Shown in pieces: positions 1-64,000 of a DNA stretch of 64,000 nucleotides; the first letter of the stretch is position 1; each line of letters begins with the position of its first letter. The stretch covers positions 566,501 through 630,500 of the forward strand of contig NZ_MKFI01000007.1 in NCBI RefSeq assembly GCF_001982635.1, given 5' to 3'. Source of the DNA: Bradyrhizobium mercantei (GTDB lineage: Bacteria; Pseudomonadota; Alphaproteobacteria; Rhizobiales; Xanthobacteraceae). Position numbers and translations under genes: made by a program. Below the pieces are notes generated by a model. That model did no database searches. It was not told the origin of the DNA and saw only the letters and a program-made list of their open reading frames with translations.

Positions 1-1431
1 CGCTTTGGCCTCTCCTTCGATCATTTCGGCCGCACCAGCGCGCCGCACAATCATGCGTTGGCGCAGCATTTCTATCGAAGGCTCGACGCAGCCGGACTGA
101 TCGAGGCGCGCAGCTCGCGGCAGGTGTTCTCGCCGGCCGACCGGCGCTTCCTGCCCGACCGCTACGTGCTCGGCACCTGTCCGCATTGCGGCGATCCCGG
201 CGCGCGCGGCGATCAGTGCGACCATTGCGGCACGCTGCTCGATCCGCCGGACCTGATCGAGCCGCGCTCGGCGTTATCCGGTGACCGCGCCCTCGAGATC
301 CGCGAGAGCCGTCATCTGTACCTGCGCCAGTCGCAGCAGGTCGAGACGATCGGCGCATGGATCGACAGCCGCACCGGATGGCCACCCTTCGTGGTGTCGA
401 CCGCGAAGAGCTGGCTCAATGCGGACTTACGCGATCGCTGCATCACGCGCGACCTCGCCTGGGGCATCGCAGTGCCGCGCGAGGGATTCGACGGCAAGGT
501 GTTCTACGTCTGGTTCGACGCGCCGATCGGCTACATCGCGGCGACGCAGGAATGGGCGGACGCCGCGCCCGGCCGCGACTGGCGGCAGTGGTGGTTTGAG
601 GCCGACGACGTCAGCTACGTCCAGTTTCTCGGCAAGGACAACATCCCGTTCCACACCGTGAGTTTTCCGGCGACGCTGCTCGGCTCCGGCGAGCCATGGA
701 AGACCGCCGACGTGATCAAGGGATTCCATTGGCTGAACTACGAGGGCGGCAAGTTCTCGACCAGCAGGAAGCGCGGCATCTTCACCGACGCGGCGCTGGA
801 GGAGTTGCCCGCCGATCTCTGGCGCTGGTGGCTGATCGCGAACGCGCCCGAAAGCGCCGACACCGATTTCAACGTCGCGAGGTTCGTCGCCGACGTGAAC
901 AAGGACCTCGCCGACATCTTCGGCAATCTCGCCAACCGCATCATCAGCTTTGCGCATCGCGCCTTCGACGGCCTTATCCCGGACGGCGGCGCACCCGGCG
1001 ACGCCGAGCGGCAGCTCGCACATGACCTGGAGCAGCGCATCGCGACACTGCACCGCCACCACACGGCGCTGGAGTTTCGCGCGGCTGCTGCCACGACCCG
1101 CGCGATCTGGGACACCGCGAACGCCTACCTGCAACACGCAGCACCCTGGACCGCCATCAAGTCCGATCCTGACCGCGCGGCGGTCATCACGCGCACAGGC
1201 CTCAATCTTGTCGCGCTGTGCGCGACGCTGGCGTGGAGCATCGTGCCGAACCTGTCCGAACGCGTGCTCGGCGCGTTCGGACAAAACGATGCCGTGCCGC
1301 GCTGGCCCAATGGCCCACTGCTCCCGCCGCTCGATCGGGGCGCCGGTACGCCGGTCGCAAGGCTCGGCCCGCTGGTCGAGAAAATCAGCCCTGAAAAAGC
1401 CGACCATCTGACGAGCCGGTTCGGAGCTTAA
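1..1431 (+). CDS. metG: Methionyl-tRNA synthetase, 3' part (5' end outside window)
   Basis: Class I aminoacyl-tRNA synthetase charging tRNA(Met) in the cytoplasm. The reading frame is open from base 1, so the gene begins upstream and the HIGH motif is not visible. Seen here: a zinc knuckle with two CxxC pairs (CPHC and CDHC, about 60-77 codons in), the WFDAPIGY stretch of the catalytic core, and a KMSKS-equivalent written KFSTSRK near position 750. The rest is the helical anticodon-binding domain. There is no C-terminal tRNA-binding EMAP-like domain, because the protein stops soon after the anticodon-binding region. The KFSTS signature differs from the common KMSKS of the E. coli enzyme. The downstream oxidoreductase starts 69 bases after the stop. 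Family assignment is firm; whether this is the only MetRS of the genome cannot be judged. Confidence 0.93.
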   Translation, partial: RFGLSFDHFGRTSAPHNHALAQHFYRRLDAAGLIEARSSRQVFSPADRRFLPDRYVLGTCPHCGDPGARGDQCDHCGTLLDPPDLIEPRSALSGDRALEIRESRHLYLRQSQQVETIGAWIDSRTGWPPFVVSTAKSWLNADLRDRCITRDLAWGIAVPREGFDGKVFYVWFDAPIGYIAATQEWADAAPGRDWRQWWFEADDVSYVQFLGKDNIPFHTVSFPATLLGSGEPWKTADVIKGFHWLNYEGGKFSTSRKRGIFTDAALEELPADLWRWWLIANAPESADTDFNVARFVADVNKDLADIFGNLANRIISFAHRAFDGLIPDGGAPGDAERQLAHDLEQRIATLHRHHTALEFRAAAATTRAIWDTANAYLQHAAPWTAIKSDPDRAAVITRTGLNLVALCATLAWSIVPNLSERVLGAFGQNDAVPRWPNGPLLPPLDRGAGTPVARLGPLVEKISPEKADHLTSRFGA

Positions 1432-1500
1432 TGGCGTTTCGCTTCGTTGGAAAAGGCGTTATGCCATCCGCCAATCCTCTTCACTGACCAGGGACCAGCC

Positions 1501-2499
1501 ATGACAAACCTGCCCGCGCAAATGACCGTCGTCGCCATCAGCAAGCCCGGTGGCCCGGAGGTGCTGGTGCCGGAGACCCGCGCACTGCCAATGCCGAAGG
1601 CCGGCGAGATTTTGGTCAAGGTCGCGGCCGCCGGCGTCAATCGTCCCGACGTCGCGCAGCGCTCCGGCTCCTATCCGCCGCCGCCCGGCGCCAGCGACCT
1701 GCCCGGCCTCGAGATCGCCGGCGAAGTGGTCGCGCTCGGCGAAGGCGCCAAGCACAAGATCGGCGACAAGGTGATGTCGCTGGTCGCCGGTGGCGGCTAT
1801 GCGCAATATTGCATCGCGCAGGACGCGCAGGCGATGACCGTGCCGCCGTCACTGTCGATGCAGGAGGCCGGCGCCATTCCGGAAACCCTGATGACGGTGT
1901 GGCACAATGTGTTCGAGCGCGGCGCGCTCAGGGCAGGCGAGACGCTGCTGATTCACGGCGGCTCGTCGGGCATCGGCACGATGGCGATCCAGCTGGCCAA
2001 GGCGTTCGGCGCCAAGGTGATCGTCACCGTCGGCTCGCAGGACAAGGCCGACGCCTGCCTCAAGCTCGGCGCCGATGTCGCGGTCAACTACAAGACCGAG
2101 GATTTCGTCGAGGCGGTGAAGAAGGCGACCGACAGTGCCGGCGCCAACGTCATCCTCGACATGGTCGGCGGCGATTATATCGACCGGAACTATGACGCCG
2201 CCGCCGTCGAGGGCCGCATCGTCCAGATCGCGTTCCTGTCGGGAACACCGAAGGCGTCAGCCAATTTTGCCAAGCTGATGGTGAAGCGGCTGCACCACAC
2301 CGGCTCGACCCTGCGCCCCCGTAGTAATGCGGACAAGGCGGCGATGGTCGCGGCGATCGAGGCGAAAGTGCTGCCGCTGCTGCGCGAAGCCCGCGTCAAA
2401 CCGCTGATGGACAGCACATTCCCGCTGGAAAAGGCCGCCGACGCACACCGGCGCATGGAGACCAGCGAACATATTGGCAAAATTGTGTTGGTGGTTTAA
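1501..2499 (+). CDS. NAD(P)H-quinone oxidoreductase, zinc-independent MDR family (PIG3-like)
   Basis: Medium-chain reductase that would reduce quinones with NADPH in the cytosol. The sequence has the GroES-like N-terminal half (AAGVNRPDVAQRSG, then GLEIAGEV) and a Rossmann half with the GGSSGIGTMAIQLAK cofactor loop at about residues 145-160. It lacks the structural and catalytic zinc ligands of alcohol dehydrogenases, as expected for QOR/PIG3 proteins. I use the ATG at 1501, which follows AGGGACC and starts MTNLPAQMT; an ATG-less extension back to 1447 is open but has no ribosome binding site. Length (332 aa) is normal for the family. It may be expressed alone; the next gene begins about 120 bases on. 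Confidence 0.9.
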   Translation: MTNLPAQMTVVAISKPGGPEVLVPETRALPMPKAGEILVKVAAAGVNRPDVAQRSGSYPPPPGASDLPGLEIAGEVVALGEGAKHKIGDKVMSLVAGGGYAQYCIAQDAQAMTVPPSLSMQEAGAIPETLMTVWHNVFERGALRAGETLLIHGGSSGIGTMAIQLAKAFGAKVIVTVGSQDKADACLKLGADVAVNYKTEDFVEAVKKATDSAGANVILDMVGGDYIDRNYDAAAVEGRIVQIAFLSGTPKASANFAKLMVKRLHHTGSTLRPRSNADKAAMVAAIEAKVLPLLREARVKPLMDSTFPLEKAADAHRRMETSEHIGKIVLVV

Positions 2500-2620
2500 T
2501 TCTCGCAACGGAAGCAGGGGCGGAAACCCTTTGATTCCCTTCGCTTTCGTGTCATTTATCGCGCCACCTCCGGGCCGGTCGCCGGGCCCCGGGCAGTTTG
2601 TCGATCGCGGAGTACTGACA

Positions 2621-5497
2621 TTGCGTCTGATCAGGTGCCTTGCGCTGCTGGCGCTGGGCCTCATGATGTTTGCCGCTGCGCCTGCCGCGTATGCGATCGA
2701 CGCGGTCAGCGTGCGCAGTGATGCGCCGGCGATCGATTTGACGGCGGTTCTCGACCATCAACGCAGTGAAACCGACCGCATCCAGGTTTCCACCGCGCCG
2801 GGAACCGACGGCATCGTGCGCCGCATCGAAGTTCGCGCCCGCGAAGGCGGCCAGAACTGGGTGGTGTTCGCACTCGCCAACAACACCGACGACCAGCTCG
2901 ACCGCCTGATCGTCGCACCGCACTATCGCATCGTGTCGTCAGGCCTGTTGTGGCCCGACCTCGGCCTGTCGCGCATCGCCACCATCACGCCGTCGGTCGG
3001 CGATCGTCCGGAGCGGCAGGAGAGCCCGACCGCCGACGTGTTCCGCATCACGCTCGATCCCGGCGCCGTCGTCACCTATGTCGCGGAGCTGCGCACCGAC
3101 AAGCTGCCGCAGCTCTATCTGTGGGAACCCGACGCCTACAAGGACAAGGTCAACTCCTTCACGCTGTACCAGGGCATCGTGATCGGCATCTCGGGCCTGC
3201 TCGCGCTCGTGCTCACGATTTTGTTTGTGGTCAAGGGCAGCATCATGTTCCCGGCCGCTGCGGCGCTGGCTTGGGCGGTGCTGGTCTATATCGGCGTCGA
3301 CTTCGGCTTCTGGGGCAAGGTGCTCGACATGTCGAACAACGCCGAGCGCGTCTGGCGCGCGGCGGGCGAGGCGATCCTCGCGGCGACATTGCTGGTGTTC
3401 CTGTTCGCCTATCTGAATTTGAGCCGCTGGCACGTCCGCTACTCGCACATCACGATCGGCTGGTTGGTCTTCCTCGGCTCGCTGGTGGCGCTGGCGCTGT
3501 TCGACCCCGCGGTTGCCTCCGGCATCGCGCGCATGTCGCTGGTCATGATCGCCTTCGCCGGCTTCGCGCTGATCGTCTATCTGTCGACCCACGGCTTCGA
3601 CCGCGCGGTGCTGTTGATCCCGACCTGGTTCCTGCTGGTGGTCTGGGTGGTCGCGGCCGGCATGACGGTCGCAGGCTCCGTCACCAACGACATCGTAGGC
3701 CCGGCGTTGCTCGGCGGCCTGGTGCTGATCGTGATGCTGATCGGCTTCACGGTGATGCAGCACGCCTTCGCCGGCGGCGGCGCCACCACCGGCGTCGTTT
3801 CCGATGTCGAGCGCCGCGCGCTGGCGCTGACCGGCTCCGGCGACCTGATCTGGGACTGGGACGTCTCCGCCGACAAGGTGTTCACCAGCCCCGAGACCGA
3901 AGCCCTGCTCGGGCTGAAGCGCGGCACGCTGGAAGGCCCGGCGGCGAAATGGCTCGAGGTGCTGCATCCGCTCGATCAGGACCGCTTCCGCGCCGCGCTC
4001 GACAGCGTGCTCGACCAGCGCCGCGGCCGACTGGTGCAGGATTTCCGGCTGCGCACGCCGGACGGCCACTTCATGTGGTTCGCGCTGAAGGCGCGGCCGG
4101 TGGTCGGCTCCGACGGCGAGGTCTCGCGCGTGGTCGGCACGCTCACCGACGTCACCGAGTTCAAGAACTCCGAAGAGCGGATGCTGCATGACTCCGTTCA
4201 CGACAATCTGACCGGCCTGCCGAACCGCCGGCTGTTCATGGACCGCCTCGGCGCGGTGGCGAACCTCGCCAAGACCATGCCGAACCTGCGGCCGACCCTG
4301 ATGGTGATCGACCTCGACCGCTTCAAGCAGGTCAATGATTCCGTCGGCATCGCCGTCGGCGATTCCATCCTGCTGACGCTGGCGCGCCGTCTCACCCGCA
4401 TCCTCAAGCCGCAGGACACGCTGGCGCGGATGGCCGGCGACCAGTTCGGTCTGATCCTGCTGTCCGAGCAGGATCCGGCGCGCATCACCAATTTCGCCGA
4501 GACCATCCGCAAGACCATCCGCGCGCCGATCGCCTTCAACGACCGCGAGATCTTCCTGACCGCCTCGATCGGCCTTGCGCTGTCCGATCCGGCCGCGCCG
4601 CTCACCGACGAGATCATCAAGGACGCCGAGCTTGCGATGTATCATTCCAAGCGGATCGGCGGCGACCGCATCGACGTCTACAAGCCGGCGATGCGGGCGC
4701 GGAAGACCGACCGCCTGACACTGGAAAGCGACCTGCGCCGCGCCATCGAGCGCCAGGAGATCACGATCCTGTACCAGCCGATCGTGCGGCTGGAGGATCG
4801 TGCGATCGCCGGCTTCGAGGCGCTGGCGCGCTGGGACCATCCCAAGCTCGGCCGGATGTCGCCGTCGGAGTTCATCAATGTCGCCGAGGAGACCGGCCTG
4901 ATCGTCGATCTCGGCATGTTCGTGATGGACCAGACCGCGCGCCAGCTCGCGGTGTGGCAGCGCGCGATGCGCGCGCGCGAGCCGATCTTCGCCTCGGTCA
5001 ACGTGTCGTCGCGGCAATTGCTGCGCCACGACCTGATCCACGATATCCGCACCGTGCTGTCGCGCTCCTCGGTGGCGCGCGGCACGCTGAAGCTGGAACT
5101 GACGGAATCGCTCGTGATGGAGAACCCGGAGCACGCCGCCCAAATGCTGGCGCGGATCCGCGAGCTCGGCACCGGGCTGTCGCTCGACGATTTCGGCACC
5201 GGCCACTCCTCGCTGTCCTATCTGCAGCGCTTCCCGTTCGACACCATCAAGATCGACCAGTCCTTCGTCCGCACCACGAGCCGCGGCACCCGCCCGGTGA
5301 TCCTGAAATCGATCATCGCGCTGGCGCACGATCTCGGCATGGAGGTGGTCGCGGAAGGCGCCGAGACGGATTCGGACGCCGTCGAGCTCTACCAGCTCGG
5401 CTGCGAATACGCCCAGGGCTTTGCCTTCGGCGAGCCGATGGACGCGGATGCCGCCACGCGGCTGCTCACTGAGGAACGGCTGGAAGCCGCGAGCTAG
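2621..5497 (+). CDS. Membrane cyclic-di-GMP phosphodiesterase: 7TM sensor, PAS, degenerate GGDEF, EAL
   Basis: Inner-membrane signalling protein of about 958 aa. Order: signal peptide (about residues 1-26, ending AYA), an extracytoplasmic domain, seven hydrophobic segments (about 185-380, 7TMR-DISM-like), PAS (about 395-515), GGDEF (about 530-680) and EAL (about 705-945). The GGDEF signature reads AGDQF, so diguanylate cyclase activity should be lost. The EAL domain keeps GFEALARW, ELTES, DDFGTG and the KIDQSF segment, so hydrolysis of cyclic-di-GMP is expected, perhaps tuned by GTP binding to the GGDEF domain. I choose TTG at 2621 because it places a clean signal peptide at the N-terminus. 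The longer open frame from 2474 overlaps the previous gene and reads as low-complexity non-coding sequence. The stop overlaps that of the convergent small gene in a CTAG. Confidence 0.92.
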   Translation: MRLIRCLALLALGLMMFAAAPAAYAIDAVSVRSDAPAIDLTAVLDHQRSETDRIQVSTAPGTDGIVRRIEVRAREGGQNWVVFALANNTDDQLDRLIVAPHYRIVSSGLLWPDLGLSRIATITPSVGDRPERQESPTADVFRITLDPGAVVTYVAELRTDKLPQLYLWEPDAYKDKVNSFTLYQGIVIGISGLLALVLTILFVVKGSIMFPAAAALAWAVLVYIGVDFGFWGKVLDMSNNAERVWRAAGEAILAATLLVFLFAYLNLSRWHVRYSHITIGWLVFLGSLVALALFDPAVASGIARMSLVMIAFAGFALIVYLSTHGFDRAVLLIPTWFLLVVWVVAAGMTVAGSVTNDIVGPALLGGLVLIVMLIGFTVMQHAFAGGGATTGVVSDVERRALALTGSGDLIWDWDVSADKVFTSPETEALLGLKRGTLEGPAAKWLEVLHPLDQDRFRAALDSVLDQRRGRLVQDFRLRTPDGHFMWFALKARPVVGSDGEVSRVVGTLTDVTEFKNSEERMLHDSVHDNLTGLPNRRLFMDRLGAVANLAKTMPNLRPTLMVIDLDRFKQVNDSVGIAVGDSILLTLARRLTRILKPQDTLARMAGDQFGLILLSEQDPARITNFAETIRKTIRAPIAFNDREIFLTASIGLALSDPAAPLTDEIIKDAELAMYHSKRIGGDRIDVYKPAMRARKTDRLTLESDLRRAIERQEITILYQPIVRLEDRAIAGFEALARWDHPKLGRMSPSEFINVAEETGLIVDLGMFVMDQTARQLAVWQRAMRAREPIFASVNVSSRQLLRHDLIHDIRTVLSRSSVARGTLKLELTESLVMENPEHAAQMLARIRELGTGLSLDDFGTGHSSLSYLQRFPFDTIKIDQSFVRTTSRGTRPVILKSIIALAHDLGMEVVAEGAETDSDAVELYQLGCEYAQGFAFGEPMDADAATRLLTEERLEAAS

Positions 5498-5751
5498 CGC
5501 GGCTTCGGCATTCGCTTGAACTTGACGCTCTTGCCGTCGGTCTGGCGGGTGGCGATATAGCCAGCCTCGAGGCAGGCCTCGCGCTGCGGCATCTTCTCCT
5601 GCGGGCTGCGCAGGGTTTCCCACCACGAGGCCCGGTGCGCGGCGCGCGGCAGCGCCGCATCGATGATCGCCTCGATCTCCTCGAAGGTCAGCACGAATTC
5701 GGGCAGATGCTGCTTCTTCAGATAATCCCGCAGCGCGTCGTAGTCGTTCAC
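5494..5751 (-). CDS. Small DUF7662-like protein
   Basis: Short soluble protein of about 85 aa, function unknown. It matches the pattern I associate with DUF7662: a YDALRDYLKKQ start, an FEEIEAIIDAALPRAA helix and a WWE(T) motif, followed by a short basic tail. I prefer the GTG at 5751 (MNDYDALRDYL) because family members begin just before the YxxLxxYL motif and GAGGA precedes it. A GTG at 5784 would add 11 residues. It lies tail-to-tail with the EAL gene, the two TAG stops sharing the palindrome CTAG, and divergent from the diguanylate cyclase, about 115 bases away. Confidence 0.7.
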   Translation of the reverse strand: MNDYDALRDYLKKQHLPEFVLTFEEIEAIIDAALPRAAHRASWWETLRSPQEKMPQREACLEAGYIATRQTDGKSVKFKRMPKPR

Positions 5752-5867
5752 ATCGTCCTCAAGGCTCAGTGTTCCGGCAACCACCCGTTAACCCATTCGG
5801 CGGCCGCTGTCGCCACTTAAGGCGACAACAAGATTTCCCGTTGCATGACGGCGCTTTGGAGCGGGAC

Positions 5868-7361
5868 ATGCCATTTCGACGGGGAAAGGACGCAAGGCGG
5901 CGCTGGCGGCTATCGGCAAAGCTGCTGATCGTCGCATCCGTTGCGACCGTCCTCGGCTTTTCCGCAGTCTGCGCCGGGGTGATGTTCGACATGCGCCGCG
6001 GCGAGGAGCAGCTGGCCCGCCGGACCCTGGAGAATCTGGCGTCGGGCATCGAAGCCGACATCAGCCGCAACATCGAGCTCTACGACCTGTCGCTGCGCGC
6101 GGTCGCCAGCAACCTCGAGATGCCCGAGATCCGCAATGTCAGCAAGGAAATGCGTCAGCTGATCCTGTTCGACCACGCCGCGACCGCGAAGCATTTCGGC
6201 GCGATCCAGGTGTTCGACACCAAGGGCGACCTGACCATCGACGCCGCGAGCCTCGATCCACGGCCGGAGAACCGCAGCGACGAGGAATATTTCACCATCC
6301 AGCGCGACCATCCCGACACCGGGCTGTATATCAGCCGGCCGATGCTGCATCGCGGCGCCTACGCCATCGTGCTGAGCCGGCGCATCGTCGACGATAACGG
6401 CCGCTTCCTCGGCGTCGTGGTCGGCTCGATCCGCTTCAGCTATTTCCACGATCTGTTCGGCCGGCTGAACCTCACGCCGGGCGACACCATCACCGTGCTG
6501 CGCAACGACCGCACCATCATCATGCGGACGCCCTTCGATCTCGATGTGATCGGCAAGAACCTCGCCGAGCAGCTCGACTGGAAGGCCGAGAACCTGAAGG
6601 CGGGCGGCGCCTTCTCCGGCAAGGGTCCGGTCGACGACACGCCGCGGCTCTATGTCAGGCGCAGCAGCAGCGGGCCGCTCTACGTCGTGGTCGGCAAGCC
6701 GCTCGACGCCGTCTTCAACCTGTGGCGCACCGAGGCAATCCGGATCGGCGCGATCATGGCGTTCCTGATCCTGTTCGTGCTCAGCGCGACGCTGGTGCTC
6801 GCCCGCGAGATCGGGCGCCGTGCCGACGCCGAGGACAAGCTCGAGGAGATGGCGACCACCGATGCCCTCACCGGCCTGAAGAACCGCCGCAAGTTCGACG
6901 CCGAGATCGAGCGCGAGTGGCGCCGCGCCGGCCGCTACGGGCAGCCGGTCGCGCTGCTGATGATCGATGCCGATCATTTCAAGGCCTACAACGACACCTA
7001 TGGGCACCAGGCCGGCGACCAGGTGCTGGTCGGAATCGCGATCTGCATTTCGGATGCGGTGCGCCGCGCCGGCGATTGCCCGGCGCGCTTCGGCGGCGAG
7101 GAATTTGCCGTGCTGCTGCCCAACATGACCGCGCTCGAGGCCTTCAACCTGGCCGAGAGCATCCGCGGCAAGGTCCAGCAATGGTGCGAGGGCGAGCTGA
7201 TCACGACGGTGAGCGTCGGCGTCGCCAGCATGCGGCCGGTCGCGGGCCAGCAATGGTGCGACCTGATCGAAGCCGCCGACAAGGCGCTCTACGCCGCCAA
7301 GGCCAACGGCCGCAATCAGTCGGTGCTGGCCACCACGCCGAAGATCACGCTGGTGGCGTGA
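5868..7361 (+). CDS. Membrane diguanylate cyclase with periplasmic dCACHE-type sensor
   Basis: Makes cyclic-di-GMP from two GTP. About 497 aa: a basic N-terminus, TM1 (about 20-42), a periplasmic PDC/dCACHE-like sensor (about 55-290), TM2 (about 295-320) and a GGDEF domain (about 335-490). The active site is intact (RFGGEEF at about residue 409). Five residues before it sits RAGD, a canonical RxxD inhibitory site, so product feedback is expected. The ATG at 5868 (MPFRRGKD) gives the usual short basic leader before TM1; an upstream open stretch to 5769 lacks such a signal. Together with the preceding phosphodiesterase, the locus carries an opposed pair of cyclic-di-GMP enzymes. Confidence 0.93.
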   Translation: MPFRRGKDARRRWRLSAKLLIVASVATVLGFSAVCAGVMFDMRRGEEQLARRTLENLASGIEADISRNIELYDLSLRAVASNLEMPEIRNVSKEMRQLILFDHAATAKHFGAIQVFDTKGDLTIDAASLDPRPENRSDEEYFTIQRDHPDTGLYISRPMLHRGAYAIVLSRRIVDDNGRFLGVVVGSIRFSYFHDLFGRLNLTPGDTITVLRNDRTIIMRTPFDLDVIGKNLAEQLDWKAENLKAGGAFSGKGPVDDTPRLYVRRSSSGPLYVVVGKPLDAVFNLWRTEAIRIGAIMAFLILFVLSATLVLAREIGRRADAEDKLEEMATTDALTGLKNRRKFDAEIEREWRRAGRYGQPVALLMIDADHFKAYNDTYGHQAGDQVLVGIAICISDAVRRAGDCPARFGGEEFAVLLPNMTALEAFNLAESIRGKVQQWCEGELITTVSVGVASMRPVAGQQWCDLIEAADKALYAAKANGRNQSVLATTPKITLVA

Positions 7362-7420
7362 GGGCACACTCCCTCCGCATCGTCGTCCCTGCAACGTGTA
7401 AGGGACGCTCCGGCGGAAGG

Positions 7421-7594
7421 GCTCCCTCCGCCCTTGCGGGGGAGGGTTGGGGAGAGGGGTGCCGCACGGCAAGCTCTCTCCACTCAGTAAAGTATGCTCC
7501 ACGCGCCAGCCGAAGTCGCACGAGTCGACATCACGTCAATGATCTCGCCCGGGGCCACCCCTCTCCCCACCCTCCCCCGCAAGGGGGAGGGAGC
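7421..7594. repeat. Pair of inverted GC-rich repeat arms between convergent genes
   Basis: About 42 bases at 7421-7462 (GCTCCCTCCGCCCTTGCGGG, continuing into GGGGAGAGGGGTG) recur in inverted form at 7553-7594. Each arm also has internal dyad symmetry around CCGCAAGG. The arms flank about 90 bases of unique DNA in the gap between the convergent diguanylate cyclase and helicase genes. It resembles dispersed palindromic elements common in Bradyrhizobium genomes and could act as a bidirectional transcription stop. No open frame in it is convincing. Confidence 0.7.
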
Positions 7595-7637
7595 CTGAGC
7601 AGCTTGCTCACCTCACGTAGCGTAACACCAAGAGCGG

Positions 7638-9713
7638 CTAACCTCTCCGCTTCTTCTTTGGCTTCTTGCCGAACTTCGGTTTCGCAGCCGACACGTCGGG
7701 CCACTGCGTGAGCCCGGCGTGTCCGGCCTTGCCCCGATGTTTCTTTTTCTTGCCGAACCTCGGCTCGTCGCCGGATGTCGGCCTCGTGCCCTTTTCGTTC
7801 CGATCTAACCGGAATGGAGCTCTGGAGTCTCGCTTGGACGCGTAATCATCGCGCGAACCGCTCGCACCTTCCCTCGAAAACGCTTTGGTCTCGCGATCCG
7901 GCTTGCCGCGTCGCTTTGCTGCAACCTCATCATGCGGCTCCTCGCCACGAAGAGCGCCGCGTCCACCGTCGTCCTGATCGCGCCAAGGCTCGTGTCTCGG
8001 CTCGTACCGCGGCTCGCGCCTGGGCTTGCTTGCCGGCTTCTCCGCGCGCGCCTCGCGCTGCGGAGCGTCCCCCAGCGCCTCGATGCGGATGCTGTCTTCC
8101 TTGTCCGGACGCTTGATCTTGACGGCGAAGGAGTCCGCGACCCGCGCGGCGATCTCGAACTCGGTGGTCGTATCCATGATCTTGATGGCGCCGATGTCGC
8201 GTTTGTCGATGCCGCCGCGGCGGCAGATCATCGGCAGCAGCCAGCGGGCCTCGGCATTCTTCCGGCGCCCGATGGCGGCGCGGAACCAGACGGTCGCCTC
8301 CTCCATGCCGTGGCGAGGAGACTTCCCGGTCTTCGCTCGCGGTCCGGCGGCACGCTCCTCGCGGCGCGAGGCGCGCTCGCCGCGGTCGCGGCCCCGTCCC
8401 TCGCCGGGATCGAGAATGTCCTCCGGCGCAGGCAGGCGGGCGCGATAGAGCCGGGCAAGTGCTGCGGCAACCGCCTCCGGCGTCCGCTCGGCAAGCAAGG
8501 CTTGTGCGAGGACCAGATCGTCCGGCGTCGCCTCTTCGCTGAACACCGCATCCCTGAGCAGCCGATCATGGTCGAGCTTGCGGATCTCCTCGGCCTGCGG
8601 CGCGGAGCCCCAGACGATATCGATGCCGGCGAGATCGAGCAGCAATTCCGCGCGCCGCCGCCGTGCCGGCGGCACCAGCAGGATGCTGACACCCTTGCGG
8701 CCGGCGCGGCCGGTGCGGCCCGACCGATGCTGCATCACCTCCGGGTCCTTCGGCAGATCCGCATGGATGACGAGGTCGAGGCTCGGCAGGTCGATGCCGC
8801 GCGCCGCGACGTCGGTCGCCACGCAAACCCGGGACCGGCCGTCGCGCAAGGCCTGCAACGCCTGGGTCCGCTCGTTCTGGGTCATTTCGCCTGACAGCGC
8901 GGCGACGGAGAACCCGCGCTCGAGCAGCGCCGCCTGCAAATGCCGGACGGCTTCGCGGGTGTTGCAGAACACCAGCGCGCTCGGCGCCTCATGGAAGCGC
9001 AGCACGTTGACGACCGCGTGCTCGACGTCGTCGGCGGCGACGCGGATGGCACGGTACTCGATGTCGGCATGACCGCCTTCGTCGCCGGCGACCTCGATCC
9101 GGAACGCCTGTTGCTGGTATTGCTTGGCCAGCGCGACGATGCCGCGCGGAAACGTCGCCGAGAACAGCAGCGTGCGGCGGGTGTCCGGCGTGGTCTCGAG
9201 GATGAATTCCATGTCCTCGCGAAAGCCGAGATTGAGCATCTCGTCGGCCTCGTCCAGCACGACGACTCGCAATCCCGAGATATCGAGACGGCCGCGCCGC
9301 AGATGGTCGCACAGCCGGCCCGGCGTTCCGACCACGATGTGGGCGCCTGCGGCCAGCTCGCGCTGCTCGCGGCGCGGATCCATGCCGCCGACGCAGGAGA
9401 CGACGCGGGCGTCGGCATGTTCGTAAAGCCACGAAAGCTCGCGCTGAACCTGCAGAGCGAGCTCGCGCGTCGGCGCGACGATCAGCGCCAGCGGGGCGGC
9501 GGCCGGCTCGAACTGCTCGGCGCCGTCGAGCAGGTCCTTTGCCATGGCCAATCCGTAGGCAACGGTCTTGCCCGAGCCGGTCTGGGCCGAAACCAGGAGG
9601 TCGCGGTCGACGGCGTCGTCGGCGAGCACGGCGAGCTGGACGGGAGTGGGCTGATCGTAGTTGCGCTCAGCCAAAGCGCGGGCGAGCGGCGAACTTGTGG
9701 TCGGAAAGGGCAC
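7638..9713 (-). CDS. DEAD-box ATP-dependent RNA helicase with DbpA-type RNA-binding domain
   Basis: RNA helicase of the DeaD/CsdA/DbpA group, likely acting in ribosome assembly or RNA turnover. Motifs in order: Q motif PTPVQ, Walker A AQTGSGKT (about 43-50), DEAD in VLDEADEML, SAT in LFSATFP, and motif VI HRSGRTGRAGR. After the RecA2 domain come an Arg-rich linker, a DbpA-type RNA-binding domain (about 500-580, from TVWFRAAIG to IKRPDKEDS) and a very basic tail (FGKKPKKKRRG) of low complexity. I choose GTG at 9713 (VPFPTTSSPLARAL), which matches the usual family start; further in-frame starts upstream (9800, 9881) would add untypical sequence. Single gene, convergent with the cyclase gene. 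Confidence 0.93.
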   Translation of the reverse strand: MPFPTTSSPLARALAERNYDQPTPVQLAVLADDAVDRDLLVSAQTGSGKTVAYGLAMAKDLLDGAEQFEPAAAPLALIVAPTRELALQVQRELSWLYEHADARVVSCVGGMDPRREQRELAAGAHIVVGTPGRLCDHLRRGRLDISGLRVVVLDEADEMLNLGFREDMEFILETTPDTRRTLLFSATFPRGIVALAKQYQQQAFRIEVAGDEGGHADIEYRAIRVAADDVEHAVVNVLRFHEAPSALVFCNTREAVRHLQAALLERGFSVAALSGEMTQNERTQALQALRDGRSRVCVATDVAARGIDLPSLDLVIHADLPKDPEVMQHRSGRTGRAGRKGVSILLVPPARRRRAELLLDLAGIDIVWGSAPQAEEIRKLDHDRLLRDAVFSEEATPDDLVLAQALLAERTPEAVAAALARLYRARLPAPEDILDPGEGRGRDRGERASRREERAAGPRAKTGKSPRHGMEEATVWFRAAIGRRKNAEARWLLPMICRRGGIDKRDIGAIKIMDTTTEFEIAARVADSFAVKIKRPDKEDSIRIEALGDAPQREARAEKPASKPRREPRYEPRHEPWRDQDDGGRGALRGEEPHDEVAAKRRGKPDRETKAFSREGASGSRDDYASKRDSRAPFRLDRNEKGTRPTSGDEPRFGKKKKHRGKAGHAGLTQWPDVSAAKPKFGKKPKKKRRG

Positions 9714-9899
9714 GAGATGGGAAACCTTGATTGGTCCGGGCGCAGAACGTCGAGCGGGACGACCTTGAAGCTGCGTACCCGGCAGGCGGCACAGCCGCAT
9801 GACGATTTGGGGTGCTTTACGCCAAGACCGGCCAAATCGCCATGCCCCCAGAGCCTTCCTACGACGGAAAAGGCCCCCCATGGCGGAAAAGGTGCCGGA

Positions 9900-10492
9900 T
9901 CAGGCCGGCTGCCCGATCGGGGCCTGGAGACCCGCGATCCGGTCCATCAATCCGGATAACCGCGACGGCGGTGGGCTGGCCGGGGCGATCAGGCCGCCTG
10001 CCCCGCGCAGCGCGCCCGGGATCAGCTCGCAGGCCAGCAGGCGATTGCGTTCATATGGCCCGGGCATGCGGAGCGTGGCGGTTGTCCCGGCCGAAAAGCC
10101 GAAGCGGCTGTAATAGGCGGCATCTCCAACCAGGACGACGGCTCGGTGACCGAGCCGCTGCGCCCGTTGCAACGCCTGCCGCATCAGCGCGGCGCCGATG
10201 CCGAGGCACCTCACCTCTTCGGCCACTGCGAGAGGGCCGAGCAGCAGGCAGGAATGACCGGTACCGGTCACGACCGGCCACAGCCGCAATGTGCCGACCA
10301 GGCGACCGGCACGGCGCGCGACAAACGCGAGGCCGCGCGCAGGCTTGCGGCCCTCGCGCAGCCGCTCCGAGGTCTTGGCGAAGCGGCCAGGACCGAATGC
10401 GGCGTCGAGCAGACTCTCCCGCGCCGCCACGTCCGAACGGCGCTCCCTGCGGATCGCAACCGGTTTGTCGTTCGGAGAACCAAATGAGGACA

Positions 10493-10493
<1 letters not shown>
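9900..10493 (-). CDS. GNAT-family N-acetyltransferase
   Basis: Predicted acetyl-CoA-dependent N-acetyltransferase of the YhbS-like group, about 197 aa. The acetyl-CoA binding loop is visible as GPLAVAEEVRCLGIGAALM (Q/RxxGxG/A equivalent RCLGIG), followed by the VVLVGDAAYYSRFGF strand typical of the subfamily. Its ATG overlaps the stop of the upstream ABC ATPase gene in TGATG, so translational coupling is likely and it is the last gene of a four-gene unit (ligase, permease, ATPase, acetyltransferase). The link suggests it modifies the molecule handled by the ligase and exporter, but the substrate is unknown. Open sequence upstream of this ATG is only the shadow of the ATPase. Confidence 0.85.
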
Positions 10494-11320
<827 letters not shown>

Positions 11321-11332
11321 GGATGTCTCCCC

Positions 11333-12130
11333 TTACTCGCCCATGGTGAGCAGGCCGCCCTTGTGGCGGGCGCTCTGCAACAGGGCCACGAATGTGGTGA
11401 AGCCGATGCCGAGATAGACGGCATTGAGTGCGAGGCATTCGATCATCAGGTCAGTGCGGAAGGTGCCGTCGAGCAGCACGGCACGCATGCCCTCGAACAC
11501 GTAGGTCGGCGTCAGCGACCAGGCGACCGGCTGCAGCCAGAGCGGCAGCGCCGCGACCGGATAGTAGACGCAGCACAGCGGCAGCAGCACGATCATGATC
11601 GAATAGGCCAGGCTCTCGGCGCCAAAACCCTGCCGGATCACGAGGCCGGCTATGACGAGCCCGATCGCCCAGCTGGTCAGCACGAGGTTGAGGAAGAACG
11701 CGACCAGCCCGGGCCCCATCGCAAAGAGGTTGAAGCCGAACAACACCAACGTCAGCAGCAGCACCGGCAGCGTGCCGATCACGAGCCGGATCAGGCTCAT
11801 CAGCATCAGCGAGCCAGCAAGCTCGAACGGCTGCAACGGGCTCATCATCAGATTGGCGAGATTGCGCGACCAGATCTCCTCCAGGAAGGTGAAGGTGAAG
11901 CCGAGCTGGCCGCGAAACAGCACATCCCAGAGCAGGACGGCGCCGAGCAGCAGGCCGGCGGTCGAGGCCATCGCCGACTTGCTGTCGTAGAGGTAGGTGT
12001 AGAGGAAACCCCACACCAGCATCTGCATCGCCGGCCAGTAGACGATCTCGAGCAGCCGCAGCCATGACGAGCGCAGGATGTAGTAATAGCGCGCCGTCAT
12101 GGCGGCGATGCGGTTCAATGACTGTGTCAT
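11333..12130 (-). CDS. ABC-2 type transporter permease
   Basis: Six-segment inner-membrane permease of about 265 aa partnering the downstream ATPase. Hydrophobic helices run from VYWPAMQMLVWGF through LLLGAVLLWDVLF, SLIRLVIGTLPVLLLTL, LVAFFLNLVLTSWAIGLV, SIMIVLLPLCCVYYPVAAL and ALNAVYLGIGFTTFVALL. The ATG at 12130 is picked because GGAGGT lies eight bases upstream; an ATG five codons earlier lacks this. The gene sits 23 bases after the ligase gene. A long frame continuing upstream of 12130 is the antisense-type shadow of the ligase gene, not a fusion. Confidence 0.92.
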   Translation of the reverse strand: MTQSLNRIAAMTARYYYILRSSWLRLLEIVYWPAMQMLVWGFLYTYLYDSKSAMASTAGLLLGAVLLWDVLFRGQLGFTFTFLEEIWSRNLANLMMSPLQPFELAGSLMLMSLIRLVIGTLPVLLLTLVLFGFNLFAMGPGLVAFFLNLVLTSWAIGLVIAGLVIRQGFGAESLAYSIMIVLLPLCCVYYPVAALPLWLQPVAWSLTPTYVFEGMRAVLLDGTFRTDLMIECLALNAVYLGIGFTTFVALLQSARHKGGLLTMGE

Positions 12131-12153
12131 GGCACGCACCTCCATTGCTGCGA

Positions 12154-13623
12154 TTAGTCGAACTCGCGGCGGATCGGACGGCGCTTGCCGACCTTGGGCG
12201 GAAACGCGAGCAGCGCGTTGGCCTGCACCCGAACCGGATGCTCGAGGCAGGCCGCGAGCAGGTCCTCCAGATGCGCGACCGAGCCGTGCAGCCGCGACAT
12301 CGGCGTATCCTGGCCGAGCACGACGCGCGCCTCGACCAGATCGACGCCGCGCTGCACGATCTCGAACTGCGCCAGATGCAGGTTGCAGTCGAACATCCAG
12401 CGATAGGTCGCATCGAGAATGCTGCCGGCCGGAACCTTGCGGCCGTCGCGATTGACGAAGGCGTCGTTGAGCCTTCCGTCGATGCTGGCGATCTGCGACC
12501 AGTTGATATCCGACGGCGCGGGATTGGCCGGCTGGGTGATGTAATCGCCCTGCACGTAGCGGATGAACGGCATCGCCTCGTTGAGCAGGTTGGTGATCAC
12601 GGCGATGCCGGACTGGCCGGGAGCTTGCGGCTCCATCGTGAGGGGATCGAGCACATCGAGATGCACCGTGTCCTCGCACACGTGATACTGGCCGCCAGGC
12701 ATCTCGAGCGCGATCCGCGTCGCTTCCTCCGAGGAATATTCGTCGAGCACGGGCACGCCGAGCTGGCGCGACCATTCCGCCCGCGCAGCGCGCGAGGAAT
12801 ATTCCGAATGCGTCACCGCGAGATTGAGCGACGAACGGAATTCGTCGACATGCGGCATCAGCGCATCGAGGCTCGACGGATAGAGCGACAGGATCTTCGG
12901 CCCGAGATAACGCAGATGCTGGGCGACGCGCGCCGGCGGGATCAGGTTCGAGATGAACGCGGTCGGATAGTCGCCACCGATCGAATCGAACCACCACGGC
13001 ACGGTGTAGACATGGGCGAGCAGATCCTCGGCGCGGTAGTTGCCGCCGCTCTGCATCGCGAACTGGCGGACGCCCTGGATGGTGTCGGTGATGACGGCGT
13101 CATAGTCGACGCGGATCAGCAGGGTCTGCCCGGACGAGCCCGACGAGCGGGTCGGAAACAGGTTTTCCGGCTTGTACTTCTTGTTGACGCACTGGTTCGG
13201 GAAGGCCGCGACCAGCTCCGGCTTGGTGATGACGGGAATCTTCTGGATGTCGTCATAGTCGCGCAGATGCTCCGGCTTGAAGCCCGCCGCATCATATTTG
13301 GCGCGGTAGACCGGAATCTCGCGGTAGGCGAGCTCGACCAGCTCCTTGATGCGGGCGAACTGCCGCGCGCGGATCTCGGCGACCGGCAGATAAGGATGCC
13401 GCATGCATTCGCCGAGATAGTTCGCGGTGGCGGCGACGAGTTCGGGCGCCGCGTCGTTGGACGGCTGAAAATCCGGGCGGGTGTGCTCGGTCTCCCAGAA
13501 CTGACGCTGCGGCACGCTGCTGACATCGACTGCGGCAGGGACGAGGGACGCGGCGGCCTGATCGTGCTCCGGCACCAGAGCAAGGCTGTCATCGGAAGTG
13601 CTGATTGCGAGAGAGGACGTCAT
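12154..13623 (-). CDS. PaaK/CapK-like adenylate-forming ligase, first gene of ABC exporter unit
   Basis: Member of the phenylacetate-CoA ligase (PaaK/CapK) branch of adenylating enzymes, about 489 aa. Seen: the P-loop-like RSSGSSGQTL (family SSGSTG), then LDEYSSEEATRIAL (the Y-x-x-x-E region), GDYI, and a C-terminal half ending VGKRRPIRREFD. In PaaK the acid is activated as an acyl-AMP and passed to CoA; here the substrate is not known. About 60 residues of low-similarity leader precede the core. ATG at 13623 follows GGAG at good spacing; an ATG at 13635 is also open. It opens a unit with an ABC-2 exporter and a GNAT, a layout that suggests synthesis, modification and export of a small acyl- or aryl-containing product (inference). 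Confidence 0.85.
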   Translation of the reverse strand: MTSSLAISTSDDSLALVPEHDQAAASLVPAAVDVSSVPQRQFWETEHTRPDFQPSNDAAPELVAATANYLGECMRHPYLPVAEIRARQFARIKELVELAYREIPVYRAKYDAAGFKPEHLRDYDDIQKIPVITKPELVAAFPNQCVNKKYKPENLFPTRSSGSSGQTLLIRVDYDAVITDTIQGVRQFAMQSGGNYRAEDLLAHVYTVPWWFDSIGGDYPTAFISNLIPPARVAQHLRYLGPKILSLYPSSLDALMPHVDEFRSSLNLAVTHSEYSSRAARAEWSRQLGVPVLDEYSSEEATRIALEMPGGQYHVCEDTVHLDVLDPLTMEPQAPGQSGIAVITNLLNEAMPFIRYVQGDYITQPANPAPSDINWSQIASIDGRLNDAFVNRDGRKVPAGSILDATYRWMFDCNLHLAQFEIVQRGVDLVEARVVLGQDTPMSRLHGSVAHLEDLLAACLEHPVRVQANALLAFPPKVGKRRPIRREFD

Positions 13624-13785
13624 CTTCAGCTCCATGATTGACGGGGAACCGCCCGTTCATGGCGCTATCAATGGCGCGCGGCGCTTGCTCCTGCCGTGAC
13701 ACGCATCACACGCGGTCGCACCCCGTCGCAGCGCGCGCCGGTCCTGTCACCGAGCATGTGCTGAAGATGTTTTGGCAGCTTTCGA

Positions 13786-14133
13786 TCACTTCGCCTTGAG
13801 CGCCTTGTCATGGCTCTCGAGTGCCGATGCCAGCAGCTTGGGCAGTTGCGCGGCATAGACCTCGATGAAGGTGGCATCGCCGCACGCCTCCGGATCGCGC
13901 GCGGCCTGCTCGGCGACACGCGCAGCCTTGGCCTCGCATTTCGCGAACATGTGCCAGAACCAGTCCGGACTCTTGCCGAGCGCCGGCTTGTTCTTCTTGA
14001 TGACGGCGGCGCCGACCGCGCTCATCGCGCTGACGACGCCGGCGCCCAGCGTGCTGATGGCGCGGGCGTTAAGGATGTCCTCGCGCGCCTGCGCGGTGGC
14101 GTTGGTCGCGGTCGCTCGTCCCTTGGTCGGCAT
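13786..14133 (-). CDS. Small helical protein of unknown function
   Basis: About 115 aa, rich in Ala and Lys, predicted mostly helical, without a signal peptide. A weakly hydrophobic stretch (ISTLGAGVVSAMSAVGAAV, about 30-48) could be amphipathic rather than membrane-spanning. The ATG at 14133 (MPTKGRATATN) is chosen because AGGAG lies seven bases upstream; the frame extends further to 14208 without signal. It is not recognised. Size and composition resemble phasin-like proteins, but no phasin motif is seen. It lies between the ligase operon and the HAD gene, with gaps on both sides, so is probably transcribed alone. Confidence 0.6.
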   Translation of the reverse strand: MPTKGRATATNATAQAREDILNARAISTLGAGVVSAMSAVGAAVIKKNKPALGKSPDWFWHMFAKCEAKAARVAEQAARDPEACGDATFIEVYAAQLPKLLASALESHDKALKAK

Positions 14134-14305
14134 GCTCAAGCTCCTTGTCGATCCCTGCCGATCCTTCGGCCGGCGAAGCATCGGCCGGGGAAGTTGAGGA
14201 AGGCTCAAGGGGCATGGTTGAAAACCGCTATGGATTTCATTCCGGTTTTAGGCGCTTCCGAGCGATCGGTCCCGATAGGGTTGCGGAGCGATCCGTCAGG
14301 AGCCG

Positions 14306-14989
14306 TTACCCTTTGGCGCCGTAGCGGCGGATCAGCTGGTCGGCGACGTCATTGAGATCATTGCCGACCACTTGCGGCTGCGGGCCGACGCCGAGCACAT
14401 CATTGCCGGGCCGCTTGATCAGCGCGGCCTCCCAGCCGGCGGCGACCGCGCCCAGCGTGTCCCAGGTGTGGCAGGCGATCAGGCAGAATTCCGAGGGCTT
14501 GGCCCCGAGCTCCTGCTCGACATAGCCATAGGCCTGCCGCGACGGCTTGTGGTGCTTGACGCCGTCGGCGGAGAAGCGCCGCTCGAACAGGTCGACGATG
14601 CCGCCGTTGGTGAGCTGCCGGGTCTGCACCTCCAGGAGATTGTCGGTCAGCGTGAACAGGCGGAAGCCCGCCGCACGCAGCTTGCGCAGCGCCGCCGGCA
14701 CTTCCGCATGCGGCGGCATGGTGGAGAATTTCTCGGTCAGCTCCCTCTTGTCGTTGTCGTCGATTTTGATGCCGCGCGTGTCGGCCAGCATCTTCATGAC
14801 CGCGGCGCCGATGTCGGTGAACGGCACGTAGCAGCCCGCCACGGTGAGCGAGGCGGAATACATGATGAAATTCGCAAACCACAGCCGCATCGCGCTCTTG
14901 TCGTTGAAGATGCGCCCAAACACCGGCTCCATGGTCTCGAGGTCGAGCAGGGTCTCGTTGACGTCGAACACGATCAGAGGAAGTGCCAT
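14306..14989 (-). CDS. Haloacid dehalogenase, type II (HAD superfamily)
   Basis: About 227 aa. HAD motif I is FDVNETLLD with the nucleophile Asp of type II (S)-2-haloacid dehalogenases; motif II is FTLTDN; the Lys appears in KHHKPSRQAY; motif IV is CLIACHTWDTLGA, where the usual acidic DxxD residues are written HTWDT. Expected reaction: hydrolytic removal of halide from 2-haloalkanoic acids, in the cytoplasm; some relatives have other substrates. ATG at 14989 is preceded by GGAG. The downstream neighbour is about 170 bases away. Next to two dehalogenase-like alpha/beta hydrolases (15.8-18.0 kb), but on the opposite strand. Confidence 0.85.
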   Translation of the reverse strand: MALPLIVFDVNETLLDLETMEPVFGRIFNDKSAMRLWFANFIMYSASLTVAGCYVPFTDIGAAVMKMLADTRGIKIDDNDKRELTEKFSTMPPHAEVPAALRKLRAAGFRLFTLTDNLLEVQTRQLTNGGIVDLFERRFSADGVKHHKPSRQAYGYVEQELGAKPSEFCLIACHTWDTLGAVAAGWEAALIKRPGNDVLGVGPQPQVVGNDLNDVADQLIRRYGAKG

Positions 14990-15019
14990 TTTTGGTCTCC
15001 TGTTGCTTGTTTGTTGGTC

Positions 15020-15643
15020 TCAGCCCCTGTCCTTCATCCGGCTGCGGTGCGCGGCCTGCTTGGCGCGGTTGCCGCAGATCGCCATGCTGCACCAGCGGCG
15101 CGCCCGCGCACGCGTATGATCGGCAAACATCAGCGTGCAGGCCGGCCCCTCGCACGCCTTGATGTCGGAAAAGCTCTCCTCGCAGACCACCCTGGCCATC
15201 GCCTCGCCGATCGGCAGCAGCAGCGATTCCGTCGAGCGCCAGTGCCGCGTGCGTTCCAGCGCAAAGCCGTCATGGTCGTCGTGACGATGCGGCACGATCC
15301 TGCTGAACGCCGCATCGCTTTCGAGCAGCCGGTTCAACGGCTCGAGTTCCCCAAGCGCCCGCGACGCCAGCGGCCGGCCCATATGCTTGCGGACGAAGCC
15401 GCGGAACCATTCGCGCAGATCGCGGGCCTGACCGGCGACATCGTCGAGTTCGCCCGGGGTCGCGCGCGCTTTGAGTGCGTCGAGCACGTCTGACGGCACC
15501 AGCTTCGCCTGCGCGAGCCAGCGCAACAGGCCATCGCCATCGGCGATCCAGTCCACCGGCGTATCGACCGGGGTCGCGATCGAATTGATGAAATCGAGGC
15601 CCAGGCTGTCGGCGATGAACATCGCGGGCGGGTGGGATTGCAC
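15020..15643 (-). CDS. ABATE/CGNR zinc-finger transcriptional regulator
   Basis: About 207 aa: an N-terminal ABATE domain (starts FIADSLGLDFINS) and a C-terminal CGNR zinc finger (CEGPACTLMF ... CSMAICGNRAKQ) that gives the family its name and is thought to bind nucleic acid. GTG at 15643 is chosen because GGAGG lies six bases upstream; an ATG eight codons later is the alternative. The gene is divergent from the hydrolase at 15783. The 139-bp gap holds two copies of a 31-bp palindrome, so this protein is the obvious candidate to bind there and control both directions. The HAD gene lies just downstream on the same strand. Confidence 0.85.
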   Translation of the reverse strand: MQSHPPAMFIADSLGLDFINSIATPVDTPVDWIADGDGLLRWLAQAKLVPSDVLDALKARATPGELDDVAGQARDLREWFRGFVRKHMGRPLASRALGELEPLNRLLESDAAFSRIVPHRHDDHDGFALERTRHWRSTESLLLPIGEAMARVVCEESFSDIKACEGPACTLMFADHTRARARRWCSMAICGNRAKQAAHRSRMKDRG

Positions 15644-15678
15644 GAGTGCCTCCTGGCGGCTTTTCGAGGTTGCCGCAA

Positions 15679-15761
15679 ATAACCTGATTAATGCCTGTTG
15701 ACAAGTTACGAACATTGGATCATAAGCATCGTAACCTGTCAAATAGCTTTTAACAGGTTAC
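15679..15761. promoter_or_regulatory. Tandem 31-bp palindromes in the CGNR/hydrolase divergent promoter
   Basis: Two 31-bp inverted repeats start 52 bases apart: 15679-15709 (arms TAACCTG and CAAGTTA) and 15731-15761 (perfect arms GTAACCTGT at 15731-15739 and ACAGGTTAC at 15753-15761, 13-base spacer). About 20 of 31 positions agree between the copies. They sit on either side of and over the promoter of the hydrolase operon, so a repressor binding both would block it. Confidence 0.75.
15698..15726 (+). promoter_or_regulatory. Sigma70-type promoter of the 15783 operon
   Basis: TTGACA at 15698-15703, 17 bases, then CATAAG at 15721-15726 (4 of 6 to TATAAT). The -35 box lies within palindrome copy 1 and the expected transcription start falls at the edge of copy 2. 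Confidence 0.5.
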
Positions 15762-15782
15762 TTGAAAACCAAGGAGCGGACA

Positions 15783-16478
15783 ATGTCGAACAAGGACGTC
15801 AGCGTGGTGCTTGCCCATGGCGCATGGGCCGACGGATCGAGCTGGGCGCGGGTGATCGCGGCGCTGGATGCCGAGGGCATCAATGCGGTGGCGGCGCCGC
15901 TGCCGCTGACCTCGCTCGCCGACGACGTCGCAGCGTTGAACCGCACGCTGGACCGCGTCGAGGGACCGGTCGTGCTGGCGGGCCATGCCTATGCCGGCGC
16001 CGTGATCGCCGGGACCCGCTCGCCGCGCGTCAAGGGCTTGGTCTATATCGCGGCACTCGCGCCCGACGAGGGCGAAACCGTCGCCGACGTGTTCTACCGC
16101 CTGCCGCCGCATCCGTTCGCGCCGAAGCTTGCGCCCGACGCCAATGGCCTGATCTGGCTGCCCGAGTCCGCCTTCGCCTCGGCCTTCGCGCAGGGCGCGC
16201 GGTCGGAGGACCTCGCCGTGCTCGCCGCCGTGCAGCGGCCGATCTCGCCGGCCTGCATCACCGTGCCGGTCGGCCGTCCCCGGTGGAAGGACGTTCCAAG
16301 CTGGTTCCTGGTCGCCGAGGACGACCGGATGATCGCGCCAGAGACCCAGCGCAGCATGGCGGCGCGGATGCAGGCGACCGTGCGTTCACATGCCGTCGAT
16401 CACACCCCGATCGTCACAGCGCCGAAGCTGGTCACCGACATCATCCGGGAAGCCATCCACGGCGTTACAGAGCACTGA
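15783..16478 (+). CDS. Alpha/beta hydrolase-fold protein lacking the Ser nucleophile
   Basis: About 231 aa, of the small alpha/beta hydrolase group with an LAHGAWADGSSW oxyanion segment. The nucleophile elbow, normally GHSYGG, reads GHAYAG (about residues 65-70), so the catalytic Ser is Ala. The acid (EDDRMIAPE) and the late His (VDHTP) are present. Either it is a non-hydrolytic binding protein or it uses another mechanism. ATG at 15783 follows AAGGAG at eight bases. First gene of a run with the TMEM175-like, hydrolase and SDR genes at 30-45 base gaps, probably one operon under the CGNR regulator. Confidence 0.85.
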   Translation: MSNKDVSVVLAHGAWADGSSWARVIAALDAEGINAVAAPLPLTSLADDVAALNRTLDRVEGPVVLAGHAYAGAVIAGTRSPRVKGLVYIAALAPDEGETVADVFYRLPPHPFAPKLAPDANGLIWLPESAFASAFAQGARSEDLAVLAAVQRPISPACITVPVGRPRWKDVPSWFLVAEDDRMIAPETQRSMAARMQATVRSHAVDHTPIVTAPKLVTDIIREAIHGVTEH

Positions 16479-16510
16479 CCTTTCCAGCGATCTAGGACAG
16501 GAGCACTGCC

Positions 16511-17110
16511 ATGCAGGACAAACCACTCTCGGCCGACCGGCTCGGTGCGTTTTCCGATGCGGTGATCGCCGTCATCATCACGGTGATGGTGCTGGAGCTG
16601 AAGCCGCCCGAAGGCGTGGCATTTGCGGACCTGCTGCCGCTGTGGCCGACCGCGATCAGCTACGCGGCGAGCTACCTGTTCATCGCGGTGATCTGGGTCA
16701 ATCATCACCATTTGCTGCATCTGGTGCGGCAGCCGACACCACGCTTGATCTGGCTGAACTTCGTCCATCTGTTCGCGGTCTCGCTGCTGCCCTTCGCAAC
16801 CGCCTGGGTCGCGCGGTCGCACATGGCCGCGGCGCCGGTGGTGGCCTACGCGGTGATCTTCCTCCTGATCGACCTCGCCTATCTCGCTTTCGAGCGCGCC
16901 GTGCTGGCGCAGGCCGACCAGACGATCGTTTCCGAACGCGTGCGGACATGGGCGCAACGCCGCACGCTGCTCGCCGTGCTGGTGTTCGCGGCCGGCGCGG
17001 CGATCGCGCCCTTCATGCCACTGCTCGGCTTCGCCACCGTGTGCTGCGCGCTGCTGCTCTACCTCAGGCCCGAAGCGATCAGCGGGCTCGCGAAGCAAAT
17101 CAAATCCTAG
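16511..17110 (+). CDS. TMEM175/DUF1211 family membrane protein
   Basis: About 199 aa with six hydrophobic segments. The first helix carries the FSDAVIAVIITVMVLEL signature of bacterial TMEM175 proteins (RxxxFSDAVxAI type), a K+-selective channel family in which the FSD motif lies near the gate. ATG at 16511 follows AGGAG. It lies between two alpha/beta hydrolases of the same operon. Role here is unknown; the channel assignment is from the family. Confidence 0.85.
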   Translation: MQDKPLSADRLGAFSDAVIAVIITVMVLELKPPEGVAFADLLPLWPTAISYAASYLFIAVIWVNHHHLLHLVRQPTPRLIWLNFVHLFAVSLLPFATAWVARSHMAAAPVVAYAVIFLLIDLAYLAFERAVLAQADQTIVSERVRTWAQRRTLLAVLVFAAGAAIAPFMPLLGFATVCCALLLYLRPEAISGLAKQIKS

Positions 17111-17154
17111 GCTCCAAAACCACACCACCACATCACGACCACAAGGAGTGACAG

Positions 17155-18009
17155 ATGTCCCACGTCAAATATCGCACCGCCGATGTCGATGGCTTCAACG
17201 TGTTCTATCGCGAGGCCGGATCGCCCGGCGCGCCGAAGCTTTTGCTGCTGCACGGCTTCCCGAGCGCGGGACACATGTTCCGCGATCTGATCCCGCTTCT
17301 CGCGGACAAATTCCACATCGTGGCGCCCGACCTGCCCGGCTTCGGCCAGTCGGACATGCCGCCGCGCGACAAATTCGCTTACACCTTCGACAACATCGCC
17401 GCCGTGATCGATCGCTTCACCGAGGTGATCGGCTTCGATCGCTTCGCGGTCTATGTGTTCGACTATGGCGCGCCGACCGGCTTCCGCCTGGCGGCGAAGC
17501 ATCCGGAGCGGATCACCGCAATCATCTCGCAGAACGGCAATGCCTATGAGGAGGGCCTCAGCGACGGCTGGACCCCGATCAAGGCCTATTGGCAGGACCC
17601 GTCACGGGCGAACCGCGACGCGCTGCGCGCCTTCCTGACGCCGGACACCACGCGGTGGCAGTACACCCACGGCACGCCGGATCCGGCCGCGGTGTCGCCG
17701 GACGGGCAGAACCTCGACAATTACTACATGGCGCGGCCCGGCGCGCATGACGTGCAGCTCGACCTGTTCGGCGACTACAAGAGCAACGTCGCGCTCTACC
17801 CGGCCTTCCAGGACTACTTCCGTACCCACCAGCCGCCGTTCCTCGCGGTGTGGGGCAAGAACGATCCGTTCTTCCTGCCGCCGGGTGCCGAAGCCTTCAG
17901 GCGCGACAATCCGAAGGCCGTCGTCAAATTCCTCGACACCGGCCATTTCGCGCTCGAGACGCATGCCGCCGAGATCGCGCAGAGCATCCGCGAATTCCTG
18001 GCTCGCTGA
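17155..18009 (+). CDS. Alpha/beta hydrolase, epoxide hydrolase/haloalkane dehalogenase-like
   Basis: About 284 aa. Visible: HGFPSAGHMFRDL (HG oxyanion region), DLPGFGQSD, the nucleophile elbow FDYGAPTG with an Asp nucleophile (about residue 103), a cap domain, and the late catalytic His in DTGHFALETH. Asp-nucleophile enzymes of this type open epoxides or remove halide from small organics by an ester intermediate. It is more likely catalytic than the 15783 paralogue. ATG at 17155 follows AAGGAG. It is 45 bases after the TMEM175-like gene and 22 bases before the SDR gene, in the same operon. Confidence 0.88.
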   Translation: MSHVKYRTADVDGFNVFYREAGSPGAPKLLLLHGFPSAGHMFRDLIPLLADKFHIVAPDLPGFGQSDMPPRDKFAYTFDNIAAVIDRFTEVIGFDRFAVYVFDYGAPTGFRLAAKHPERITAIISQNGNAYEEGLSDGWTPIKAYWQDPSRANRDALRAFLTPDTTRWQYTHGTPDPAAVSPDGQNLDNYYMARPGAHDVQLDLFGDYKSNVALYPAFQDYFRTHQPPFLAVWGKNDPFFLPPGAEAFRRDNPKAVVKFLDTGHFALETHAAEIAQSIREFLAR

Positions 18010-18031
18010 CGTCGGCTGCAAGGAAACGGCC

Positions 18032-18802
18032 ATGACCAGACCCGTCGCCATCGTGACCGGAGCAAGCTCCGGCATCGGACGCGCGACCGCGCTGCGGCTC
18101 GCCAGGGATTTCTCGACAATCGTCCTCGTCGCGCGCAGCGGCGAGAAGCTGCGCGAAGCCAGTCAAGAGATCGAAGCCGGCGGCGGCACGCCGCTGGCGC
18201 TCGACCTCGACCTCGCAACACCGGCGGCAGCCGACGACATCGTCAAGGCCACGCTGGACCGCTTCGGCCGCATCGACGCGCTGGTCAATATCGCCGGCGC
18301 TGTGCCCGGGCTCGATCTGTTCGAGATGACCGACGCGCAATGGGACGCGGGCCTCGCGCTCAAGTTCCACGGCGCAAGGCGGCTGACCATCCGCGCCTGG
18401 GACGCGCTGAAGGCGTCCCAAGGTGCTGTCATCTTCACCTCGGGCAATGCGGCCGTGCTGCCGCGCGCCGGTGCGGCGGCGGTCGGCACGATCAACGCCG
18501 CGATCGAGGCACTTGCCAAGGCGTTCGCCGAGCGCGGGATCGACGACGGCGTGCAGGTGAACTGCGTATCGCCCGGCGCCGTGATGACCGGACGGCGACT
18601 CGGAATGCTTGAGAAGGCCGCGGCAGCAAAGCAGCTCGACGTCGACACGGCCAAGGCCGGCTTCCTCAAGCAGGCCGGCATCAAGCGATTTGGCACGCCA
18701 GAGGAGATCGCCGAGCTCATTGCGTTCGCGGTGTCGCCGCCGGCGCGCTGGATGACCGGCACCGTGCTGCGGATGGACGGCGGCGAGATCAGGACGGTGT
18801 GA
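18032..18802 (+). CDS. Short-chain dehydrogenase/reductase fold protein without the YxxxK motif
   Basis: About 256 aa with a clear SDR cofactor site: TGASSGIGRA (TGxxxGxG, about 9-18), and NIAGA in place of the usual NNAG. Where SDRs carry S...YxxxK, the sequence goes from FTSGNAAVL to AAAVGTINAAIEAL: the Tyr and Lys are both missing, although the helix that follows and the C-terminal MDGGE ending are normal. So a classical dehydrogenase reaction is doubtful. ATG at 18032 follows AAGGA. Last gene of the 15783-18802 run and convergent, 15 bases away, with the sorbosone-dehydrogenase-like gene. Confidence 0.85.
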   Translation: MTRPVAIVTGASSGIGRATALRLARDFSTIVLVARSGEKLREASQEIEAGGGTPLALDLDLATPAAADDIVKATLDRFGRIDALVNIAGAVPGLDLFEMTDAQWDAGLALKFHGARRLTIRAWDALKASQGAVIFTSGNAAVLPRAGAAAVGTINAAIEALAKAFAERGIDDGVQVNCVSPGAVMTGRRLGMLEKAAAAKQLDVDTAKAGFLKQAGIKRFGTPEEIAELIAFAVSPPARWMTGTVLRMDGGEIRTV

Positions 18803-18817
18803 GACGGGCCTCGTCGC

Positions 18818-20119
18818 CTAGGCGCCCGTGACGCGCCAGATCACGTTGCCGACGTCATCGGCCATCAGCAACGAACGGTCGGGGCCGATCGCGACGCCGA
18901 CCGGGCGGCCATAGGACACCTTCTCGTCGGGTGCGAGAAAGCCCGACAGGATGTCGCGCGCGGGACCGGAGGGGCGGCCGTTCTCGAACGGCACGAACAC
19001 CACCTTGTAGCCTGATAGCGTCGAGCGATTCCACGAGCCGTGCTGGCCGATCACCATGCCGTCAGGGAAACCGGGCAACGTGCCCTTGGGCATCCAGCAC
19101 AGGCCGAGCGAGGCGGTGTGGCCGCCGAGCGCGTAGTCCGGCTGGATCGCCTTGGCGACCATCGCCGGATCCTGCGGCACGCGGTCGTCGACCGTCTTGC
19201 CCCAGTAGCAATAGGGCCAGCCGTAGAAGCCGCCGTCGCGCACCGAGGTCAGATAGTCGGGCGGCGTCTCGTCGCCGATGCCGTCGCGCTCATTGACGAC
19301 GGTCCACAGCACATTGGTGGTCGGCTCCCATGCGAGCCCAACCGGATTGCGCAGCCCGCCGGCGAAGATGCGGCTGGTGCCGGCGGCAAGATCTAGCTCA
19401 TAGACCGCGGCACGGCCTTCCTCGACCGCCATGCCGTTCTCGGCGATATTGCTGAGCGAGCCGACGCCGGCATAGAGCTTCTTGCCGTCGGCGCTCGGCA
19501 GCAGGCTGCGCGTCCAGTGCCCGTCGGGCTTGAAGGTGACGAGCTTGCGCCCTTCCGCGGTGATGCGATCGGCGCCCGCGGTGTAGGGATACGCGACCAC
19601 GCCGTCGGTGTTGCCGACATAGAAGGTGTCGCCGATCAGCGCCATGCCGAACGGCTGGCGCAATCCTTCCATGAAGGCACCGCGGCTTTCGGCGACACCG
19701 TCGCCGTCGCGGTCGCGCAGCAGCGTGATGCGGTTGGCGCTGACGCCGAGCGCTGCGGCGCGGCGCATCGTTGCCTGCATCGCATAGTGGAAGACGCTGC
19801 GCGGGGTGCCGGCGATCTGCGTCGCCTCCGCGATCAGCACGTCGCCGTTGGGCAGCACATTGATCCAGCGCGGATGATCGAGCCCGGTCGCAAACGCGTT
19901 GACCTTGAGTCCGGGTGCAGCGGTCGGAAGCTGGCCCTTGTCCCAGCCCCTTGCGGTCGGCATCTTCAGCGTCGGGATCGCGCCCTGCGATTTCGCCGCC
20001 GGAATCTGCGGCGCGCTGCCCCAGGCGGGCGCGGGCTCGGCGCCCTGCATCCGTCGCCACGCCACGGCGCCGGCCCCGATCGCCGCGACGACGCGGGCAA
20101 AAACTCCAGACGTGCTCAT
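18818..20119 (-). CDS. Sorbosone dehydrogenase/PQQ-type sugar dehydrogenase-like beta-propeller
   Basis: About 433 aa, exported (N-terminal hydrophobic segment ARVVAAIGAGAVAW without a clear cleavage site, so possibly anchored). The body is a six-bladed propeller of the GSDH/sorbosone dehydrogenase type: LDHPRWINVLPNGDVLIAEA, NRITLLRDRDGDG, LRQPFGMAL, LRNPVGLAW and a C-terminal RPVGVAIGPDRSLLMADD. These proteins oxidise sugars or related aldehydes in the periplasm, often with PQQ. ATG at 20119 follows GGGGAAG. It appears to be expressed alone. Confidence 0.85.
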   Translation of the reverse strand: MSTSGVFARVVAAIGAGAVAWRRMQGAEPAPAWGSAPQIPAAKSQGAIPTLKMPTARGWDKGQLPTAAPGLKVNAFATGLDHPRWINVLPNGDVLIAEATQIAGTPRSVFHYAMQATMRRAAALGVSANRITLLRDRDGDGVAESRGAFMEGLRQPFGMALIGDTFYVGNTDGVVAYPYTAGADRITAEGRKLVTFKPDGHWTRSLLPSADGKKLYAGVGSLSNIAENGMAVEEGRAAVYELDLAAGTSRIFAGGLRNPVGLAWEPTTNVLWTVVNERDGIGDETPPDYLTSVRDGGFYGWPYCYWGKTVDDRVPQDPAMVAKAIQPDYALGGHTASLGLCWMPKGTLPGFPDGMVIGQHGSWNRSTLSGYKVVFVPFENGRPSGPARDILSGFLAPDEKVSYGRPVGVAIGPDRSLLMADDVGNVIWRVTGA

Positions 20120-20239
20120 GAACTTCCCCTGTTACTGCGCCCTGTTATTGTGCCTTGTCATGGCCTTGCCGGCCGGCCGCGGGCCCAAAGCAGCATTCGC
20201 ATAATGCCGGCCCTGATGACAGTAGTTATACGATCTTCG

Positions 20240-20336
20240 CAGCCGCACTCGAATCGAGGACACTGGCTGCACGCTCCCTTGTCAGAGCGTTTTCCTCCCT
20301 GAGACCTTGCCCGCCCCGGTCGGCGGGCTTCCTTTT
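20240..20336 (+). ncRNA. Candidate small RNA with CUCCCU motifs and hairpin-T terminator
   Basis: The 387-bp gap 20120-20506 has no convincing gene. It does hold two CTCCCT motifs (near 20273 and 20296), which can pair with Shine-Dalgarno sequences, then a GC hairpin (GCCCGCC at 20309-20315, GGCGGGC at 20322-20328) followed by TTCCTTTT. The arrangement resembles rhizobial trans-acting sRNAs. The 5' end is a guess and no strong promoter was identified. Confidence 0.3.
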
Positions 20337-20506
20337 CCGAAGCACGGGCTTTTTCTGAGGCCGTGGCCCGCCACCTCGCGCCGCCGGACAAGATTGCATT
20401 AACGTCACTGCGCAATCGTGCCGTGAACTCGCGTGAGGCGCCGCAAGAGCGGTGCTAAGGTCGACACCGGAAACCGCGATCTACCCGCTGCAATGCATTG
20501 GCTCAA

Positions 20507-21862
20507 ATGCCCGTGATGAACCGCGCTGCCCCGTTTGTCGTCGACACGTTCCTGTCCGCCGTCGCGGTCTTCATTCTTTCCGAGGCGGCCTGGGGGATCA
20601 TCGGCGCAAGCGGCCAAGGCGGCGCCTTCGCGGTGGCGTTCGTGCCGCTGCTGCTCGCCCTGTTCATCGGGTGCATCGCCGCTCCGTTTCTTGCCGTCCC
20701 GATCTACGGACTTGCGAAGGGGCGCTATGGATTCGTGCTCGGGCCGGCGATTGCCGCAGCGGCCACCTATGCGACGTCAACATGGGAGCTTCAACGGAAG
20801 GAAGATGTCGTTGCAGGACTGACCAGCACGACATCCGCACCGATCGAGGCCAATCATCGCCTTCTACCCGTCGACGGCTGGCGCCTTGGCGACAAGTGCG
20901 CCACCAACTGCATCAAGGTGCTCGCCACCTCCAGCCACGCGATCGCGCTGAGCTCCGGCGACGCGCGCAACAAGCACTGGACAGTCTACACGGGAGCTGA
21001 TGGCGAGATCTGTCGCGCCACGGAGAATATGGGGCTTACACTGGAGTTCCTGCGGCTCGGATATCCCGGCAAATGCGCAACCCGGCAGACCATCGCCGAT
21101 TTCGATGATGGGCTCATCGTGCGCGTGCGCACGCCCGATCCGCGCTATTGGCCGGCCGCTGATCTGCCAAAGTCGTTCCGGGGAACGGTCTATGAGAGCT
21201 TTGAACGCGTAGACGGCAAGGACCGGCTGCTGGCCCGCCATATGGTCGGATACATGGGTCAGGAGATGTCGGGCCTGATGCTGCTGTTCGGCAAGCGCCC
21301 GCAAAAGCTGGATGCAGGCCCGCCGCTCGACGAAGACTCCTTTCTGGCCAACGCCATCAACATGCCGGCCGACTTGCTGCTCAACCCTGCGGACCCGTTC
21401 CCGCTCGACCAGGTGCTTGGCGAGATTGAAAGCCATCTCGACCGCAAGGACATCGTTCCCGGCAGCAGGGATATGCCAATGGCCTTCATCGTACAGACCG
21501 CGTGGGAAGCGGTGATGCGAATTCAGGGGCCGCAGGATCCCGACATCATGAAACGCCACATCCTGTCCCTGCTGACCAGTCGCGAGCCTCGTCGCATCGA
21601 GCTTGCGCTGCTCGGGATGAATCTGCTCCCGCCGAACGATCAAAAGCCGCTTCCCGATGCAGACGGCCCTCTGTTCGACCTCGCGTTCATTCCGTTATCC
21701 GATCGGAGCATATCCCTGCTGTACACCGCGATGCAGTGGCAGTTCGCTCCCGGGCGAACGCCACCGTCGTCCGACATTCGCGAACGCGCCAAGGCTCATC
21801 TGAGCGACCCGGATCGCGAGGCGTGGCAGCGCCAGGTCCTGGCGAAAATCAGCGTACTCTAG
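20507..21862 (+). CDS. Membrane-anchored protein of unknown function
   Basis: About 451 aa. Three hydrophobic helices lie in the first 100 residues ([54 protein letters not shown]), followed by a long soluble domain of about 350 aa with Cys pairs (CATNC at about residue 130; CRATEN; CATRQ). No motif is recognised. ATG at 20507 (MPVMNRAAP) is taken as start; another ATG at 20516 and a TTG at 20498 are also possible. It is probably transcribed alone, followed after about 150 bases by a small secreted protein. The Cys pairs could form disulfides if the soluble domain is periplasmic. Confidence 0.65.
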
Positions 21863-22019
21863 CGTTGCCGGCGGAACGACGCTCGATCGTGCGGCGCAAG
21901 CCCGCTCACCAAAACCTGATGCCATTCTCGCGCAAATGCACCCTCATGAGCTGCATGGCAGATCCAGGAACACCGCTCCATGGCGGTCGTTGGTCGCGAC
22001 ACCAGCAAGGAGTGTATCA

Positions 22020-22304
22020 ATGCAACGGAACACCAAGATCCTGGCCCTGGCCGCAGCATCGCTGATCGCAACGACAGCAGGTGCATTCGCACAGGGCTAT
22101 TATCCGTATGGGAGCCCCGATGCACGGTACTACGGCGGCCCACGCTACGGTGCGCAACCGTATGTGACGTATAATCAGGCGGAACCGGGCTGGTATGGCG
22201 CGATGAACGGCACCAACCACCCGACGCCGAGTTCGACACAGGGCGACGTTGGTCCTGAAGGGAACAACAACGGCACGCTGACCGGCGTCTACCGGCGGTG
22301 GTAG
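22020..22304 (+). CDS. Small secreted Tyr/Gly/Pro-rich protein
   Basis: 94 aa. A clear signal peptide (basic MQRNTK, hydrophobic ILALAAASLIATTAGA, cleavage after AFA-Q) leads to a 70-residue mature part rich in Tyr, Gly, Pro and Asn (YYPYG, YYGGPRYG, GNNNGT). ATG at 22020 has AAGGAG nine bases upstream. A strong terminator follows 15 bases after the stop, so it is a monocistronic gene. Such short tyrosine-rich exported proteins are common in Bradyrhizobium and lack a known function. Confidence 0.8.
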   Translation: MQRNTKILALAAASLIATTAGAFAQGYYPYGSPDARYYGGPRYGAQPYVTYNQAEPGWYGAMNGTNHPTPSSTQGDVGPEGNNNGTLTGVYRRW

Positions 22305-22318
22305 CCGCGCAAATGTGA

Positions 22319-22352
22319 GGCCCGTCGCTCGGCTTGAGCGACGGGCCTTTTT
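22319..22352 (+). terminator. Rho-independent terminator
   Basis: Perfect 12-bp stem: GGCCCGTCGCTC at 22319-22330 and GAGCGACGGGCC at 22336-22347, five-base loop, then TTTTT. It ends the small secreted protein gene. Confidence 0.92.
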
Positions 22353-22395
22353 GCTGTTCCTCAGGTGGTGAAGATCGAAGCCGCAGCGATGCGGC

Positions 22396-22479
22396 TTATT
22401 TCACCATCGCGCCGTAAACGATGTCCTGCATGTTCTCGCGATAATATTTGCGCAGCTCGGCGGGCGATTGGTATCGCTA
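22396..22479 (-). pseudogene. Possible C-terminal remnant of a polysaccharide gene
   Basis: On the minus strand, a 26-codon stretch ends at a TAA (22398-22396) and reads SPAELRKYYRENMQDIVYGA before the last residues. Amino-acid composition looks protein-like, but a stop codon lies just upstream in frame. It may be the tail of a lost glycosyltransferase-type gene, left next to the UDP-galactopyranose mutase. This is a weak call; chance cannot be excluded. Confidence 0.25.
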
Positions 22480-22508
22480 TTTTGCCGCCCCGCTTCGGCA
22501 GGAATTGA

Positions 22509-23720
22509 TCACGCCGGCAAGGGCGACGACAAAGCGTGGCGGCGCGCGGCGCTGCCGCCCGTGCGGATGTCTCCGCCCGCGAAGAACGGCTCAACCTCGT
22601 GCTCGAACGTCTTCAATGCGGCGCCGATCGCCTGGTGCATGTCGAGATATTTGTAGGAGCCGAGCCGGCCGCCGAAGATGACGTTCGGATGCGACGCCGT
22701 CATGGCGTGATAGGACGCCAGCATGGCGCGGTCGGCGGCCGTGTTGATCGGATAGTACGGCTCGTCGTTGCGGCCGGCGGAGCGGGAATATTCGCGGTAG
22801 ATCGTGGTCCGCGCCCCGGCATGCGCGCGCTCCGGATGCAGATGCCTGAACTCGTGGATCCGGGTGAACGGCACCTCGGCATCGGCATAGTTGATGACGG
22901 CGGCGCCCTGGAAATCGGCGACATCGTGCACCTCGCGCGCGAAGTCGACGGTGCGCCAGCCGAGATGGCCGCAGGCATAGCCGAAGAAACGGTCGATCGG
23001 TCCGGTGTAGATCACGAGCTGGCGCGGATGAATGCGGTCGGCGATGTCGAAATAGTCGACGCCGAGCTCGACCGCGATTTTTGCGTGCTCGAGCATCCGG
23101 CGGAAGATCGCGGTGTAGCCACTGGCCGGCATGCCCTCGTAGCGGTCGGCGAAATAGCGATCGTCGAAGGTGAAGCGCACCGGCAGGCGGCCGATGATGT
23201 CGGCCGACAGCTCGCGCGGATCGGTCTGCCACTGCTTCTGGGTATAGCCGCGGATCAGGAGATCGTAGAGCGTGCGGCCGACCGAGGCGATCGCCTTGTC
23301 CTCGAGATTGCCGATGCCAGCCGCGCCATGCGCCGCTGCTTCCGCCGCGATCACCGCGCGCGCCTCATCCGGCGACATGATGCGGCCGAACGCGGCGCAC
23401 ACCGTCGCGAGGTTGATCGGCATCGAATAGACGCGGTCCTTTGCCACCGTGAAGACGCGATGACGGTAGTCCGTGAATTCGGTAAAGCGGTGCAGATAAC
23501 GCCAGACGGTCTCGGAATTGGTGTGGAAGATATGCGTACCGTAGCGGTGCACCTCGACGCCGCTGTCGGGGTCGACCTCCGAATAGGCGTTGCCGCCGAT
23601 ATGCGGCCGGCGGTCGAGCACGCAGACACTTTTGCCGAGCCTGTTCGCCACCTGCTCGGCGATCACGGCGCCGAAGAAGCCCGCGCCCACCACGACGACG
23701 TCGAAACTCTCAAGCTGCAT
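22509..23720 (-). CDS. glf: UDP-galactopyranose mutase
   Basis: Flavoenzyme converting UDP-galactopyranose to UDP-galactofuranose for surface polysaccharides. About 403 aa: FAD-binding GAGFFGAVIAEQ (about 11-22), RRPHIGGNAY, RYGTHIFHT, YTQKQWQTDP, and EVPFTRIHEFRHLHPE with the active-site Arg region; late GRLGSYKYLDMHQAIG is the family signature near the FAD. The C-terminal 15 residues after FFAGGDIRTGG are unlike the family, consistent with a disturbed 3' end. ATG at 23720. Divergent from a glycosyltransferase gene, matching a role in glycan synthesis. Confidence 0.95.
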   Translation of the reverse strand: MQLESFDVVVVGAGFFGAVIAEQVANRLGKSVCVLDRRPHIGGNAYSEVDPDSGVEVHRYGTHIFHTNSETVWRYLHRFTEFTDYRHRVFTVAKDRVYSMPINLATVCAAFGRIMSPDEARAVIAAEAAAHGAAGIGNLEDKAIASVGRTLYDLLIRGYTQKQWQTDPRELSADIIGRLPVRFTFDDRYFADRYEGMPASGYTAIFRRMLEHAKIAVELGVDYFDIADRIHPRQLVIYTGPIDRFFGYACGHLGWRTVDFAREVHDVADFQGAAVINYADAEVPFTRIHEFRHLHPERAHAGARTTIYREYSRSAGRNDEPYYPINTAADRAMLASYHAMTASHPNVIFGGRLGSYKYLDMHQAIGAALKTFEHEVEPFFAGGDIRTGGSAARRHALSSPLPA

Positions 23721-23930
23721 GTGGCCCCCGCCCCGCGCGGGCCCGGGCGGCCGTCCGCCGCGACATCCCGACGGAGCTTCAACGGCGCTGTGGCCGACTT
23801 CCGGCGAAGAATTTGGTTAAGGGCGCGATAATTCCGAGCCCGGAACCGCCTGCTCAACCGTTCAACTGACAGCATGCGAAGCGCTGGATTTGGCCGCGCG
23901 CGCAGCAACAGCATCACGCGCGGGGGCCCG

Positions 23931-25163
23931 ATGTCCGTAATCTGCGTCCTGTATTCCAGCAACACGACCTATGATTCGCTGCGCGGCATCCTCGCGATGG
24001 CCGCCGCCGAGCTCGACCGGCTCGGGCACGAGGTCAAGATGCTCGATCTGCTGGCGCCGGATTTCTCGGCCCGCCTCAACGCCCTGCTGCCGCGGCGGAC
24101 CGAGACGATGGCGCTCGGCTTCTCCGGCATCGGGCTCGATATCCACACCAAGGACGGAAGGCTGTTCTGGGACGTCGCCCAGATCCCGGTCTTCACCTGG
24201 TTCTGCGACCACCCCTGCTACTTCGCCAAGCGGCACGGGCTGGAGAGCCGCTACACTGCGCATGGCTATGTGTTTCCGGACCATGCCACGTTCAACCGCG
24301 ATCACCTCGGCGCCAACGGCAGCGTGTTCGCGACCCATATGGGCATCCCCGATCCCGGCTTCTTCGGCGGCCTGCCGCCCGAGCGGCGCAACGGCCGGCT
24401 GATCTTCGCCAAATCAGGGTGGAATCCGCTGGGGCTCGAGCGCGGCTGGCGCAAGACGATGCCGCCAAAACTGTTCGCATTGCTGTTCGACGCGATCGCC
24501 GAGGCGCGCGGCAAGACCTGCGGCGCGTTCCCCAAAATCATCGTCGACGTCGCCGAGCGGCATCTGGTCTATCTGAAGCCGGGCGGCGACCTGTTCAACG
24601 TGATCCTGACCCGGCTCGACAACTACACGCGAGGCGTGCGCACCCGCGAAGTGGGCGCGGTGCTCGCCGATTATCCGGTCGACTTCATCGGCGGCGGCTG
24701 GAGCGATCTCGATGTTGCCGGACGCCCGGCCCGCGTGCTCGGCGCGATGACCTTCGATGCGATGCGCGAGGGCCTGGGCGGCTATCTCGGCGCGGTCTCG
24801 CTCAATCCCAATATCGACCTGTCGGTGCATGACCGGGTGTTCTTCGCGCTCGGCGCCGGCACCGTGCCGGTGTTCGACGCCAATCGCTTCTCGGCCGCGG
24901 AGATGCCGCAGCTCGCCCGCTACAGCTTCGCCCAGGACACGACGAGCATCGCAGCGGCCGTCGAGGCGGTGCTGGCCGATCCCGCCGCGGCCCAGGCGGC
25001 AACCGCCACCACGATGAGCGAGCTCTATCCGCGCTTCTCGATGCAGCGGTCGGTGCAGGACATCCACGAGATCACGATGTCGATCGCGGGCGCCGCCGGC
25101 TCCGGGTTGTTGCCCGCCGAGCCGGTGCCGGCCGGCGTCTGGACGCCGAAGCAGGCGGCCTGA
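23931..25163 (+). CDS. CgeB-like glycosyltransferase
   Basis: About 410 aa. N-terminal half: SVICVLYSSNTTYDSL and LDRLGHEVKMLDLL, a GT-B Rossmann start. C-terminal half: YLGAVSLNPNIDLSVHDRVFFALGAGTVPVFD, the region which in CgeB-type GT1/GT4 relatives precedes the donor-sugar site (HDRVFxALAxG). It has no membrane segment. ATG at 23931 (MSVICVLY) is used; the frame is open back to 23874. Divergent from the UDP-galactopyranose mutase gene, so it may transfer galactofuranose or another sugar in the same glycan (inference). Confidence 0.75.
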   Translation: MSVICVLYSSNTTYDSLRGILAMAAAELDRLGHEVKMLDLLAPDFSARLNALLPRRTETMALGFSGIGLDIHTKDGRLFWDVAQIPVFTWFCDHPCYFAKRHGLESRYTAHGYVFPDHATFNRDHLGANGSVFATHMGIPDPGFFGGLPPERRNGRLIFAKSGWNPLGLERGWRKTMPPKLFALLFDAIAEARGKTCGAFPKIIVDVAERHLVYLKPGGDLFNVILTRLDNYTRGVRTREVGAVLADYPVDFIGGGWSDLDVAGRPARVLGAMTFDAMREGLGGYLGAVSLNPNIDLSVHDRVFFALGAGTVPVFDANRFSAAEMPQLARYSFAQDTTSIAAAVEAVLADPAAAQAATATTMSELYPRFSMQRSVQDIHEITMSIAGAAGSGLLPAEPVPAGVWTPKQAA

Positions 25164-25176
25164 CCGCGCGCGGCCG

Positions 25177-25256
25177 GTAGCCCGCATGAGCGCAGCGATA
25201 TGCGGGGCCAGCACCCAATACTCTCCCCCGGATATCGCTACGCTCATCCGGGCTAC
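25177..25256. repeat. Dispersed inverted repeat (Bradyrhizobium-type palindromic element)
   Basis: Arm 25177-25207 begins GTAGCCCGCATGAGCGCAGC; arm 25226-25256 is its near-perfect inverse, ending GCTCATCCGGGCTAC. The two differ at only a few bases. This gtagcccggatgagcg family is spread widely between genes in Bradyrhizobiaceae. Here it separates the glycosyltransferase from the caspase-like gene. Confidence 0.75.
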
Positions 25257-25330
25257 GCCTGCCGCCATTTCCGTGGCTGGCTCGCTCCAGCTGCGATACC
25301 ATGGACCTATCATCTCCGCTCGGGTCCAGC

Positions 25331-26488
25331 ATGAACCGCCGCGCCTTCGTTTCGGGACTGGCTGTTGCCACGATGCTCGCGGGCCTCGCGCCGGCCGCGG
25401 CCGACGGCAGGCGGGTGGCGCTGGTGATCGGCAACGGCGCCTATAGAAGCGTGCCGGCGCTGTCCAATCCACCGAATGATGCCGGCGATATCGCCGCGGC
25501 GCTGAAGCGCCTCGGCTTCGCCGTCACGCTGGTCAGGAACGGAAGCTTCGACGACATGCGGCGCGGCCTGATCGCGTTCGGGCGCGAGGCGGCCGGTGCC
25601 GACATGGCGGCGGTGTACTTCGCCGGCCACGGCATGGAGATCAACGGCGACAACTGGCTGATCCCTGTCGATGCCGAGCTGAAGCGTGACACCGACGCTG
25701 CGAACGAAGCGATCAGCCTGCAGAGCGTGATGCTACAGGTCTCCAACACCGGAAGTCTCGGCCTCGTCATCCTCGACGCCTGCCGCAACAATCCGTTCGC
25801 GGCGAAGATGAGCCGCTCGCTCGCAACCCGCGCCACCACAACCAGCGGGCTCGGCCGCATCGAGCCGGTCGGCAACGTGCTGGTCGCCTATGCCGCGCGC
25901 GACGGCACCACCGCGCTCGACGGCGACGGCCGCAACAGCCCGTTCGCCGCAGCGCTGCTGCGCAACATCGAGACGCCCGGCGTCGAGGTCACCTTCATGT
26001 TCCGCAACGTCCGCGACGACGTGATGGAGGCGACGCGCAACGAGCAGCAGCCGTTCGTGTACGGCTCGCTGTCGCGCAAGGCGATCTATCTGGCGGCACA
26101 GCCCACCGCCGATGCGGCGGGCGCAAAACAGGCGAACGCGGCGCCGGCGGCCGCGGCTCCCGCATTGCCGGCGCCGCCCGCAACGTCAGCCGGCGCCATC
26201 GATCCCGCGCTGGTCGGCACGTGGCAGCTCATGGTGGCAAGCGGCCGCGGCCAGTCGCGCTGGATCTGGCAGATCCTGGCCGACGGCACCTACAAATTCC
26301 ACGCCGAGCCGTTCCGCTCGGCGCAATCCCACGAAGGCACCGTCACCTTCGCCAATGGTCGCTGGACGCTGCATGCGCTGAAGGGGATGAGAAACTACAG
26401 TGATGCCGGCACCTACGAGGTGCACGACGCGACCGCCGTGATCACCGGCAAGCTCGGCACCGGCTACTGGAAGCGCAGCATGGAGTGA
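25331..26488 (+). CDS. Exported caspase-fold (peptidase C14) protein
   Basis: About 385 aa. The N-terminus is a probable Tat or Sec signal (NRRAFVSGLAVATMLAGL, cleaved near AAA-DG). The caspase p20-like domain follows: RVALVIGNGAY, catalytic His in YFAGHGME (about residue 103) and catalytic Cys in VILDACRNNPF (about residue 154). The usual p10-like end (QQPFVYGSLSRKAIYL) is present. After an Ala/Pro-rich linker comes a C-terminal beta-rich domain of about 100 aa (LVGTWQLMVASG to YWKRSME), resembling a lipocalin-like GTW domain. Arg/Lys-specific proteolysis is expected from orthocaspases; the target is unknown. ATG at 25331 is chosen for the twin-Arg leader. Confidence 0.88.
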   Translation: MNRRAFVSGLAVATMLAGLAPAAADGRRVALVIGNGAYRSVPALSNPPNDAGDIAAALKRLGFAVTLVRNGSFDDMRRGLIAFGREAAGADMAAVYFAGHGMEINGDNWLIPVDAELKRDTDAANEAISLQSVMLQVSNTGSLGLVILDACRNNPFAAKMSRSLATRATTTSGLGRIEPVGNVLVAYAARDGTTALDGDGRNSPFAAALLRNIETPGVEVTFMFRNVRDDVMEATRNEQQPFVYGSLSRKAIYLAAQPTADAAGAKQANAAPAAAAPALPAPPATSAGAIDPALVGTWQLMVASGRGQSRWIWQILADGTYKFHAEPFRSAQSHEGTVTFANGRWTLHALKGMRNYSDAGTYEVHDATAVITGKLGTGYWKRSME

Positions 26489-26500
26489 GGGGACTACTGC

Positions 26501-27064
26501 TCACAAGTCCAGTTCACCCGTGGCCGGATAGACCACCGTCCGATCGCCCTGCACGACCGCACCTTCGGTCAGGCGCGCGGGCTCCAGGCGACCGTCGCCC
26601 ATAATGTGCACGACGGTCTCGCCTGCCGCAATCAGATAGTCGGCGACGATGCGGCGGTGGCAGCGCCACCACACCGCTTCCGAGCACATCATCGCGCAGC
26701 GTTGCGCGTGGCCCTCGTCGCGCAGATGCTGCAGGCTCGCGTGAAACTGCGGCGACAACGCATAGTCGGCGTAGTTGTGAAAGCTCTCATTGCTCCAGAA
26801 CCCGTTGACCGAAGGCGCTACGCCGCGCGCCTTGCCGCGGAGCCCGCCGAGATCGGCCAAATGCTCATAGGAGATGCCCGCGGCCTCAAGCGGCTTCGGC
26901 AGCGTGTCCTTGTTGAACTGCGGATTGGTGCGCGACCGCGGCACCGTCCTGATGTCGACGACGCGCTCGATCCTGGCCGCGGTGAGCAGGACGACGAAGT
27001 CCTCGAGGCTGCGGTTGGAATGGCCGATCGTGAAGAACGGCAGCGCCGCGCCCTTGCTAGGCAT
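26501..27064 (-). CDS. DUF488 family protein
   Basis: About 187 aa. Family marks: FTIGHSNRSLEDFVVLL at the N-terminus, VVDIRTVPRSRTNPQFN, YEHLADLGGLRG and CAMMCSEAVWWRCHRRIVADYL near the end with conserved Cys, Trp and His residues. Function unknown; DUF488 proteins are often near DNA- or stress-related genes. The ATG at 27064 overlaps the stop of the upstream DUF2945 gene by eight bases, so the two are translationally coupled. Convergent with the caspase-like gene, 12 bases away. Confidence 0.88.
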   Translation of the reverse strand: MPSKGAALPFFTIGHSNRSLEDFVVLLTAARIERVVDIRTVPRSRTNPQFNKDTLPKPLEAAGISYEHLADLGGLRGKARGVAPSVNGFWSNESFHNYADYALSPQFHASLQHLRDEGHAQRCAMMCSEAVWWRCHRRIVADYLIAAGETVVHIMGDGRLEPARLTEGAVVQGDRTVVYPATGELDL

Positions 27065-27266
27065 GATGCAGCGCGCTGCCCTTGTGGGCCGCGACGTGAT
27101 CGGTCTTGTCGCTCTTGATCTCGTATTGCGGATCGGCCTCCGAGGCACGGTGCGTGTGCCCCTTGTAGTCGAAATCGCGCGTGTGAACCGCGATGATGGT
27201 GCCCGAGACGCGGCCGGCCTCGGAATTCCATCTGACGTGATCGCCGACCTTGAATCGCCTGGTCAT
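27057..27266 (-). CDS. DUF2945 (hypervirulence-associated TUDOR-like) protein
   Basis: 69 aa. Begins MTRRFKVGDHVRWNSEAGRV and continues GTIIAVHTRDFDYKGH, then a charged strand YEIKSDKTDHVAAHKG; this is the DUF2945/HVA1 TUDOR-like barrel, a small protein widespread in proteobacteria whose role is not established. ATG at 27266 is clear from the family; upstream open sequence is non-coding. Overlaps the DUF488 gene start by eight bases. Confidence 0.88.
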   Translation of the reverse strand: MTRRFKVGDHVRWNSEAGRVSGTIIAVHTRDFDYKGHTHRASEADPQYEIKSDKTDHVAAHKGSALHHA

Positions 27267-27514
27267 GTCGCAACCTCCGGCTTGAGTTGAGCATACCTCG
27301 TTCCGATGATCCGGCTCAGCCAACCTGACCGGCACAGCATAGCGGGCTCGTGGCAAACCGGCGAAGCCGATCCAGGTTCCCATTGCTCACGCTTCATGTC
27401 GCGCCTGCGCCCCGCCGCACGCAATCGTGGCGCCACCGCCGACAGTTCAAGATTCAGGTTGTATTATTGACGATATGCACGTAGATTTCGAATGCGATCA
27501 CAAGTGGAGGGGCC

Positions 27515-27841
27515 ATGCCGCTGCACCATAACGTTGATCCGAAATTTCCCTATGACGGTCCTGATTTCGACGAGTTCTGCATTGCGGAGAATGGATATCT
27601 GAAAGCGTCGCGTGATCGCAGCCCCTGCATCACCTGCGCCCTGTCCAAGCTTTGCCAGGCCGGCTTCGAGAAGCAGGTACATCTTGCCGTCGAGGGAAAG
27701 GATCCGAGCCTGACCAAGGACTGCGAGCTGACCGCGAGCGACCTGACCGCGGAGCGGCTGCTCTCAGGATTGAGCGAGGAAGAAATCGCGTTCGTCAAAA
27801 CCCATATCTCAAGCCTGGCGGAGGAGTGCGGAAATGGCTGA
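27515..27841 (+). CDS. Small Cys-containing protein of unknown function
   Basis: 108 aa, acidic, soluble. Three Cys cluster as CITCALSKLC (about 34-43), with further ones at FCIAENG, DCELTAS and the end EECGNG. This might bind metal or form disulfides, but no known motif fits. ATG at 27515 has GGAGG seven bases upstream. The last codons overlap the start of the next gene by eight bases (ATGGCTGA), so the two are coupled. Unknown function. Confidence 0.65.
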   Translation: MPLHHNVDPKFPYDGPDFDEFCIAENGYLKASRDRSPCITCALSKLCQAGFEKQVHLAVEGKDPSLTKDCELTASDLTAERLLSGLSEEEIAFVKTHISSLAEECGNG

Positions 27842-28043
27842 TACAGCATCGATGCAGCTCGAAGCGAAGAAGCAGCTGGCTGCGAAGGCGGACACCGTGG
27901 CCAAGCATCAACTCGAGGCAAAGCGCCAGCTGGCGGAAAAGGCGGCGCTGACCAGCCGGCACCAGCTCGAGGCCAAGAAGCAGCTCTCCGAGAAGGCCAA
28001 TCTGGTCGCCCGGATGCAGCTCGCGACCAAGAAGAGCAGCTGA
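27834..28043 (+). CDS. Small protein made of three 18-residue helical repeats
   Basis: 69 aa composed almost entirely of tandem 18-residue units starting QLEAKKQLAAKADTVAKH, QLEAKRQLAEKAALTSRH and QLEAKKQLSEKANLVARM, then a partial fourth (QLATKKSS). Eighteen residues equal five alpha-helical turns, so each repeat presents the same face; a single long amphipathic, Lys-rich helix is expected. Translationally coupled to the upstream Cys-containing protein by an eight-base overlap. No signal peptide. Unknown function; binding to a membrane, nucleic acid or coiled-coil partner is possible. Confidence 0.75.
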   Translation: MADTASMQLEAKKQLAAKADTVAKHQLEAKRQLAEKAALTSRHQLEAKKQLSEKANLVARMQLATKKSS

Positions 28044-28947
28044 TCGGGCGCTCGGCGTCCCGCAGGAGGAACGCTGAGTCACCGCGCCGGCTCAGATGCG
28101 ACCGCGCGTCGGGCTGATCGAGCGCGGTCTCCGCAAGCGCGGCGGCAACAGGCCGATCGCGATCAAGGACAATGGAGTCGCCCGCGAGATCGCATTGATC
28201 TTGTGCCGTGTTGGTCTTGTGCCGGGGAAGAATGGTGCCAAAGGGCGAGATCGAGCCATCCGGCTTCGCCCTTCGGGCTATGCGCCTGTGCGGCGCGATT
28301 GCTGACTATGGGAGCATCAAGGGGGATGGTGCCCAGGGGCGGGCTGGACATCCGCCAAACAAACTACAGCATTTTCAATGACTTACTTAATTTATCGACT
28401 GAGGCTTTGTACCACTTAAATGTGCTTATGTCGACCGAGCTTCTGCATTGCAGGAGCGGACGGTCACGGATAACGTCACACCGGCATGGAAGCTGGTGCG
28501 CGTCAGCACCCCCAGCGCGGGAACGTTCTTATCGGGAAGCCGCAAGGACACCAATACACTTATCTTGGATATGGGACGACCAACTCCGGGGAAGGACGGC
28601 GGTCCTCCAGATACTTCGGCGATGGACAGCCAAATCCTCTACTCGATCCTGGAGCAGGCTTTACCTGCTAGTAGGCCGTAACTCGCAGTCTCGCTACAAC
28701 AGGCCGCACTGTGGCGCCACGCTCGCATGCTCACCGGCCAGGAGGATGCTGGGATCCGCTTCGAATTTGAAGGGGAGGGTCGCTGTCGGCCTAAGGCTTG
28801 GCGCGGCAGGCCGCGAACGGACGATTGAGCAGGTAAAGTCGCCGCTGCACCCACTAAACATTTATGCACCTCATGAGCGCGTCACAGCCAGATGCATGAC
28901 TTCATATTCACTACACGTTTGACGGGCGGCGTCGCGCAAAGACCACC
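28044..28947. other. Gene-poor boundary segment
   Basis: About 900 bases with no supported gene. The first 300 are GC-rich, with an 8-bp hairpin (AAGGGCGA/TCGCCCTT) around 28238-28280. From about 28365 the sequence turns AT-richer and codon patterns on all frames are poor. Short open frames on both strands overlap one another and resemble no family I know. No tRNA or integrase is seen. I read it as the edge between the core-like left part and the accessory right part. Confidence 0.55.
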
Positions 28948-29811
28948 TCACGATGAATGCAGGCCGAAGTCGTAGTGCAGATGGAAGAAGCGCGAGTTTC
29001 GGAGGAGGCCATCCGGCGCCTGCCCTTCCGGCATCTCGATGAACTCCCGCACCAAGCTGTCCTTGACGCCGAAGACAACGTCGGTGTCGAGATACTGGTC
29101 GCCTTCTGCGAATACGTGCGTCACCAGTTTCTGATAGCCGGACGCCGAAATCATGAAGTGGATGTGCGCCGGGCGCCACGGATGCCGCCCCTGCTTCTTC
29201 AGCATGTCTCCGACTGGGCCGTCGTGAGGAATTGGATATGCAGCCGGCTTAATGCTCCAGAAACTGAACTTCCCATCTCCATCCGTCGAGAACCTCGCCC
29301 TCATCGCTAGGCCACCAGTCTCCTCGAGTTGCTGGACGTCGTAGTAGCCGTCGCCGTCCGAATGCCAGACATCGACAATGGCGCCCCTGATCGGCGTGCC
29401 GTCTGGAGCATTTACCGTTCCCGTGACGATCAGCGGCTCACCTGCGAGACCGCCAGAGATGTCATCGCCGCGCTCCTTCTCGGGAGGCCCTTCTACGTAG
29501 AAGGGCCCAAGCACAGTCGACTCAGTGCCGCCATTGGCCGCTCCGTGATTGATAGCGTCCACGAGCATCGAGACACCGAGCGTGTCTGACAGGAGCACGA
29601 ACTCCTGGCGGGTGTCACTGCACATTTTTCCGGTATCGGTCAGGAACGCGATGCCCTTCTCCCATTCTTCGAAAGTCGGCCGCACCTCTCTGACGAATGC
29701 ATGCAAATGTCGAACCAGCGCGGCGCTGACCTGAGCCGTCCGTTTGTCGCTCGCGCCTGAAAGGCGGTCGATGACCGCGTCGGTGATCGTGATTTCGTCG
29801 AAGTTTCGCAT
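28948..29811 (-). CDS. Intradiol ring-cleavage dioxygenase, hydroxyquinol 1,2-dioxygenase type
   Basis: Fe(III) enzyme splitting hydroxyquinol (or catechol) between the two hydroxyls to give maleylacetate (or muconate). 287 aa, normal length. N-terminal helical dimer domain (about 1-100), then the catalytic beta core. Iron ligands by spacing: Tyr156 (DGYYDVQ), Tyr192 (AAYPIPHDGP), His216 and His218 (PAHIHFM). The long N-terminal domain and company with a phenol monooxygenase favour hydroxyquinol over protocatechuate. It is the last gene of module 1. The maleylacetate reductase expected after it in the pathway is broken just upstream. Confidence 0.92.
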   Translation of the reverse strand: MRNFDEITITDAVIDRLSGASDKRTAQVSAALVRHLHAFVREVRPTFEEWEKGIAFLTDTGKMCSDTRQEFVLLSDTLGVSMLVDAINHGAANGGTESTVLGPFYVEGPPEKERGDDISGGLAGEPLIVTGTVNAPDGTPIRGAIVDVWHSDGDGYYDVQQLEETGGLAMRARFSTDGDGKFSFWSIKPAAYPIPHDGPVGDMLKKQGRHPWRPAHIHFMISASGYQKLVTHVFAEGDQYLDTDVVFGVKDSLVREFIEMPEGQAPDGLLRNSRFFHLHYDFGLHSS

Positions 29812-29845
29812 GGCTCCCCGTCTTTTTCTTCTTTGGTGAGATCTC

Positions 29846-30188
29846 TCAAATCCTGTAGTCGTCTATCTGGATCGCGTTCGGCGGACGGCCGTCACACGCC
29901 GTACGCAGAATCTCTCGAATCGACGAGTGGTCGAAGGGGCGGGAATTCCAGTAGGCGTTCTTCATCGCGAGCTTCGTGGCTCGCTCGATCTTCTCTTCTC
30001 CGAGCTCGGCTCGCTCAGCGATGTCGACGCCTATGACCGAGCCTCCCTTCGCGCCGCTGGAACGCACCGCAAACGATGAATGCTCGCGTCAAGTTCAACC
30101 GATTGATCTCGCTGCTTATCGATTCGATGGTCCGCGAGCCAAACAACGCGCGTGTCGGCACGCCGGAAAACGTGAAGCGTGGCATCAT
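29846..30188 (-). pseudogene. Maleylacetate reductase, internally deleted and frameshifted
   Basis: Two pieces of an iron-type alcohol dehydrogenase/maleylacetate reductase. The 5' piece starts at the ATG pair 30188-30183 and reads PRFTFSGVPTRALFGSR, then INRLNLTRAFIVCG, a clear N-terminus of the family; its frame ends about 25 codons on. From about 30065, in another frame, comes the C-terminal piece, with KIERATKLAMKNAYWNSRP and FDHSSIREILRTACDG. Roughly 250-300 residues, including the metal-binding His-rich centre, are missing. The enzyme would convert maleylacetate to 3-oxoadipate, the step after the adjacent dioxygenase. GAAGG precedes the ATG. A functional copy elsewhere in the genome is possible. 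Confidence 0.8.
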
Positions 30189-30211
30189 CTACCTTCAAGG
30201 GAGCTGGGAGC

Positions 30212-30239
30212 CCGCGGAAGCCGGTCGGGGCTTCCGCGG
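30212..30239. terminator. Hairpin between monooxygenase and reductase remnant
   Basis: Perfect 11-bp arms, CCGCGGAAGCC at 30212-30222 and GGCTTCCGCGG at 30229-30239, six-base loop. It lies just after the monooxygenase stop. There is no long T run on either strand, so it may attenuate or protect the mRNA rather than stop transcription outright. Confidence 0.55.
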
Positions 30240-30257
30240 TCTTGAGTGACGCTTGGC

Positions 30258-31838
30258 TTACTCGGCCGCGTCGTTCATGTAGGACTTCTTAACGTCCTGG
30301 GCTTTGGCGTAGTCGGGCTGGAAGCGGACACTGGCGTAGTGGGATTTTTGCTCGGCCTCCTGAGCACGCTTGCCGAGTTCCGCCGTGTCGCCGAAACCGA
30401 GAACCTGCCGCGCCAGTTCGGTCAGCGGGCCATCGACCTGATATTCGGTTCGCTGCATCGTAAGTAGATTGATGAGGTAGAGAGGCGTGCCGTTGAACTT
30501 CTCGAACATCTCGTGGCGGTTGCCCCATTCGCTCAGGAACCGCTCACTGATCTGACGGAAGATCTTGATGCGATCGTAGGCGCTGATCTCCGCGCCGCGG
30601 AGAGCCTCGGCGAGCTTTGGACCGATGTATGGATCTTCCATCTCGCGCTTCGACGGTTGAATAACAACGCCGCGACCGCAGAAATCGATCAGCATGTTCA
30701 CCATCTTGGCCTGGTTCTCGAGATAGTAGGCACGGCCGAAATCGATGTAGATGTTGTTCGGTTTGAACAGGCCCCCGGGCGTCGCGAATCCCGTCTCTTC
30801 GGCAGCGATCATGAAGGCCCGGCAAGTCTCCCGGAACCGGATGAGCTCGGCGAGCTGGGCCGCGACGACCGGGTTGGTGCTAGTGCCCAACGACTGGGTC
30901 AGAAGCAGAGCGAGACCGACCATCAGTTCAGCGTGGACGCAGTGACGGATTTGGGTCTCGAGATGCACCCAGTCGAATTGGCGCTGCGGATACCACTTCG
31001 CGTGATCCGGGTTGCCAACATGCTGCACGCGGTCCCACGGAATCAGTACGTCATCGAAGTAGACCATCGCGTCGAGCTCGTCGCCGATGGTTGCCAGCGG
31101 ACGATCGTACGGATCTGCGTCCGGCTGTGCGTTCGACTTGCGGGCTACGACCGAAACGCCCTTGGTAGCGATCGGCACCAGCGCGTAGACGGTCTGCTCG
31201 GCAGTCTGGCCGGGGCGCCACAGGTTTCCGATAAGGAGGTGATTGACGAACGGAACGGACGTGCCGATTGCCTTCCAGCCGCGGACGAGGATACCATCGT
31301 CGCGCTCTTCGATGACCTTCAGCATTGGCGTCTCGGCCATCGCATTGTCACGGCCGCGATCGAATTGGACGTCGAGGAACATCGGCGAGATCGCCAGGTC
31401 CTGAGACGTGACCTCTTCCCACTGACGCTGAATATTGCCGGAGAGATCGCGTTTCTTGCCGCTGAAGCGCGAATTGTCAGACCAGGGCTTCTGGTCATCC
31501 ACCTGGGTGAACATAACCACATTCATGCCGGCTGGCGGCCGCGTGAAGATACCACCCTTGAAATGACGGCAGAGGAAATCGCAGTACTCGCGGCGCTTGA
31601 CTACATCTTCCTTCGACCGCGGAAGGAACCAGTGCATCGACTGACGCTTGCCCTTTTCGTCGACGAAGGTTGCTATGTCCTGATTCTTAGGGTCGAGGTG
31701 AAGATCGTAGTATTCGGCGATCGCATTCGCATACCCTTTCGTCATGGGATGCGTGGTCACGTCCTCGATCAGCTCGCCACCGACATAGACGCGGCGACCG
31801 TCTCGCAGAGATTGAAGATACTCAGCACCGGTTCTCAT
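30258..31838 (-). CDS. FADH2-dependent aromatic monooxygenase, HpaB family (module 1)
   Basis: Oxygenase component of a two-component phenol hydroxylase; uses FADH2 supplied by a separate reductase. 526 aa, normal for the family. Recognisable: MRTGAEYLQSLRDGR start, VTTHP, the FAD-contacting stretch around HVGNPDHAKWYPQRQFDWVH, and ATPGGLFKPNNIYIDFGRAYYLEN. It is about 40 percent similar by eye to the second monooxygenase at 58.4 kb, so the two are distant paralogues. ATG at 31838 has GGAG upstream. It follows the SnoaL-like gene by 22 bases. Likely substrates: 4-substituted or halogenated/nitrated phenols leading to hydroxyquinol, given the dioxygenase downstream (inference). Confidence 0.92.
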   Translation of the reverse strand: MRTGAEYLQSLRDGRRVYVGGELIEDVTTHPMTKGYANAIAEYYDLHLDPKNQDIATFVDEKGKRQSMHWFLPRSKEDVVKRREYCDFLCRHFKGGIFTRPPAGMNVVMFTQVDDQKPWSDNSRFSGKKRDLSGNIQRQWEEVTSQDLAISPMFLDVQFDRGRDNAMAETPMLKVIEERDDGILVRGWKAIGTSVPFVNHLLIGNLWRPGQTAEQTVYALVPIATKGVSVVARKSNAQPDADPYDRPLATIGDELDAMVYFDDVLIPWDRVQHVGNPDHAKWYPQRQFDWVHLETQIRHCVHAELMVGLALLLTQSLGTSTNPVVAAQLAELIRFRETCRAFMIAAEETGFATPGGLFKPNNIYIDFGRAYYLENQAKMVNMLIDFCGRGVVIQPSKREMEDPYIGPKLAEALRGAEISAYDRIKIFRQISERFLSEWGNRHEMFEKFNGTPLYLINLLTMQRTEYQVDGPLTELARQVLGFGDTAELGKRAQEAEQKSHYASVRFQPDYAKAQDVKKSYMNDAAE

Positions 31839-31860
31839 AGTTCACTCCTCCATGGGGTTC

Positions 31861-32265
31861 CTAGGAAATTTGTCGCTGGAACGTCGCTGCGTCCCAGTAG
31901 TCCTCGCTGTGGCGTATCCGACCGTCTTCGACTTCGACGAGTTGGACGCCGCGTAACGAAATGGTCTTGGCTTCAGTCGCGCCGTTCTTCCGCGGAGCGG
32001 TCGCATGCATGACGTAGGAGACGGCAATCGCTCCGTCGCGCCCCACGATCATGGACTTCACTTCCCAGTGGACGTCCGGGAGCCAACCGAACAGCTTCTG
32101 CATGCCTACCGCGATCTCGGCGGCACCCTGCTTCGTCTTGAGTTGGGAGATCTCGTCGTGCGTTGCATCGTCGTGATAGAGCGCGAGGATCGCACGGTGA
32201 TCGTGCCTGACGTAAGCATCGAAGAGCGAGTTGACGACTTCTTTCGGGGTCGACACGGACATCAT
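31861..32265 (-). CDS. SnoaL-like (NTF2 fold) protein
   Basis: About 134 aa. Begins VSTPKEVVNSLFDAYVRHDHRAILALYHDDATHDE, the typical start of SnoaL/limonene-epoxide-hydrolase-like alpha+beta barrels, ending HSEDYWDAATFQRQ. These cones bind small hydrophobic molecules; some are cyclases or hydrolases. The start ATG overlaps the stop of the flavin reductase gene (ATGA), so the two are coupled. An ATG one codon later is equally possible. Its place inside the monooxygenase operon suggests handling of a hydroxylated intermediate, but that is inference. Confidence 0.82.
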   Translation of the reverse strand: MMSVSTPKEVVNSLFDAYVRHDHRAILALYHDDATHDEISQLKTKQGAAEIAVGMQKLFGWLPDVHWEVKSMIVGRDGAIAVSYVMHATAPRKNGATEAKTISLRGVQLVEVEDGRIRHSEDYWDAATFQRQIS

Positions 32266-32819
32266 GCGCGCGCCTCCAATTCGACGCCGAGCATGTAGCG
32301 GCCCTGTCCGTAGAGTAGCGGCGGGCCTGCAGCCGGGGCATGAATGCTTTCGATTTCGGCAATAGCGATGCGATGGCTTCCGACCGCGAGCTGCTCGACT
32401 GCCCGACATTCAAACACGATTGACGCCTTGCGCAGCCGCGGAACACAGTTTCCTCGGGAAAAGTCGTCCGGCAGTAGGATGTACTCGTCAATGAACTTGT
32501 CGACGTGAGGTCGCGAGCAGAGCTCCGATAGGTGAAGCTGGTCTTGAGTGAGGAGATTCACCGCGAAGCGCCCGCCTTCCCGCACGTGCGTGGCGGTCAC
32601 GGTCTTATTGTTTAGGCAGATCAGTATCGTCGGCGGCTCGGTGCAGACCGAGGTGAACGAGTTGATCGTCATCCCCCAGGGTCTGTCGCCATGCCAGGTT
32701 GTTACGACGCTGACGCTTCCGACGAAGTGCCGCATCGCTGCCCGGAACGCCGCCGCATCCGTAATCGTCCGCGAGGGCGAAACTCCGAGGTCGTTTCCAA
32801 ATTCCGAGTTGTTCTTCAT
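32262..32819 (-). CDS. NAD(P)H:flavin reductase, HpaC/RutF-like (module 1)
   Basis: 185 aa flavin reductase domain protein. Visible: MRHFVGSVSVVTTW, WGMTINSFTSVCTEPPTILICLN (the flavin-binding core) and GGRFAVNLLTQDQ, ending with the short beta hairpin GRYMLGVEL. It should reduce FAD for the monooxygenase two genes downstream. It is the first gene of the module 1 operon, divergent from the LysR gene at 33117. ATG at 32819. A second, more distant copy is at 59956-60495. Confidence 0.92.
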   Translation of the reverse strand: MKNNSEFGNDLGVSPSRTITDAAAFRAAMRHFVGSVSVVTTWHGDRPWGMTINSFTSVCTEPPTILICLNNKTVTATHVREGGRFAVNLLTQDQLHLSELCSRPHVDKFIDEYILLPDDFSRGNCVPRLRKASIVFECRAVEQLAVGSHRIAIAEIESIHAPAAGPPLLYGQGRYMLGVELEARA

Positions 32820-33116
32820 GGTGCGCCTCGTTGCGACTTACCTATGTCGCAGAGGCTAAGTGGCGCGCGTACCCGCCGTCTAATCGATAATAAATATTCC
32901 AACTATCCGCCGCATCGATTCATCCGCCTTATGCTCGTTGAGACGCCATGCGGGAAGCAAGGGGCGCGCGGACATAGCAACGCAATTGCGGCAGCATTTC
33001 GCAACCGCAATATGAGCGATATCGCCGCTCCGAACGCGCTAAAGCGACCTCATTCCGATAGTGCAAGGCGATGCAAATTGTTACGGTTTGCAGTCTCGTC
33101 CATCGGGAGACCCGGG
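32820..33116. promoter_or_regulatory. Divergent promoter region, module 1 versus LysR
   Basis: 297 AT-richer bases between divergent genes, the usual home of LysR binding sites. Two ATCGAT sequences (32883-32888 and 32914-32919) lie 31 bases apart, and GCGAC/GTCGC arms frame 32834-32851. Several TNNNNNNNNNNNA pairs exist but none stands out. No gene is seen. Confidence 0.45.
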
Positions 33117-34031
33117 GTGAACCTACGAAATATCGACCTCAACCTGCTCGTGATACTCGACGCGCTCCTCACCGAGCGCAACGTGAGCCGGGCCGGCCAG
33201 CGCATTGGCCTCAGCCAGTCGGCGATGAGCGCGGCGCTCGCGCGACTCCGCGAAGTCTTCCACGACCCATTGCTCGTGCGCGTTGGGCGTGATCTGGCTC
33301 TCACGCGGAATGCGGAGGACTTGATCGTTCCTCTGAAGGAGTCTCTTGGCAAGGTCGAACAGATCCTGCTGCGTCGTCCTGGATTCGATCCGGCGACCGA
33401 CGTCCGGACGTTCTCGATCAGTGCGTCCGACTATGCGGGGTTGGTGCTGCTCACGCCGCTCGTCAGGATGGTCGCCAACGAAGCTCCGAATGTGACGATC
33501 CATCTGCTGCCTCGGGCTCGCGACGCCGCACGCGTGCTACAGACGAGCCAGGCAGACATTGTCATCGAGCCGATCGAACTCTTCGGACCGAACGACTATC
33601 CGACGGCCTCGCTGCTGCGCGATCGCTGGCTTTGCGCCGTCGATGCAAATCACCCCGACGTCAAAGACGACACGTTGACCGAGAAGCAGTTTCTAGAACT
33701 TCCGCACCTCGTCTACGGCATCGGAGACGATCGGCAGCTGAACCTCGCCGATCAACATCTTGCCGATACCGGCATTCAGCGCCGGATCGAGGTGACGGTC
33801 GAGAGCTTTCTGTTGAACCCGTTTCTGATCAAGGGGACGCGGCTCGTCAGTCTCGTGCTCGAACGCGCGGCCAGAAGACTGATTGGCACGATAGATATCA
33901 AGCTGCTGGAGTCACCTATACCCGTTCCGGACATCCACGAGGCCATGTACTGGCACCCGCGCCATACAACCGATCCGGGACACAGGTGGTTGAGAGAGAA
34001 GCTGCTTAACGTCGCGCAGCAACTCGATTGA
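33117..34031 (+). CDS. LysR-family regulator of module 1 (NodD/aromatic type)
   Basis: About 304 aa. N-terminal winged helix: RNIDLNLLVILDALLTERNVSRAGQRIGLSQSAMSAALARLR, then LysR effector domain with SISASDYAGLVLLTPLV. The MYWHPRHTTDPGHRWLRE ending is typical of the NodD/NahR/LinR group responding to aromatics. GTG at 33117 is chosen because GGGAGA lies upstream and it gives the standard VNLRNIDLN start; the frame is open much further back. Divergent from the flavin reductase-monooxygenase-dioxygenase operon, which it probably activates in response to a phenolic compound. Confidence 0.9.
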   Translation: MNLRNIDLNLLVILDALLTERNVSRAGQRIGLSQSAMSAALARLREVFHDPLLVRVGRDLALTRNAEDLIVPLKESLGKVEQILLRRPGFDPATDVRTFSISASDYAGLVLLTPLVRMVANEAPNVTIHLLPRARDAARVLQTSQADIVIEPIELFGPNDYPTASLLRDRWLCAVDANHPDVKDDTLTEKQFLELPHLVYGIGDDRQLNLADQHLADTGIQRRIEVTVESFLLNPFLIKGTRLVSLVLERAARRLIGTIDIKLLESPIPVPDIHEAMYWHPRHTTDPGHRWLREKLLNVAQQLD

Positions 34032-34198
34032 GGCGCTTTTGCGATCACCCTAGCCGCGCGGTTGCCTCTCGACCATCGCGTGCCTTAGCGCGACAAGGAC
34101 GGCCGACTTAAAGTAGAGTTCGCTCGACCGATCTACCGATCGGCGCGCTGGACGGCGGCGCGCTGATCAGCAATAATTACATGGCGGACAGCAACTAG

Positions 34199-35215
34199 AA
34201 CTCAATCTGCCCTTCCGCGTTATCCGATTGGTCGACCCATATCGCACAGACCGGCTTTGACGGTCAGAAGTATAGAGACCTTCTGCACCTTCGCTATACA
34301 CCGTCGTCGCTGATCACGCGATCCCTGCGTGGCGCTGAGATTACCGCCACCGAAACTCGCGATGACAATCCGATTCATGGCCTCTGCGGACGATTTCCGC
34401 TCGAGGACGCCTACATCGTTAGCCTGAAACTTCGCGAATATTCTGCCTGCGAATACTCGGAGCACGGCCGGTGTGTCACAAAGATCGATATCCGGCCAGA
34501 CACGACATATTTGTACGACATGAAGTGCGATCCTCGCTTTGTGATCGATAAACCGCATCACTCCCTTCATTTTTATGTGCCTGCCGCGGCGCTGAATGGG
34601 ATTGCAGAGCAGTACGGAGCGTGGCGTGTCGGACAACTCGATTGTCAGTTTGGTAACGGATTTTGCGATGAGGCCGTGCACCACATCGGTGCGTCGCTCT
34701 TGAAGGGCTTGCGTCGACCATTCGAGGCGAACCAGCTTTTCGTCGACCACATGATGCTGGCGTTCACGGCACACGTCGCTCAGTCGCATGGACAACTGCG
34801 CAATGCTGCCCCCTTAAGCGGAGGCCTCGCTCCCTGGCAGGCAAAGCGGGCCTGCGAAAAGCTCGAAGCTGATCTCAGCGGCAAACTTACGTTGCAAGAA
34901 ATCGCAGCTGATTGGGGCATTTCGGCCAGCCATTTTTCGCGAGCGTTTCGGGCGACCATCGGCCTGCCACCGCATCAATGGTTACTTCGCCAACGCATCA
35001 GCGCGGCCAAGCAGTTGCTGAGTGTCCGTAGCCTATCACTCGCTGAAGTCGCAATAGCGGCCGGGTTTGCTAATCAAAGCCACTTTACGCGCGTATTTTC
35101 AACTATGGTTGGCGCGCGTGGCGTCGCGAAATTCACGGCGGCCCGAAAAGTGAGACGTAAGGTAGGGGCACGGCCGTCGTGCTCGGCATGTTGGCATCTG
35201 CTCTGGGCTGCATAA
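34199..35215 (+). pseudogene. AraC-family regulator, probably damaged (no canonical start; C-terminus off-frame)
   Basis: Protein similarity runs from just after a TAG at 34196, in frame, without ATG, GTG or TTG until a TTG at 34511. Yet the family's N-terminal region lies before that TTG (YRDLLHLRYTPSSLITRSLR, then EDAYIVSLKLREYSACEY). The C-terminal double helix-turn-helix is intact: LTLQEIAADWGISASHFSRAF and SLAEVAIAAGFANQSHFTRVF. After FSTMVGA the sequence departs from the family; a plus-one frame reads RRPEK then stop, suggesting a late frameshift. Either the gene has lost its start, or it begins at TTG 34511 as a truncated but DNA-binding protein of about 234 aa. Confidence 0.65.
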
Positions 35216-35399
35216 GAACGATTTCAAACTGCGTCGTTCTAAGAAGCTAAGAACCGGGACTGTTATCGCGGGCGATTTTCCGGATGGGGCCCGTCAGGTC
35301 CACCGGATTGAGCGTTGCAATCGACCGCCTCCATCCTGCCGATCAGCAGCCGGTGGCGTCCGCGCCCCCACTCTTACCGACGGAGAGGGCTGCGTGCCG

Positions 35400-36035
35400 C
35401 TAAGCGGTCGGCGTCACCCGGTATCGCCGTATCACGCCGATAATGACGACGACAAAGAATGCGAGAACGATACCCTGGACGACAATGAACGGCAGCTCGG
35501 CCGGCGGCACGCTTGGCGCCAGCGCGTGCAATGCCGGCACTTTCAGGAAGGACTGGATCACGAACACGAATACGTTGAGATAGAGCGAGACAAGCGCGGA
35601 TAGCGCGTAGATCCAGCGCCAAGCACCGGTTTGCCTCTTTCTGTAGCGCGCAAAGCAGGCGATTGCCAACAGAACCAGAGAGAGAATGCCGATTATGTGC
35701 GACGGCAGTAGCTTGTCGAACAGCAGCGGCGGAATCAGGAATCCTGAAGCGCTCGCAAGAATAGTGAAAGCAAGGAAGGTCCAAGTAAGACCCGGCATCT
35801 GCCTCGAGCCGAGCATCCCAAACATCACGACCAGGCCCGCCACGATTGCAACCAAGCTGATGATCACATGGGCCATCGTGAACGTCGTCAAATTCATACC
35901 CAAGATTACAACACTCCCTAACAGAAACGTATGGTTCTCATGCTCGCCGACGCTCCGATGAGCGACAGGCTGAGCCGCCTTCGGTAACAGGTCTTTTAAG
36001 GATGGGGCACCACCTTTGGTGGCAATTTTGGTCAT
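35400..36035 (-). CDS. Membrane protein of unknown function
   Basis: 211 aa with five or six hydrophobic helices: MNLTTFTMAHVIISLVAIVAG, LTWTFLAFTILASASGF, IIGILSLVLLAIACFA, WIYALSALVSLYLNVFVFVIQ and FIVVQGIVLAFFVVVIIGV. About 40 polar residues precede the first helix. No family is recognised, though the pattern suits small conserved membrane proteins of rhizobia. Neighbours: the damaged AraC gene and the catalase-like gene, both on the other strand. The ATG at 36035 follows GGATCC without an obvious ribosome binding site; ATG in MNLTTF is an alternative. Confidence 0.7.
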   Translation of the reverse strand: MTKIATKGGAPSLKDLLPKAAQPVAHRSVGEHENHTFLLGSVVILGMNLTTFTMAHVIISLVAIVAGLVVMFGMLGSRQMPGLTWTFLAFTILASASGFLIPPLLFDKLLPSHIIGILSLVLLAIACFARYRKRQTGAWRWIYALSALVSLYLNVFVFVIQSFLKVPALHALAPSVPPAELPFIVVQGIVLAFFVVVIIGVIRRYRVTPTA

Positions 36036-36320
36036 TGGCTGGATCCTTGAAGTGTAATTCTATCGGCCTTGGCTTTCTTCAAGATCACCTTCGCTCTCCG
36101 CCCGGTGAATATGGCACCGTGATGATCTAGCGGATGGGCGCCATGACTACGCCAGAACAATTGCTGTGCTTTTAGAGCTATTGCGGCTAATCCGCGCCTT
36201 GCCCAAGGGCTGCAGGATTTATCAGGATCCGCGATGCCCCGTATCGGCCAACGTGGACTGCATGCCGCGGTACGCTTGCGGTATTCCTTCGCGCACGTGT
36301 CCTTCGCAAACCGTTACGGC

Positions 36321-36370
36321 TGATCGTAGCAGGATCGGAAAAGGCATGACCGTTTTGGGAAAGACGCCGG
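36321..36370 (+). promoter_or_regulatory. AraC-type direct-repeat element, copy 1
   Basis: Contains GTAGCAGGATCGGAAAAG and GTTTTGGGAAAGACGC; GGAAAAG (36337-36343) and GGAAAG (36358-36363) are 21 bases apart, a spacing typical of AraC half sites. A closely similar stretch lies at 37662-37703. It overlaps the ATG at 36346, so if it is a promoter the catalase-like gene must start later, at 36397. The rest of the gap 36036-36345 shows no gene. Confidence 0.5.
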
Positions 36371-37332
36371 ACCCGCGCTGGGCTAAATGTTCGCCGATGT
36401 TCGAACCCAGGGTTCTGCTCTGTACAAGCTCCCAAGAGGCCGCGAGCCCAGCGTCCATCGTGGATGCGCTGAAGGCTGCGGCGGGTGAATCGCCAACGGA
36501 ACGTTCTAGCTTTGCCAGAGGCTGCTGCGTGCGCGGCACCTATGTCCCGTCGGATCGAGCCAAGGAAATCACAAGATCCCGCAGTTTTACCGAAGCATCT
36601 CGCGTGCTGGCTCGTTTCTCAGTAGGCGGCAATCCGACATTGGCGGATACAGACCGTCCCGTCCTGCGGCGCTTCAGCTTCCGGCTGGGCAGCGACGGGC
36701 ATCGCTCGGAACTCCTTACGCAGAACGCGCCAGTGCACTTCGCAAGGACGCTGGACCAAATGTTGGCTCTTCTGAAGGCGGCCATTCCCGGACAGAATGG
36801 CAAGCCGAATGCGAAGAGGATCAAGGCATTCTCTGCCGCTAATCCTGAGACTCTGCGCCAGGCACAATGCCTCGCGGCGCAACCATTGCGATGGAGCTTT
36901 GCAGACACTACCTATTGGGCCGTGCACGCCTTTCCGGCGACAAACTCACGTGACGAGACGCGCTTCATCAAGTTCAAGGTGGCGCCGGTCAGTGGAGACG
37001 GCACACTAACCGATGACGATGCAGCGATAGTGCCTTCCGACATCTTGAATGATGAGCTCGGTTTGCGGATCGCAACTCGCGATGTCAGGTTCAGCGTGAT
37101 AGCGCTGCTCGATCGTCCCGGCGATCCCGTTATGGACTTAACGATACGATGGCCCGAAGAGGACGAGCGCGAAGCGGTGCGATTGGGTACGATCGTCATC
37201 ACTGGCGTTGAAGCAAACGACGAGATCATCCTCGAGCCTGGCAATCTCGCGGAAGGTATCGGCTACCCACCGGACGAGATGTTTGCAGCGCGCTGCGTCG
37301 CTTACGCCATCTCACGGGCAAAACGCCGATGA
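36346..37332 (+). CDS. Catalase-family protein lacking the distal His
   Basis: About 328 aa of catalase-related (SrpA-like) heme fold. The motif normally HAKG reads SSFARGCCVRGTY, so the distal catalytic His is Phe. RFSVGGNPTLAD, the SELLTQNAP Asn region and a C-terminal AYAISRAKRR with the candidate proximal Tyr are kept. It may bind heme but should not act as a normal catalase. ATG at 36346 follows GGAAAAGG, but that stretch belongs to a repeated promoter-like element, so ATG at 36397 (MFEPRVLL) may be the true start. Upstream of the AraC gene at 37776, same strand. Confidence 0.75.
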   Translation: MTVLGKTPDPRWAKCSPMFEPRVLLCTSSQEAASPASIVDALKAAAGESPTERSSFARGCCVRGTYVPSDRAKEITRSRSFTEASRVLARFSVGGNPTLADTDRPVLRRFSFRLGSDGHRSELLTQNAPVHFARTLDQMLALLKAAIPGQNGKPNAKRIKAFSAANPETLRQAQCLAAQPLRWSFADTTYWAVHAFPATNSRDETRFIKFKVAPVSGDGTLTDDDAAIVPSDILNDELGLRIATRDVRFSVIALLDRPGDPVMDLTIRWPEEDEREAVRLGTIVITGVEANDEIILEPGNLAEGIGYPPDEMFAARCVAYAISRAKRR

Positions 37333-37775
37333 CAGGATCAAGCTCCTGCTATCACGTTTCGCCTTCCGACGCGCTTCGCTTCTCGCCCGGCCAACCACCT
37401 GGGACCACTGACGAGCGCGTCCTCGTGAGGTGGCTTTGAATACCATTGCGATCTCTGACGGCGCCGGACTAGGAAGCGTCAGCAACTTGCTTCACCGCCT
37501 TACCCGCCTCGGCCCAGCTCAAAGAAAGTCAGCGTCGCTGTCCATTTGCCAGCGACAATGCCATTCAGCAGATGCTCATATTGCGAATTTGGTTGCACAG
37601 CAGCAAACGCGACCATTCGCCTCGTCGTTGCAATTTCGATTGCAGCTGATACGTAATCGCTTGTAGCAGGATTGGGCAAAGTGCGATTGTTTTAGGAAGG
37701 ACGCAAAACCGGTCGAGCACCCAGAATGCGCGTCGAACGCTCAACGAAATGCCCCTCACAGGCGAGGACAGATTC
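37333..37775. promoter_or_regulatory. Gap with AraC-type direct-repeat element, copy 2
   Basis: About 440 bases without a supported gene. At 37662-37703, GTAGCAGGATTGGGCAAAG continues to GTTTTAGGAAGGACGC, matching copy 1 at 36327-36366 over most positions; its GGCAAAG and GGAAGG blocks are about 20 bases apart. It lies 70-110 bases before the AraC gene and may serve autoregulation. Confidence 0.5.
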
Positions 37776-38732
37776 ATGAGCAGCACGCCAAGCTTACCCA
37801 ATCGTTCGCATAACAATCAGACAGAGACTTCCCAGGCACAGCGGAGCGATTCGCCAATCGGTGAGTGCCCTCACGCCGATGCCGAAATGAAGCGTGTTCT
37901 CAAAACAACGCCACTCCACATGGCTTCAGACCCATCGAGCGGCGTGATTACGTTCTGGAGACACGACCCCCTGCACGACGTCGTGCGGCCCATGGCCGAC
38001 CACGTCATTATGACATTCCCCGCCGAGCCAGTGCGGTTTGAGCGCCGCGACGGAAAAGTGTCTGTAAATGGAATGACTCGTCCGGGGACCTTGACAGTCA
38101 TTCCGGCCGGTTCAACCTCGCGATGGGACATCTACCAGCCCCTGAGTGTTCTTCAGCTCTACCTTCCTCAGGCGACGCTCGATCGCGTTGCACACGAAGC
38201 TGGCACAGCCGCTTCCGGTGAACTTGTGGAGCGAACTGCACATCCGGATCCCATTACATCCCGATTACTGCTGAGCGCGGCAGACGCCTTGGAAGGCTGC
38301 GCGGCGCTGGATACGCTGTTCAGGCACCAACTGACCGATCTTTTGGCCACGCGCCTGCTTGCCGCGCACGTCGGCGCGCCAGCGACATTCCATCCGACCA
38401 TCGGCGGGCTGGCGCCCAAAGTGCTGCGTCGCGCTATCGAACGCCTGCGTTCGGAAAACAATGCTGACCTTTCTCTCGGAGCGCTGGCCAGCGAGGCCGG
38501 CCTATCGCGCTTTCACTTCTGCCGCGCCTTCAAAGAGAGTACAGGGCTTTCGCCCCACGCTTGGTTACGTCAATATCATCTCGAGCGGGCCATGATGATG
38601 CTGCGTGACACCGACGATGCAATTGTGTCGATTGCAGCCGCTCTGGGCTATTCCTCGCAGACCGCATTCGCCGCGGCATTTAGAAAGCTGACCGGTGAGA
38701 GCCCAAGCGATTGGCGGCGACGCGTGAGGTGA
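37776..38732 (+). CDS. AraC-family regulator with cupin-like sensor domain
   Basis: About 318 aa. N-terminal sensor (about 60-190) has GVITFWRHDPLHDVV and GTLTVIPAGSTSRWDI, the cupin-like fold typical of AraC sensors. The C-terminal domain has both helix-turn-helix units: LSLGALASEAGLSRFHFCRAFK and SIAAALGYSSQTAFAAAFRKLTGESP. ATG at 37776 (MSSTPSLP) is chosen since GAGGA precedes it; an ATG at 37749 has no ribosome binding site. It lies between the catalase-like gene and an SDR gene, all on one strand, and is the likely regulator of the promoter elements repeated in this stretch. Confidence 0.88.
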   Translation: MSSTPSLPNRSHNNQTETSQAQRSDSPIGECPHADAEMKRVLKTTPLHMASDPSSGVITFWRHDPLHDVVRPMADHVIMTFPAEPVRFERRDGKVSVNGMTRPGTLTVIPAGSTSRWDIYQPLSVLQLYLPQATLDRVAHEAGTAASGELVERTAHPDPITSRLLLSAADALEGCAALDTLFRHQLTDLLATRLLAAHVGAPATFHPTIGGLAPKVLRRAIERLRSENNADLSLGALASEAGLSRFHFCRAFKESTGLSPHAWLRQYHLERAMMMLRDTDDAIVSIAAALGYSSQTAFAAAFRKLTGESPSDWRRRVR

Positions 38733-38904
38733 GCACTTCGCCGACATTTGCTGGGAGCAAATGCCCGCTAGTGCCTTGGTACACGCTTATAGGCATGATC
38801 GATCGAGCGGCCACGACGGTAAAACGACAATGTTTTCCGTCCAATGAGCAGATTATTTTGCAACGCGACTCCACCAGTTTGAGGTAGCGCGAAAGGACTG
38901 GTAG

Positions 38905-39567
38905 ATGAAAACATTTCTCAGCCTGGGAGCGGGTCCAGGGATTGGCTTAGCAACCGCCGAACGTTTTGCCAAAGAGGGATTCCATGTGGTTTTGGCCAGC
39001 CGCGACGTCGCGAAAACGCACGAACTGGCCGAACGGCTGATTGCAAGAGAGTACAAAGCCAGCGTTCGCCGGGTCGATGCAAGCAATCCAAGGAGTGTCA
39101 TGGAAATGGTCGCCGATGTTCAGAAACAGCACGGCTCGATCGACGTCTTGCACTACAACGCCGCATCCCCGCGCAAGGCGACCCTTTATGAACAACCTCT
39201 TGATAGCTTCAATGCTGATCTCGCAGTGAACATCGGAGGAGCGCTCGTAGCGGCTCAGGCAGTCACCCCGAAAATGGAAGCGCAGAAATCCGGTACGATC
39301 CTATTGACTGGAGGTGGCTTCGCACTCGCTCCCAATCCGGACTACCTCTCGATCAGCATCGGAAAGGCTGGTCTTCGTGCTTTGGCTCAAGGACTTTTCG
39401 AACCGCTCCGGGAAAAGGGGATTCACGTCGGCACGGTGACTGTTTGCACCTTCGTTTCCCCGGCTTCGAATGAGGCCTCAGCGGTGGCTGAACACTTCTG
39501 GCAACTTTATGGCCAGCCGAAGGACTCTTGGACGGTCGAGGTCATTTACAGCCCGGCGAGCGCATGA
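38905..39567 (+). CDS. SDR-fold protein with IxxxK in place of YxxxK
   Basis: 220 aa, a short SDR. The cofactor site is LGAGPGIGLATAERF (GxGxGIG). Mid-region HYNAASPR replaces NNAG. At the active site YLSISIGKAGLRALA keeps the Lys, but the residue four before it is Ile rather than Tyr; a nearby Tyr sits seven before the Lys. Related GxGPGxG SDRs with this variation exist in proteobacteria and are of unknown activity. ATG at 38905 has AAAGGA upstream. Follows the AraC gene by about 170 bases. Confidence 0.85.
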   Translation: MKTFLSLGAGPGIGLATAERFAKEGFHVVLASRDVAKTHELAERLIAREYKASVRRVDASNPRSVMEMVADVQKQHGSIDVLHYNAASPRKATLYEQPLDSFNADLAVNIGGALVAAQAVTPKMEAQKSGTILLTGGGFALAPNPDYLSISIGKAGLRALAQGLFEPLREKGIHVGTVTVCTFVSPASNEASAVAEHFWQLYGQPKDSWTVEVIYSPASA

Positions 39568-39718
39568 CCGAGAGGCCGGCTCCCGGCGACGCCACAAGGC
39601 GCTTCAAATACGACATATTCTAGTTGGCCGTACAAAGCACACTGAAGACCGACCATAGGTCACCCCGTCCGAAGAACCGGCGAAGGCCGAAGCGATAGCG
39701 GAAGTTCAGGCGTTAGCA

Positions 39719-39777
39719 GCAATTGCTCTACAGATACGGCAATCGCTCTGGCGCGACCAAAGGACCGATCCGCTAGA
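39719..39777 (+). promoter_or_regulatory. AraC-type promoter module A
   Basis: Direct repeats GCAATTGCTCT (39719-39729) and GCAATCGCTCT (39739-39749), 20 bases apart, then GCTAGA at 39772-39777. The same elements with identical spacing recur at 40977-41035. The 20-base phase puts both half sites on one helix face, as for AraC proteins. It sits 40 bases before the small gene at 39817. Confidence 0.65.
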
Positions 39778-39816
39778 TTCCCACGGTGCCCGCGTTCAAC
39801 CGGACGGAGAGATAAG

Positions 39817-40092
39817 ATGATCTGGAAGAGCATCTTTGGATCCCGTGCACTCGCACCGCGACGGCGAGTTGTCGCAGCCGCAATCGTTTACGGGCTTTCG
39901 TTGGCCGTTCGCTTCACGTCAGCAACAGGTGAGGAAATCGAGATCCCGGTGCGGTACGTGCATTCTACCAAATCAATGATGTCCGCTCCAACCAGAGGCG
40001 GCACTCAGTTTCCTTACGCCGACTGGAGCTTGAACCCCACCCAAGCGGCTTTTCGTTCTCCACGCCTTGGCCGGTTCGGAACGTGTGACTGA
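39817..40092 (+). CDS. Small protein with N-terminal signal-like helix
   Basis: 91 aa. Starts MIWKSIFGSRALAPRRRVV followed by a hydrophobic AAAIVYGLSLAVRFTSATG that could be a signal peptide or anchor; the rest (EIEIPVRYVHSTKSMM, then FPYADWSLNP) is not recognised. ATG has GGAGAG eight bases upstream and follows promoter module A. The C-terminal part reads like a frame-shifted tail, so the gene may be truncated. Unknown function. Confidence 0.4.
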   Translation: MIWKSIFGSRALAPRRRVVAAAIVYGLSLAVRFTSATGEEIEIPVRYVHSTKSMMSAPTRGGTQFPYADWSLNPTQAAFRSPRLGRFGTCD

Positions 40093-40161
40093 CGTCTTCA
40101 CGCGCAAGGTGCCGCGGAGACCTGCCCCGTCCAGATTGGCATCAGTGACCGAGAGGTTGTC

Positions 40162-40419
40162 GTGGCCGATCTCACTGACCGCACCGCGCGGCCTTGGCCG
40201 CAGGAGGGACGTACTTCAATTCAGGTGAGGCTTCGACCGACAACGCCATTATTCGGAGTGAGGCTGCTCGCTCGCAACTATGGCCGATCGTCCGCCATTG
40301 ACTTCTTGAGCTGGTCGGCTGACGCGCGCGAAGGCATTGCGATCTCCGCCAACGCCGGCCGGACTCCAAAGCGACCATACGCAAGCGAGCCGTTGTTCAA
40401 GAGAGGAGAAGTACCTTGA
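40162..40419 (+). CDS. Hypothetical small protein, uncertain
   Basis: 85 aa from GTG 40162, Arg-rich, unrecognised. In its favour: GAGAGG before the start and a TTGA overlap with the start of the next gene at 40416, as in coupled genes. Against it: an opposite-strand frame of like length and unremarkable sequence. Its N-terminal MADLTDRTARPWPQEGR looks protein-like. It may be the remainder of a gene disrupted at 40093-40161. Confidence 0.3.
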   Translation: MADLTDRTARPWPQEGRTSIQVRLRPTTPLFGVRLLARNYGRSSAIDFLSWSADAREGIAISANAGRTPKRPYASEPLFKRGEVP

Positions 40420-40775
40420 AGACGCATTCACTCTGGATGATTACAACCAGTTGCTTCATCGCCTTGACATCCGCTGCGCAAGCGCGATCGGCCTATGATG
40501 GTTCTTGGGACCTCGTCTTCGTGACCCAAAAGGGTGCCTGCGAGCCCAGCTATAGCTTCACCGTCAATGTTTCTGACGGCATCGTCTCGCACCCGAATCT
40601 TCTCAAATTCAGGGGACACGTGGCACGATCTGGCGCGGTGCATGCGTCAGTCGCAGTTAGCGACAAATATGCTTCCGGCTCCGGCAGGCTCGTCGGCTCC
40701 GCCGGCCAAGGCAGATGGAGTGGCCACGCCGGCAGTTCGCTATGCTCCGGCTACTGGACCGCTCAACGCAGTTAA
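40416..40775 (+). CDS. Small secreted protein, beta-rich
   Basis: 119 aa. Signal peptide: SLWMITTSCFIALTSAAQA, cleavage near ARS. Mature part: YDGSWDLVFVTQKGACEPSYSFTV continuing to a Gly/Ser-rich end (SGSGRLVGSAGQGRWSG, SSLCSGYWTAQ), with two Cys. Proteins of this pattern (YDGxWxLxFxTxxGxC) recur in Bradyrhizobium genomes and have no known role. TTG at 40416 is chosen because GAGGAG lies seven bases upstream; ATG at 40437 is an alternative that would shorten the signal peptide. Confidence 0.75.
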   Translation: MKTHSLWMITTSCFIALTSAAQARSAYDGSWDLVFVTQKGACEPSYSFTVNVSDGIVSHPNLLKFRGHVARSGAVHASVAVSDKYASGSGRLVGSAGQGRWSGHAGSSLCSGYWTAQRS

Positions 40776-40976
40776 ATGTACCCAAGGCGACGATTCAGAG
40801 GCCTCCAAATGGTCGGCAGAACCAACACGATCGAAAGTGTAGCTATCTCTGCTGCGCTGCGTCGTCGCCGGACCGGATGCCAGCTTGGTTCTTCCCGTTT
40901 CTACAATGAGAGCTGCACCAACGTGGGGCTCCGCGCCAAGGCTTTCCCGAGCGATTGGCCCCGACGCACCTTAACA

Positions 40977-41035
40977 GCAATCGCTCTTCAAGCCCGGCAA
41001 TCGCTCTGGCGCACCGGCAGCTTTGATCGGCTAGA
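40977..41035 (+). promoter_or_regulatory. AraC-type promoter module B
   Basis: GCAATCGCTCT at 40977-40987 and again at 40997-41007 (20-base phase), continuing GGCGC, then GCTAGA at 41030-41035: same order and distances as module A at 39719. It lies 120 bases before the MBL-fold gene in the otherwise empty gap 40776-41154. Confidence 0.65.
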
Positions 41036-41154
41036 CCATCATTACGGAGACACACCCGCAATGAGCGGATCACGGGCCTCCGAACACCTCATAGCATCAC
41101 CCGCTTCCCACGCGGGAAGCGCCCCGCCAAGATCGAACGCAGGAGTTTGCAGAG

Positions 41155-42075
41155 ATGAATGAGACGATCCGACGCACTCAGCAACAGATCTCACATGCCG
41201 TTAACGACGAGCTAGTTCCGTCGCGCTACGCGCTTCGGATTGGCGAGATTGACGTGCTGGTGATCAGCGATGGCGTGCTGACGCTGCCAGGCGCGATGTT
41301 GGCCCACAACGCCGATCCGGCTACGCGGGCGGCCTGGCTAAAGGACAATTTCCTCCCGCCGGACGCGTTCGATTGGGCGCTGAACGTGGTCGTGGTGCGC
41401 AGCGGCGGCCGGACCATCCTGGTCGACGCCGGGATGGGGGTTGAGTTCCCATTGCCGCGGGCCGGGCAGTTGGTCCACCGATTGGAGAGCGCCGGCATCG
41501 ATCTGTCGTCCGTGACCGACGTAGTGCTGACTCACATGCATATGGACCACGTTGGCGGACTGCTCGTCGACGGGGTGAAGGACCAGCTGCGTCCTGACCT
41601 GCAGATCCACCTCGCGGCCGCCGAGGTCAAGTTTTGGGAAGCGCCCGATTTCTCCCGCGTCTCCATGCCGCCGGGATTCCCGGACGCGCTGCGGGCGACC
41701 GGCAAGCGGTTCTTGAACGAGTACCGCAGTCGGTTTCGGACGTTCGATGAGCAGTACGAAGTGGCGCCTGGGGTGGTCGTCTGTCGCACTGGCGGCCACA
41801 CCCCCGGACACAGCGTGGTCCGCCTTTCGTCCGGTGGCGAGCGGCTGACGTTCGCCGGCGACCTCGTGTTCACGGTCGGGTTCGAACACCCCGACTGGCA
41901 CAACGGCTTCGAGCACGATCCCGAAGAGGCGGCCCGCGTCCGGGTCCGTCTATTGCGAGAGCTGGCGGCGAACCGCGAGCTGCTGGTAGCCACACATATG
42001 CCGTTCCCGTCCGTCGGTCATGTCGCAGTCGATGGTGACGCTTTTCGTTGGGTCCCGGCCATCTGGGATTATTGA
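41155..42075 (+). CDS. Metallo-beta-lactamase-fold hydrolase
   Basis: 306 aa. Full metal site: THMHMDHVGG (HxHxDH, about 125-134), the later His in GGHTPGHSVV, Asp in FAGDLVF and the last His in THMPFPSVGH. These proteins bind two metals and hydrolyse lactones, thioesters or phosphoesters; this one resembles the quorum-quenching/AttM-like general group but substrate cannot be told. ATG at 41155 has AGGAG upstream. It is first in a row with an NmrA-like and a cupin gene (60-70 base gaps), probably an operon from promoter module B. Confidence 0.9.
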   Translation: MNETIRRTQQQISHAVNDELVPSRYALRIGEIDVLVISDGVLTLPGAMLAHNADPATRAAWLKDNFLPPDAFDWALNVVVVRSGGRTILVDAGMGVEFPLPRAGQLVHRLESAGIDLSSVTDVVLTHMHMDHVGGLLVDGVKDQLRPDLQIHLAAAEVKFWEAPDFSRVSMPPGFPDALRATGKRFLNEYRSRFRTFDEQYEVAPGVVVCRTGGHTPGHSVVRLSSGGERLTFAGDLVFTVGFEHPDWHNGFEHDPEEAARVRVRLLRELAANRELLVATHMPFPSVGHVAVDGDAFRWVPAIWDY

Positions 42076-42135
42076 TTGCCTTTGTTGAGTGCCAACTAGC
42101 AAGTCGTAAGTCAGAGCAACACGATGGAGGAGACC

Positions 42136-42888
42136 ATGAAGATCGTCGTGATCGGCGGCACGGGCCTGATCGGCTCGAAGACTGTCGCCATTCTCCGCCG
42201 GAGCGGCCATGAAGTAATGGCTGCATCGCCCAAAAGCGGCGTCAACACCATAACCGGCGAAGGACTCAAGCAGGCCATGTCGGGCACGCAGGTGTTGCTC
42301 GACCTCGCCAATTCGCCTTCGTTCGAGGATAAGGCGGTGCTGGAATTCTTCGAGACGTCTGGCCGCAACCTGCTCGCGGCCGCGGCGGCGGCGAATGTCC
42401 GGCACCATGTGGCGCTATCGATCGTCGCGACCGACCGTACAGACAATGGCTATTTCCGTGCCAAAGTTGCTCAGGAGAACCTGATCAGGTCCTCCCGCAT
42501 CCCTTACACTATCGTGCGCGCGACCCAATTCCTGGAATTCGTCCGCGGCATCGCCGATTCAAGTGCAGATGGAAACAAGGTCAGGCTCCCACCCATCCTG
42601 TTCCAGCCTATCGCCGCGGACGACGTCGCTGCCAACGTCGCGGATGTGGCACTCGCGGAGCCGCGAAACGGAATCGTGGAGATCGCTGGCCCGGAACGAG
42701 CGCCACTCAATGAAATTATCGCTCGTTATTTGAAGGCCGTTGGTGATCCGCGCGAGGTCGTGAGCGATCCGGAGGCGACATACTGGGGTGGCCGGGTCGA
42801 GGAGCACTCGCTGGTGCCGTTGGGCGAGGCGCGTCTCGGGCGCATTGGTTTGGATGAATGGCTTCGTCGCTCAGAAGCAGCAGCCTAG
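42136..42888 (+). CDS. NmrA/SDR-like NAD(P)-binding protein
   Basis: About 250 aa atypical SDR. N-terminal KIVVIGGTGLIGSKT (GGxGxxG), then a substrate half similar to NmrA and isoflavone-reductase-like proteins (HHVALSIVATDR, YTIVRATQFLEFV, PIAADDVAANVADVAL). ATG at 42136 is chosen because GGAGGAG precedes it directly; the ATG at 42124 lies in that stretch. May be a redox-sensing or reductase protein. In the MBL-NmrA-cupin operon. Confidence 0.88.
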   Translation: MKIVVIGGTGLIGSKTVAILRRSGHEVMAASPKSGVNTITGEGLKQAMSGTQVLLDLANSPSFEDKAVLEFFETSGRNLLAAAAAANVRHHVALSIVATDRTDNGYFRAKVAQENLIRSSRIPYTIVRATQFLEFVRGIADSSADGNKVRLPPILFQPIAADDVAANVADVALAEPRNGIVEIAGPERAPLNEIIARYLKAVGDPREVVSDPEATYWGGRVEEHSLVPLGEARLGRIGLDEWLRRSEAAA

Positions 42889-42957
42889 TCCACATCGCGA
42901 GCGACGCCCGTTCGGCCACGGGCGGGCGTCGACCAACAGGCGAAGGAGCCGACCATT

Positions 42958-43344
42958 ATGATGAAATCCACTGCTTTGGTTCTGCTGTGCCTCATGACCG
43001 GCACGGCATTGGCTGAGGGGCCTAAGGTCACGCCACTCATGTCCAAGGATCTTCCGGAAAGCCCCGGCAGGGAAGCCCTGATGATCACGGTCGAACATGC
43101 GCCAGGCGGGACAAACGCCGTTCACCGACACAATGCTCATGCGTTTGTCTATGTCCTTGAGGGGTCCGTCGTGATGCAAGTGAAGGGCGGGCAACCGGTG
43201 ACACTGACGCCAGGACAGAGCTTCTATGAAGGGCCCGGAGACATTCACGTCGTCGACCGGAACGCAAGCGACACAAAACCAGCCAAGTTCCTGGTGGTCT
43301 TGATCAAGGACAAGGGCGCCCCAGCGCTCGTGCCCGCACAGTAA
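42958..43344 (+). CDS. Periplasmic single-domain cupin
   Basis: 128 aa with a signal peptide (MKSTALVLLCLMTGTALA-EG) and one cupin barrel: GGTNAVHRHNAHAFVYVLEG (motif 1, two His and the Glu) and PGQSFYEGPGDIHVVDRN (motif 2, His). Binds a metal; may be a dioxygenase, isomerase or sensor. Such exported cupins often follow MBL or SDR genes and are upregulated under oxidative or solvent stress. ATG at 42958 follows AAGGAG; the duplicate ATG one codon on is equally usable. Last gene of its operon. Confidence 0.85.
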   Translation: MMKSTALVLLCLMTGTALAEGPKVTPLMSKDLPESPGREALMITVEHAPGGTNAVHRHNAHAFVYVLEGSVVMQVKGGQPVTLTPGQSFYEGPGDIHVVDRNASDTKPAKFLVVLIKDKGAPALVPAQ

Positions 43345-43438
43345 TCGTCGTCACGACTCATTTGCAGTTGCCCAGTGTCCTGCGGCGACGGTCACAGCCG
43401 TCACGCTCGCCGGCACGGCTAAACGCGCGGGATTTGCC

Positions 43439-44929
43439 ATGAGTATGAGGCCAATCTTAGGCTTGCTCGGCGTGTTGATCGCAGCAATGAGCAGCGAGTT
43501 CAACGACACCGTAACGTCAATCGCGCTCGTCGATATTCGAGGTTCTCTTGGAATCGACTATGATGCTGGCACCTGGATCGAAAGCCTTTACGTCGCAGGA
43601 CTTGCTATTGGGATGACTTTCGCGCCTTGGTGCGCGGTGACATTCACGCTTCGCAGGTTCGCCCTTTGCGTCGTCGCTGCGGTCACGGCATCAACTCTTC
43701 TCATCCCATCGGCGCATAACCTGCAGGTAGTCCTGATCTTGCGCGTTATCCAAGGCTTCGCCGGCGGCCTTACGATCCCTCTTCTCATGACAACGGCGTT
43801 GATGGTGTTGCCGCCATCTATCCGTCTCTACGGCTTGGCCGTGTACGGACTGACAGCCACGTTCACATCTCCTTTCAGTGCCTCGCTCGCCGCGCTCTGG
43901 ACTGATGTCATCGGCGACTGGCAATTCGTCTTCCTGGCAGCACTTCCTTTGGGCGCTCTGGCGGCTGTTCTGGTCTGGTACGGCATGGATCCCGGCGAGC
44001 CCGAATACAGCCGGCTCAAGCTATTCGACTGGCGCGGTGCGCTGCTAATCATTCTGAGCTTCGGCGCTCTCACCACGCTGTTGATGCAAGGCGATCGGCT
44101 GGACTGGTTTAACTCTCCCCTCATCTGTGTCCTCGCACTGGTTTGTATCATCGCTATCCCGTCGCTCCTCATCAACGAGTGGTTCCATGCACTGCCGCTG
44201 CTGAAGCTGCAAATGCTGCTGCGGCGCAACTTCGGATATGCAGCGCTCGCCCTTTTTACTTTCGTAGTGCTCAGCGCCTCTTCGACGCTGATCCCAACGA
44301 CGTTCCTGGCAAGTGTGCAAGGCTACAGACCGACCCAGGCTCATCTGATTACGCTTGTCATCGCGCTCGGCCAGTTTGTGATGTTACCGGCAGTGGCGTT
44401 CTTGCTCGATCACCGGAATGTGGATGCGCGTGCGGTTACGCTTATTGGCCTTGCACTGATGATGATCGCCTGTCTTGGTGCATCGTCCGTCGACGTCACA
44501 TGGCATCGCGATCAGTTCTATGTCTGGCAGGTACTCCAGATGGTTGGTCAACCGATGATCGTCATGCCCTTACTGATGATGGCAACGAATACGGTGCGTT
44601 CTCACAGCGAAGGTCCGCTCGCTTCGGCACTAATCAACACCACGCGCGCTTTGGCCGAGCCGGTGGGAATCTGGCTTATCGCGCTCATTGAGCGTTGGCG
44701 TGGCGCTCTACATTCTGAGCGACTTGTCGATCAGATTGGCCTCAATCGTTTCCAGAAAAGCACGGGAAGCCTTGAACAGTCAGCCGAGGCAGTCACGCAG
44801 CAGGTGCACGCTCTCACGACAGCCGATATCTATCTCGTCATGGCCGCCCTCGTCGCCGGCTTTGTGATGCTGGTGATGATTCTCCCTGAGCGTACCTATT
44901 CGCCACGTATTCTGTTTGCCAAGAAATAA
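43439..44929 (+). CDS. MFS efflux permease, DHA2/EmrB-like
   Basis: 496 aa with about 14 membrane helices, normal for DHA2 drug:H+ antiporters. Motif-C-like features and RVIQGFAGGLTIPLLM (the RxxqGxgaa region of helix 4-5) are present. The C-terminus ends in a long helix pair and a short tail. Starts at ATG 43439 (MSMRPILG). The EmrA-like adaptor starts 13 bases downstream, so the pair forms a tripartite-type pump, with the outer channel not in view. A TetR gene follows. Likely exports aromatic compounds or other toxic organics. Confidence 0.93.
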   Translation: MSMRPILGLLGVLIAAMSSEFNDTVTSIALVDIRGSLGIDYDAGTWIESLYVAGLAIGMTFAPWCAVTFTLRRFALCVVAAVTASTLLIPSAHNLQVVLILRVIQGFAGGLTIPLLMTTALMVLPPSIRLYGLAVYGLTATFTSPFSASLAALWTDVIGDWQFVFLAALPLGALAAVLVWYGMDPGEPEYSRLKLFDWRGALLIILSFGALTTLLMQGDRLDWFNSPLICVLALVCIIAIPSLLINEWFHALPLLKLQMLLRRNFGYAALALFTFVVLSASSTLIPTTFLASVQGYRPTQAHLITLVIALGQFVMLPAVAFLLDHRNVDARAVTLIGLALMMIACLGASSVDVTWHRDQFYVWQVLQMVGQPMIVMPLLMMATNTVRSHSEGPLASALINTTRALAEPVGIWLIALIERWRGALHSERLVDQIGLNRFQKSTGSLEQSAEAVTQQVHALTTADIYLVMAALVAGFVMLVMILPERTYSPRILFAKK

Positions 44930-44942
44930 GGAGGCTATTGCC

Positions 44943-46112
44943 ATGCTTCTCCCCCCCGACAATGTCAACACCGGCGAACCCATGCCGGCGGGTGCTCTTG
45001 TCCCCGGCAGTAAGGTCGAACAGGCTCCTGCGAAGAAGCGAACCCGCTGGCCTTGGCTTCTGGCTGGTGGTGCCATCGCAGCAAGCGCCGCTACCGTACT
45101 TTGGCGCATCTACGTCCCGCAGGCTGATGTCTGGACAAATGATGCCTATGTACGCGTACACTATACAACGATCGCGTCGCGGGTCGCCGGTCAGATCACC
45201 TCGGTGGCCGTCGATAACAACCAAATGGTCAAGACCGGCGATCTCCTGGTTCAACTTGACGATCGCGATTTTCGCGCCGCCCTGGACACAGCGCAGGCAA
45301 CGCTAACGCGTGATCGCGCTGCGGCTGCGAATGCTACCGCCAATATCAGCCGTCAAACAGCGTTGATCGCCCAGGCCGACGCTCAGCTAACAATGGCAAA
45401 GGCGCAGCTGAGCTTCGCAGAGAAGGATGCCAGTCGCTACAATCAGCTCGCCTCCACGGGCGCTGGCACTGTGAAGATGCAACAACAAGCGGACACCTCT
45501 CTGTTAACGGGCGAAGCATCGGTTAGCGGCGCCAAGGCCGCGCTGGAGGCCGCGCGCGCGCAGCTCACGGTCGCCAAGGCAGAAGAAGATGCGGCCATGG
45601 CCACGGTTAAGGCGGACGAAGCCCGGCTGACACAGGCGCATCTCAATCTTTCTTACACGCAGATTCGCGCACCCGTCGACGGCATGATCGGCCAACGCGC
45701 CGTACAGGTCGGAAATTATGTCAATCCAGGTGCCGGACTGATGGCTGTCGTGCCGCTCTCCGACGTCTATATCGAAGCGAACTACCGCGAGGTCCAGCTG
45801 AAGCACGTCCAGGCGGGGCAACATGCCCGCATCCATGTCGATGCCTATGACATCGATCTCAAGGGTACGGTGCTCGGCGTGCCTGCAGCCACAGGGACGA
45901 CTTTCGCGGCGATAAAGTCCGAGAACGCTACCGGCAATTTCACGAAGATCGTGCAGCGCTTGCCGGTCCAGATCATGCTGTCTCCAAATCAGCCACTCGC
46001 GCGGCTCCTTCGGGTCGGCCTCTCGGTTGAAGCTACGGTGGAGACTGGCCTGGAAGACGTTGTCGGCGCCCATCGGACGCTCGATGCGAACCTCCTATCG
46101 CGGGATCCCTAG
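44943..46112 (+). CDS. HlyD/EmrA-type membrane fusion protein
   Basis: 389 aa periplasmic adaptor. A membrane anchor (WPWLLAGGAIAASAATVLW, about 35-53) follows a Pro-rich leader, then VWTNDAYVRVHYTTIASRVAGQITSVAV (biotinyl-lipoyl half), a long coiled coil (ALDTAQATLTRDRAAAAN to AKADEARLTQ, about 105-235), the second lipoyl half (APVDGMIGQRAVQVGNYV) and a beta barrel. ATG at 44943 has AAGGAGG ten bases upstream. Coupled to the EmrB-like permease. Confidence 0.93.
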   Translation: MLLPPDNVNTGEPMPAGALVPGSKVEQAPAKKRTRWPWLLAGGAIAASAATVLWRIYVPQADVWTNDAYVRVHYTTIASRVAGQITSVAVDNNQMVKTGDLLVQLDDRDFRAALDTAQATLTRDRAAAANATANISRQTALIAQADAQLTMAKAQLSFAEKDASRYNQLASTGAGTVKMQQQADTSLLTGEASVSGAKAALEAARAQLTVAKAEEDAAMATVKADEARLTQAHLNLSYTQIRAPVDGMIGQRAVQVGNYVNPGAGLMAVVPLSDVYIEANYREVQLKHVQAGQHARIHVDAYDIDLKGTVLGVPAATGTTFAAIKSENATGNFTKIVQRLPVQIMLSPNQPLARLLRVGLSVEATVETGLEDVVGAHRTLDANLLSRDP

Positions 46113-46281
46113 TCCCTTCGACCGCAGCTAATGGGTACGCATCCGGCGATGACCGGCCTGTCGAGTGAGACGCGCTGTTGGGAACTGTCCTAACGGATTG
46201 TGATAGGCGCAGTTGCAGTGCCCAAGTCGAGCGCTCGAAAATGGTAGACACGTGCCGGCGGCAACGCTGGTCCGAGGATGA

Positions 46282-46310
46282 TAAGCTCAATCTTATCCTG
46301 GATGAGCTTA
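46282..46310. promoter_or_regulatory. Inverted repeat downstream of the efflux pair
   Basis: Perfect 8-bp arms TAAGCTCA (46282-46289) and TGAGCTTA (46303-46310), 13-base spacer, with nested partial symmetry (CTTATCC). No T run follows. It could be an operator or an mRNA end structure. The remaining gap 46113-46391 shows no gene. Confidence 0.35.
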
Positions 46311-46391
46311 CACGCGCTGCGTCAGGTCGCGGGCCCCGGCTGATGATAGGATCGTAGCAGCGATATCGAACCAATTTGCTTTGACATCGTT

Positions 46392-46407
46392 GGTAACGCG
46401 CGTTACC
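46392..46407. promoter_or_regulatory. TetR operator, perfect palindrome
   Basis: GGTAACGCGCGTTACC is a perfect 16-bp palindrome, 42 bases before the TetR start at 46449. TTGACA at 46381-46386 just upstream could be the -35 box, so the palindrome lies in the core promoter. A near copy precedes the second TetR gene (55755-55770). Confidence 0.8.
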
Positions 46408-46448
46408 TCCTTTGACTGGTTTGAATGTTTCAACTCGTGGGGGAACGC

Positions 46449-47087
46449 ATGGCGGTTGCAAAACGACGACCTCCTGAAGATCGACGAGAGCTCATTTTGG
46501 ATGCCGCAGGAAAGGTTTTCTTTGAACAAGGCTTTTCAGCGACGAGCGTCGACGCGGTCATTGCCCACGTGGGTGGATCCAAGAGGACAATTTATAACGA
46601 GTTTGGGAGCAAGGAGGGCTTGTTTGCCGCTCTTGTCGAAAGGTGTGCGGATAGAGCAGTCTCAGTTCTGATCGAGAATGAAGCGCAAGGTCGCGATGTA
46701 AGGAAGACGATGACAGACTTCGGCAGTCAACTGCTACAGGTCTACCAGACAGACGATTTGATCGGAATTTTCCGAACTAGCCTGGTCGAAGCGGAGCGGT
46801 TTCCACGGCTGGCTCGGACCGTCTACGAAAAGGGACCAGGCCGAGCTGCCTCTCATCTTACACGTATCCTGGAAGATGCGAAGGCTAAGGGCGAGATACA
46901 GGTGATCGACTGTGCAGGCGTCGCAAACCATTTCGTGAGCATGATACGTGGAAATCAGTATCTCAAGGTTGTGCTGGGCTTACGCCCCCCACTCAAGGGC
47001 AGCGAAGCAAGTGCGTTCGTTAAGTCCGCGGTGGATCTCTGTCTGCATGGAATCGTCACACCAAGTTCCGCGAAGCGAAAGAAGTGA
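46449..47087 (+). CDS. TetR/AcrR-family repressor
   Basis: About 212 aa. Helix-turn-helix: RRELILDAAGKVFFEQGFSATSVDAVIAHVGGSKRTIYNEFGSKEGLFAALV (recognition helix GGSKRTIYNEF). The ligand domain has EKGPGRAASHLTRIL. ATG at 46449 (MAVAKRRPPEDR) has GGGGGA upstream. It lies behind the efflux pair on the same strand with its own palindrome and probable promoter, so it likely represses itself and perhaps the pump. Close paralogue of the TetR at 55131-55736, sharing the recognition helix and the KGPGRA segment. Confidence 0.92.
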   Translation: MAVAKRRPPEDRRELILDAAGKVFFEQGFSATSVDAVIAHVGGSKRTIYNEFGSKEGLFAALVERCADRAVSVLIENEAQGRDVRKTMTDFGSQLLQVYQTDDLIGIFRTSLVEAERFPRLARTVYEKGPGRAASHLTRILEDAKAKGEIQVIDCAGVANHFVSMIRGNQYLKVVLGLRPPLKGSEASAFVKSAVDLCLHGIVTPSSAKRKK

Positions 47088-47687
47088 CTTCGTTCAGTGC
47101 CGCGTCGAGCTGAGGAAGGAATTGGAGTAGCTGCGAGGTTCAGATGACGTTGGCATGGCTCAACTTGCGTACGGCAGAGCCTAGTCCGCACCCGCTGTGC
47201 TTCTTGATGATTTGGTATCTACTCTAATGCGGGCCGTGACTATCCAGAGCGGAAGCCATGACCATTTCTGGTAAGGCCATCGAACTCTCACGCGTCAGAG
47301 CTGTCGTCGCAACACCCAGCAGTTTGAAATCGAGTTACCCGGCAGCTGGCAGAGGCAGTGATTGCTACTGTCTCTGTCCCTCGACCGGGTGTTGGGCAAC
47401 CGAGAATTTGATGCGCGCTGGCATTCTTTGGCGGAAGCAGGACGACTTCGCTGTCGGACGTGCCGGCAGCGCTGGCCGATCTACAAGGAACCTCGCCTAT
47501 CGTTCAACTCAATCAATCCAACCACGGGCTCCTGCTCTGAGCGAGATGCACGTGGGCAGCACCTGACGACGTACCGAAATACAGGTTGGGACGAACGGAT
47601 GGCGCAATTGCAATTCAACTTGGGGCGGACCAGCTAAACATGCGGAGCCGGGAAGGTTGCGGAACCAAAGCCCACTCCCCGTTCCCA
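47088..47687. other. Gap without a supported gene
   Basis: 600 bases. Two overlapping plus-strand frames (near 47258-47566 and 47362-47637) have no recognisable domain and poor codon structure. A CRTCRQRWP stretch in the second looks zinc-ribbon-like but is isolated. I see no RNA gene or repeat. Confidence 0.4.
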
Positions 47688-47915
47688 TTATTGCGCTCTC
47701 TGCCGCGCTAGCGCAGATCCTCGCTCGATTGCCATGAGCCGTTTGCCCACCGCGCGATCGATCTGCCTCGCTTCTCTTGCGGTCACCTTTCCCGTGACGA
47801 TTTCGGTCGCCATTCTCGATGTAAGTGCCGCGATCTCCTGTAGCGTCATTTGCTCGATCTGTACGATCCGCTCTGCGATGTTAGCATCTGCTTCCGCGGC
47901 TTCCTTGTTGCGCAT
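47688..47915 (-). CDS. Small helical protein of unknown function
   Basis: 75 aa, almost wholly helical and charged: ANIAERIVQIEQMTLQEIA, SRMATEIVTGKVTAREARQIDRAVGKRLMAIE. Codon structure is consistent with a real gene although no strong ribosome binding site precedes the ATG at 47915. The pattern suggests a short DNA-binding or scaffold-like helix bundle, but no family is recognised. No neighbour within 500 bases on its strand. Confidence 0.5.
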   Translation of the reverse strand: MRNKEAAEADANIAERIVQIEQMTLQEIAALTSRMATEIVTGKVTAREARQIDRAVGKRLMAIERGSALARQRAQ

Positions 47916-48566
47916 GGCTTGCTTGCCGCATGAGTCGCACTTCGATCCTGAACCCGGTGGTGCCGAAACAAGGGCGCTGGCTCCGAAGGAGCTCTGTGCA
48001 AGAAGCTACCGCCTGGCGTCCCTGCATGGTTCGCCAGCCGGTGCCGGTTACGCCCCCTAGCATCCGTTCGCGGACGTGCTCTCAGCGGCTCCCTTTGCTG
48101 TTTGACCAGAACGGCGTGGTTCACCGATGTTTGTAGTCACGAGGAGACGAGAGATCCTCACCGTGTACTCTTCCTACTTCACCAAGCGCAGAACGACACC
48201 AAGCGATTCGCTTCGATCAGCCCTGCAATCGGCTTGAGCGCGGCGCCGCGGTGTGAATCGAAGGAACGCAAGAGGCCGCTTTATTGGTCGGCAAGATCGA
48301 GGAACTCTTCAACATTGATGAGTTGTCCGTATCGGTCCTTGCGCGCATGGATGGTGCGATCGCAGCCGCGTTGCAGCGGCCCCGCCCTGGAGCTCCGCGA
48401 TCGCCTCGGCAGGAACGCAGCGGTTACGGCCTCAGGTCCGACATCAGATTGGCGTTCCCATTCGGCCTAAGTTTGATCCATCTGACATTCGCCCCCCTCT
48501 CCTTTCGTCAACCCGGTCAGCGCGCTTCTCGGCGATGTAGCCCAGTCGGCTTGCGAGCCAAGGTCT
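47916..48566. other. Gap without a supported gene
   Basis: About 650 bases. A plus-strand frame beginning VGKIEELFNIDELSVSVLAR at 48284 looks protein-like for some 35 codons, then degrades; it may be a gene fragment. Other frames are shadows of one another. No repeats or RNA genes recognised. Confidence 0.4.
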
Positions 48567-49712
48567 TCATCGCCCCGCGCTTAAGCTACCGCGTTCGCGT
48601 ACCTTGAAGGTGCGGGTGCTGACCCGGTCGAGGAGTCCAATCATGTCGCGCAAGTCGACGCTGGCTATTCCCTGAGTAATGAAGACAATCCGGGTTCGTT
48701 GGTCTGCATCCGGCCATTTTTCCAACCAGGTCATCGTGTGCAGCAGGTGCTGGACTCCTTGAATAACGGCCGGGCGCCCCGGCTCGTCGGCGATGCTTAC
48801 CAACCCTTTGACACGGAGCAGGTTAGGCCCAAGATTGTGGCTGATCCCATCCAGGAGGAACTGCAGTTCGTTACGAGACAAAGGGACCGTTCGAACCAGG
48901 ACAAAGCTTTCGATATTCTTACCGCGAAGATGATACAACGGTTCGTGATCGTGCTCGTGATGGCTATGACTGTGATCGTCGTGTTCGTCATGCAACGACG
49001 GTTCGGCGGTAGCTACCCCGAGCCATGGGCGAGGATCGGCACTCGGATCGGCGTGATCGAAACCCGGAGCAGTAAGAAGTGCCGCTAGTGCCTCCGCGGA
49101 CCAATCGATTGCGTGGACCTCCGCCGTCCGGTTGAGGCGCGCTATGCTGCTGCGTAGCGACACCTCGGTATCGCTAACGGACGGCCCGACAAGATCGAGC
49201 TTTGTAAGCCGGATCTGGTCGGCGAGTGCAATCTGCCGAAGCGCTTCGTCATGCCGTTCCAGCGTGTGACCGTAGTTAACTGCGTCGACTAGGGTAACCA
49301 CGCTTGAAACACGATAAAGGCCGTCAAGCGTGGGCTCCGATAGGAACGCCTGCAGCACCGGAGCCGGTTCGGCCAGTCCTGACGTTTCGATCACGACGTT
49401 CTCGAACGCTGGAATCCGGCCCGCCGCGCGATCGTGATACAGCGCATTCAGTGTCGCCACGAGGTCGCTGCGAACCGTGCAGCAAAGGCACCCGTTTTCC
49501 AGTACCACCACCGAGTCGTTGCTGGAGGCGACCAACTGATGGTCGATCCCGACTTCGCCGAACTCGTTTACGACAACGATGGTCCGCTCCATGCCAGGCG
49601 CCCGAAGCGCCGCGTTGATCAGTGTCGTCTTGCCGCTGCCCAGAAAGCCGGTGACGAGCGTCACCGGGATACGGGGGCGGCTTGATCGCGCGGTGTCTGA
49701 ATCGGCTGTCAT
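48567..49712 (-). CDS. CobW/COG0523 metal-chaperone GTPase
   Basis: About 381 aa G3E GTPase. GFLGSGKT (residues 22-29, P-loop), the metal motif ENGCLCC (72-78, CxCC), the switch-like VVIETSGLAEP, and the TKLDL base motif are present. A His/Asp-rich insertion (HDEHDDHSHSHHEHDHEP, about 265-285) is typical of zinc-delivering members. The C-terminal CobW_C domain follows. ATG at 49712 (MTADSDTARS) starts 20 bases after the stop of the M24 gene upstream, so they are in one operon. Likely delivers a metal ion, perhaps to that protein (see findings). Confidence 0.92.
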   Translation of the reverse strand: MTADSDTARSSRPRIPVTLVTGFLGSGKTTLINAALRAPGMERTIVVVNEFGEVGIDHQLVASSNDSVVVLENGCLCCTVRSDLVATLNALYHDRAAGRIPAFENVVIETSGLAEPAPVLQAFLSEPTLDGLYRVSSVVTLVDAVNYGHTLERHDEALRQIALADQIRLTKLDLVGPSVSDTEVSLRSSIARLNRTAEVHAIDWSAEALAALLTAPGFDHADPSADPRPWLGVATAEPSLHDEHDDHSHSHHEHDHEPLYHLRGKNIESFVLVRTVPLSRNELQFLLDGISHNLGPNLLRVKGLVSIADEPGRPAVIQGVQHLLHTMTWLEKWPDADQRTRIVFITQGIASVDLRDMIGLLDRVSTRTFKVRERGSLSAGR

Positions 49713-49731
49713 CTGGGCGGCCACACAGATC

Positions 49732-50985
49732 TCAGAACACGTGGCAGCCTGGAAGACCGCAGGAGATGAGTTTGTCCGAGGGGAAGTTCGTGATGATTTC
49801 ACATCCGGTTTTGGTCACAACGATCTCTTCCTCGATGCGGGCAGCGCCCGAGCCGTCTTCCGCACCTTTCCACGTCTCAAGGGCGAACACCATGCCTTCC
49901 TGAAGCGGAGTATTCTGGCCGCGGAAGCGCTTAGAGAAGATCGGCCGCTCCCACAGGGATAGGCCGACCCCATGGCCATATTGTAGCAGGAAGGCTTCCG
50001 CCTCATCTCGGTAGCCAAAGTCCTGTGCGTCCGGCCAGACAGCGGCCACCTCATCGGGAGTGACACCCGGTCGGATCATGTCAATGGAAGCGCTGAGCCA
50101 CTTGGAGGCCGTCTCGTACGCATCGATTTGATGCTTGTTCGGTTCGCCGCAAATGAACGTACGATAGTAGCACGTGCGATATCCGTTGTAGGAGTGCATG
50201 ATGTCGAGGAAGATCATGTCGCCGGGTTGGATCATTCGATCCGAGAACGTGTGGGAATGTGGGCGGCCGCGCGATCCCGATACGGAGTTGACGCATTCGA
50301 CGCGCTCGGAGCCCATCCTGAACAGCCGGTCATTGGCAATCGCGACGAGCTCGTTCTCCTTGGTCCCTGGGCGGATAGCACGCGCGATGTCGACATAGGT
50401 CGCATCGACCATCGCCGCCGCCATCTTTAGCAACTCGATCTCGTCTTGAGTCTTGATCTCGCGTGCGTCGAGCATTGCTTGCTGACCGTCGACGACCTCA
50501 ATGCCTTCTGCTTCGAGCGCGCGCAGCATGCCAAGCTCCATCACATCGATGCCTAGCGGCTCCTTCTCGAGGCCGTAGTGCACGAGCGCCTTCTTGATCT
50601 GCCTGGCGAAGTCGCGCTGCACGTTCATGTGCGGCGGGATCGCGCCCTGCATAGTGGTGATCGGCGCCGCGACATTGTCGGCAATCCAGGGCGAAGAGAT
50701 CCGCTTGGCCGGCGGCGCCGGATCCCAAAGGAGCGGCGCCCCCTCGACGGGGCACAGTGCATAGCGGATGAACTTGTCGCGCGCCCATTCGCCAATATGG
50801 GTGGCCGTGACATAGCGGATATTATCGAAATTGAAGCACAGCACGGCGCCAAGCCCAGCGTAGCGGATCGCCTGCTGGGCACGAGCTAGACGTGCCTTCG
50901 AGAGGCGGCTGTAATCGATGCCTTGCTCCCAATCCTTTGCCATCTGGCCCCAGGAAGCGGTCGAGTAGGGACTGTTGTATTTCAT
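49732..50985 (-). CDS. M24-fold metallohydrolase (pita-bread) with Asp-to-Cys ligand change
   Basis: 417 aa: N-terminal creatinase-like domain (about 35-170) and C-terminal pita-bread domain. By comparison with aminopeptidase P, metal ligands fall at Asp261 (FLDIM), His338 (GHGVGL), Glu370 (ALETWKG) and Glu385 (RIEEEIV). The second Asp of the usual DxxxxxxxxxxD pair is Cys272 (RTCYYRTF). Thus four of five ligands remain. Relatives include Xaa-Pro peptidases, creatinases and the DMSP lyase DddP; substrate cannot be told. ATG at 50985. First gene of an operon with the CobW GTPase, divergent from the wHTH-SBP fusion gene. Confidence 0.85.
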   Translation of the reverse strand: MKYNSPYSTASWGQMAKDWEQGIDYSRLSKARLARAQQAIRYAGLGAVLCFNFDNIRYVTATHIGEWARDKFIRYALCPVEGAPLLWDPAPPAKRISSPWIADNVAAPITTMQGAIPPHMNVQRDFARQIKKALVHYGLEKEPLGIDVMELGMLRALEAEGIEVVDGQQAMLDAREIKTQDEIELLKMAAAMVDATYVDIARAIRPGTKENELVAIANDRLFRMGSERVECVNSVSGSRGRPHSHTFSDRMIQPGDMIFLDIMHSYNGYRTCYYRTFICGEPNKHQIDAYETASKWLSASIDMIRPGVTPDEVAAVWPDAQDFGYRDEAEAFLLQYGHGVGLSLWERPIFSKRFRGQNTPLQEGMVFALETWKGAEDGSGAARIEEEIVVTKTGCEIITNFPSDKLISCGLPGCHVF

Positions 50986-51031
50986 CTAGCGCGGCTCCTT
51001 CTTGGCCAGCTCAAACATCGTAGTGGGTGCC

Positions 51032-51169
51032 TTAGGCAGATTCGGTATTCCAGTTCCGCTCCTCAAGAACGCGCATCAGGCGCGGGAAGAAGGCGGCAGA
51101 ATAGGCTCGGATGAGGGCTGATTGACGCTCTGTCCAACTACGCCGATCGAATACGGGGCAACGAAGCAT
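51032..51169 (-). other. Short ORF before the M24 gene, possible gene remnant
   Basis: 45 codons on the minus strand reading LIRAYSAAFFPRLMRVLE, then EERNWNTESA and stop, 46 bases before the M24 start. It looks like a protein C-terminus rather than a full gene. Family not recognised. Confidence 0.2.
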
Positions 51170-51700
51170 CGGCCGATGCGCCCGCTACCGCGAATCTCGC
51201 CTCGAGAGTCTGATCCGGACATCCCGGCCCATCTCGTCGCTTGGGGTAACCGGACTGGGGAGCATCCCCTCTTTGTCGACATGCCCAACCTCCATCCTTG
51301 CCAGCTGAGCTTGCCAAAGATCGGTCGTCTAAATATCATTCAATATTCTCAAAATGAGAAATCATTGCCGTCGGCAATAGCCAAGCGCGAATGATCGCAA
51401 GAGAGTGCATGTCGGAAGCGTTTTGTTGCTCATGAACACGGTGGGCTCGCAGATATATTGGCTGGGATTCCAGCGAGCGCAGCGTCTGATAAATGATCCG
51501 CACCGACATCGATCGGCGACAGACGATGATTGGTGGGCGAAGATATCAGCCACCGATTATGCCGGCTCGTAGGGACGATCCGAACGCGTGGCTATTGTTG
51601 CCTACAAACCAACAAATCCTTCTCACGTACCGATGACATGAAAACAGCGATACGACCCCAGACACTACCGATCGCCATCGAGCAAGGGATTGCCGGGTAG
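51170..51700. other. Remainder of divergent gap between M24 and wHTH-SBP genes
   Basis: About 530 bases, AT-richer toward 51340-51360 (AATATCATTCAATATTCTC, including ATATTGAATG-like symmetry). No gene is supported. It should hold the promoters of both divergent genes. Confidence 0.4.
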
Positions 51701-53404
51701 ATGACGGACTACGAGCTGCTTCGCATCATCAATTTCCTTGAGCGTATTCGCGCGCCCTTCGACCAGAATATGCGTGGGGGAAGCATAGATCCAGTTTGGA
51801 ACATGGTTCTGTTCCTCATAAAGAGCCACCTGCGCGGTGATCCCGTGACGATGTCGTCCTTGGCGTCGGCGTCGAATATACCGTTCCCGAGCGCGATGCG
51901 CCGGATACATCGGCTTATCGAAGACGGTGAAATTGAGAAGCGCGCAAGAAGCAGGACCGGAAAATCATTCGTCCTGGTACCCAGCAAATCATTGAGAGCC
52001 AGTTTCGCGAAGTATGCGATCAGCGTTAAGACGCTGCTCGCGGAGACGTTCGGGCTTGGCGGCGGCGGCACCAATTCTGACGACTACTATTTCGGTGGAT
52101 CCTATATTGCGGATCAGATCATTCCGCCACTCAAGATCGTAGAGAACCGCAAGGTCTCTGGCCAGGATCTTCGATTCCTCTTGCACAACGACAACTATTT
52201 CTCGTCGATGCGCAACATGTGGACGGATTTTCGCAGCAGGCTGATGTCTCGCAGGCACTTCAATTTGCTCGCGCTTGAGGAACTCCACAAAGAGACATTT
52301 AGAAACGCATGTCGCGCATCGAGCGAATATGACATCGCAGCCATCAACATGCCGTGGCTTGGAGAAGCGGTGGCCAAGGGCGCTGTTCGTCCGCTGGATG
52401 ATTTCATCAAATCCAGCGGCATAAATCCTCTCGATTTTCACCCAAACATTTGGGCCACCGGGACTTGGAATTCGGTTCAGTATGGCGTGCCGATCTACTG
52501 TACGGTCGAAACGCTTGCCGTACGCAAGGATCTCTTCAGCGAACGTCGGCTGCAAATGCCTTCGAGCTTTCAGAGCGTGCTCGAGGCCGCCCGAGAACTG
52601 CACCAGCCCAGACGGGGGCTCAACGGAATAGTCTGGAACGCGGCCAAGGGCATGCCCATTGCACACAGTTTCATGATCTTCATGGGCTGCTGCGGTTCTC
52701 CTGTGCTGAATCTACCCACTTTCAGACCCGGCTTCGATTTTAGCAGAATGAGCCAGGAGGAGTATCGTCCCAAAGTGCTCTGTGAAGAGGGTAAGCTCGC
52801 GCTCGACTATATGCGGCAGCTCTTAGAGTTCTCGCCGCCAGACATCCTTGAGATGGACTGGGATCATGCGCTCGATCACTTCATGACCGGCGGGGCCGCC
52901 ATGGTCTATTGCTGGACGATGAGGGCTGCTCGCTTCGAGTACGACATTCGCTCCACAGTGAAGCGCAACGTCGAGTATCTGCCGCATCCTCGCGGACCCG
53001 GCGGCGCTACGGTCGGCCCCGTCGGTGGATTTCTCCTCGCAATTCCCACCAACCTTTCGCTAGAGAGGGCAAAGCTTGCGTTCGAAGCTATCTCGTGGAT
53101 GGCATCGCCGGCGGCCATGAAGGAGCACGTCAAGAACGGAATTCCGGTTGCGCCACGCTTCAGCGTCTCGGCCGACCCCGAAGCGGCAGCAACAACGCCC
53201 ATCGTTCGTATGGTAGACCGGCTTGCGCGGCAGAACAAACTTCACACCTGGTACAGGCCGCCAATTCCCGAGTACAGGTCGCTTGAGCGTATACTTGGTC
53301 AGAACATCTTTGCAGCCCTGAAGGGCGAAATGACCGATCGACAGGCTCTCGAACGCTGCCAGAACGAGATTGACCACATAATGAGAAGCGCTGGTCGTCA
53401 TTGA
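51701..53404 (+). CDS. Fusion of winged-helix DNA-binding domain and MalE-type solute-binding domain
   Basis: 567 aa, no signal peptide. Residues about 1-100 form a MarR/GntR-like winged helix: VWNMVLFLIKSHLRGDPVT, MSSLASASNIPFPSAMRRIH, LIEDGEIEKRARSRTGKSF. From about 120 to 560 it matches cluster D/SBP_bac_1 proteins: YDIAAINMPWLGEAVAKGAV, GVPIYCTVETLAVRKDLF, FMTGGAAMVYCWT, LPHPRGPGGATVGPVGGFLLAIP. Solute-binding proteins of this kind are normally exported; here it should be cytosolic and sense a ligand for the DNA-binding domain. ATG at 51701 has a weak ribosome site. Divergent from the M24-CobW operon, which it may regulate. Confidence 0.85.
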   Translation: MTDYELLRIINFLERIRAPFDQNMRGGSIDPVWNMVLFLIKSHLRGDPVTMSSLASASNIPFPSAMRRIHRLIEDGEIEKRARSRTGKSFVLVPSKSLRASFAKYAISVKTLLAETFGLGGGGTNSDDYYFGGSYIADQIIPPLKIVENRKVSGQDLRFLLHNDNYFSSMRNMWTDFRSRLMSRRHFNLLALEELHKETFRNACRASSEYDIAAINMPWLGEAVAKGAVRPLDDFIKSSGINPLDFHPNIWATGTWNSVQYGVPIYCTVETLAVRKDLFSERRLQMPSSFQSVLEAARELHQPRRGLNGIVWNAAKGMPIAHSFMIFMGCCGSPVLNLPTFRPGFDFSRMSQEEYRPKVLCEEGKLALDYMRQLLEFSPPDILEMDWDHALDHFMTGGAAMVYCWTMRAARFEYDIRSTVKRNVEYLPHPRGPGGATVGPVGGFLLAIPTNLSLERAKLAFEAISWMASPAAMKEHVKNGIPVAPRFSVSADPEAAATTPIVRMVDRLARQNKLHTWYRPPIPEYRSLERILGQNIFAALKGEMTDRQALERCQNEIDHIMRSAGRH

Positions 53405-53777
53405 GGCCTGCCAGTCACGACTTCGAATGCCGACTAGCAGATCTACCGGAATGGGAGCGCTGATAGCGTGTGCAGAAAACGGCTGTCTCCCGCCAAGGCA
53501 TGCGACGTCCCGAGACTCGCGGCGCCCAAATCAAGAGCTCGGCCAAAGTCAAATTTGGCGCGACAGGTAGACAGCCAGCGGTTCAAGCATTTGCGCTGCT
53601 TCCAGCAGCATGAACGCATACAGTATCGACCTTGGCTGGATCCACGGCCCGTCCCACCAATACGGCAATCTGGTGCAGTTAGCCGCGAAGCTTGAGTGCA
53701 TCGAGCGGTCCGGCCTCGTTTCGTCGACCGACGCAAGTAGACCGATCCAATAGTCCGGGAAGCTGCGCGACGAAAGG
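53405..53777. other. Gap without a supported gene
   Basis: 373 bases between convergent genes. Minus-strand frames extend the cyclase's surroundings but read as poor sequence with no motif. No clear terminator hairpin with T run was found. Confidence 0.4.
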
Positions 53778-54938
53778 CTAGGCCTGCCCCCGCGGTCGCG
53801 CCTGGGCGTAAAGATGGACGGGCTCCTGAAAGCCTGAGACGGCATGCCGACCAAGGGAGACGAGGTCGTCCGCCTTGAGGAGCTCTGCAAAGCGCTGGGA
53901 AGCCAAGAGAGACTCGCCCGTAGTTGCGCAGACCGTCTGGATCCGACTGATCAGATTTACGTCTGGGCCGATGACGGTGAATTCGAGCCGCCTGCCGGCC
54001 CCAATGCTTCCGTAGCTCATCTCTCCATAATGTAACGCTATGCCGGCGTTTATGGGACCGAGGGAGGCGGGTGAGCGACCAAGATTACCGAGAGCGGCTT
54101 GCGCGGCCTGCATTGCGGCTCGACAGGACTCCACCGCGATGTCGTGCTGGAAGAATGCAAGCACTGCGTCGCCCATGAGCTTCACTATTTCGCCGCCACT
54201 TTCTGCAATCGCCGACACGACCCGGTCGAAATAGCTGTCGAGAAGCTCCAGAATCTTGCCGCTCGGTAGACGATTCGTAACCTCGGTAAAGCCTCGAAAA
54301 TCGCAGATCATGAGCGCGGCTTCCAAGGATTCAACCTGCCCCCGGCGCATCTGGCCAGCGAGGGCGCGCTGGGCTGTTGCCCTTCCGGTGTACGTATCAA
54401 GAACTGTCAGATCGAACTTGCGCAGGGTTCGCAGCTCGCAGACGCTGCGGAGCGCCGGAACGATCCGCTCGATCGCCTCTCTTTCCTCGCAAGTGAACCC
54501 ATCGGACTGTTTGGTGCAAAACGCCGCCGCGCTCACTGGACCATCCACATTAACAAGCGGAACGATCATCAGCTCGATAAGCTCTCGATCATTGTCGACG
54601 TCCAGATACGTCCAACGTCGGGTGCCAGGTATGTCCGTCCGAATCGACAGGGGCTCCAAGGTCTGCATCACGTGTCGAACCGGGCTCCCCACGAAGTTGG
54701 TAGTCAGATCGAGCCCGTTTTCGCGGTCCATGATCTGGACGGGCTCGTTCGGGGACCACAAGACAGTGCGCCCCAGTATCTCGGGGTGCAACGTTCTCAG
54801 GTGAAACGCGAGGCGATCGACAGGAAGACCGGCCGAACGCAATCTCCGACCGAGGCCAGCTATTAAGTTAGCATCATCGCTGTCCTGGCATTCGTCACCG
54901 GCGAGCCATTCCAGCACCTCTAGGATCACGGCCCTCAT
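53778..54938 (-). CDS. Class III adenylate/guanylate cyclase with N-terminal GAF-like domain
   Basis: 386 aa cytosolic. N-terminal region (about 20-180) is GAF-like: LELMIVPLVNVDGPVSAAAF-type strand pattern, EEREAIERIVPALRSVCE. The catalytic domain (about 205-375) has metal Asp213 (ICDFRGFT) and Asp257 (KLMGDAVLAFF), and the later FTVIGPDVNLISRIQ. So cAMP (or cGMP) synthesis is expected. ATG at 54938; no clear ribosome binding site. Convergent with the wHTH-SBP gene. Confidence 0.88.
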   Translation of the reverse strand: MRAVILEVLEWLAGDECQDSDDANLIAGLGRRLRSAGLPVDRLAFHLRTLHPEILGRTVLWSPNEPVQIMDRENGLDLTTNFVGSPVRHVMQTLEPLSIRTDIPGTRRWTYLDVDNDRELIELMIVPLVNVDGPVSAAAFCTKQSDGFTCEEREAIERIVPALRSVCELRTLRKFDLTVLDTYTGRATAQRALAGQMRRGQVESLEAALMICDFRGFTEVTNRLPSGKILELLDSYFDRVVSAIAESGGEIVKLMGDAVLAFFQHDIAVESCRAAMQAAQAALGNLGRSPASLGPINAGIALHYGEMSYGSIGAGRRLEFTVIGPDVNLISRIQTVCATTGESLLASQRFAELLKADDLVSLGRHAVSGFQEPVHLYAQARPRGQA

Positions 54939-55130
54939 CTAAGCAAGTTCCTCATTTCGGACTGGGTTCTCGCGTCAACATTGTGTGTTTCGAACGTTGC
55001 GGACGGAGTGTCACTGCGCTGCCTGCCTGGTGTCCTGCAGCGGCACTTGTCGTGATCGCCGACAGACTGCTCCGCCTCCGCGTCCGTCACGCAGCAAGAG
55101 ACGACGGACCACATAAACTGCCCGCGAACT

Positions 55131-55736
55131 TCATTGGTCCGATGTCCTCCCAACTTCAAAGCCATTGAGAAAGATGTGAACCGCCGACTCCACAGCCGAC
55201 GCGATCTCAGACTCCGTCGGGTTCGCGTGGAGCGCAAGAACGGCGTTCAGATGAAGGTTGCCGCGGAGCATACCAACGAAGACATCCGCTGCGGTCATGC
55301 AGTCTACCAAGTTTGTTTGTCCCGCATGTCGAGCATTGTGTAACACTTCAGCCAGGCGGGTAACGGCGCGACCCGGCCCCTTGTCGTAAAAGGCCTGTGC
55401 TAGAGCCGGGAAACGTTGCCCTTCGGCGACAATAATACGATAAACGCCGACCAAGCTTGGCGACAGATAGATGCGCGCTAGCCGATGCCCGAGCCGCCTT
55501 AGGGTTGCCTCCAAATTTCCGTCAAACTTCTCATGATCAAGGCTGAGCAGCGCGGCATCGGCAATCTCGGAAACCAAGGCAGCGAACAGCCCCTGCTTGC
55601 TTCCGAATTCATTGTAGATGTTTCTTTTGGAACCGCCTATCCGCCCAATAATGACGTCAATACTTGTAGCGGCGTATCCGCGTTCGAAGAACGCGAAAGC
55701 CGCCGCCTCCAAGATCTCAGCACGCCGGTTTGACAT
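55131..55736 (-). CDS. TetR/AcrR-family repressor, paralogue of the 46.4 kb TetR
   Basis: 201 aa. Helix-turn-helix RAEILEAAAFAFFERGYAATSIDVIIGRIGGSKRNIYNEFGSKQGLFAAL, recognition helix GGSKRNIYNEF. The ligand domain has YDKGPGRAVTRLAEVL. It matches the other TetR in the helix-turn-helix (one or two differences in the recognition helix) and in the KGPGRA segment, so both should bind the same operator. ATG at 55736. A 16-bp near palindrome lies at 55755-55770, between 19 and 34 bases upstream, for autorepression. The next gene on its strand is the cyclase. Confidence 0.92.
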   Translation of the reverse strand: MSNRRAEILEAAAFAFFERGYAATSIDVIIGRIGGSKRNIYNEFGSKQGLFAALVSEIADAALLSLDHEKFDGNLEATLRRLGHRLARIYLSPSLVGVYRIIVAEGQRFPALAQAFYDKGPGRAVTRLAEVLHNARHAGQTNLVDCMTAADVFVGMLRGNLHLNAVLALHANPTESEIASAVESAVHIFLNGFEVGRTSDQ

Positions 55737-55754
55737 CGCACAATCTATTCATGC

Positions 55755-55770
55755 GGTAACGTACGGTACC
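55755..55770. promoter_or_regulatory. TetR operator, near-perfect palindrome
   Basis: GGTAACGTACGGTACC, 14 of 16 bases symmetric, aligned with GGTAACGCGCGTTACC at 46392-46407. Immediately upstream of the second TetR gene. The surrounding gap 55771-56009 shows no gene. Confidence 0.7.
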
Positions 55771-56009
55771 TTATCCATCAGGACGATTGAAGTCAAGGCG
55801 CGTTTACAAAAATGGCCCGGAAGCCCCTACCAGGGTGATGCCGGGAAGAGTTGCGGTTTCGAGCCCGGCAGCTCGGCTCATAAGCCAAGCCTATTCTCGC
55901 TCGATCACGTGCTCAGCACGCCCGCGGACTTCCGACTGGCTGTGCTCCTACTGGTTCGTAGGCCAAGTCGGAGTTGAGTATCGTCCCGAGAAATGTTGTC
56001 CGTTGTTGC

Positions 56010-56249
56010 CTAGTTTGCGGGGTCATCTCTGGTAAGTGCGAGAGACAACGATCTTATTGCGGGGGCGGCAAGAAGGACAACTGGTGCCAGCGCCCCCCAC
56101 GAAATCAACCATGACGCCAGCCAATTCCATAGGAACTGGCCAGTTGTCACGGATGGCAAACTCGCAATACCGGCGGCAACAAAGGACGTTATTCCTGATT
56201 GGATGATACCAAAGATGAAATGACTATAGCGCCGCGGGATAGCGAACAT
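56010..56249 (-). CDS. DUF2798 membrane protein
   Basis: 79 aa. Two hydrophobic helices: FIFGIIQSGITSFVAAGIASL and FLWNWLASWLISWGALAPVVLLAAPAI. This is the DUF2798 pattern (RRYxHxxFxxxxSxxTS and LxSWLxSWxxxxPVVLLxAP). Function unknown. ATG at 56249 (MFAIPRRYSHF) is fixed by the family; the frame is open to 56360. Divergent from the LysR gene. Confidence 0.85.
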   Translation of the reverse strand: MFAIPRRYSHFIFGIIQSGITSFVAAGIASLPSVTTGQFLWNWLASWLISWGALAPVVLLAAPAIRSLSLALTRDDPAN

Positions 56250-56447
56250 CAGGCACTCGATCCTTTCCTTACATGGTGTACGCGAGCACACTGCCATTTT
56301 GGATATGTAGCGCGGATCTCGTTTGGATCTGATGCAATTTTCTATCGATTTGGGAATCACGCTTGTAAGCAGGCCTCAGACTTTGTGTAATATCCCTCAA
56401 ACAGCAGCTACGGGAGCCGGACCATCGCACGCCATCTCCGGAATGAA

Positions 56448-57353
56448 TTGGATCTGTTTCAACTTAAGGTAATCGACACGCTCTTACGTGAACAGAGTCT
56501 AACGCGCGCAGCCGAAGCATTGGACATCACGCAACCGGCGCTGAGCAAGACCCTGGCGCGGTTGCGAGATCACTTCAATGACCAACTTTTTGTTCGCGTC
56601 GCGTTTCAGATGAAGCCAACGACCAAGGCACTCGCTTTGGCACCGCAGATCGCCAGCATCCTCAAAGAACTATCGCTGCTACAGTGTGAACAGTTGCCAT
56701 TCTTGCCTGAGACCTCGGCCCGGCATTTCAAATTCGCGGCGCCCGATGCTGCCATCGTCTTGACGCTACCGTCAGTATTGATGGACATGCGTAAGCAAGC
56801 TCCAAATCTGCGATTGCATGTAGTGCAACTCGATGTGGAGCATCTCCACTACCGGCTAGAGTCCGGAGAGGTCGATCTTGCCGCCGGTGATTACCCGCTT
56901 CTCGTCCAGGGCATCAAGCGACAGCGGCTGATTAGAACAAATTATTTGAGCCTCGTGCGGCTAGGACACCCTCGAATCGAGGAATTCAAATCCTTGGAAG
57001 GGTTTGCTTCTGAAAGCCACATTTTGGTAGCAGCGGAAGGAGCCGGCCACTACAACAAGATTGCGCAAGAAGCGCTGGAGTTAGTGATACCCAAGGAGAA
57101 CATCTCGGCTCGTGTGCCGGGGTTCGCAGCGGCTGTGCTGCTGGCAAAATATACGGACGCGATCGTAACCCTTCCGAGGCTTATTGCAGCTGCTCTAGCT
57201 CGCGAGCTCGAACTTCAGTCCTTTGAAACTCCGATGAAGTTGCCGGAAATCGAGATCTATCAGTATTGGCACGAGCGCTATGATCGCGACCCAGGGCACA
57301 TTTGGCTCCGGTCATTATTCCACGGCCATTGCACTCGAATTGCGAACATCTAA
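56448..57353 (+). CDS. LysR-family regulator near module 2
   Basis: 301 aa. N-terminal winged helix LFQLKVIDTLLREQSLTRAAEALDITQPALSKTLARLRDHF; effector domain follows (FKFAAPDAAIVLTLPSVL), ending YWHERYDRDPGHIWLRSLF as in the NodD/NahR/LinR group. TTG at 56448 is the only good start; GGAA precedes it. It points toward, and is convergent with, module 2 (RibF-like gene 106 bases away), so is a candidate regulator of it, though not in the classic divergent position. Confidence 0.88.
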   Translation: MDLFQLKVIDTLLREQSLTRAAEALDITQPALSKTLARLRDHFNDQLFVRVAFQMKPTTKALALAPQIASILKELSLLQCEQLPFLPETSARHFKFAAPDAAIVLTLPSVLMDMRKQAPNLRLHVVQLDVEHLHYRLESGEVDLAAGDYPLLVQGIKRQRLIRTNYLSLVRLGHPRIEEFKSLEGFASESHILVAAEGAGHYNKIAQEALELVIPKENISARVPGFAAAVLLAKYTDAIVTLPRLIAAALARELELQSFETPMKLPEIEIYQYWHERYDRDPGHIWLRSLFHGHCTRIANI

Positions 57354-57458
57354 CGAAACGAGGCCAGGCGATTGCTGTCTCATGTTAGACACCGCGTGGC
57401 GCGACGCCGCACAAATCTCATGCAAGACGTCATCTGCTTTCAAGGAACTGGATACTGT

Positions 57459-58298
57459 TTAAGTTGTAGCGGCGACCCTCTGTGCGAACCTCATGGTCAA
57501 AGCATCGCCCGTTTTGACCCGAATATCGCTGCCGAGCGTGACATGGACCGTACGACGCCCAATAGATGTCGCGTTGCTGATCCTGAGCATTGCCTTCTTC
57601 CACCTATCCGTCTCGGAGATGCGTACCGCCCCCAAGTAATCTTCTTCAGGAGGGGCACACAAATTGTCGTCGAGGACGACTTGGATCTGGCTTGGCACAG
57701 CCCCCCTATTTCCTAATACAACGCCGGTCATTTCATGGACGCGATCAAGAAGGCGCGCCGCTTTGACGAGGTCGCCACGCTGAATCAACCGTCGCGCTTC
57801 CGAAGAGGAACAGTTCGGGAGGCCGCGTGGAGCGTGAATCGGCTGGGCTTCTACGGAAAAGTCGCGGCTCTTGCCAAGTTCCTTTAGGGACACTATGTCG
57901 CCCTTGCGCCCGCGGCCACAGGCAAAGTTTTCGCCTACAACAAGAATCTTCATTCCGAACCGTCGAATAAGATCGTGAGTCACGAACTCTTCAAAGGTCT
58001 CGTGTCGCCTTCGTTCATCGAATGGCAAGACGCAACAGTAATCAACGGCGCCTGATCCAGCCAGAAGGCGAAGGCGCGTTGAAACCGTGCAGATGAGCGG
58101 CGGTGCCGATGCGGGGTGGATGACAGCTCGCGGAATCGGATCAAAGGTGACGAGCACGGTCTTCAGGCCGGCGTTATCACCGAGACGTCGCAATGTGCGG
58201 AGTAGCTTCCTGTGGCCCCGATGAACGCCGTCGAAGGATCCGACGGCGACGACAGAACTAGCAAGCACGGCCACTTGTGCTCTATCAACAATTTGCAT
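57459..58298 (-). CDS. FAD synthetase-like (RibF N-terminal domain) protein
   Basis: 279 aa. FMN adenylyltransferase signature: GSFDGVHRGH (residues 20-29), a TFDPIPR segment, GENFACGRGRKGD and SSSEARRLIQRGDL. The C-terminal part (about 185-279), which in RibF is riboflavin kinase (GRxLGFPTxN), lacks those motifs, so only FMN to FAD adenylylation is expected. ATG at 58298. It is 78 bases after the monooxygenase gene on the same strand, and thus may raise FAD for the FADH2-dependent enzyme. Confidence 0.85.
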   Translation of the reverse strand: MQIVDRAQVAVLASSVVAVGSFDGVHRGHRKLLRTLRRLGDNAGLKTVLVTFDPIPRAVIHPASAPPLICTVSTRLRLLAGSGAVDYCCVLPFDERRRHETFEEFVTHDLIRRFGMKILVVGENFACGRGRKGDIVSLKELGKSRDFSVEAQPIHAPRGLPNCSSSEARRLIQRGDLVKAARLLDRVHEMTGVVLGNRGAVPSQIQVVLDDNLCAPPEEDYLGAVRISETDRWKKAMLRISNATSIGRRTVHVTLGSDIRVKTGDALTMRFAQRVAATT

Positions 58299-58376
58299 GC
58301 GATCGTCTCCTGCCGCAATCAGAGCCGGCACCGCACTGGATGTGACGGTGCCGGCTCCGTGGACTAGGAATGAAAC

Positions 58377-59921
58377 CTAGCGCGCGCCGATGGCGGCCAG
58401 CGCCGGCTTTGGCTTTTGTTGGCCGCCGTCTTGCGCCCGGGCGTAGTCGGCGGATTGAGCGTACTGGTCCTTGCCATCGAACTCGAGCCCGCACACCTTT
58501 CTCGCAAAGGCGGCGTACGAACCCGTTGCTCCCATTTCGGCACGTTGTGTAGTCAAGCTCAAGAGCGCGAACACTGGTGTGCCGTTGAAGTTCTCAAACA
58601 TGAATATACGCTGGCCCCAATCGGTCAGGAACAGATCGCGGATCACGCGCGAGATGTGGGCGCGATCCTTTGGAGCGCCTTTGGGACCCTTGTTCATCTT
58701 CTCGAACCAAGGACCGAACTTCGGGTCGTTCCATTGCGCTTCAGAAGCGGACATCAGCGGGCCGCGACCTGCCAGGTCGAGCAGTTCGTACGCCATGGCT
58801 GAAATGTTCTGGAGAAAATGGGCACGGCCCATCTGGTAAAGAAGCGTGTTGGGCTTATAGCTGCCGCCGGGCGTGACAAAGCCTTCCTGCTCGCAAGCGA
58901 GCAAGTGTGCCATCATCGTCTGATGAAATTGGACAAGCTTGGCAACGCGAGCCGCGACGGCTGGAATGCCACTTGTTCCGACGTGTTCGGTGATCAGAAT
59001 GGCAAGCCCCGCCATCAGCTCGGCACGCAGAGTTTGGCGGATCAAAACCTGGTAGTGGATCCAGTCGAAGATTCGTTGCGGATAGAGCTTCGCGTGTTCG
59101 GGGTTGCCGAGGTGAAAGACCTGTTTCCAGGGAATAAAGACGTTGTCGAACACGGTCGATGCCTCGAGCTCGTCGCCCATAGAGGCCAGCGGATGTTCAA
59201 CCGGGTCGTTCTTTACCGTGCTCTCGCGGCAAAGGACTGTCACGCCTTTCGTGTTGACCGGGATTTGAGCATAAATGACCTGCTCGCCGGGAAGGCCGGG
59301 GCGATAGAAGCAACCGATATGGATATAGTCGGCGGTGTGCAGCGCCGTAGACACTGCCTTGACACCCTCGACGATGATGCCGTCGTCATTCTTCGAGACG
59401 ACCCGGAGGTTTGGGGAATGAGCCAGAGCGTCCGGATTCGATCGATCTGCTTGCGGATCGATGAACGCGAAAGCGCAGTTCAAGTCCTTGTCTTCCGCGA
59501 GCTTTAGGAAGTCGCGGATGTTCTGTGCAATGTTTCTGCCTTCCGCGCCGATCGACTGCTTCTCCCACGGTTCCGGATCATCCAGGTAGGTGTGGAGCGG
59601 CCAGGTGTTAGCATCCGGCAACCGTCCATAGGAGGCTGCTCCCAGTTCGCGCAAGATCGTTTCGCAATAGCGCCGCTTCGCGAGGAGCTCTTCCTTATTG
59701 CGCTGAGGCTGCCACTGCCGCGATCGCCTCACGCCATCTTCGCCGACGAAGGTCATGACATCCTGCAGCTCCGGCCGGTGATGCAGGTCATAGAACTCCG
59801 CAACGCGCTTAGCGTAATCGCGCGTTAGTGGATGCGTGGCAACGTTGTCGATCTTTTCGTTTCCTACCCATACAACGCGTCCGTCGTTGAGGGCCTCCAA
59901 ATACTGTTTTCCTGTTCTCAT
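58377..59921 (-). CDS. FADH2-dependent aromatic monooxygenase, HpaB family (module 2)
   Basis: 514 aa. MRTGKQYLEALNDGRVVWVG start, NVATHPLTRDYA, HLGNPEHAKLYPQRIFDWIHY, TPGGSYKPNTLLYQMGRAHFLQN; the same order as the module 1 enzyme with many changes. ATG at 59921 (MRTGK) is set by the family; an open frame goes back to 60074. Its flavin reductase lies 34 bases upstream and the FAD-synthetase-like gene downstream. Hydroxylates a phenolic ring position, possibly with displacement of halide or nitrite, as HadA/TftD-type relatives do (family knowledge). Confidence 0.92.
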   Translation of the reverse strand: MRTGKQYLEALNDGRVVWVGNEKIDNVATHPLTRDYAKRVAEFYDLHHRPELQDVMTFVGEDGVRRSRQWQPQRNKEELLAKRRYCETILRELGAASYGRLPDANTWPLHTYLDDPEPWEKQSIGAEGRNIAQNIRDFLKLAEDKDLNCAFAFIDPQADRSNPDALAHSPNLRVVSKNDDGIIVEGVKAVSTALHTADYIHIGCFYRPGLPGEQVIYAQIPVNTKGVTVLCRESTVKNDPVEHPLASMGDELEASTVFDNVFIPWKQVFHLGNPEHAKLYPQRIFDWIHYQVLIRQTLRAELMAGLAILITEHVGTSGIPAVAARVAKLVQFHQTMMAHLLACEQEGFVTPGGSYKPNTLLYQMGRAHFLQNISAMAYELLDLAGRGPLMSASEAQWNDPKFGPWFEKMNKGPKGAPKDRAHISRVIRDLFLTDWGQRIFMFENFNGTPVFALLSLTTQRAEMGATGSYAAFARKVCGLEFDGKDQYAQSADYARAQDGGQQKPKPALAAIGAR

Positions 59922-59955
59922 TCTTTCAATCCTTGGTTGGGTGGAGGTTTCAGGT

Positions 59956-60495
59956 TTAGTCCGCCAGCGACTTTGTCGTCGCGTACGTTCTTCGGTGATA
60001 GATGAGGGGCTCGAGCTTCTCCGAACGCGTCTCGGCAACGACTTCAGCGAAGATGACCAGGTGAGATCCAACATCGAGGGTATTGACGATGGTACAGTCG
60101 AAGGACACCAACGCGTCTGTGCGACACGGGGACCCCGTCACCAGGGCCTGCCAGCCGTCTGGCTCGAAACGCTCTTCCATCGATACAGACCCGACGCCGG
60201 CAAATATCTGAGATACTGGCGCCTGATCCGAGGCGAGCCAGTTTACGGAGAGCACACCATTATTCTTGATAATGCCTGCGGCGTAACTCTTCCTGTTTAC
60301 GCACAGAAGTATTGTTGACGGCTGATCGCAAACCGAACAGACCGCGGAACATGTAAGTCCCGCAAGCCCATGCGGGCCGTTTGTCGCCACCACGGTAACC
60401 GCAGTGGCGGTTCTCGAGAGCGCATCCCGAAAATCAAGCGATGCGATAGTCTCCGGGCATTCGGTTTGCCGGCCGATCTTCTCGACAGTGTTCAT
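59956..60495 (-). CDS. NAD(P)H:flavin reductase, HpaC/RutF-like (module 2)
   Basis: 179 aa. FRDALSRTATAVTVVATNG and HGLAGLTCSAVCSVCDQPSTILLCVN define the domain, with NGVLSVNWLASDQ and PLIYHRRTY at the end. ATG at 60495 (MNTVEKIGRQTE) is preferred over that at 60531. First gene of module 2; supplies FADH2 to the monooxygenase 34 bases downstream. Confidence 0.92.
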   Translation of the reverse strand: MNTVEKIGRQTECPETIASLDFRDALSRTATAVTVVATNGPHGLAGLTCSAVCSVCDQPSTILLCVNRKSYAAGIIKNNGVLSVNWLASDQAPVSQIFAGVGSVSMEERFEPDGWQALVTGSPCRTDALVSFDCTIVNTLDVGSHLVIFAEVVAETRSEKLEPLIYHRRTYATTKSLAD

Positions 60496-61341
60496 GCGCG
60501 CCTCCCGCACCGCGACGAGAACAAACATCACCGCGCTGGTTGATCCGCGCGTCGTCTCTTCAATAAGAATGATCTGAGAACGCCCGTCCCGACTATGGTC
60601 GGAAAGCCATAGATATTATGTGTCGGTGGCGAGGAGCGGAACGTCGTTCAACCATTCCACGCCGCTTGCTTGAGGCCGGCTCTAGTGTGTCGCGATCGAT
60701 GAGCGAGTGCTGCGAACGCTGTATCGTAACTCGTCCCAGACCTATGCTTGGCTAACGTCCAGCTAGGTCAGGCCGCGACGGCGCATCTCCTCGGGATAGT
60801 TAATGAGGCGGGCTGATGCATTTCCCGGCCGCTTGGCGGCGCGAGCGATAATCCGCGCGCAACTTGCCGCTGGCAACGACTATCGGAACTGCCGCCATGA
60901 GAACCACCTAAGGCAGCCGGCGAATGGCCTACAGATCCTGGCGAACCCTAGCCGTTTCGAGTTCTTTGCCGCTCTTCTCGTCTTCTCGGCAAGGAAGCGA
61001 GCTGGCTTTCGTACTTCTGCTTCTGCGGCGGCACCGGCAGCAACGGTGGCCAACCACCAATCGGGCATTCTAAGCTTGTAGCCAAACCGTGCAGAAGCTG
61101 ATCGCTTCAGTCGCCACCGGACCGCGATCTCTGATCTGGTGCACAGGAGACTGATCTGAGGTCTACCGGACGCGATGCAAACAGCCGAGCACATCGGCTC
61201 AAGCGTCCGGACGAGGTGTTAGCGACAACGGCGAAGCTGAATGTCTCCGAAAGAGCTCGTCTCTGAAATCACTCGACGTGATCGCATACCGCTAACCCTC
61301 GCCATCGCTGCGAACTCGAGCGCGTCTCGGTTCCTGGCGGC
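60496..61341. other. Gap without a supported gene
   Basis: About 850 bases of mixed composition. A minus-strand stretch ending at 60765 (RAAKRPGNASARLINYPEEM, then a short tail and stop) looks like the tail of a lost protein. Other frames are short and contradictory. It should contain the promoter of module 2 near 60500-60600. Confidence 0.4.
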
Positions 61342-62346
61342 TCACAAGCCCTCCGCTGGGCTCCGCTTGAATCGGTTCCGATCATGCGAGTGATGGTAGC
61401 CGACAGCTGGGCCGAGCGGCCAGATTCCCGTTGGATTTACCCGCCGCTGACTTCCATAGTAGTGCTTCTTTATGTGATCGAAGTTTACGGTCGCGTCTAC
61501 CCCAGGCAGCTGATACAGGTCGCGCATGTAGTTAGACAGGTTCGGGTAATCGGCGATACGCCGCAGATTACATTTGAAGTGGCTGTAATAAACAACGTCG
61601 AAACGGACGAGTGTGGGGAACAGCCGCCAGTCGGCTTCGGTCATGCGGTCGCCGAGCAGAAAGCGATTTAGCGAAAGGCGCTGCTCGAGTTCGTCGAGGG
61701 CGCCGAACAACCCCCGGCACGCTTCCTCATAAGCCTCCTGCGCTGTCGCAAATCCGGCTCGATAGACGCCGTTGTTGATGTATTGATAGACGAGCTCATT
61801 GACCGCTTCGAGTGCCTCTCGCAGGTCGGCCGGACAGTAGTCAGTTTGTTCGTTCGTCAAATTGGCGAAAGACGAATTGAACATTCGAATGATTTCCGAC
61901 GACTCGTTGCTCACGATCCTTTTGCGTTTCTTGTCCCACAAGACCGGCACAGTGACACGCCCGGTGTGCTTGGGCTCACTCAATACGTAGATTTCAGACA
62001 GCCTTCTCGCGTTGTTGACCGGATCTCCGCTTGAGCCCTCTTCAGTGTCGAACGTCCAGCCCGTTTCGCCCATGTGCCAGGAAACGGTCGACATCGAGAT
62101 CAGTTGCTCAAGCCGCTTGAGATGCCGGAATATGATGGTCCGATGAGCCCAAGGACAAGCCAGCGACACATACAGATGGTACCGATCGGGTTCAGCGACG
62201 AAGCCGCCCTCGCCGGACGGCCCTGGGGAGCCATCGAACGTAATCCAATTCCGGAACTTCGTCGTCGGCCTCCTGAACCGGCCGGTCGGCGTCTGCGCTC
62301 GGTCGGGACTATCGTCGGTCCAAATGCCATCGACAAGAAGTCCCAT
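61342..62346 (-). CDS. Glutathionyl-hydroquinone reductase (omega-class GST, PcpF/YqjG-like)
   Basis: 334 aa. N-terminal long thioredoxin-fold with the catalytic Cys in LACPWAHRT (about residue 65), preceded by FRRPTTKFRNWI; later SNESSEIIRMFN and the C-terminal DLREALEAVNELVYQYINNGVYRAG helix region. These enzymes reduce glutathionyl-hydroquinones back to hydroquinone with glutathione, as PcpF does in pentachlorophenol breakdown. ATG at 62346 (MGLLVDG). Downstream of the NmrA gene by 90 bases; a fitting partner for phenol-oxidising modules. Confidence 0.92.
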   Translation of the reverse strand: MGLLVDGIWTDDSPDRAQTPTGRFRRPTTKFRNWITFDGSPGPSGEGGFVAEPDRYHLYVSLACPWAHRTIIFRHLKRLEQLISMSTVSWHMGETGWTFDTEEGSSGDPVNNARRLSEIYVLSEPKHTGRVTVPVLWDKKRKRIVSNESSEIIRMFNSSFANLTNEQTDYCPADLREALEAVNELVYQYINNGVYRAGFATAQEAYEEACRGLFGALDELEQRLSLNRFLLGDRMTEADWRLFPTLVRFDVVYYSHFKCNLRRIADYPNLSNYMRDLYQLPGVDATVNFDHIKKHYYGSQRRVNPTGIWPLGPAVGYHHSHDRNRFKRSPAEGL

Positions 62347-62436
62347 CGGTCGTCTCCACAATTTGCCGTCCTTAAGATTGCGGGTCGCTGCCGGAGCAGC
62401 GACCCGCGAACACTGCAGCCCCGTGTGACCGGCGGC

Positions 62437-63309
62437 TTAACTGAACATCGCCTTGTAGTCCTGGACAAACTGCTTCGTGGTCCGCGGCGCACGACCCACA
62501 ATATCTTTGATCGGCTGTGTATTCTCCTCGGACAACCCACCCGATGCGCCGAGCTTGGCGATCGCGAGCATATGGCCGACAAGCCAATCCGGCATGTTCT
62601 TCGCCCGCATATTGGTCTCAGCCGCCTCGAGTGAGGCTGGAATGTAGATGATCTGCTTACCGAGCACTTCAGCGAAGACCTGCGCGAATTCGCCGTAGGT
62701 CGATTGCGCACCGGTGAACTCGTAGGTCTTGCCGACATGCTTGTCCGGCTTCTGTAGAATTCGTGCGGCCACCGCACCAGTGTCACGCACGTCGATGAAA
62801 GGCAACTTCAGATCCTTTGCAAACGGCATCACCATCTTGCCATCGGCCTTGATCATGCCAGCAGCCGCGAAGGTGTTCTGCATGAACAGGCCTGGCCGAA
62901 GCAGGCACCAGCTAATGCCGCTCTTCTCCAGGGCTTCCTCGACCGTGTGGTGACCACGACCGACGATCGATTCAACATTCGGGCCCACCACCGCGCGGCC
63001 ACCGGAGACCTTCAGAACGAACTTCACGTCAGCCGATTTCGCCGCTTCGATGATGTTGATCTGCTGCACATCCGACTTCGGATTGTGACCTGTTACGATC
63101 ATCACGCGATCGACGTTGCTAAATGCTGCCTGCAACGAAGCTCGGTCATCGAGATCGGCCACAGCGATGTCGACATCCGATCCGAGACCCTGGCGGGCCT
63201 TATCCGCATTTCGCACGACGCAGAGAGGCTTCTCTCCGATCGATTGGAGTTCCTTGACCGTAGCGCTCCCAGTATTTCCGGTTGCACCAACTACCGCAAT
63301 CTTAGCCAT
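62437..63309 (-). CDS. NmrA-like NAD(P)-binding reductase/epimerase
   Basis: 290 aa. MAKIAVVGATGNTGSATVKEL (GATGNTG) cofactor loop; RVMIVTGHNP; ISWCLLRPGLFMQNTFA; PFIDVRDTGAVAARIL as in NmrA/QorB-type quinone reductases. QorB-like activity on quinones would suit the neighbours. ATG at 63309 (MAKIAVV); the frame continues to 63414 without signal. 90 bases before the GST gene and 47 bases after the AhpD-like gene. Confidence 0.9.
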   Translation of the reverse strand: MAKIAVVGATGNTGSATVKELQSIGEKPLCVVRNADKARQGLGSDVDIAVADLDDRASLQAAFSNVDRVMIVTGHNPKSDVQQINIIEAAKSADVKFVLKVSGGRAVVGPNVESIVGRGHHTVEEALEKSGISWCLLRPGLFMQNTFAAAGMIKADGKMVMPFAKDLKLPFIDVRDTGAVAARILQKPDKHVGKTYEFTGAQSTYGEFAQVFAEVLGKQIIYIPASLEAAETNMRAKNMPDWLVGHMLAIAKLGASGGLSEENTQPIKDIVGRAPRTTKQFVQDYKAMFS

Positions 63310-63356
63310 TGTATGATTCCTTGTGCTTGTCTGTAACTTTGACCCGACGGATCGGG

Positions 63357-63950
63357 TTATTCCGCGGCCTGGACCGCGGCGCGCATTTTCTGCAACCGCG
63401 GCTGAATAGTGCACGCCTCGTCCCAGCTCCTCATGCGCAACGACCTGGCGAATTTTCCGACGCCGTCCGTTTCTGCACAGAGCAGCGCCAACTCGATGAT
63501 TTCCTCTTCGGAGAAATGCTTCTTCAAGTCGTCATAGACTTCATCGCTATCGATAGCGTCGTCACTCGACTTGAACAGCGTTGCGAACCTGAGCGCCGCA
63601 CGTTCACGCTCGTCGAACAACGGACTGGTTTCGAAGTCGATGGTTGCCATCAGCTTCTCTTCGGTCAGGCCGCTCTCGTAAGCAATGCGGGCCTTGACGC
63701 TCGAGCAGTAACTGCAGCCGTGTTTCAAGGAAATGAGAACGCGGCACATTTCCTTGAGCGCAACGGGGACGATGCCACCGTTGAGCAATTCATTCCATTG
63801 CCGCAGCCAATTTCGTCCCGCCTCGGATCGCGCGTAGATTTGTGCGCAAAGTGGATCCGGGGCACCGTTGTGCTGAGCGCTTTGAATAAGCAATCGCTGG
63901 GTGCCAGTCGCCTCCTCCATTGTGAGAGGGCGAAGTCGCGGTTCAGACAT
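63357..63950 (-). CDS. AhpD-like/carboxymuconolactone decarboxylase-family protein
   Basis: 197 aa. CSYCSSVKARIAYESG carries the two Cys (CxxC) typical of the AhpD active site, and the flanking VALKEMCRVLISLKHG is the usual helix. In AhpD the CxxC pair is redox active with a nearby His; that His is not in its usual place here (K in SSVKAR). It opens the operon with NmrA- and GST-type genes. ATG at 63950; GGAG lies upstream near 63960. Confidence 0.85.
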   Translation of the reverse strand: MSEPRLRPLTMEEATGTQRLLIQSAQHNGAPDPLCAQIYARSEAGRNWLRQWNELLNGGIVPVALKEMCRVLISLKHGCSYCSSVKARIAYESGLTEEKLMATIDFETSPLFDERERAALRFATLFKSSDDAIDSDEVYDDLKKHFSEEEIIELALLCAETDGVGKFARSLRMRSWDEACTIQPRLQKMRAAVQAAE

Positions 63951-64000
63951 GATCGTCTCCTCGGTTAGATTTATTCACCTCCTATACATTTGGTCAGATC

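Follow-up and report, generated by a model that had tools for sequence, protein, structure and literature searches.

The methionine aminopeptidase METAP1 carries a Cys-rich end outside its catalytic core, and ZNG1, a eukaryotic zinc transferase, has the docking motif CPELVPI. The two combine a COG0523 GTPase that contains a CxCC motif and a CobW_C domain with a client of the M24 fold (PMC10642216). A gene pair in a 64,000-nucleotide stretch of Bradyrhizobium mercantei DNA (hereafter the window, meaning the whole stretch analysed) has the same composition, a COG0523 GTPase with CxCC and CobW_C alongside an M24-fold partner. Unlike METAP1, the M24 protein of the window is no methionine aminopeptidase (67 bits against a TIGR00500 cut-off of 171.35), and it has a predicted Cys ligand, a C-terminal CGLPGC tail, and catabolic neighbours; CPELVPI was not found in the translated window GTPase. 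Fe-type nitrile hydratase, whose metal has Cys ligands, is unrelated to the window M24 protein in fold and reaction. The COG0523 subfamily of its activator, Nha3/P47K, is described in one survey as occurring only with the genes of that enzyme (PMC2770081), and the subfamily of the window GTPase similarly goes with the genes of one enzyme. One sentence of the same survey states that COG0523 subfamily 5 clusters with 'creatinase' genes (Haas 2009, PMC2770081). The setting described for it consists of znuABC, Zur, and WD40 genes, whereas the window pair lies among predicted ring-cleavage genes, and neither a Cys site nor a tail nor ring cleavage comes up in the text consulted. The 'creatinase' sentence was the only statement found on an M24–CobW pair or on an M24 protein in resorcinol breakdown in a literature search that mostly did not cover subscription papers.

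The DMSP lyase DddP resembles the window M24 protein in being a non-peptidase M24 enzyme, and it supplies both the closest folds (4b28, with a Foldseek E value of 6.6e-20, and 4s01) and the best NCBIfam match, but it has Asp rather than Cys at the second ligand position and is only 20–22% identical. Gene roles in the anaerobic resorcinol pathway of Azoarcus (Aromatoleum) anaerobius were reportedly assigned by Darley in 2007, with malate and acetate said to be the products. The plasmid of that strain, pLuFRes1 of Aromatoleum anaerobium LuFRes1, carries the pair together with RhLS-type genes and holds E1/E2, ALDH, and sigma-54 regulator genes beside it; in the window's genome, by contrast, no close homologue of RhL was found (best match 32%). 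The pair and its sites in the window are as follows.

49732..50985, (-) strand: M24-fold protein of 417 aa (PF00557, 134.6 bits) with an Asp/Cys/His/Glu/Glu site
50170..50172, (-) strand: codon of Cys272, which aligns with the second Asp ligand of M24 enzymes
49744..49761, (-) strand: C-terminal CGLPGC tail of the M24 protein (C409, C414), which marks the GTPase-associated subclade
48567..49712, (-) strand: COG0523/CobW-type G3E GTPase, 381 aa from its ATG (PF02492, PF07683)
49626..49640, (-) strand: P-loop GSGKT of the GTPase
49479..49490, (-) strand: GTPase metal motif CLCC (CxCC), whose 3 Cys are invariant in 52 rows
48927..48998, (-) strand: His-rich loop between the GTPase domain and CobW_C

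Among the Pfam profiles, PF00557 (Peptidase_M24) matches the M24 protein over the whole domain length. The protein departs from the canonical ligand set of Asp, Asp, His, Glu, and Glu at one position, its residues being D261, C272, H338, E370, and E385. This arrangement, proposed in an earlier sequence-only reading, is borne out by HMMER alignments, in which C272 aligns with the second Asp of solved M24 enzymes (4ege PepE, SDSTRTY; 4s00 DddP, VDISRTW). The spacing between D261 and C272 is the same as in the same-genome paralogues L001 and L004, both with Asp at the second position, and differs by one residue from that of 4ege; this comparison leaves out L002 and L005. Most of the ligands are missing from L005. 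The predicted placement of Cys272 in the metal site comes from these alignments: in an AlphaFold model built from a 79-row input of 70–95% identical sequences, the active-site segments have pLDDT values below 50, and the model was therefore not used as proof of the Cys position. Membership of the DddP family is ruled out by a score of 114.4 bits against a curated cut-off of 600 (NF043017), the PepQ equivalog gives 93 bits against 630, and no curated peptidase family of NCBIfam is reached. The solved sequence relatives include PepE and prolidases, and the annotation 'Xaa-Pro peptidase family protein' is common among plasmid homologues.

The longest open reading frame of the GTPase starts at a GTG at 49802, but translation probably begins at the ATG at 49712, which follows the M24 stop by 19 bases (20 in the sequence-only reading). 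The sequence features that define COG0523 are present: the P-loop and cobW domain (PF02492, 158.6 bits, cut-off 20.7), the CxCC motif, and the CobW_C domain (PF07683, 66.7 bits, cut-off 22). The previously noted GKT, CLCC, and His-rich loop were all recovered, the first within GSGKT and the last with 9 His per 24 residues; the length of the loop varies among relatives, and in some rows of a 52-row GTPase alignment it is short or absent. YjiA is the nearest solved structure, and PMC7895991 reports YjiA and YeiR as Zn-preferring; the label 'zinc-type' would apply to the window GTPase by family inference only.

We compared 112 homologous loci, namely 80 whose M24 protein bears the tail (the best 80 of 137 relatives found) and 32 tail-less loci outside the window's clade. 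The 80 come from a scan with two close-clade peptide patterns, neither of which covers the tail or the Cys, and so represent a chosen rather than random sample of Cys-type M24 proteins. The Cys is at the second ligand position in all 112. The CGLPGC tail accompanies it in 80/80 of the former (best 80 of 137), is invariant in a 79-row alignment of tail-bearing proteins, and is absent from all 32 other Cys-type homologues. The four other ligand positions are kept throughout the best 80 of 137 and in 31 of the 32 tail-less loci, where the patterns are DCHEE (31) and NCHEE (1). In an M24 tree for which the tail-bearing rows were the window and a random 45 of the 80, the tail-bearing proteins form one clade (SH-aLRT 99); because this clade is single, the association of tail and GTPase is inseparable from other traits inherited there.

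Within the best 80 of 137 relatives, a CobW gene lies in the flank of 64 tail-bearing loci, on the same strand and no more than 400 bp downstream of the M24 gene in 41, and anywhere in the genome in 71. Only one of the 32 tail-less loci has a CobW gene in its flank, the GTPase being absent from the read flanks of the other 31. A match is expected by chance at ~0.011 per 17 kb (~1%; 39 matches in 59.7 Mb); Fisher values of 6e-23 and 9e-15 ignore kinship and are given no weight. In the host's family, both genes are present in the same 13 of 296 genomes; co-occurrence and adjacency extend across genomes (71/80, and 13/13 in the family sample). The GTPase does not occur wherever the M24 protein does, as the subfamily copy was not found in nine of the 80 tail-bearing genomes (best 80 of 137; L119, L120, L137–L140, L149, L155, and L157), and dependence on the GTPase is therefore not absolute. 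The L149 record is 5.1 Mb long and titled 'chromosome'. The distance between the genes also varies: the GTPase lies 3.2–4.3 kb from the M24 gene in L118, L122, L123, L159, and L086, and 7.5 kb away in L095, and in L126 the two share a contig at a distance of 14 kb; the GTPase is upstream in L095, L141, and L144, and in L118 it is flanked by other pathway genes on one side and an MFS gene on the other.

In the GTPase tree, 54 of 55 rows labelled as neighbours fall in one clade (support 100/99), and the further COG0523 copies that these genomes carry lie apart from it. The CobW protein of the sole tail-less locus that has one is a long branch outside the subfamily of the pair. Long branches include L070, L141, L192, L199, and L203, and the pairing of L141 and L192 may be an artefact. 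Seven of the 71 CobW copies are partial or split (L093, L098, L099, L116, L131, L150, and L151), and their subfamily is assumed, as they are absent from the tree; the L093 copy, at a contig end, was seen at a looser limit and missed at a stricter one, and is counted among the 71. The suggestion that the two genes form a client–chaperone pair thus stands as far as a conserved unit rather than a chance neighbourhood is concerned (64/80 loci among the best 80 of 137; the same 13/296 genomes). A linkage of the Cys with the GTPase fails by the refuting condition set in the sequence-only reading, because the 32 tail-less homologues read all have the Cys and mainly lack the GTPase in their flanks. 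The Cys is an old property of this enzyme branch and no adaptation to the GTPase.

The surroundings of the pair point to the oxidative resorcinol/hydroxyhydroquinone pathway. On the window's contig, genes for E1a, E1b, ALDH, E2, E3, and a HIBADH-like protein lie 1.9–9.9 kb beyond the window end, the E1/E2/E3 complex being of the thiamine type. Within the window, the following neighbours are encoded.

51701..53404, (+) strand: weak MarR-like HTH plus solute-binding-protein domain, divergent, a possible regulator
61342..62361, (-) strand: glutathione transferase (GST domains), a pathway neighbour
62437..63414, (-) strand: NmrA-like NAD(P)-binding protein (PF05368, 104.5 bits)
58377..60074, (-) strand: HpaB-family monooxygenase
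30258..31838, (-) strand: second HpaB-family monooxygenase
28948..29811, (-) strand: intradiol dioxygenase (Dioxygenase_N + C)

The divergent gene scores 72 bits for SBP_bac_1 and 16.7 bits for MarR_2, below the cut-off of 27, and has a homologue near the M24 gene in 9 of the best 80 of 137 tail-bearing loci and in L077. The glutathione transferase, presumably glutathionyl-hydroquinone-reductase-like, is 54% identical to a pLuFRes1 protein whose gene follows the RhLS-type genes; this link is not general, since the pLuFRes1 homologue matched in none of the 80 tail-bearing flanks (best 80 of 137). Homologues of the NmrA-like protein also lie beside some other pairs (54–60% in 3 close-clade genomes, 43% in L141), and none of the dioxygenase, which we take to be of the hydroxyquinol type, was found in the other loci searched. 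Gene calls in these GC-rich loci were codon-scored, with some genes still missed. Genes for E1, E2, and the HIBADH-like protein occur in 52, 46, and 53 of the 80 tail-bearing loci, respectively (best 80 of 137); E1 and E2 each occur in 4 of the 32 tail-less loci, and the pathway thus partly tracks the tail. The GTPase does not follow E1/E2 alone, because the four tail-less loci with this module (L038, L040, L053, and L077) have no CobW gene in their flanks. Near some pairs, a large molybdoenzyme matches pyrogallol hydroxytransferase (4v4c, 2.4e-285); of 20 tail-bearing genomes checked, 13 encode this resorcinol-hydroxylase-type enzyme. It was not found in Mesorhizobium L080, L082, and L083, Sphingomonas L107, Sphingobium L109, or the Phenylobacterium-labelled L095, all of which keep the M24 gene and the subfamily GTPase.

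The explanation we favour, with a confidence a little above even, is that the M24 enzyme depends on a metal, that the GTPase is the COG0523 metallochaperone dedicated to it, and that the two belong to an oxidative resorcinol/hydroxyhydroquinone ring-cleavage module; most likely, the chaperone serves a pathway hydrolase or lyase. A rather unlikely alternative is that the GTPase serves the whole pathway or another metalloenzyme (a cupin, a VOC protein, or the molybdoenzyme), with the M24 protein as its usual neighbour only. The 3–4 kb and 14 kb separations would fit such a role, as would the L118 arrangement, the enrichment of E1/E2 genes in tail-bearing loci, and the diversity ascribed to COG0523 targets in PMC2770081. 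Against it stand the 41 GTPase genes directly behind the M24 gene among the best 80 of 137, the persistence of the pair in the six loci without a detected molybdoenzyme, and the lack of the GTPase beside E1/E2 in 4/4 loci whose M24 protein is tail-less.

We judge it improbable that the M24 protein, with Cys for the second Asp, works without metal, either as an enzyme resembling creatinase or as a thiol protein with a redox or structural role, and that the GTPase is carried along for unrelated metal housekeeping. Creatinase, a metal-free enzyme of the M24 fold, is among the structural matches, and Cys272 could act as a nucleophile or a quinone-reactive thiol, but retention of the four other ligands (80/80 in the best 80 of 137, and 31/32 tail-less) is unexpected for a metal-free protein, and the GTPase belongs to a distinct subfamily and is no general copy. 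Hardly credible is an ordinary Xaa-Pro peptidase, as annotated automatically, next to a zinc-starvation GTPase: the fold, the peptidase relatives, and those annotations speak for it, and the PepQ and methionine aminopeptidase scores far below cut-off, the replaced second Asp, the catabolic neighbours, and DddP as first fold match speak against it.

In the favoured explanation of a dedicated metallochaperone, the GTPase in its GTP state would bind a divalent metal through its CLCC motif, and in members that have a His-rich loop this loop would serve as a metal store. The GTPase would then meet the freshly made M24 protein, probably via the CGLPGC tail, and GTP hydrolysis would pass the metal to Asp261, Cys272, His338, Glu370, and Glu385. 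Once loaded, the M24 protein may catalyse a hydrolase or lyase reaction on an intermediate, either ring-opened or a quinone, that the neighbouring thiamine-dependent E1/E2/E3 complex produces. A more specific version, which we consider distinctly unlikely, is that a client-devoted COG0523 subfamily loads a thiolate-ligated metal via the C-terminal CX4C tail and that the client is the missing hydrolase of oxidative resorcinol breakdown. At the thiamine/lipoyl complex, 2-hydroxybenzoquinone (C6H4O3) and 2 H2O would yield maleylacetate (C6H6O5) and 2 [H]; the M24 enzyme would then convert maleylacetate and 2 H2O to malate and acetate by metal-dependent C–C hydrolysis. The reaction arithmetic allows this version, which, if true, would represent an M24-fold enzyme that hydrolyses carbon–carbon bonds and is matured by a GTPase.

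According to PMC9164220, numerous COG0523 GTPases still have no assigned client. The tail-bearing M24 protein usually travels with one COG0523 branch in resorcinol-type ring-breakdown clusters, and the pair is thereby a bacterial candidate for a metal chaperone and its client that can be tested: a COG0523 subfamily with one clear candidate client, partly in named isolates. Comparisons are built in, as tail-bearing and tail-less copies occur in the same genome and lineages exist with and without the GTPase. The M24 branch, with Cys in place of a canonical metal ligand, extends from Proteobacteria to a haloarchaeon, and its tail-bearing members provide a testable enzyme candidate for ring fission in the oxidative resorcinol/hydroxyhydroquinone pathway.

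Both the M24 gene and the CobW-type (COG0523) GTPase gene behind it are real ORFs in the window:

49732-50985, minus strand, M24 protein of 417 aa
49712, likely ATG start (19 bases past the M24 stop), GTPase with GSGKT, CLCC, CobW_C and a His-rich loop

Aligned with M24 enzymes of solved structure, the protein has Cys272 at the position of the second metal-binding Asp and keeps the other four ligands (Asp261, His338, Glu370 and Glu385) in place. The sequence-only reading of this substitution is thus borne out, as is its description of a partner GTPase with GKT, CLCC and a His-rich loop. Two M24 paralogues from the same genome (L001 and L004) have Asp at the Cys272 position with equal spacing.

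Scanning 84,980 species genomes for sequence patterns recovered 137 relatives; the 80 best (70-95% identical) were retained. All 80 combine the Asp/Cys/His/Glu/Glu ligand set with a C-terminal CGLPGC tail, and a GTPase like that of the window lies in the flank of 64. It is encoded on the same strand and at most 400 bp downstream of the M24 gene in 41 of the 80 loci, and within 2 kb in 56, where chance predicts approximately 0.011 per 17 kb (39 matches in 59.7 Mb, counting the pairs' own copies). The GTPase is truncated at a contig end in L093, lies farther off on the same contig in L115 (9 kb) and L126 (14 kb), and is found elsewhere in the genome in L102, L108, L128 and L129; overall, 71 of the 80 tail-bearing genomes contain it. 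Among the nine GTPase-less genomes, some of which are incomplete assemblies, genome searches gave no match at 1e-25 in L137-L140, L149, L155 and L157, and the COG0523 copies found in L119 and L120 all fall outside the subfamily.

A GTPase tree with 89 rows leaves out seven of the 71 copies, which are partial or split (L093, L098, L099, L116, L131, L150 and L151); one of its clades, with 68 rows (100/99), holds 54 of the 55 rows labelled as neighbours. Nine of the clade's other 14 rows are linked copies recovered a second time by the whole-genome searches (L180, L181, L185, L196, L197 and L202, plus L161, L162 and L165, which lie 8-14 kb off), four are the unlinked copies mentioned above (L160, L163, L164 and L167), and one is a long-branched second copy (L192). 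Within a 296-genome sample of the host's family, 11 genomes encode a GTPase with at least 54% identity over most of its length and at least 415 bits; adding G111, where the GTPase is in pieces, and G257, with 160 residues of it at the end of a contig, gives precisely the 13 genomes that encode a tail-bearing M24 protein. The top score in the remaining genomes is 290 bits, with up to six candidates scored per genome, and no CobW gene occurs at six tail-less paralogue loci (L050-L055) from five of the 13 pair-bearing genomes. The 46 tail-bearing rows of the M24 tree are set apart from all others by a single branch (SH-aLRT 99), so the association of tail and GTPase amounts to one origin followed by losses.

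The Cys itself has a different distribution. With a threshold of 1e-40, 104 of the 296 family genomes match the M24 protein, and the ligand positions were compared at 32 loci that lie outside the window's clade, 28 of them in family genomes and four on plasmids (Paenarthrobacter, Phaeobacter, Rhodococcus and Halorussus). The ligand set is Asp/Cys/His/Glu/Glu in 31 and Asn/Cys/His/Glu/Glu in one; none carries the CGLPGC tail (a loose-pattern match in L049 is not at its M24 end). The Cys is therefore old and widespread. Within the flanks covered, a CobW gene accompanies one of these 32 loci (L070, 1.3 kb off), and its product forms a long branch outside the pair's subfamily. Of the earlier proposal, the pairing of M24 and GTPase genes stands (64 of 80 tail-bearing flanks), whereas the suggested linkage of Cys and GTPase fails. 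Because the tail-less loci span 9.2 to 19.3 kb, some with short DNA on one side, an unlinked GTPase would escape notice in them. L049, the most distant member read, is the locus with Asn for the first Asp; with Cys at the second, its site may be reduced further. The Halorussus aquaticus plasmid (L079) places a Cys-type M24 protein with Asp/Cys/His/Glu/Glu in a haloarchaeon, its flank free of CobW. A second Cys-type branch (L042-L046) is about 38% identical; in several of its loci the neighbours, judged by sequence to be PEP-synthase-like, hydroxyacid-dehydrogenase-like, HisD-like and cyclase-like, point to another pathway.

The commonest other neighbours at the 80 loci encode a 3-hydroxyisobutyrate-dehydrogenase-like (HIBADH-like) protein (53), thiamine-type E1 (52) and E2 (46), and aldehyde dehydrogenase (20). 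Near tail-less loci, E1 and E2 occur at four of 32, all four without the GTPase, and the HIBADH-like gene at 16. A large molybdoenzyme, whose representative matches pyrogallol hydroxytransferase 4v4c at 2.4e-285, lies in 12 of the 80 flanks. Of 20 tail-bearing genomes searched for it, 13 encode relatives at 1e-60 or better, Aromatoleum anaerobium included, and seven have none at that threshold (three Mesorhizobium, Sphingomonas L107, Sphingobium L109, L095 and L139). On the A. anaerobium LuFRes1 plasmid (L118), about 30 kb hold E1/E2, OYE, M24, HIBADH-like, ALDH and GTPase genes, sigma-54 regulators and RhLS-type genes. RhL is described as resorcinol hydroxylase (PMC10100899, citing Darley 2007 on Azoarcus anaerobius), and this route is stated to continue by oxidation followed by hydrolytic cleavage (PMC10470551).

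The window's own cluster comprises:

same side of the window as the pair: two HpaB-family monooxygenases, an intradiol dioxygenase, an NmrA-like protein and a glutathione transferase
1.9-9.9 kb beyond the window end, window's contig, same strand (L232, 3380-11428, contig C67): HIBADH-like, E3, E2, ALDH, E1b and E1a

The genes past the window are of the same kinds as those near other copies of the pair. The glutathione transferase shares 54% identity with the gene that follows RhLS on the LuFRes1 plasmid, a type found in none of the 80 tail-bearing flanks. Since no close RhL is encoded in the genome (best 32%), the window's version of the pathway is probably aerobic and monooxygenase-fed. At about 28 kb the GC content drops to 0.56-0.61, from 0.64-0.68 before, and stays low through the window end, the nearest M24 relatives are Mesorhizobium proteins (93-95%), and 26 other genomes of the host's genus in the family sample have no tail-bearing form; the region from about 28000 to 64000 is thus likely an acquired catabolic island. 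At 51701-53404, a MarR-like helix-turn-helix (below cut-off) is joined to an extracellular-type solute-binding domain, perhaps a periplasmic-binding fold serving as a DNA-binding sensor; homologues lie near M24 in nine of the 80 loci and in Phaeobacter L077 (37%). A lone FAD-synthetase-like protein (57459-58331) adjoins an HpaB gene and perhaps supplies flavin to the monooxygenases.

Literature searches on M24-CobW pairs and on M24 proteins in resorcinol breakdown, with most subscription papers outside their scope, found no description of the pair, the tail or a ring-cleavage role. Among related GTPases, YeiR and YjiA are reported to prefer Zn, and CobW to take Co (PMC7895991); COG0523 partners are held to vary by subfamily, and a COG0523-creatinase neighbourhood is mentioned in one sentence (PMC2770081, section 11). 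Delivery of metal to the M24 enzyme is the most likely task of the GTPase, and because the tail, not the Cys, tracks the GTPase, CGLPGC is the best docking candidate. Work by Darley in 2007 and Molina-Fuentes in 2015 is said to assign further gene roles in the resorcinol route, with malate and acetate as products. The M24 enzyme probably belongs with hydrolases or lyases such as DddP, creatinase or ectoine hydrolase rather than with peptidases, and balanced sums, as paper chemistry, would allow it to split maleylacetate or a related beta-oxo acid hydrolytically into malate and acetate.
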